Made by a program: the position numbers and the translations under genes
IMG/VR virus record: IMGVR_UViG_3300023184_007882
Coordinates: 1-21,614 of that record
Strand: one strand, 5' to 3'
DNA from: a virus
Length of the DNA: 21,614 bases
In this document: positions 1-21,614 of the stretch, one piece after another
How positions within the stretch are numbered: position 1 is the stretch's first letter
Layout: every line of letters begins with the position of its first letter
Notes under the pieces: generated by a model
Database searches by the model: none
Seen by the model: the letters and a program-made list of their open reading frames with translations, nothing else
What the model was told of the DNA's origin: nothing

Positions 1-9
1 CATTACAAA

Positions 10-705
10 CTATTTTGAAGAAACTTGATTAAAATTTTCTCTAAGAACTTTTTTTATCAATTCTTTAATCCCTTCATTTTTTGGTTCATAATGTGTCATC
101 TTAGGTTTGTTACCTGTGCCAGATTTTGAATGTGTTTTTTCTGCTTTTCTCTTTTGTTGACAAGCGGCTCTTTTTTGTGATGGAGACATTTTAGCTGCAA
201 CACCCACGGCTCTACATTTCGGATAACCTTTGTCTTCCGCCTGAGGTCTTCCACAAGGTGGATGTTTTCCATTAACTTTTCTACAAATATTAACCCAAGG
301 TCCTTTAGGTTGTTTACTTCCTTTTGGCTTTTTCTTAGTACCAAACCAAACAGCCAAGTCCTCTTTAATCAATTGTTCTTCAATTTTTCCACCAGGTTCC
401 GTTTCCAATTCACCAATACTACTTCCCTCATCATCATTTTGGTACATATAGAATTGTTTTAAATATCTATCAACTGCAGCCACTTTATCTGTCATAGCTT
501 CTTTACGGTGTCTTTCTTCAGGAGATTCTTTGTAATCACCATCAGCCTCTTCATAAGCTAACTCAGCATTTTTATAATGATATACAGGTTCAGTGTAAGG
601 TCCAAGTTCATTGTCTTTCCAAAGTTGGGGTGCCAAAACTATAGGTACCTTGAATTTTCCTGAACTTGAACTTCCTGTGGCTTCATTTATTTGATTTTTT
701 TTCAT
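10..705 (-). CDS. Cys-rich small basic-tailed protein, DUF5872-like, function unknown
   Basis: A 231-residue protein of unknown function. The N-terminal half (to about residue 120) is acidic and Tyr-rich. The C-terminal part is strongly basic and carries cysteines at about 141, 151, 164 and 182 in a pattern WVNIC-x9-C-x12-C followed by KMSPSQKRAACQQKRKA. This resembles a short Cys/Lys module seen in T4-like phages and large DNA viruses and annotated in places as DUF5872; that link is from memory of the motif, not a search. The four cysteines could bind a metal, and the basic tail could bind nucleic acid; both are inference. The ATG at 705 is preceded by a TATTTATA box 5 nt away. Only 6 nt after its stop codon a minus-strand ATG lies at 1-3, probably the first codon of the next gene outside the window. 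Confidence 0.8.
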   Translation of the reverse strand: MKKNQINEATGSSSSGKFKVPIVLAPQLWKDNELGPYTEPVYHYKNAELAYEEADGDYKESPEERHRKEAMTDKVAAVDRYLKQFYMYQNDDEGSSIGELETEPGGKIEEQLIKEDLAVWFGTKKKPKGSKQPKGPWVNICRKVNGKHPPCGRPQAEDKGYPKCRAVGVAAKMSPSQKRAACQQKRKAEKTHSKSGTGNKPKMTHYEPKNEGIKELIKKVLRENFNQVSSK

Positions 706-710
706 ACTAT

Positions 711-718
711 TATAAATA
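711..718 (-). promoter_or_regulatory. TATTTATA box before the 10-705 gene
   Basis: The coding strand reads TATTTATA, 5 nt from the ATG at 705. The other strand reads TATAAATA, identical to the T4 late promoter consensus, 14 nt before the plus-strand ATG at 733. The same site could therefore serve either divergent gene. Confidence 0.5.
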
Positions 719-732
719 TCTTAAATATTGTT

Positions 733-957
733 ATGGAATCTGAAAAAACACCGATTAAATTTTTATTAGGAAGTATTGCAATTTATAAAACCGAGGATGT
801 TGATTCATTAATTGATAATATGAATTTTGAACAATCTTTTTTTTATATAATGCAAGCCATCCAATATGGTCACAATTCAAATTTATTTACACTCCAAGAA
901 AGTGAATTACTTTCAAAAGCGTTAAGACTTCTCAATCAAGGTTTGAAGTCAGAATAA
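733..957 (+). CDS. small hypothetical protein, 74 residues
   Basis: A 74-residue acidic, helical-looking protein with no family I recognise. An in-frame ATG at 691 exists but would overlap the divergent gene that starts at 705. The ATG at 733 is preferred because it lies downstream of TATAAATA (711-718) and begins the soluble-looking sequence MESEKTPIKF. It has no Shine-Dalgarno. The gene converges on the zinc-ribbon gene and ends at a bidirectional terminator. Confidence 0.65.
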   Translation: MESEKTPIKFLLGSIAIYKTEDVDSLIDNMNFEQSFFYIMQAIQYGHNSNLFTLQESELLSKALRLLNQGLKSE

Positions 958-960
958 AAA

Positions 961-980
961 AAGGGTCTCACGGGACCCTT
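961..980. terminator. bidirectional hairpin terminator
   Basis: AAGGGTC (961-967) pairs with GACCCTT (974-980). The stem is flanked by an A-run on the left and a T-run on the right, so it gives a U-tract in both directions. It sits between the convergent genes ending at 957 and 986. Confidence 0.85.
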
Positions 981-985
981 TTTAT

Positions 986-1807
986 TTATAACTTGTTTCC
1001 ACAAGACGGACAGAATTTATAATTCTTCTTTGTCTTGGTTCCACATTCAGTACAATATTGTCTTATTTCTTCAACATTAATATTTTTTGTACTTGTTGGT
1101 TGAATCTTAAATTGGATTATGTGTGTGGTGTAATAGTTAAATTGTTCGTGTGAATTGGTAAAAGTTTGATTTGATTTTTCACCCTTTTCAATTCTACCAG
1201 TTTCAATTGATTTTTTCTTTGACTTACTTCTTAAAATACTTGATGGTTCAAATTCACCAAAAGAGTCCATTGTTACTGAACTTGTATAATTTGCATTTGA
1301 AGTATTGTAAGTTGTTGTAGTTGTGTTATATCCTACACCACCTGTTGTACTTATTGTAGTTCCAAACTTTGGAATATAATCACCACTTCTTTCTCCATAA
1401 GTTAATCCACTACCGTATGTTGTTCTATTATTCAAAACAAAAAAATTGTTTCTTACTTCTTGTTCATCATAGAATTCAATTAATACGTCCCCATTTAAAT
1501 CAATTGCAGACCTGTTTTCAGAGGTATCTTTGACTTTGTAGGTACTGAACTCAAACTTATTATTGGTGTCAAGGAAACGTTCTAAAAACACTCTCTGACC
1601 TGGTCTTAATACAACACCACTTGTGGAAATGTATTCACCATTTAATTTAATCTTACAGAGAACCGATTTTTGTTTAGGATTGTGAATTTCAAATTCAAAA
1701 TTGTCTTTATCATTTAAGAAGACAATGTGGCCATTATAGACCTTTAGACGGGACTTTTTCTTTGTAATGTGCGCAGTCGGTTTGCCCACTTGTGTTGCGT
1801 AATTCAT
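986..1807 (-). CDS. virion-associated or cytoplasmic protein with C-terminal zinc ribbon, unknown function
   Basis: A 273-residue protein. Residues 20-125 look beta-rich, with a recognisable block around GVVLRPGQRVFLERFLD. Residues about 130-185 form a Gly/Thr/Tyr-rich low-complexity linker. The last 25 residues are a classic double-CxxC zinc ribbon (CTEC ... CPSC). I know similar short zinc ribbons at protein ends, but I cannot assign a role to the N-terminal domain. The ATG at 1807 is preceded by an A/T-rich leader without Shine-Dalgarno and without the TATTTATW box. The gene shares its 5' intergenic region with the divergent secreted-protein gene. Confidence 0.8.
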   Translation of the reverse strand: MNYATQVGKPTAHITKKKSRLKVYNGHIVFLNDKDNFEFEIHNPKQKSVLCKIKLNGEYISTSGVVLRPGQRVFLERFLDTNNKFEFSTYKVKDTSENRSAIDLNGDVLIEFYDEQEVRNNFFVLNNRTTYGSGLTYGERSGDYIPKFGTTISTTGGVGYNTTTTTYNTSNANYTSSVTMDSFGEFEPSSILRSKSKKKSIETGRIEKGEKSNQTFTNSHEQFNYYTTHIIQFKIQPTSTKNINVEEIRQYCTECGTKTKKNYKFCPSCGNKL

Positions 1808-1846
1808 TTTTTTAAATTTTATATTAGCTTATGACTACGTTACCAA

Positions 1847-1854
1847 TACCTTTG
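1847..1854 (+). promoter_or_regulatory. TAnnTTTG-type box (TACCTTTG)
   Basis: This matches the Bacteroidota -7 consensus TAnnTTTG, but it lies 120 nt before the nearest plus-strand start and has no clear -33 partner. It could be an upstream promoter for the secreted protein or a chance match. Confidence 0.25.
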
Positions 1855-1871
1855 TATCCGTGAATACTCTA

Positions 1872-1886
1872 CAGTCATTTAGACTG
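1872..1886. repeat. small inverted repeat in the 1808-1973 gap
   Basis: CAGTC and GACTG are separated by ATTTA. The stem is only 5 bp, so this could be a minor operator or leader hairpin. I see no tRNA or other RNA gene in this 166-bp gap. Confidence 0.25.
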
Positions 1887-1951
1887 GGGACTGATAAACT
1901 AAAATCTACATTTAAATATAGAGAATAATTTTTTTTCTTAAAGAAAAAACC

Positions 1952-1959
1952 TATATTTG
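1952..1959 (+). promoter_or_regulatory. Bacteroidota-type -7 box TATATTTG
   Basis: A perfect TAnnTTTG match centred 18 nt before the ATG at 1974, which would give a very short leader. No TTG is visible at the expected -33 position, only a T-run. Confidence 0.6.
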
Positions 1960-1973
1960 CTCAAATACTTTTT

Positions 1974-2351
1974 ATGAAAAAAATTTATTTGTGTCTCATA
2001 GTAATCTTATTAACACTCCAAAGTTTTTCACAGGATTTCAAATATTCTGGGCCAATGAATGAAAGTGTTTTCAACAAAATGACCGCATTTGAAAAAATTC
2101 TTTATGTTGATTGTTTGAAGGAACTTGACGTTGAAAATGATTCCATAGTTTGGATTTCTGAAAAAACTCTAAATAAAATACAAAGTAGAAAAAATTATTA
2201 TTTTTCCATTCAAGTTTCCACAGATAATGTTACAGAAATGAAAGATAAAAAAGTTGTTTCAGGTAGACATAGATTACCAGTCTCCGAATATATGATTTCA
2301 ATAAATAGAAAAAAAAATTTGAGCGAAATAAGTGTAACAGTTTACTACTGA
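1974..2351 (+). CDS. small secreted protein with N-terminal signal peptide
   Basis: A 125-residue protein starting with a typical signal peptide: MKK, a hydrophobic core at about residues 5-15, then QSFSQ|D near residue 20. That end is common in exported Bacteroidota proteins. The cysteine at residue 7 is too early for a lipobox, so this looks like a soluble periplasmic or secreted protein and not a lipoprotein. The mature part is mixed alpha/beta with a final strand ISVTVYY; I recognise no family. It is one of the few plus-strand genes, has a host-like promoter box and no late box. That pattern suits an accessory gene expressed separately from the virion genes, for example one acting on the envelope (inference). 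Its stop overlaps the 3' end of the convergent neighbour by 7 nt. Confidence 0.75.
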   Translation: MKKIYLCLIVILLTLQSFSQDFKYSGPMNESVFNKMTAFEKILYVDCLKELDVENDSIVWISEKTLNKIQSRKNYYFSIQVSTDNVTEMKDKKVVSGRHRLPVSEYMISINRKKNLSEISVTVYY

Positions 2352-3667
2352 CCACTTTGTAAAGATTTTAAGTATTTTTTGAAGTCTCTTTTTGCCCATC
2401 CTTCAATACCCAAAGCGTCTAAGGCTTCATCCCATGTTTTACCATTTATTTGTTTGATAACATATTTGAAATATTCTGCTTTGTCTTGAGGCACACGAAT
2501 CAAACCGTCACTACCTATTAGTTGATAAAGTTCATATAAACTTTTACCATAATCAACTATTTTATACCTCTTTATTTTAGGAGTCGGTTTTATAATATCC
2601 GGTTCCATTCCTTCTTGACCTGCAACTGAAATAACCTTACCGCACTTATCTAACTTGAGCAATTTTACAGGGGCGTTTTTATTTGACATTCGAACATTAC
2701 CTGTAGTTAGAAATGTACCAGGTAACAAAACTTGACCTTTACTATTCAGAATTGTTACGTGAGCTGGGTCACTGTGACAATCTTCTAATGCACAACCGTA
2801 AGTTATTAAAATTTCCTCAGGGTTTTCTTCTAAAATTAGTTTTTTCTGTTCTTTACTAACAACAAGTTCAACTACAACTGAAGGTCCACTTTTATCAGAA
2901 CCTATGTCATTGTTAAGATTGATATTCACGTCACCATCTTTAGTTGTTAACTGTATACCGTTTGCCCACATTCTGAATACAGCATTGTTACATCTATGAC
3001 ATTTACTATCATCATCTTTTCTACACCATTCTTTTCTATAATCAACAATGATAGAAAATCCTAAATCACAAATTTCTTCTTGAGACTCACCACTACCAAC
3101 AATGTTAAAAGAAACATATTGATACTGTGTATATTTCGGGTCATTGGCTAATTTTGCAACCTCAGACGGTGTCTTTCCTTGTGGTATTTTCCAATCAGGT
3201 CCCTGAGCACCTAAATCTTTTATTGTTATTGAAACATTTTTGGGTAATTTGGTTTCAAGATATTTTTTCAAAGTTTCTCCACGTAGTTTAGATAAAGAAC
3301 CTGCAGGCATTTTTTTATCATCACTATAGTCAATTACTGCATTACCTGTGGAAGGAAATTTTTCCCTATCATAGTTTGTAACCTTAGATTCAGAAGCTTC
3401 TACTTCAACATTAATTTTTTGATTTTGTGGGTACCCCTTTAGATATTGATTCAATTGATTTATAACACCATCAACGGCTGCTCTGTCAAAATTGAGATAC
3501 TTACCTCCGCCAAAAGAGTTATTTGGTAAAACAAACTTTTTTGGTTCTAATGACTTTGTTTGAACTGTTTGTTCTTTTATCAAATATAGATTTTTGGTTG
3601 CAGTCTCATGTAAACTAAGTATTCTTAATTTTTCATCAATATTCAAATTCCATGATTGTTTAATCAT
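2345..3667 (-). CDS. OmpA-like-fold structural protein, probable virion component
   Basis: A 440-residue protein. Residues about 5-30 contain RILSLHETATKNLYL, an amphipathic stretch. Residues about 44-192 follow the OmpA C-terminal (peptidoglycan-binding) layout: strand, a long helix (FDRAAVDGVINQLNQYL), strand NVEVEASES, the signature-like LSKLRGETLKKYLETKL, a second strand ISITIKD-type segment and a final strand YVSFNIV. The middle part has clustered cysteines (C200, C215, C223, C226) and a beta-rich section; the C-terminal 65 residues are helical. It lies just beyond the capsid gene's terminator and has its own TATTTATA box, so it is separately transcribed. An OmpA-like domain in a phage could contact peptidoglycan during entry or exit. 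The fold call is by eye; the exact peptidoglycan-binding residues are not convincing. Confidence 0.7.
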   Translation of the reverse strand: MIKQSWNLNIDEKLRILSLHETATKNLYLIKEQTVQTKSLEPKKFVLPNNSFGGGKYLNFDRAAVDGVINQLNQYLKGYPQNQKINVEVEASESKVTNYDREKFPSTGNAVIDYSDDKKMPAGSLSKLRGETLKKYLETKLPKNVSITIKDLGAQGPDWKIPQGKTPSEVAKLANDPKYTQYQYVSFNIVGSGESQEEICDLGFSIIVDYRKEWCRKDDDSKCHRCNNAVFRMWANGIQLTTKDGDVNINLNNDIGSDKSGPSVVVELVVSKEQKKLILEENPEEILITYGCALEDCHSDPAHVTILNSKGQVLLPGTFLTTGNVRMSNKNAPVKLLKLDKCGKVISVAGQEGMEPDIIKPTPKIKRYKIVDYGKSLYELYQLIGSDGLIRVPQDKAEYFKYVIKQINGKTWDEALDALGIEGWAKRDFKKYLKSLQSGQ

Positions 3668-3680
3668 TATTGCACTTTAA

Positions 3681-3688
3681 TATAAATA
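3681..3688 (-). promoter_or_regulatory. TATTTATA box before the OmpA-like gene
   Basis: The coding strand reads ACTATTTATATTAAAG, with 13 nt between the box and the ATG at 3667. Confidence 0.55.
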
Positions 3689-3703
3689 GTTAATAAAATA
3701 AAA

Positions 3704-3730
3704 AAAAGGGTCCTTTTTGAGGACCCTTTT
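3704..3730 (-). terminator. strong terminator of the major capsid gene
   Basis: A perfect 10-bp stem (3704-3713 with 3721-3730) and a 7-nt loop, followed on the minus strand by a run of seven T. It lies 22 nt after the capsid stop codon, as expected for a very highly expressed mRNA. Confidence 0.9.
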
Positions 3731-3751
3731 GATATTTTGGTTTGGACCAGA

Positions 3752-5557
3752 TTATCTTAACTCTTTCAAGTCAAATGTTCTAATTCCATCAACTGTGATT
3801 CTTCCGTAGAATCTGTTGTTCACCATTTTCTTAGCGTATCTAGTCATGATACCTTTGATTGGTGTGAAGTTGAATGGATTGTACATTGTTGGAGTCAATT
3901 GTAATGGTACATATGGTGCGTAGATATAACCTGTATCTAACAATGATGTACCTTTATGTCCAATCAACACTTGGTTTGGTGGGAAGTAAGGGTCTCTATA
4001 AACTTGGTATCTACCAGCTAAAGTACCTACTCTTTCAATACCCATGTTGTATTGGTCTTGCTCTGGAGCCGCGTTTGATACGTGGAAATATTCCAAATCA
4101 TCAAATACTGCTGAAACTTCAGATGAAACAACAATCCAGTTAGCACCACCTCTCAAAGTAGATTTGTGGATTTGTGCTGACAATTGGTTGATTGCTGTAA
4201 TCAATGTTTGGTTCCAGTCTTTTTGAGTGTAAGGTTGAGCGTTACCACCTAATCTCTTCCATCCGTTGTAATCCCATCTTAAGTTCCATGCTGCACCTTT
4301 TCTAAGGTCTCTCAAGATTTCTCTATCAATTTCAGCCGCAACTTGCTCAGACAATAAAGCTGTTAATTCAGCTTCAGCGTCAATGTTGTGGAATGCTGCA
4401 ACGTCCTGAGCCATTTCAGGTGACCATTGAGCTCTTAATTTTCTTTCAGTTACAGAAACTGTTACTGACATAAGGTCAAATGAAACCTCACCAATCTTAT
4501 CTTCGAATTCTAAGTTCTTATATAATCTATAAGTTGCTGAGAACGCGTTGTTAGTCGCTGTAGAAGATGAGAAAGTTGAACCTGTGTAACCGTCCATAGA
4601 ACCACCACATGTGATACATACTGGAACTTGAAGGTCGATTTCAAGATAAATTTGACCGTTAACATCACAAATGTTGTCATACTGACCGCCATCTGTTAAT
4701 GAGTTAGGGAATACCGCTGTTGCGTTGTTGTTACCGTATTGAACGATACCTTTACCATATCTTTGAGTTACAACTCTGAATAAGTAAGGACCACCACCTG
4801 CAGTAGTTGTGTTTGTTGAAACACCATAGATAGTCAAATCAGACAAGAATGATTCTGTGTCGATTGGGTTACCATCAGGACCAATTAATTTACCTGCTCC
4901 GTCAGATGCGAAACCTGACATGATAACTAATACTTTTCTGTAATCAGTCAAAGCATAAGCTGCTGGTTCAAGGTTTAAAGTTGTGTTGTTCCACTGTGCT
5001 GTAACAACAGAAGTAACTGCAGAAGTAACAGCAGTGAAAGAACCTTTTGAATAGTCAAATAAACCTGGAGGGTCTAATGCTGGTTCATTACCTTCATAAA
5101 ATCTATCATAAAGGTCTCTACCATCGTTATAATTGTAACCTGCGTTTGGAGATGTTGGACCATTTGGTGCTCCGTAAGGTGCATAATGCTCTGAATAACC
5201 TGCTGGTGCAGTTGGGTCATAACTTTGGATGTTAGGTACAAAATAGAACAATTTACCGATTGGTAAGTTCATAGCTTGTACAGATACGATGTCATTTGCT
5301 AATAATTTAGAGAATACTCTTCTAACAATTGGGAAAACAACTGTTTCAAATGCACCTGTGTCAGATGTAGATGATGCCTCATTAATTAAATAAGAAGCTT
5401 GGTTTTCATACAATTGAGCAACGTTTTCTCTCATGTGACCTTTAAGACCCTCAAGGAATCCTAATTTGTCCCATTTGTTGATTGTGTCTTCTTTGATAAC
5501 TTTAAGGTGCTTAAGACCGATGTTACCAACAAGACCTGATTCTAATAATGCTCCCAT
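3752..5557 (-). CDS. 23: major capsid protein, T4 gp23 homologue
   Basis: A 601-residue shell protein forming the hexamers of the head. Clear gp23-family blocks include FETVVFPIVRRVFSKLLAND (residues 70-89), NLPIGKLFYFVPN, the helical region after RKLRAQWSPEMAQDV, AEIDREILRDLRKGA, and the C-terminal FYGRITVDGIRTFDLKEL. The N-terminal 60 residues look like the pro-segment removed by the gp21 protease: INE|A at residues 58-61 fits the (I/L)xE rule of the T4 protease. It is about 80 residues longer than T4 gp23; an extra Gly/Tyr/Pro-rich stretch at about 110-170 probably accounts for surface insertions. A CITCGG motif near 320 could bind metal or be chance. Its 5' leader is A-rich with no Shine-Dalgarno and no clear TATTTATW box. 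Confidence 0.97.
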   Translation of the reverse strand: MGALLESGLVGNIGLKHLKVIKEDTINKWDKLGFLEGLKGHMRENVAQLYENQASYLINEASSTSDTGAFETVVFPIVRRVFSKLLANDIVSVQAMNLPIGKLFYFVPNIQSYDPTAPAGYSEHYAPYGAPNGPTSPNAGYNYNDGRDLYDRFYEGNEPALDPPGLFDYSKGSFTAVTSAVTSVVTAQWNNTTLNLEPAAYALTDYRKVLVIMSGFASDGAGKLIGPDGNPIDTESFLSDLTIYGVSTNTTTAGGGPYLFRVVTQRYGKGIVQYGNNNATAVFPNSLTDGGQYDNICDVNGQIYLEIDLQVPVCITCGGSMDGYTGSTFSSSTATNNAFSATYRLYKNLEFEDKIGEVSFDLMSVTVSVTERKLRAQWSPEMAQDVAAFHNIDAEAELTALLSEQVAAEIDREILRDLRKGAAWNLRWDYNGWKRLGGNAQPYTQKDWNQTLITAINQLSAQIHKSTLRGGANWIVVSSEVSAVFDDLEYFHVSNAAPEQDQYNMGIERVGTLAGRYQVYRDPYFPPNQVLIGHKGTSLLDTGYIYAPYVPLQLTPTMYNPFNFTPIKGIMTRYAKKMVNNRFYGRITVDGIRTFDLKELR

Positions 5558-5579
5558 TTTAGTATTTTTTTTGTTTTAT

Positions 5580-7184
5580 TTATTTTATTTTTGTCATCAA
5601 ATCCTTCATTCTTAAGAATTGAGGATTCTCATACGTTTTAGATTCAATTAAAGTTGTAGCTGAACCTGAAGAAACTGTGTTATTGATAGTTTTTTCTACT
5701 GACTCATTAACTGTTTTAGTTTCAACTTTCGCTAATTCATCTTTCAATGACTTGTAAAGATTTTTAGATTCTTTAAGAGTTTCAACATCATCAAATCTTC
5801 TTAGGATATTGATTTTTTCTTTTTTAGTTGTTGAATGCTCAGTAAATAATCTTGTAGCGTATGCTAAGTTTGAGTTGAAGATAGCAACTTCATTAAGTTT
5901 TTCTCTGAAAACATTTAATGCTTTTCTATATTCTTCATTCTTTTCTCTTAACATTTTCACTTCAGCCTCAAGAGATTCTGAATGAACATTTCCTTTACCA
6001 TAAACATAGTTTCTGTTATCAGAAATAGCCTTTCTTAAACCTCTACCTTTTTTTGAACCGTTTCCAAAAGTTCTTGCAGCTTCTTTAGTTTCTGCCTTCT
6101 TAACAACTTTTGATTCTCCTTCCATATTTGCACCCTTCTTGTATTCAAACTTAGCCTTTCCTGTTCCCATTGTTTTAGGACCTTCTTTTTTATCCTCTTT
6201 GAATCCGCCTTTACCAGACTTTTCATATGAGAATTTCGGACCATGACCAAGTCCAACACCTTTAGGGTTTTTCATTGATAATTTTTTTCCTTCCGAAACA
6301 GAATTAGGATTGTATGACTCATCCAAATCATCTTCGGCCTCATTCATGTAATCAGCTTCATCCATATAAGATTCATCTTCTTGGTCGTCAGCTTCATCCA
6401 TATAAGATTCATCTTCTTGGTCGTCAGCTTCATCAAATTGGATTTCATAGACAATCTCATCCATGTTTTCAGCTTCATCCATATAAGATTCATCTTCTTG
6501 GTCGTCAGCTTCATCCACTTCATAGTCTTTGTAGTGTCCGTCAACATCACCAAGTTTGTGACCATCACGTCTTTTAAACTCATGTTTTTTGCTGCCCCAG
6601 TCTTCATCTACGTCATCAGCTTCTTCCATATTACCTTTGCCAAAAATAGCATTGATAATTTCATCAGCTGAAGCTCCGTCTTGACTTTCAGAGTCATCAA
6701 AATTTGAATCCATACTTTCTTTAATTTTCATTTTGTTTGTTTTTGATTTTTCCTCTGATTCGCCAAGCTTTACGAGATATTCTACATCAGCATCATTGTC
6801 TTTTAAATGAACATTTTCACCATCTTTTTTTACGATGATACCATCTTGTTCACCCATAGCTTTGAATACCTTTAGAATTTCTTCGTCTGAAGCGTCTGTT
6901 AAATCTATTGGAGTTTCATCCGAATCCATGTCCACATCATCTATATCAAGAGTTGTGTCCATTTCATCTTCATCATTATCCATACCCATAGAATCATCAT
7001 CTACAGATACTTCTGTTTCAACCTCATCTTCATCTTGTTCAGATAGAGATTCTTTTACTAATTGATTGATTTCTTCCTTCATAGTAGAAGCAAGTATTCC
7101 TTTTGCATTTTCGGCTATAGCTTCTTCAACATTTTTCATTTGAATAAGTGCCTCTTCAACTGGATTTTTTTTAGTTTCTTGCAT
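5580..7184 (-). CDS. prohead core/scaffold protein, gp22-position, with acidic repeats
   Basis: A 534-residue protein directly upstream of the capsid gene, the place of the gp22 scaffold in T4. Residues 50-300 are extremely acidic and include 12-residue repeats (DEADDQEDESYM-type, three exact copies). Residues 300-395 are Lys/Gly-rich. Residues about 403-435 form a coiled coil (LEAEVKMLREKNEEYRKAL), followed by a helical C-terminal region ending FLRMKDLMTKIK. An assembly core that fills the prohead and is then degraded fits this make-up. T4 gp22 is about half this length; the excess is the acidic and repeat regions. The assignment rests on position and composition plus general similarity of the C-terminal helical part; direct homology is not certain. 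Confidence 0.8.
   Translation of the reverse strand: MQETKKNPVEEALIQMKNVEEAIAENAKGILASTMKEEINQLVKESLSEQDEDEVETEVSVDDDSMGMDNDEDEMDTTLDIDDVDMDSDETPIDLTDASDEEILKVFKAMGEQDGIIVKKDGENVHLKDNDADVEYLVKLGESEEKSKTNKMKIKESMDSNFDDSESQDGASADEIINAIFGKGNMEEADDVDEDWGSKKHEFKRRDGHKLGDVDGHYKDYEVDEADDQEDESYMDEAENMDEIVYEIQFDEADDQEDESYMDEADDQEDESYMDEADYMNEAEDDLDESYNPNSVSEGKKLSMKNPKGVGLGHGPKFSYEKSGKGGFKEDKKEGPKTMGTGKAKFEYKKGANMEGESKVVKKAETKEAARTFGNGSKKGRGLRKAISDNRNYVYGKGNVHSESLEAEVKMLREKNEEYRKALNVFREKLNEVAIFNSNLAYATRLFTEHSTTKKEKINILRRFDDVETLKESKNLYKSLKDELAKVETKTVNESVEKTINNTVSSGSATTLIESKTYENPQFLRMKDLMTKIK
6355..6507 (-). repeat. three identical 36-bp in-frame repeats in the scaffold gene
   Basis: Units at 6355-6390, 6391-6426 and 6472-6507 are identical at every base. 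The first two are adjacent; a 45-bp diverged segment separates the third. Each encodes 12 acidic residues. Identity at third codon positions implies recent duplication or gene conversion. Confidence 0.95.
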
Positions 7185-7205
7185 GAAAAAATTAATTATT
7201 TAACT

Positions 7206-7213
7206 AATAAATA
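7206..7213 (-). promoter_or_regulatory. TATTTATT box before the scaffold gene
   Basis: The box lies 21 nt before the ATG at 7184. It may drive both the scaffold and the capsid gene, which follows after 22 nt. Confidence 0.5.
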
Positions 7214-7239
7214 GTGGCAAAGAATAAAAAAGTTGATTT

Positions 7240-7563
7240 TTATATTTGTACAAACTGTCTTTTTTGATATCCTATGTTTAAAACCGATTTTCCTGATTGG
7301 TTATCAATCCAAGAATTTACGTTAGCATATGTATCATAAATCAAATAATTAGACTGCACACTTGAAACATTATCTTTTAATGTGACAGTGTAAGAGTCTT
7401 CGGAAGAAATGTTATTAGGAATCAAGTTGATGCTTAATGTAGTAATTCCAAGAATTGTATCGCCCGCACCTTCAAGATATGCGACGCATTCACCAAGTGT
7501 GTTTCCACTTAATAATTTTATAAGAGGTGACCCTGAAGATTGTAATGAGCAGTTAAATAACAT
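7240..7563 (-). CDS. hypothetical protein, 107 residues
   Basis: A beta-rich protein with no family I recognise. It begins MLFNCSLQSSGSP and contains alternating hydrophobic stretches (TILGITTLSINLI, SYTVTLKD, YLIYDTYANV), suggesting a small beta-sandwich. It lies between the protease and scaffold genes of the head module, so a small head or decoration protein is possible, but only by position. It has its own upstream box and is separated from the preceding gene by a terminator. Confidence 0.65.
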   Translation of the reverse strand: MLFNCSLQSSGSPLIKLLSGNTLGECVAYLEGAGDTILGITTLSINLIPNNISSEDSYTVTLKDNVSSVQSNYLIYDTYANVNSWIDNQSGKSVLNIGYQKRQFVQI

Positions 7564-7578
7564 ATTTTTTGTGTTTAC

Positions 7579-7586
7579 AATAAATA
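7579..7586 (-). promoter_or_regulatory. TATTTATT box before the 107-residue gene
   Basis: The box lies 15 nt before the ATG at 7563, directly downstream of the preceding terminator. Confidence 0.5.
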
Positions 7587-7602
7587 TGTTCTTAAATAAA
7601 AA

Positions 7603-7621
7603 AAGTGGTCAAAGACCACTT
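7603..7621 (-). terminator. hairpin terminator after the protease/DUF4494-like pair
   Basis: AAGTGGTC and GACCACTT form an 8-bp stem with a 3-nt loop, followed on the minus strand by seven T. The stem reaches into the stop codon of the gene ending at 7620. Confidence 0.85.
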
Positions 7622-7829
7622 ATTCAATTACTTCATCAATTTTACTTTCTGAAACTGAGGTTATTCTCCAATCATGAGTAAACCCCTCATATCTTTTGGT
7701 GACTTTAGCTTCCACATCTGTCACGGAAAAACCCTTAACAAGTTTTTCTTCTCTAATTTTTTTTATCTTTCCTGAATTCTCATCAGGTAAATCATACTGA
7801 ATTTTTGCTACAAAATATTTTTCGTCCAT
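7620..7829 (-). CDS. DUF4494-like small protein
   Basis: A 69-residue protein: a strand YFVAKIQYD, a charged loop, a strand-plus-helix KGFSVTDVEAKVTKRYEG, then WRITSVSESKIDEVI. This order and spacing resemble DUF4494, a small family common in Bacteroidota phages and prophages, function unknown. Length and the VT-x-VEA-helix are the main points; a profile search would settle it. It starts 4 nt after the protease stop codon, so the two are translated from one mRNA that ends at the adjacent terminator. Confidence 0.75.
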   Translation of the reverse strand: MDEKYFVAKIQYDLPDENSGKIKKIREEKLVKGFSVTDVEAKVTKRYEGFTHDWRITSVSESKIDEVIE

Positions 7830-7833
7830 AAAG

Positions 7834-8559
7834 TTATTTTCCTAAAAAATCGTTCAATTTTTTCATTAAGTCAAGAGACTTGTCCATTGAACCTGAAGAA
7901 GATTGTTGTTGTTTCATCTTTTTTTCTTCGTCTAAGTTTTCTTCATATTTGTCTCTATCTTCAGGATTAGAAAATAAATAGGCTCCAGGAGTTGATGGTG
8001 ATGATACTAAATCAAAACATATTAATTCAAAATCATCTTGTACTTCATTTCTTTCTCCAACTTTTTTTAATGAACCTACTCCTCTTGAAGATATTCCAAG
8101 TGTAACTCCTTGTCTCATTAAATTTGCTGCTTGGTCACCTTTTGTTGAAACAATTCCTCTTTCATGAAAACCAGGAGAAGTTAACAATTTTAATTTTCCC
8201 ATTAGGATATTTCTATCCCACCAAATGTCGGTGATAAGATGAGAAACTCTATCTAAATCAATCAGTGATGATTCAGGGTGATTTAATTCAGAAGTTGATA
8301 AACCTTTGGCAATAGCTTTTTTATAATTTTCAGCCTCTCTCTTTAAAATAGGTTCAGGATAAAATCTACCATTTCTATTAGGGGTGTTGTATTTTTGTAA
8401 AACTGCGTAAAATTCAAATGGATTTCTGTAGTCTAAATTTGCCGCTTCTTTTAAGATTTCAGCGTTATGTTCATCTTTTGGGGAAACCCAACCTGCGTCC
8501 ATTTCAATTAGGATACCATGACCAAGTTCATTAGCCTCTAAAATTCTCAAATTTTTCAT
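7834..8559 (-). CDS. 21: prohead maturation protease, T4 gp21 homologue
   Basis: A 241-residue serine protease of the herpesvirus/T4 gp21 fold that cleaves capsid and core proteins during head maturation. Recognisable blocks: FYAVLQKYNTPNRNGRFYP (51-69), the His motif ELNHPESS (H94), LITDIWWD, LLTSPGF, the nucleophile motif GISSRGVGS (S157/S158) and FDLVSSPSTPGAYL (D183 region). The last 40 residues are a charged, Gln/Ser-rich tail, possibly a self-cleaved extension. A TATTTATC box lies 12 nt upstream; no Shine-Dalgarno. Confidence 0.95.
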   Translation of the reverse strand: MKNLRILEANELGHGILIEMDAGWVSPKDEHNAEILKEAANLDYRNPFEFYAVLQKYNTPNRNGRFYPEPILKREAENYKKAIAKGLSTSELNHPESSLIDLDRVSHLITDIWWDRNILMGKLKLLTSPGFHERGIVSTKGDQAANLMRQGVTLGISSRGVGSLKKVGERNEVQDDFELICFDLVSSPSTPGAYLFSNPEDRDKYEENLDEEKKMKQQQSSSGSMDKSLDLMKKLNDFLGK

Positions 8560-8571
8560 CTAATCTTTTAT

Positions 8572-8579
8572 GATAAATA
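8572..8579 (-). promoter_or_regulatory. TATTTATC box before the protease gene
   Basis: The coding strand reads GTATATTTATCATAAAAG; 12 nt separate the box from the ATG at 8559. Confidence 0.5.
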
Positions 8580-8602
8580 TACTGTATCCATAAGTTTATT
8601 CT

Positions 8603-9037
8603 CTATTCTGTTTTTTTGGATAAGGAGAAATCAAAATATCTATTGCTTTTTATATTATTCTTGAAAATGTTTTTAACAATTTGTTTGACCGATTCTTTTA
8701 TTTCTAAGGATTTGAAGTCAATTTCTGAAACCGTATAAAGATTGACTTCTAAATTAAAAAATGATTTTTTACCCTCGGAGATTCCGCTTGTTCTTAAATC
8801 TAAATCTACAATACTTTTTTCTTGAAAGATTTTTTGGTTTATGGAATTGAATACTGAATGTTTAATTTCTCTACTCAAGTTCCCAACTATTCTATTCCAA
8901 TTGTCATTTTCATTTTTGGGTGTAATCCATGATTGAATGTTAATATAGATTGATTTTAAATTTTTAGAATCTACTGTTCCGTAAACTGATTTGATAGGGT
9001 TGTATAAATTCAACTTTACACTTTTTCCTTTTTTCAT
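8603..9037 (-). CDS. hypothetical protein of the head module, 144 residues
   Basis: Lys/Asn-rich mixed alpha/beta protein with conserved-looking strands (SIYINIQSWITP, FNLEVNLYTVSEIDF) and a C-terminal helix (VKQIVKNIFKN). I recognise no family. Its position between portal and protease genes is where T4 has the small core genes 67 and 68, but the beta content argues against a simple core peptide. It is separated from the bS21 gene by a 95-bp divergent intergenic region. Confidence 0.65.
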   Translation of the reverse strand: MKKGKSVKLNLYNPIKSVYGTVDSKNLKSIYINIQSWITPKNENDNWNRIVGNLSREIKHSVFNSINQKIFQEKSIVDLDLRTSGISEGKKSFFNLEVNLYTVSEIDFKSLEIKESVKQIVKNIFKNNIKSNRYFDFSLSKKTE

Positions 9038-9050
9038 TAATTTTCATTGT

Positions 9051-9058
9051 TATAAATG
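9051..9058 (-). promoter_or_regulatory. CATTTATA box before the 144-residue gene
   Basis: A one-base variant of the late-box candidate, 13 nt before the ATG at 9037. Confidence 0.4.
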
Positions 9059-9094
9059 TTTATTTTATAAAAAATAAGACATATAACAGTGATA

Positions 9095-9110
9095 GTCAAA
9101 AATTTTTGAC
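9095..9110. promoter_or_regulatory. perfect 16-bp palindrome, operator candidate for bS21
   Basis: GTCAAAAATTTTTGAC is a perfect dyad 22 nt before the bS21 ATG. Its right half supplies a TTGACC that could act as a -35 or -33 element, so a repressor bound here would block the promoter. Confidence 0.5.
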
Positions 9111-9132
9111 CTTTTTAAGATATATGTAAGAT

Positions 9133-9318
9133 ATGCTAATAATTCAAATTAAAAACGGAGAGAATATTGAAAAAGCTCTCAAAACATTGAAGTCTAAGGT
9201 TATTAAGACAAAACAAAATCAAAAACTTTTTGATAAAAAAGAGTTTACCAAAAAGTCAGTGGTAAAAAGAAAAGAGTTATTAAAGGCAATTTATATTCAG
9301 AAAAAAAAACAATCTTAG
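9133..9318 (+). CDS. rpsU: phage-encoded ribosomal protein bS21
   Basis: A 61-residue bS21. The match covers the full protein: MLII-x-IK-x-GENIEKALK at the N terminus, K/T-rich middle helix with F38, then KKSVVKRKELLKAIYIQ. These are the usual bS21 signatures (GENIxxALK, SVVxR, KAxYIQ), and the MLIIxxKxGENI start is typical of Bacteroidota. In the 30S subunit bS21 sits near the 3' end of 16S rRNA; in Bacteroidota it helps sequester the anti-Shine-Dalgarno. The gene is on the strand opposite to the surrounding head genes and ends in a 4-bp overlap with its convergent neighbour. No Shine-Dalgarno precedes the ATG, and no late box is present. The copy has lost none of the core residues, so it is probably functional. 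Confidence 0.95.
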   Translation: MLIIQIKNGENIEKALKTLKSKVIKTKQNQKLFDKKEFTKKSVVKRKELLKAIYIQKKKQS

Positions 9319-10013
9319 ATTGACTCTTCTAAATTTTTCAATTTAAGGAAATTAACTTGGTCAAATTTTTCACCCTTCAGTCTATCAATAGTTTCAGATA
9401 TTTTTGTTTTCAACTCAAATTCTTCTTCTTTTTCCAAAATTGATTGAAGTTTGTTGATAGTACTTTCTTTCAATGTTTCAAACTTTGTTTCCAAAGAATT
9501 TGAATCTTCAGATATTAATTGAAAAAATTCTTTTTTTGAATTTTCATCAAGTGTTTCAATATAAGTTCTTAAAGTTTGGTTTGCGATATTCACCATTGAT
9601 TTTATAGGAATATTGATTGATTCCTTTATAGAATTAGGCTTAGAAGTAATCAAAGAAATAATATTTTTCTTTGCATTAATCCTTTCATGTAAATTAAGTT
9701 GATTTGTGTTAACTAATAAATCAATATCAGAATATTTGTTTTCAACATTTTCTTCTAAAGTTTTAGGTAACTTAATTGAAGGTAAAATTTTTGATAATAA
9801 AGAAATTCCTTCTTCTAAAAATTCTTTTGCATCCGATTCGGAAAGACCTTGAGGTGTACTCAATTGGTCATACAATGAGTAAGCTTTTGAGATAGATTTA
9901 TCATTCAATACATTTTGCTTGAACTCTCTCAAAGATTTCTTGAAATCTTTTTCATTTTTGTAGGACTCAAGAAGATTTTTTTCAATTATGGATTTAATTG
10001 TTCCGAAGGTCAT
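9315..10013 (-). CDS. helical protein in the gp67/68 position, possible prohead core protein
   Basis: A 232-residue Lys/Glu/Asn-rich, almost wholly helical protein with few aromatic residues and no cysteine. It follows the portal gene by 21 nt, where T4 has the small prohead core genes 67 and 68. Composition fits a scaffold or core protein, but I see no sequence match that proves this. The N-terminal IIEKNLLES contains LLE|S, which would suit the gp21 cleavage rule. It has a TATTTATT box 13 nt upstream. Confidence 0.75.
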   Translation of the reverse strand: MTFGTIKSIIEKNLLESYKNEKDFKKSLREFKQNVLNDKSISKAYSLYDQLSTPQGLSESDAKEFLEEGISLLSKILPSIKLPKTLEENVENKYSDIDLLVNTNQLNLHERINAKKNIISLITSKPNSIKESINIPIKSMVNIANQTLRTYIETLDENSKKEFFQLISEDSNSLETKFETLKESTINKLQSILEKEEEFELKTKISETIDRLKGEKFDQVNFLKLKNLEESI

Positions 10014-10026
10014 CTGAATATTTTTT

Positions 10027-10034
10027 AATAAATA
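10027..10034 (-). promoter_or_regulatory. TATTTATT box before the gp67/68-position gene
   Basis: The box lies 13 nt before the ATG at 10013 and directly abuts the portal stop codon. Confidence 0.5.
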
Positions 10035-11906
10035 TTAGGAATTTAGTAACTTATCCAATTCTTTTGAAATTTCTCCTAAAGATTCTTGTGCGTGTCCTAA
10101 ATCAATGAATTTATCACCATCAATTAGGTTGTTTTCTATTAAAATATTCAAGTTATCAAGTCTTGATTCTGGAACTGTACCCGCAGGTGCCGCGCCCGTT
10201 TCAGGTGCCGCTTCTGCTCCCGCTTCAGGACCTGGTGGAGGTGGTGCTCCCGCCCCAACTTCCTCCGCTCCTCCCGCTGGTGGTGGAGGTGCTCCTAACT
10301 CCTCAGTTCCGCCTGGTGTAGTTGCCGCACCTGCTGAAGGTGTTGCTCCCGATGCACTACCGTAAAGTTTGTCAATATTATCAAATATTCCTGTCTTAGT
10401 GATGACTGTAGGTGTTGCTTTAAGCTCTTCACCAACAGCTCTTTCAATTCTTTGTTGTTGTAAATCCAATCTAATTTCTTCATCTGACCATCCGAAGATA
10501 TGTTTTTTAGCCCATGTAGAAGAAGTTGCTTGAATCCCATTTCCTGGGTCTGCAACCAAATCTTTGTAAAGCAAGATTTTTTCTTTCCACACATCAACTT
10601 TAAGTAAATCAGCTTGAGTTGATGGATTTGTTAAACCTAATGTAAAGTTTTGTAATTCATCTTCAAAACCCAGTAGGAAAAGATGGACAATTGCAATCTT
10701 ATTAAGTTCTTGCAACATACTCTTTTGGATTCTGTTGATTGTACGGGCAAATCTAATATCTTGTAAAGCCAAATTTTTTCCATCACCAACAACTTCCTCA
10801 AATCCTAAAAATGCTTTTGGTACGCGAAGAGCAGTTAATAATTTCTTTTGGATATATTCAATATCAGCAATTTCAGATAAATTTTGAGCACCTGGTAAAG
10901 TATCAATAGGACTCGGCGCTGCTGGGTCTCTAACGGGAACGAAATAATCTTGGTCAACCGCCATTTGGTTGAACCTCATATCCACATTACCTGTTTTACT
11001 ATCAACAATCTGTTCTCTTTTAAACTTATTGGCTACACGTTGTACATATGCTTCAACATCATCATCATTCATGTTTCCAACAAACACTTTGAAGATTCTT
11101 CTTTCAGGTGCTCTTGAAGTTCTGTAGATTAACATTGCATCTTCACAAAGTAAAAGTTGTTTCCAAGTTCTTCTTGCTTTTTCCAACATAGAAGTTCCAT
11201 AAGGAAGTTTTCTATCATCACCTAACAATCTAAAGTGAGCAATTTCCCATGATTGAAATTCCATGTTTTTGTTCTTCCATGTGAAATGTAAGGCTTTTTT
11301 ATCTTTGTCTAATTCTTTAGTAATATCTACAGAAATTTTTTGACTCACACCAACCTCATGTCTTTCAATTTCAATTGTTGGTAATTGTTGAACTCCTGTA
11401 ACTCCTTTTTCAGGGTCTAATTTTAAATAAACAAAGTTGTCTCCATACTTACATGTGTTTCTTGTCCACATTGGCAAGTTGGTGTTGATATCTAAATTGT
11501 TATTAAACAAATCAGCTAAAACTCCTTTTATCCTTTTTGATTCAGAATAGATTTGTAGAATGAAACCATCTTCATTTGTTGTTGTAGATTCTTCAGCATA
11601 AATGTCCAAAGCGGCAGAAATTTCTGGAGTATACTCCATAGATTCATAGTCATATTGTGCAGACAATCTTGTTGGCTCATAATAAATTGCTTGAGAATAA
11701 AGGTTATTCTCAACTTTCGCCCATTGATTGGCCAAGTAAAAAGTTTGTTGAGCTTGAAGTTTTTCAGTCTCATATTCTTGTCTACTTGTTGTACGCAACA
11801 ATTCTTTTTTATCAAACTTGAAAGTTGGATAATCTTGATTTAATAAAGAATTGGGTCCGAATGTTTTGGACAATCTCTGCCAAACCGTCATGTTCTGTTC
11901 TGCCAT
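10035..11906 (-). CDS. 20: portal vertex protein, T4 gp20 homologue
   Basis: A 623-residue portal forming the dodecameric ring for DNA entry and tail joining. Family blocks: YDYESMEYTPEISAALDIYA (86-105), MWTRNTCKYGDNFVYLKLDP (about 145-164), AHFRLLGDDRKLPYGTSMLE, the long helix ARRTWKQLLLCEDAMLIYR, RRIFKVFVGN, and TALRVPKAFLGFEEVVG followed by LALQDIRFARTINRIQ. After about residue 510 comes a Pro/Ala/Gly/Glu-rich tail (to about 580), then a short helical end. That tail is absent from T4 gp20 and looks disordered. The ATG at 11906 is the first start after a TATTTATA box, with a 28-nt gap. Confidence 0.97.
   Translation of the reverse strand: MAEQNMTVWQRLSKTFGPNSLLNQDYPTFKFDKKELLRTTSRQEYETEKLQAQQTFYLANQWAKVENNLYSQAIYYEPTRLSAQYDYESMEYTPEISAALDIYAEESTTTNEDGFILQIYSESKRIKGVLADLFNNNLDINTNLPMWTRNTCKYGDNFVYLKLDPEKGVTGVQQLPTIEIERHEVGVSQKISVDITKELDKDKKALHFTWKNKNMEFQSWEIAHFRLLGDDRKLPYGTSMLEKARRTWKQLLLCEDAMLIYRTSRAPERRIFKVFVGNMNDDDVEAYVQRVANKFKREQIVDSKTGNVDMRFNQMAVDQDYFVPVRDPAAPSPIDTLPGAQNLSEIADIEYIQKKLLTALRVPKAFLGFEEVVGDGKNLALQDIRFARTINRIQKSMLQELNKIAIVHLFLLGFEDELQNFTLGLTNPSTQADLLKVDVWKEKILLYKDLVADPGNGIQATSSTWAKKHIFGWSDEEIRLDLQQQRIERAVGEELKATPTVITKTGIFDNIDKLYGSASGATPSAGAATTPGGTEELGAPPPPAGGAEEVGAGAPPPPGPEAGAEAAPETGAAPAGTVPESRLDNLNILIENNLIDGDKFIDLGHAQESLGEISKELDKLLNS
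10170..10365 (-). repeat. Pro/Ala/Gly-rich low-complexity segment in the portal gene
   Basis: Portal residues about 515-580 consist of runs such as GAPPPPAGGAEEVGAGAPPP. The DNA here is visibly GC-rich in an AT-rich window and has imperfect short repeats of GCTCC/GGTGG type. Confidence 0.85.
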
Positions 11907-11934
11907 ATTACAATTTTACTTATTACCTTGATAA

Positions 11935-11942
11935 TATAAATA
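11935..11942 (-). promoter_or_regulatory. TATTTATA box before the portal gene
   Basis: The coding strand reads ACTATTTATATTATC, 28 nt before the ATG at 11906. It begins one base after the terminase stop codon. Confidence 0.5.
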
Positions 11943-11962
11943 GTTATTTGGCACCAAATAAC
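11943..11962. repeat. 20-bp inverted repeat at the terminase/portal junction
   Basis: GTTATTTGGTGCCAAATAAC on the minus strand: 9-bp perfect arms around TG. It covers the last terminase codons and stop and abuts the portal's TATTTATA box. As RNA it could be a weak terminator, but no U-run follows; as DNA it could be an operator. Confidence 0.5.
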
Positions 11963-13701
11963 CACCCATATTTTTGGTAATCGGCTCGGGATGGACCTTG
12001 ATTAATTGGACTTTGTCTACCCATTTGTGGAACCAAAGGATTGAAATAATCTGATGTATTTTTGTTCTCATTCATAACAGAGGTCCATGAATTTAACATT
12101 GCCTTGGTATGATTGAGATTTTTCTGTAAAGATTGGAATGATTTTTCCGCAACATAAATTGCCATAGAAATACCCATGATACAATCATCATGATGTCCTT
12201 TCTGATGGTCGGGTCTTCCATTTATATAAATGAACGTATTCATTTCATTATATAATCTATGAGAATAAATTTTAAATTCATGTCTCACGGCTTCCTCTAA
12301 AGAAGCAATAATTTGAACTCTTTTTGCATTGAAATTTATTCCAGGAATTTTTTCATTTAATTTTGGGTCCCACTTCCATTTATTTTTTGGGTCAATGTTG
12401 TCAATATAAAATCCTCCTTGATAATTTAACTCTTGAAGCTTTCTGGCGGTTGAAACTCCCATACCTCCTGTCAAATCCACAACACAAAACGCATTGTACA
12501 TTGTTCCCCATTTATATGCGATTTCCGCAGTAATATCAGGTGGAACTTTACCTACATATTCCAAAACCTGTTCTCTCTCATCAAAATCAATAATTTGAAT
12601 ACAAGAAAAATCTTCAGAGTCTCCTCTTGAAACATCCACACCCATCACATATTTGTGACCACCTACAGGTTCTTTAAAAATCCAAAGCGACCCTCCCATC
12701 AATTTGGCTGATGGTTCTCTAAGTTGGTTTTTCGCAATATTTTGCATTAAATCAGACTCAAAAACGTTATCACCCGAACCTAAAAAGTTACATTCCAACT
12801 CCTGAGCTACTTTTCTTCTGTCAAATTTCAATTTTTTTACCATACCCTCAAACCACGCAGAACAAGGTTTGTAACCTTTCTGAATATAATCTGTTGTGAT
12901 ACTATGGTCTCTTTCATATGGATTGTCAATTGATAAATCAACAACAGTTCCTTCAGGATAATCTTCTCTATTAAGTAAAAAATGAACCAAATCATTTGTC
13001 TTAACCATATACAAGTCTTTTGTATATCTTGGGTCACGATACCAATACATCTCAGAGATTTTGAACTCATTCATTCCTCTTAATGCTTGGTCATAAATTT
13101 CATAGTAAATTGGGTCATATCCGTTTGGAGTAGATACAACAATCACCTTACCACCTGTAGAGAGTGAGGCCATACAGGCAGACCAGAAGTCATTGTCAGC
13201 CTCAATGAACGCCGCCTCATCGAAAATAAGAATGGTCGGAGTATAACCACGTAATGCGTCTTTTGAAGTTGCTACGGCTTTAACCTCACAGTCATTTGTT
13301 AATTTGAAATGTCTTTGTGAGTTTTTTTCAGCTGAAAATCCAACCCCAACCCATGCTGGCCATTGTTCTGTAAAACTCCTAATTTTATTAGCCATCTCAA
13401 CTGATGTGTCCAACTTATTTGCAATGATTAGAATTTTTTCAGGCTTTTGTTTTTTTGCGAAAACTAATTTTTTTGATGCCCAAGCTGCCGTTACCGTAGA
13501 AACTCCAGCTTGTCTGTATTTTAATGCAATATTTTCATTATGAGCATCATAATCTTCAATAAGGCTAACTTGGTCAGGGAATAAATCTAGTGGGACATAT
13601 TTTGATACTGTGTTATCATATGTCTGTAAATAAGTACGGAGTGCATAAGGTGTATTTCTCATGCACTTTGTAACTTCTATAATTAATTGTTCTTTGGTCA
13701 C
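11944..13701 (-). CDS. 17: terminase large subunit, T4 gp17 homologue
   Basis: A 585-residue ATPase-nuclease that pumps and cuts DNA. ATPase: Walker A-like KYRQAGVST (61-69), Walker B ILIFDE (157-162; D161, catalytic E162), coupling motif VVSTPNG (188-194). Nuclease (RNase H fold): MGVDVSRGD with D356, CVVDLTGG with D409, and HHDDCIMG with D505/D506. The Walker A has Val-Ser where T4 has Gly-Lys (RQxGxST); the arginine variant is common in phage terminases. The start is GTG at 13701, 8 nt after the previous stop; the next ATG (13665) would remove the conserved-looking N-terminal helix. It is the last gene of a five-gene operon. The small subunit is not identified. Confidence 0.96.
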   Translation of the reverse strand: MTKEQLIIEVTKCMRNTPYALRTYLQTYDNTVSKYVPLDLFPDQVSLIEDYDAHNENIALKYRQAGVSTVTAAWASKKLVFAKKQKPEKILIIANKLDTSVEMANKIRSFTEQWPAWVGVGFSAEKNSQRHFKLTNDCEVKAVATSKDALRGYTPTILIFDEAAFIEADNDFWSACMASLSTGGKVIVVSTPNGYDPIYYEIYDQALRGMNEFKISEMYWYRDPRYTKDLYMVKTNDLVHFLLNREDYPEGTVVDLSIDNPYERDHSITTDYIQKGYKPCSAWFEGMVKKLKFDRRKVAQELECNFLGSGDNVFESDLMQNIAKNQLREPSAKLMGGSLWIFKEPVGGHKYVMGVDVSRGDSEDFSCIQIIDFDEREQVLEYVGKVPPDITAEIAYKWGTMYNAFCVVDLTGGMGVSTARKLQELNYQGGFYIDNIDPKNKWKWDPKLNEKIPGINFNAKRVQIIASLEEAVRHEFKIYSHRLYNEMNTFIYINGRPDHQKGHHDDCIMGISMAIYVAEKSFQSLQKNLNHTKAMLNSWTSVMNENKNTSDYFNPLVPQMGRQSPINQGPSRADYQKYGWLFGAK

Positions 13702-13709
13702 TAAGAAAT

Positions 13710-15020
13710 TTATTTAGGTCTTGATATACCTAAACTACCGAGAAAATCATCTAAACCATCATCATCATCTTCGTCATCCGAATCTGAACTATCTGAATTT
13801 TCATCTTGAAAAGATTCATATTCCATTTTCATTTCTTTAGCTTCTTTCATGATTTCCTCAAATTTTGCAGTAGCTTTTTTGTTTTTAGATGAATCTTCTG
13901 CGATGGCATTTCCTATGATTTCCAAAAATTCTTGTGCTGGAATTTGGTATAACAAGATATGGAACCAGTTTATTAGACCTTTGTTTGAATCTTCAAACAT
14001 CGCGTCTGGTAGAGCTTCTCTAAGTTTTTCAGTGATTTCAGGTCCGATTCTTAATTGCATCGGCTCATTAGATAAAATATCCGTTTGTCCCTGAACTTTT
14101 TGTCTCAAATCAGCATCTTGTGGTAAACCATGTCTACCTTTTGCTTCTTCAATCCCCTTGATAATTTCATGACAAAGAATAGGGAAAATCATTCCATCAG
14201 CAACAATTTTTGTGTCACTTTCATTTTGTTCTTCTCCTCCACCTTCTTCACCATCTTCATCTTCATCATCAGGGTCTAATTCTACTTTACCAGCAACTCC
14301 TTGACCTGTTTGAGACATCATTTCAATTGCTTGTTCCATTGTAAAGTATAACATGTCATTAACCGCCATAATACCTAAGTAAGCAGGATATAATCTTTGG
14401 TCAATAGCATCTAATTGTTCTTTGATTTCAGGTTTCTGAAAAGCATAATGCCCTTTCTTTGCTGCTCCTTGAATTAAAGCATTGATAATGTTTCTTTTGT
14501 GCTTTTCTAATTCCAAAACTTCTTCATCTGTCAAATCTTCTACATCAAAAGATTGGAATGATAATTTTTGTTTTTTTTCTTCTTCATCCTCCTCAGGTTC
14601 CTCCTCAGGATTATATCTGAAGTTTGAAACATCTATTGGCTGTCTATTAAGACGGGCTTCAATATCTACCCATCCTTGCGGGATTTCGGTTTCATCCAAA
14701 CCGGCTTGAATAGCCAAATTCTCCAACTCTTCTCTGTGTCTGGCCTCAATACTCATAACCATTGGAACTTTGGCCATTTCCTCCATGTATATATTTTGGA
14801 TGGTTCTTGGATTTAAATTTTCAAGACCTCTTATTTGTTTTAATTTTTGCGCAACTTTTAGAAATCTTGAGGTAACTAATCTTTGAACATCTTCAACCCC
14901 TTTTTTCATTGCAGGGTTTTGAGCAAAAAGACCTTCCTTGTCTCTCAACTTTCTTTCCAAATTAGGGTCCATTCTTTCAGGTCTTCCTTTATAATCTATT
15001 TGTTCTTTAATCTTAGCCAT
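13710..15020 (-). CDS. acidic hypothetical protein upstream of terminase
   Basis: A 436-residue protein with three acidic low-complexity stretches (about 139-150, 249-269, 407-425) between helical blocks. The central helices include YPAYLGIMAVNDMLYFTMEQ (211-230) and IVADGMIFPILCHEIIKGI (272-290), and a Trp/Tyr-containing helix NWFHILLYQIPAQEFLEII (351-369). I recognise no family. It starts 8 nt inside the end of the preceding gene and ends 8 nt before terminase, so the genes are translationally linked. Role in packaging or head assembly is inferred from the operon only. It is too long for a typical small terminase subunit (about 160 residues in T4). Confidence 0.8.
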   Translation of the reverse strand: MAKIKEQIDYKGRPERMDPNLERKLRDKEGLFAQNPAMKKGVEDVQRLVTSRFLKVAQKLKQIRGLENLNPRTIQNIYMEEMAKVPMVMSIEARHREELENLAIQAGLDETEIPQGWVDIEARLNRQPIDVSNFRYNPEEEPEEDEEEKKQKLSFQSFDVEDLTDEEVLELEKHKRNIINALIQGAAKKGHYAFQKPEIKEQLDAIDQRLYPAYLGIMAVNDMLYFTMEQAIEMMSQTGQGVAGKVELDPDDEDEDGEEGGGEEQNESDTKIVADGMIFPILCHEIIKGIEEAKGRHGLPQDADLRQKVQGQTDILSNEPMQLRIGPEITEKLREALPDAMFEDSNKGLINWFHILLYQIPAQEFLEIIGNAIAEDSSKNKKATAKFEEIMKEAKEMKMEYESFQDENSDSSDSDDEDDDDGLDDFLGSLGISRPK

Positions 15021-15873
15021 TGTTTAATAATTTCAAAATTGTATCAATTACTTCATCTTTCGCCATTTCAGGTGTAACTTTACCCGCCTTTGGAGCTGGT
15101 TTTTCACCAGGGTTTGGGTTCTTTAAAGGATGACCTGGTTTTTTTGGTTTTTCGGAAGGTTTAGTACCTGGTTTTGTTTTTGGTTTTGTGGGTGCAGTTG
15201 CAGGAGCTTCAGACAAGTAATTAACTAATTCACCCTTTGTAATTCTCGGTGGAATATTTCTTTCAACAATTCTCATAATTTCATTTTCTAAAAACAAAGA
15301 TACAGGATTTTTCCCTTCTTTCAAAGATTTTTCTACATCAGCTTTACAACTTTCATATTTTTTCATTTGTCCCTTTGTCCACTCGCTCCTTTTAGTTGTT
15401 CCAAATTCTTTACCTAATTGAGCTGTACAAATTGCGTAAGGATTTTTCTTTTGGGATTCTTTTTCTTCTTTCATTTCTTTCTCAAACATACCCATACCAT
15501 CATCTCCTCCACCGAATCCATCATCTTTGGATGGACCATCATCATTTCCTACACTATTACCTGCGTAGGGGTCAAAACCACTTTCTTTTTCAATAGAATC
15601 ATCTACATCAACATCCTCCCCTAAATCTGACTCAGTTGTTGGCGTAACTGTTGTTTTTCCTCCGACATTTGAAACTGAAACACCTCCTACAGTTGTTTGA
15701 GAACCTGAGGGTAATACAATTTGTTTCACAGTTTTATTAACTACTTGTGGTTGAGGTTGTTCATTCAACATCTTTGAATATAAAACATCAATTTGAGATT
15801 CACTCAGTTTTGAAACTGTATTGGCTGATAAACCTTTATCAATTAGTCTCAATGCTTTTTTATTAATTTTCAT
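15013..15873 (-). CDS. hypothetical protein with NPYAICTAQLG motif
   Basis: A 286-residue, modular protein. Residues 1-38 are a helical segment; 40-80 are Val/Thr/Ser-rich; 85-130 are Asp/Gly-rich and disordered; 144-178 hold a compact block NPYAICTAQLGKEFG ... CK with two cysteines (149, 176); 190-222 are helical; 223-265 are a Lys/Pro-rich linker; the last 18 residues are a helix. The NPYAIC...Cys block resembles a small module I associate with large phages and large DNA viruses, function unknown. It overlaps both neighbours (11 nt upstream, 8 nt downstream). Confidence 0.8.
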   Translation of the reverse strand: MKINKKALRLIDKGLSANTVSKLSESQIDVLYSKMLNEQPQPQVVNKTVKQIVLPSGSQTTVGGVSVSNVGGKTTVTPTTESDLGEDVDVDDSIEKESGFDPYAGNSVGNDDGPSKDDGFGGGDDGMGMFEKEMKEEKESQKKNPYAICTAQLGKEFGTTKRSEWTKGQMKKYESCKADVEKSLKEGKNPVSLFLENEIMRIVERNIPPRITKGELVNYLSEAPATAPTKPKTKPGTKPSEKPKKPGHPLKNPNPGEKPAPKAGKVTPEMAKDEVIDTILKLLNNG

Positions 15874-16258
15874 AAACTACTTTCTTTTCAAATTCTAAAA
15901 CCAAATCTCTTTCATAGAGTTTGTCTTTTATTTCTTGTTCAGGAGTTCCAAATCTAAAGACTAATCTTTTTTGTCCTTCATATTCTTCTGTCTCCCAGGC
16001 TAAAGCAACCACATCATCCATTGCATCTATCATACAAAAAAAATCGGAGTTCTGAATCAATTCCAATTTAACATCAGTATTCCTCAGAACTCCTACTTTT
16101 TTAATATATTTCAATTCGGGAGGAGTTGGATACCCATTAGATGGTTTACTATCCCAAGAGTCTCCCCAAACATCATCCGTATCAGAGAATATGAACTCGT
16201 AAAGATTGTCCCCTTTATAGTTGGGTCCTAAACCATTTACGTAAATCAATTTGTTCAT
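15863..16258 (-). CDS. hypothetical protein, 131 residues
   Basis: A compact mixed alpha/beta protein, rich in Asp and Trp in its first half (YEFIFSDTDDVWGDSWD) and with a clear strand/helix C-terminal half (RLVFRFGTPEQEIKDKLYE). I recognise no family. It overlaps the upstream gene by 4 nt (ATGA) and the downstream gene by 11 nt, so it is translationally coupled in the operon leading to terminase. A structural or assembly role is inferred from this alone. Confidence 0.8.
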   Translation of the reverse strand: MNKLIYVNGLGPNYKGDNLYEFIFSDTDDVWGDSWDSKPSNGYPTPPELKYIKKVGVLRNTDVKLELIQNSDFFCMIDAMDDVVALAWETEEYEGQKRLVFRFGTPEQEIKDKLYERDLVLEFEKKVVYEN

Positions 16259-17490
16259 ACTAACAATCCTTCAGGTGATATCTTTACTTGTTTTCCTTTA
16301 TTTTCAAAGACAAGATTATTTTTGTTAGTTTTACCAACAATTTTAGCACCTGAATTCTCTTCCAAGAATTTCTTTGAAGCTAACTCTTGTTCAATTGTTT
16401 CAGTTAATTTAACAACCTCTTTCATTTGCTTTTTTACTTCTGAAATTTTTTGAATTGTTTTTTGTGCTTTTCTTTCTCTGTTTTCTAAAATTTCTTTTTT
16501 TGTTACTTCAAAATATTTTGAAATTACTTTGTCAACTTTTGATTCACCAAAGATATGGTCCATGATTGCACCATATGAAGGAGTTTCTTTTACTTCAGTC
16601 TCAACAGGCATTTCTGCACTCATTTCAACATCTCCCTCAGGACTTTCAATGTCAGCCGATACTTCCTCTTCACCACCTACTTCAGAACCTTCTTCCCTTT
16701 CTTCAGCTTCCTCAAATTTGGACATAATGTCTTCTTTATCTTCTTCTGAAAGATTTTTTAAATCTAAAGAAGATAAAATCATATTAATAACATATTTGAT
16801 ATTTTCAGAAGTCATTCCTTCTTCATTATCTAATGTTCTAATTTTTTGTGTTAACTTTCCTGTAAGTTTTTGGATTGTTTTGAAAGTCACTTTTTCTTCA
16901 GCGTCTTTTTCCATATCTTCCATTCCAGCCTCATCGGAACCTGCATCTTCAACACCCGCATCCATTCCCATGTCAGGCATTGGTGCTTCTTCACCACCTT
17001 CTGCAGGAGCTTCATCCCCTATGGGAGAGGGAGGGAGTTCAGGAGAAGGAACTGGAGGAGGTGCCATTGGTGCTGCTTCAACAGGAGCTGGTACTTCTTC
17101 AGGTGCTGGTTTAGGTGTTTTTAAAACAAATTTTTTTTGTTCACCAAATAAGGAAACACCTTCTTCATTTTCATTCAAACGGTTTAACTCACCAGCAAGT
17201 AAGTTTAATCTTTTTAATGCTTGAGAATATGAAGAATAGTATTTTCTATTTTTCATTGGTTCAATATAATCAGTTTCAGATTCTGAAATTGATTTCTTTA
17301 TAATATATCCTTGTTTTTCTTTAACAATTTGATAGTCAGTACCATCTGCTAAGCTAACAGAATATTCTTGTTTGGCAGTTTCATTGATTTGCTCAGGAAT
17401 AACTTCATTGAATCTAGCAATTTCCATTATTCTTTTAAGTTTTTCTTGACCAGTCAGTTTTTCACTTCCTATTGGTTTTAAGTCTCCCAT
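16255..17490 (-). CDS. acidic, Pro-rich structural-type protein, first gene of the terminase operon
   Basis: A 411-residue protein. The N-terminal 120 residues are globular (YSVSLADGTDYQIVKEKQGY, then a YSSYSQALKRLNLLAGELN helix). Residues 125-160 are Pro/Ala-rich, 160-200 acidic with Met. Residues 200-260 are a conserved-looking block (VTFKTIQKLTGKLTQKIRTL, then IKYVINMILSSLDL). Residues 260-305 are again acidic, 306-378 helical with a likely coiled coil, and 380-411 a short beta unit. I cannot name a family. The domain-linker design suits an assembly or virion protein. It is the promoter-proximal gene of the 17490-11944 operon. Confidence 0.8.
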   Translation of the reverse strand: MGDLKPIGSEKLTGQEKLKRIMEIARFNEVIPEQINETAKQEYSVSLADGTDYQIVKEKQGYIIKKSISESETDYIEPMKNRKYYSSYSQALKRLNLLAGELNRLNENEEGVSLFGEQKKFVLKTPKPAPEEVPAPVEAAPMAPPPVPSPELPPSPIGDEAPAEGGEEAPMPDMGMDAGVEDAGSDEAGMEDMEKDAEEKVTFKTIQKLTGKLTQKIRTLDNEEGMTSENIKYVINMILSSLDLKNLSEEDKEDIMSKFEEAEEREEGSEVGGEEEVSADIESPEGDVEMSAEMPVETEVKETPSYGAIMDHIFGESKVDKVISKYFEVTKKEILENRERKAQKTIQKISEVKKQMKEVVKLTETIEQELASKKFLEENSGAKIVGKTNKNNLVFENKGKQVKISPEGLLV

Positions 17491-17493
17491 ATC

Positions 17494-17505
17494 TATAAAT
17501 TTATA
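17494..17505. promoter_or_regulatory. TATAAATTTATA palindrome before the terminase operon
   Basis: A perfect 12-bp palindrome starting 3 nt from the ATG at 17490. On the coding strand it contains AATTTATA, a one-base variant of the TATTTATA box. Confidence 0.4.
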
Positions 17506-17512
17506 ATTTTTT

Positions 17513-18523
17513 TTAGTTGTTTAATCCGTTAAATCCTCCAATTAAAACAGCGTTTAGTTGAACTGCAATTCCGTTTTCAGTTGCAAATCCTGGATGAGGT
17601 ACTTGTGTTCCTGGAGGTAGAGTACCACCACTCATTGAACCTTCCATCGCTGCAGTATACTCATAAAATTGGTTCACTGAAGTTCCTGTATATACAACGC
17701 CACATTCCGCACAATCTGTGAACGGACCATCAGCATAAATTGCTGTACTGATAATTGGTCCATAACTTGTATCGGTTACATAATAACAGTTATAATCCAA
17801 ATTGTTATTATCAAATGTAAACAAATACATCTGTCCAATAGTTGGTGAAACTCCTGAAATTTCAACAATTGATGGAGTACCGAGACAGTCTACAATTCTC
17901 CAAAAACCTGGAGGTGTTGGGGTTGGTGTCGGAGTTGTTGTTGGTGTAGGGGTATGAGTTCCTGTAACACTTGGAGTATTTGTTTGTGTTGCTGTTACTG
18001 AAGGTGTAGGTGATTTAGTTGCTGTATTAGTTGGAGTTACAGCTGGAGTTCCAGTTGGTGTTGGCGTTTGTGAATTTGTTGGTGTTTGAGTTGTTGTCAC
18101 ACTCGGAGTTGGTGTTACTGATTTGGTCGGTGTAACACTTGGAGTTACCGTTTGTGTTGTAGTCACACTCGGTGTAGGTGTTTGTGATTTTGTTGGAGTT
18201 ACTGACGGTGAAACTGATGGAGTTATTGTTGACGTTGGAGTAACTGATGGTGTTCGTGTAGGTGTTTGAGTTACTGTTGGCGTTGGAGTCACAACCGCTT
18301 GACAAGTTGCACAATCACCATAATCAACTGACATTGTTAAAACTTTATCAACACCTGTTGCTGGTTCTGCATTATCAATAATGTCATAACAACCTTCTGT
18401 AGTCCCGCCTGTGAAGGTTAAATAATAGTTACCATTAACCGCAGGTAATGATGAACTATCAAAATCAATTAAGATTGCGGGGCCGCCACCACAAGCACCT
18501 AAAAGATATGTAACTAAAGCCAT
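17513..18523 (-). CDS. Thr/Pro/Ser-rich linker protein with duplicated Cys domain, probable virion surface protein
   Basis: A 336-residue protein in three parts. Residues 9-77 and 211-277 are two copies of one small beta-rich domain: each has a Cys near its start (C11; C213), a YLTF/YLFTF strand, a Cys before a Tyr (C45; C246), then DCxxC (71-74; 271-274). Between them, residues 78-206 are an almost pure Thr/Pro/Ser/Val linker (TPTPSVTTTQ-type units). The C-terminal 60 residues are Gly-rich. Such an extended linker between small disulphide- or metal-stabilised domains suits a fibre or decoration protein exposed on the virion, possibly O-glycosylated (inference). It has no signal peptide. TATTTATA lies 12 nt upstream. 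Confidence 0.8.
   Translation of the reverse strand: MALVTYLLGACGGGPAILIDFDSSSLPAVNGNYYLTFTGGTTEGCYDIIDNAEPATGVDKVLTMSVDYGDCATCQAVVTPTPTVTQTPTRTPSVTPTSTITPSVSPSVTPTKSQTPTPSVTTTQTVTPSVTPTKSVTPTPSVTTTQTPTNSQTPTPTGTPAVTPTNTATKSPTPSVTATQTNTPSVTGTHTPTPTTTPTPTPTPPGFWRIVDCLGTPSIVEISGVSPTIGQMYLFTFDNNNLDYNCYYVTDTSYGPIISTAIYADGPFTDCAECGVVYTGTSVNQFYEYTAAMEGSMSGGTLPPGTQVPHPGFATENGIAVQLNAVLIGGFNGLNN
17906..18292 (-). repeat. Thr/Pro/Ser low-complexity tandem repeats
   Basis: This region codes residues 78-206 of the linker protein. The DNA is built from degenerate short units reading GGTGTT, GGAGTT or TGAGTT, with longer repeats of about 50-60 bp (for example the pair around 18100 and 18160). Such DNA is prone to length change. 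Confidence 0.85.
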
Positions 18524-18535
18524 CTAATTTTTCTT

Positions 18536-18543
18536 TATAAATA
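18536..18543 (-). promoter_or_regulatory. TATTTATA box before the linker protein gene
   Basis: The coding strand reads GTATATTTATAAAGAAAA; 12 nt to the ATG at 18523. Context closely matches that of the protease gene box. Confidence 0.55.
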
Positions 18544-18558
18544 TACGATTATACCTAA

Positions 18559-19299
18559 TTATTTAAGTGTTTCTTGAATTTGTCTTTCAACTGACAGTTC
18601 TTTATCCAAAGTTTTGTTCAAAGTGTCAAACAATTTTTGAATGTGTCCTGACCTTCTGAGGAATTTGAAGACCAAATTTTCGTAAGAAAGTTCACCATCC
18701 TTTTCAAGACCTGAGTTTCTATACTCTTTTAATTTGGTTTTTAAGGTATCTAACTTATCATTATCACCATCTTCAACCGCCGATTCAATCTTGTCAGTCC
18801 AAGTTTTAATTTTGTGTTTAAGAACTTCTTGGTCAACTTTATTTTCCATTCTACTTGGCTCACTAATCCATTCGTTGTTCATTATTGAATATACACCCGA
18901 ACTATAATGAGTTTCTTCAGTGTCTTGAGCATACAATTCAACATCATATCCATAGATTTTGATATCATGTTTGTCATTGAAGATTTGTTTTTTCAAATTA
19001 TATAGTTCTTTGTAAAGCTCAGCATCCTCCTCATACTGTTGTAACTCTACATGGACGTGTAAATCGAAGTCTGAAAATTCTGACCAATTAAAATTTGCTA
19101 ATGAACCTGTTAAAACCACATCTTCCACAAAAACATCTTCTCCAAGATAATCAATAAACTCTTCGGCAATTTTCATGAGAGCTTTTCTTACTTTTGGTAC
19201 CATTGTGGCACTACTTGGGTCATCGGGATTTTCCCAAACCTTTGGGTTCAAAGTTTCTTTGACTGAAAAACTATCAAGGATTTTTTGTAAATTATTCAT
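18559..19299 (-). CDS. nucleotidyltransferase-fold protein
   Basis: A 246-residue protein with the pol-beta-type nucleotidyltransferase signature: VVLTGSLANFNW (G65-S66), then SDFDLHVHVEL (D77, D79), and a third acidic site in the strand YDVELYAQD (E121). These are the Gly-Ser and three carboxylates that bind the nucleotide and two metals, so the enzyme looks active. The C-terminal 100 residues are helical and charged (KHKIKTWTDKIESAVEDG, then FKFLRRSGHIQKLFD). Similar proteins occur in T4-like phages of marine bacteria, substrate unknown. A TTG at 19305 in the same frame is less likely than the ATG at 19299, which follows GAGG directly and TATTTATT by 4 nt. Confidence 0.85.
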   Translation of the reverse strand: MNNLQKILDSFSVKETLNPKVWENPDDPSSATMVPKVRKALMKIAEEFIDYLGEDVFVEDVVLTGSLANFNWSEFSDFDLHVHVELQQYEEDAELYKELYNLKKQIFNDKHDIKIYGYDVELYAQDTEETHYSSGVYSIMNNEWISEPSRMENKVDQEVLKHKIKTWTDKIESAVEDGDNDKLDTLKTKLKEYRNSGLEKDGELSYENLVFKFLRRSGHIQKLFDTLNKTLDKELSVERQIQETLK

Positions 19300-19303
19300 C
19301 CTC

Positions 19304-19311
19304 AATAAATA
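19304..19311 (-). promoter_or_regulatory. TATTTATT box before the nucleotidyltransferase gene
   Basis: Only GAGG separates the box from the ATG at 19299. If the box is a -10-like element, the mRNA would be nearly leaderless. Confidence 0.45.
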
Positions 19312-19320
19312 CTCAAGGTG

Positions 19321-19563
19321 TTATACTTTTTTATAGGTATATTTTTTTGATATTTCGGTTGTAAAAAATTTACCTTGTGATTCAGCTTTTCTAAAAGCCG
19401 TATACACTTGGTGTGGCACTTTCTCATACTGATATTTTAGTCCATTGTTAAATTCTGTAATCAACAATTGACTTTCGGTATCATATTCAGTTTTCTTAAT
19501 ATTTGAAGATTTAATTTCATTAATAATCTTCGTCCCTTTGATTTCTTCTTTAATTATTCCCAT
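19321..19563 (-). CDS. KTSC-domain protein
   Basis: An 80-residue protein whose residues 18-80 fit the KTSC domain: SSNIKKTEYDTESQLLITEF, the turn NNGLKYQYEKVP, helix VYTAFRKAESQGKFF and the end ISKKYTY. The domain is found alone in many phages and at the C terminus of some lysyl-tRNA synthetases; its biochemical role is not established. It overlaps the end of the upstream gene by 14 nt, so the two are co-transcribed and probably coupled in translation. Confidence 0.88.
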   Translation of the reverse strand: MGIIKEEIKGTKIINEIKSSNIKKTEYDTESQLLITEFNNGLKYQYEKVPHQVYTAFRKAESQGKFFTTEISKKYTYKKV

Positions 19564-19852
19564 CTTTTAGAGGTGTAATTTCATTTATTTTTTGAAGTAA
19601 TGGGTTTAGGAAGTCATTAAATTCATTCCTTTCTATATCAAAACCATAATCTTTAACTTGCTGAAATAAAGCCTTTTGTGTGTTACCGAATAGATTATAT
19701 AATGTCATCATCTTGGGTGTATACATTGGAGGTTGTTCCAAATCTTTTTCACTGAATCCGAGTTCCTGCAGATGTTTTCTCAACTCTAAATAAATGTCAA
19801 GTAAACGTCTCAATCCAACTCGGTCATGTAAAAATGTTTCATACGGCTTCAT
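19550..19852 (-). CDS. small helical hypothetical protein, 100 residues
   Basis: A helical protein beginning MKPYETFLHDRVGLRRLLDIY, with a central PPMYTPKMMTLYNLFGN turn and a C-terminal helix. I recognise no family. A TTG at 19879 in frame would put the start inside the preceding terminator hairpin and upstream of the TATTTATA box, so the ATG at 19852 is chosen. It leads the KTSC gene in a two-gene unit. Confidence 0.7.
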   Translation of the reverse strand: MKPYETFLHDRVGLRRLLDIYLELRKHLQELGFSEKDLEQPPMYTPKMMTLYNLFGNTQKALFQQVKDYGFDIERNEFNDFLNPLLQKINEITPLKDGNN

Positions 19853-19856
19853 ACAA

Positions 19857-19864
19857 TATAAATA
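19857..19864 (-). promoter_or_regulatory. TATTTATA box before the 100-residue gene
   Basis: The box lies 4 nt before the ATG at 19852 and 3 nt after the hsp20 terminator stem, the place expected for a new promoter after a terminated gene. Confidence 0.5.
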
Positions 19865-19867
19865 CAA

Positions 19868-19893
19868 AACCCCCACCAAAAGTGGTGAGGGTT
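19868..19893 (-). terminator. hsp20 terminator
   Basis: A 10-bp stem (19868-19877 with 19884-19893) around a 6-nt loop. On the minus strand the single imperfect pair is a G-U wobble; on the plus strand it is a C-A mismatch. This indicates the minus transcript is the one that folds. TTTT follows. Confidence 0.85.
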
Positions 19894-19914
19894 AAAAAAT
19901 CGCGGTGTTGATTA

Positions 19915-20313
19915 TTAGAGGATACTAATTCTTTTTTTATCTTGTTTTTGAAAGTTTGGTACAAAGACTGTCAACAAACCATCTTCAATTGTTGCTTCAA
20001 TTGAGCTTGGATTATATCCTTCACCTATTTTAAACTGTTTGTTAATAGACCTTGTTTTTTCCTCTCCATTTAATTTGTAAGTTCTCTTACCTTCAATGTG
20101 TAAAACACCATCTTCCATTTCAGCTTTCAAATTTGTTTTGTTAAATCCAGGTGCATCAAAGAAAAGATAAGCCCCATCTTTTGTGTGATTAATTTCATAG
20201 GTTTCCCCTTCTGAATCATTTTTAACCACCGTAGAGGTGTAATTGTAATTTCTTCCTCTGTTGTTGAAGAATGTGTCAAGTAATTCATTAAATTCTGAAC
20301 TTCCGTAAATCAT
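19915..20313 (-). CDS. Hsp20 small heat-shock protein
   Basis: A 132-residue ATP-independent holdase that keeps unfolding proteins soluble. The alpha-crystallin domain spans about 45-120: GAYLFFDAPGFNKTNLKAEM, then GVLHIEGKR and the signature IEATIEDGLLTVFVPN. The C-terminal RISIL supplies the I-x-I motif (129-131) used for oligomerisation. The N-terminal arm is short and Asn/Tyr-rich. Hsp20 genes recur beside structural genes in T4-like phages of marine bacteria, so a role in virion protein folding is likely. It is divergent from the ClpC gene and ends in its own terminator. The leader has TATAAATA about 35 nt upstream and no Shine-Dalgarno. Confidence 0.95.
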   Translation of the reverse strand: MIYGSSEFNELLDTFFNNRGRNYNYTSTVVKNDSEGETYEINHTKDGAYLFFDAPGFNKTNLKAEMEDGVLHIEGKRTYKLNGEEKTRSINKQFKIGEGYNPSSIEATIEDGLLTVFVPNFQKQDKKRISIL

Positions 20314-20345
20314 AGTTTTAGTTTTTTATTTGAAAATTTATTATT

Positions 20346-20353
20346 TATATTTG
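20346..20353 (+). promoter_or_regulatory. TATATTTG box in the hsp20-clpC gap
   Basis: A perfect TAnnTTTG match on the plus strand, 160 nt before the ClpC ATG. It would give a long leader including both dyads at 20419-20461, so it may be an alternative promoter or chance. Confidence 0.3.
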
Positions 20354-20418
20354 TAGGAATCAAGTATGATGCCACCACATCCCTTCTGTAATTATTTCAG
20401 TTCTTTAGAAACCAAAAA

Positions 20419-20431
20419 TGTCAACATGACA
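20419..20431. promoter_or_regulatory. dyad TGTCAACATGACA, operator candidate
   Basis: Five-bp inverted arms around ACA. Its centre is 30 bp from that of the next dyad, about three helical turns, which would place both sites on the same face of the DNA. Confidence 0.45.
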
Positions 20432-20448
20432 GATAAAAAAAAATATAA

Positions 20449-20461
20449 TGACAATTTGTCA
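20449..20461. promoter_or_regulatory. dyad TGACAATTTGTCA, operator candidate
   Basis: The same arms as the dyad at 20419-20431 in swapped order, around ATT. It ends 5 nt before the candidate -33 TTTG of the ClpC promoter. Confidence 0.45.
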
Positions 20462-20466
20462 AAATA

Positions 20467-20498
20467 TTTGGTGGAGTATAAATTTTGATACATCTTTG
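20467..20498 (+). promoter_or_regulatory. Bacteroidota-type promoter for the ClpC gene
   Basis: TTTG (20467-20470) and CATCTTTG (20491-20498, one mismatch to TAnnTTTG) are separated by 20 nt, the usual spacing of Bacteroidota -33/-7 promoters. The ATG follows 16 nt later. Confidence 0.5.
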
Positions 20499-20514
20499 TA
20501 AAAACATATAAACT

Positions 20515-21614
20515 ATGCATGACTTAATGGATGATGACGACAAAATGAGTAAAAAGCAAAAACAGTCCTCTGACAGCAGTACGCCTGTTTTGGACAACTT
20601 TAGCCGTGATTTGAATAAACTTGCCGCTGAAGGTAAATTAGACCCTGTCATTGGACGTGACAGAGAGATTTTGAGAATTGCTCAAATTCTATCCCGTAGA
20701 AAAAAGAATAACCCTATCATCATTGGTGAACCTGGTTGTGGTAAGACTGCAATTGTAGAAGGTTTGGCAATGAAAATTGTTAGTGGTGAATGTCCCCGTA
20801 ATTTAGTGGATAAAAGAATTGTCAACTTGGACTTAACTTCAGTTGTTGCTGGTACAAAATACCGTGGACAATTTGAAGAAAGAATGAAAGTTATTATTGA
20901 AGAGTTACAAGCTAATCCTAACATCATTGTATTCATTGATGAAATCCACACATTGGTTGGTTCAGGAAACTCTGCAGGTTCTATGGACGGTTCCAACATT
21001 TTCAAACCCGCCCTTTCTCGCGGAGAACTTCAATGTATTGGAGCAACCACATTGGATGAATTCAGAAAGAACATTGAAAAAGACGGAGCTCTTGAACGCA
21101 GATTCCAAAAAGTAATGGTAGAACCTTCATCAGTTGTGGAAACCATTCAAATCCTCAAGAACATTCGTGAAAAATATGAAAATTTTCACAAGGTTACTTA
21201 CACTGATGAAGTAATTGAAACCTGTGTGAAATTGGCTGACCGTTACATCACAGACCGTGAATTCCCTGATAAAGCTTTTGATATTCTTGATGAAGTCGGA
21301 GCCCGTATGCAAACTGAGTTGAAGGTGCCTGAAGCTATTGAAGAATTGAAAAAGAAAGCGGCTGAAATCCGTCAACAAAAAGTTGAGGTTGTGAAGAAAC
21401 AAAACTATGAACAGGCTGCTCAATTGAGAGATAAAGAGAAAAAATTGTTAGATAAACTTGAGACCGAAAAGGCCAAGTTTGAAGAAGAAATGCAAAAAGA
21501 CAAACAAAAGATTAGTCTTGAGGATGTTTATGATGTTGTATCTAACATGACTAAAATACCTGTGAACAAAATGAGTGTTGATGACGCTAAAGCATTGGTA
21601 AACTTGGATAAAGA
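20515..21614 (+). CDS. clpC: ClpC-like AAA+ unfoldase without N-domain (3' end outside window)
   Basis: The first 366 codons of a Clp/Hsp100 ATPase. An in-frame TAA at 20509 precedes the ATG at 20515, so the N terminus is real. The protein starts with 25 charged residues, then STPVLDNFSRDLNKLA, the linker and D1 start of Bacteroidota ClpC. The Clp N-domain (about 145 residues, adaptor and substrate binding) is missing. D1 is intact: Walker A GEPGCGKT (71-78), pore loop AGTKYRGQF (112-120), Walker B IVFIDE (138-143), arginine finger region ALERRF (192-197). A UVR-like middle domain (QNYEQAAQLRDKEKKL, about 296-311) marks it as ClpC and not ClpA/ClpB. D2 should follow beyond the edge. Whether it works with host ClpP or alone cannot be seen here. 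It has a host-like promoter and two dyads upstream. Confidence 0.95.
   Translation, partial: MHDLMDDDDKMSKKQKQSSDSSTPVLDNFSRDLNKLAAEGKLDPVIGRDREILRIAQILSRRKKNNPIIIGEPGCGKTAIVEGLAMKIVSGECPRNLVDKRIVNLDLTSVVAGTKYRGQFEERMKVIIEELQANPNIIVFIDEIHTLVGSGNSAGSMDGSNIFKPALSRGELQCIGATTLDEFRKNIEKDGALERRFQKVMVEPSSVVETIQILKNIREKYENFHKVTYTDEVIETCVKLADRYITDREFPDKAFDILDEVGARMQTELKVPEAIEELKKKAAEIRQQKVEVVKKQNYEQAAQLRDKEKKLLDKLETEKAKFEEEMQKDKQKISLEDVYDVVSNMTKIPVNKMSVDDAKALVNLDK

Follow-up and report, generated by a model that had tools for sequence, protein, structure and literature searches.

Genes for bS21 are the commonest ribosomal protein genes of phages. Flavobacterium is one of a small number of bacteria for which an effect of bS21 status on the choice of mRNA is known. 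The closest described systems are 47 Bacteroidetes phage genomes of up to 331 kb (about 293-331 kb; TerL clades a-e), in which bS21 lies on the reverse strand in the head block and is transcribed together with structural genes (Chen et al. 2022, PMC9723584). In these phage proteins, position 54 is aromatic or His and the first helix is divergent; the divergent residues were placed over the mRNA-binding side, and the phage protein was proposed to replace host bS21 late in infection (PMC9723584). Another phage-encoded bS21, from Pelagibacter phage HTVC008M, has been shown to enter E. coli ribosomes, which were then badly impaired in vitro (Mizuno et al. 2019, PMC6375957). Unlike the protein described here, it comes from an unrelated host group and is not of the Bacteroidota type. 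On the host side, it is mainly bS21-free ribosomes that translate Flavobacterium rpsU, and they do so by way of an extended Shine-Dalgarno (SD) sequence; the same authors speculated about phage bS21 (McNutt et al. 2023, PMC9976891). In E. coli, leaderless mRNA is selectively translated by ribosomes without bS1, uS2 and bS21 (PMC4929434).

The DNA analyzed here (the window) comprises all 21,614 bases of its IMG/VR record and is probably a fragment of a phage genome; related contigs are as long as 321 and 326 kb. The initial annotation had described a complete 61-residue bS21 encoded opposite to the portal and protease genes. Both points hold. The open reading frame matches PF01165 in a Pfam profile search (35.8 bits, E 6.5e-9, curated cut-off 27), with residues 4-54 aligned to positions 2-52 of the 55 in the profile, and the surrounding T4-like head genes (gp23-, S77 protease-, gp20- and TerL-like) all lie on the minus strand, with bS21 on the plus strand (Table 1). 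As in the phages of Chen et al., bS21 is thus opposite TerL, portal, protease and major capsid protein and between two hypothetical genes, and its protein is alike in position 54 (aromatic or His) and in the divergent first helix (PMC9723584). Phage-borne bS21 is therefore not new as a kind, since both the arrangement and the idea of replacement were published in 2022 (PMC9723584). Chen et al., however, do not discuss the bS21 start region, SD or promoters (PMC9723584). What is new here is the loss of the SD, a two-class motif and a nested clade that lacks bS21, none of which was found in the literature searched, whose partial coverage does not establish priority.

Table 1. Features of the window around the bS21 gene.
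Feature	Position	Strand	Remarks
Major capsid protein (T4 gp23-like)	3752..5557	-	E 1.1e-71
Prohead core protease (Peptidase_S77)	7834..8559	-	E 1.1e-20
Hypothetical protein, 144 aa, divergent bS21 neighbor	8603..9037	-	well conserved
Perfect 16-bp palindrome GTCAAAAATTTTTGAC	9095..9110		between divergent genes; one half conserved in relatives
Promoter-like element GATATATGTAAGAT	9119..9132	+	directly against bS21 ATG; putative transcription start
bS21 (rpsU-like) gene	9133..9318	+	61 aa, ATG to TAG, Tyr54 kept
Hypothetical protein, 232 aa, convergent bS21 neighbor	9315..10013	-	stop overlaps bS21 stop by 4 bases
Portal protein (T4 gp20-like)	10035..11906	-	E 9.2e-79
Terminase large subunit (TerL)	11944..13701	-	78-91% identical in relatives holding TerL

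Searching IMG/VR with the window bS21 protein retrieved 80 loci (69-84% identical), and the set was enlarged by searches with TerL, whose relatives were 85-91% identical to the window, and by searches with the divergent 144-aa neighbor. bS21 was present in 225 related loci, with 121 distinct full-length proteins, and on contigs that had bS21 and both flanks it was always enclosed by the same two genes. Given homologues in 225 loci at a constant position, the gene is not there by chance. Both flanking genes were found in 253 loci; bS21 was between them in 220 and absent in 33 (13 distinct). All these locus counts include near-copies and so do not represent independent events. The linkage of bS21 with its co-transcribed neighbor described by Chen et al. 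is therefore not strict, as these 33 loci keep both neighbors. Their gap holds a hairpin-like sequence, possibly a terminator, and a search across six contigs of bS21-less loci, one of them 309 kb, found no bS21 anywhere. A tree built from both flanking proteins places the 13 distinct bS21-less rows in a single clade (SH-aLRT 99) within the bS21 carriers, an indication that the gene was lost once. Aligning phage and host bS21 and building a tree, as the initial annotation had suggested, placed a thinned set of 62 phage proteins in one clade apart from the hosts (support 100/99), on a stem of 1.12 changes per site; this tree is based on few alignment columns. The phage bS21 group shows a single origin and one loss.

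The best PDB sequence matches of the window protein were 7jil (Flavobacterium johnsoniae, E 8e-11) and 9i5v (E 2.7e-10), both Bacteroidota-type bS21 chains, as the initial annotation had supposed; the remaining PDB bS21 chains had E 0.2 or worse. From its sequence, the gene is confirmed to encode a Bacteroidota-type bS21, and incorporation of the protein into 30S subunits is predicted. The bS21 type and the SD-poor genes agree with a Bacteroidetes host. At position 54, all 121 distinct phage proteins have an aromatic residue or His (110 Tyr, 8 His, 3 Phe; Tyr in the window), and Tyr54 is the residue that stacks on the anti-SD tail. This fits the earlier suggestion that the phage protein keeps ribosomes SD-independent; the initial interpretation as a whole is partly supported. 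Family, length, Tyr54 and most basic positions are common to the Flavobacterium host protein (PMC9976891; 7JIL) and the phage protein.

Residues 18-30 of the window protein form a phage-type core, TLKSKVIKTKQNQ. Seven residues within it (19, 21, 23, 24, 27, 28 and 30) are at least 90% conserved within phages and within Flavobacterium but differ between the two groups. As the initial loci had been found with bS21 patterns containing that core, loci obtained via TerL and the neighbor gene were counted as well; in these, the core holds with few exceptions. These seven residues are the conserved phage-specific differences, rather than the C-terminal KKKQS proposed earlier, as this tail varies among the phage proteins and carries no signature. 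The huge phages LR745206, LR756501 and LR756502 encode a Bacteroidota-type bS21 that is 52-59% identical to the window protein, with a core closer to host-like than the window's. In the bS21 of other phage contigs, the core is of a type in between those of the host and the window, e.g. SKVIKTKLMSEL.

Chen et al. (2022) suggested that residues 18-30, which lie on the first helix close to where the mRNA runs, change which mRNAs are initiated and favor phage over host mRNAs. The seven group-specific positions would suit such a switch of specificity, as would the divergent positions that Chen et al. locate over the mRNA-binding side (PMC9723584). We nevertheless regard it as unlikely: it has no known mRNA feature to act on, host and phage mRNAs both being SD-less, and the core might just as well confer resistance against exchange, degradation or a host defense. 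The 121 distinct phage proteins also look conserved by purifying selection, judging from pairwise dN/dS values that are mostly 0.02-0.17 (0.25 in a single low-divergence pair). Purifying selection, the retained contact position 54 and transcription alongside the structural genes (PMC9723584) would all be compatible with simple dosage, in which, late in infection, the phage supplements a protein whose supply is limiting for new 30S subunits, and specificity is unchanged. However, the long stem of the phage clade and its fixed core exceed the needs of supply, and we consider this account improbable.

Pairing energies of the SD region were -18.4 to -22.8 kcal/mol for host Flavobacterium rpsU (80 loci, 15 distinct upstreams) and -4.9 to +1.9 kcal/mol for 38 distinct phage bS21 upstreams, with no overlap between the ranges. 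They were computed with a Flavobacterium-type 16S tail (AUCACCUCCUUUCU). Across the 121 distinct phage upstreams the median was -1.1 and the minimum -6.6, with none below -8; the window upstream, at about -1.5 kcal/mol, lies above the -13 below which an SD is counted as extended. Phage bS21 copies have lost the extended SD that the host uses for bS21 autoregulation. The host gene is autoregulated and is preceded by a leader with an extended SD (dG near -20); its phage counterpart lacks this SD and, it seems, the leader as well. Most phage bS21 genes outside the window group are also without an SD: the 735 kb phage LR756501 has an SD-like AAAGGAGGA (dG -12.1), and the other outside phages checked have none. 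A phylum-wide survey of host SDs was partly usable, as many top matches had no ATG at the expected place. SD pairing is weaker in 861 phage ORFs than in a mock region, which upholds the earlier description of the phage mRNAs as SD-less. The loss of the SD in phage bS21 also follows simply from SD-poor phage genomes, and this counts against the explanation that we favor below.

The initial annotation missed the regulatory part of the locus, namely the lost autoregulatory SD and a promoter-like motif that abuts the start codon. In the window this motif, TATATGT, starts at -12 with no SD, and relatives mostly carry GATATTTGTAATAT at the same site. The motif starts at -11 to -13 in 91 of the 121 phage bS21 upstreams with a loose pattern list, and in 62 of 121 with a stricter pattern, compared with 2.7 in shuffles and 0/64 for host rpsU; in some relatives it is at -14 to -22 or missing. 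A related motif, TATTTAT, recurs before other phage ORFs at two distances. Among 836 ORF upstreams from six related records (gene calls were mechanical), it starts at -13 to -11 in 103 (1.8 in shuffles) and at -23 to -20 in 63 (2.4 in shuffles), but at -18 to -14 in merely 15 (3.0 in shuffles). Host loci checked for a TATTTAT distance peak showed none. A late promoter in the T4 orientation (ATAAATA) was rejected, as it is not positioned before ORFs. The usual bS21 form is TATTTGT (TATATGT in the window), unlike the common TATTTAT, so reading by the same polymerase is uncertain.

The tight distance between motif and ATG could also mean a translation-start element on an mRNA with an ordinary leader. 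The promoter reading depends on predicted transcript ends, the bS21 form departs from TATTTAT, and at -12 the 321 kb phage shows no enrichment of TATTTGT-like variants, all of which would suit a translation signal. Yet the two distance classes, and the A-rich leader that follows the motif in the distant class (-23 to -20), are as expected of a promoter, and TATTTAT is nearly absent from genes at most 10 nt behind a same-strand upstream gene (6/335). We therefore think a translation signal quite unlikely and continue with the promoter reading. In F. johnsoniae, transcripts begin 4-5 nt downstream of the -7 element (PMC6847099). Should the phage motif have the same spacing, transcripts of the first class would start about 2 nt or less from the ATG, and bS21, which is in this ATG-abutting class, would be predicted to have a near-leaderless mRNA. 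The two classes suggest widespread near-leaderless and short-leader transcripts across related jumbo phages. F. johnsoniae transcripts are mostly leadered (PMC6847099), and no leaderless late transcripts of Bacteroidota phages were found in the literature searched, with partial coverage.

The bS21-less 309 kb phage retains both TATTTAT classes, with 32, 1 and 21 genes in the three distance bins (32 at -13 to -11), so the two-class architecture is independent of phage bS21. That one clade has lost bS21 and still keeps both promoter classes shows that these phages can do without the gene and that the abutting promoters are independent of it. The persistence of these 32 genes also argues against a switch of specificity, for which the abutting class would be the obvious phage feature, and it weakens the leaderless class as a candidate target of phage bS21.

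The best reading, which on balance we hold to be probable, is that the phage encodes a replacement for host bS21 that is free of autoregulation and leaves the anti-SD tail buried. During infection, the phage protein would substitute for host bS21 in 30S subunits, presumably late, as suggested by Chen et al. (PMC9723584). With Tyr54 and the shared basic positions it would fit the normal site, and the 16S 3' tail (anti-SD) would stay buried, so that ribosomes would keep reading the SD-less phage mRNAs. Host rpsU, which needs its extended SD, is strongly translated only by bS21-lacking ribosomes, while output of phage bS21 would be independent of ribosomal bS21 status, because its gene has no SD and has the motif against its ATG. 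As phage bS21 fills empty subunits, the host feedback loop would hold down host rpsU, and since the host gene would be repressed by its own loop, replacement would favor the phage protein. That the phage copies uniformly lack the host's bS21-regulating signal would explain simply, and in a testable way, how they could prevail, and Flavobacterium reporters suitable for such tests are already available.

By analogy, replacement of host bS21 is plausible, as the Pelagibacter phage protein enters E. coli ribosomes (PMC6375957), and translation of a leaderless mRNA at any bS21 level is plausible given that E. coli ribosomes without bS1, uS2 and bS21 select leaderless mRNA (PMC4929434). The impairment of E. 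coli ribosomes by the Pelagibacter phage protein (PMC6375957) and the existence of the bS21-less clade stand against our favored reading. A further version, that phages turn the host bS21 loop against the host with a near-leaderless mRNA that has no SD and escapes the loop, by filling bS21-free subunits and thereby switching off host rpsU, is a tentative idea that we think somewhat unlikely. If true, the ribosome pool would convert to phage bS21 without any host-directed protease.

Both neighbors of bS21 also occur in bS21-less relatives. The 144-aa neighbor has no Pfam, PHROG or NCBIfam match above the curated cut-off, and its confident structure model matches only an uncharacterized phage protein at E below 0.001. 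That it might be a bS21-specific partner, or the protease speculated about by McNutt et al. (PMC9976891), is not supported, as it is kept without bS21. The conserved half of the palindrome, GTCAAAA, was considered as a bS21 control element and rejected, since it is widespread and persists in phages without bS21; for the same reason, it more likely serves the divergent gene on the opposite strand, as the -35-like TTTTTGAC of that gene.

Elsewhere in the window, 17513-18523 (-) encodes a protein in which a long stretch consists of Thr/Pro-rich repeats (TPTPT-like), and 18559-19305 (-) encodes a predicted nucleotidyltransferase (PF01909, E 2.6e-5). Near the head genes are an Hsp20-family protein (19915-20313, -) and a Clp-type AAA ATPase (20515-21612, +) that runs off the window end.
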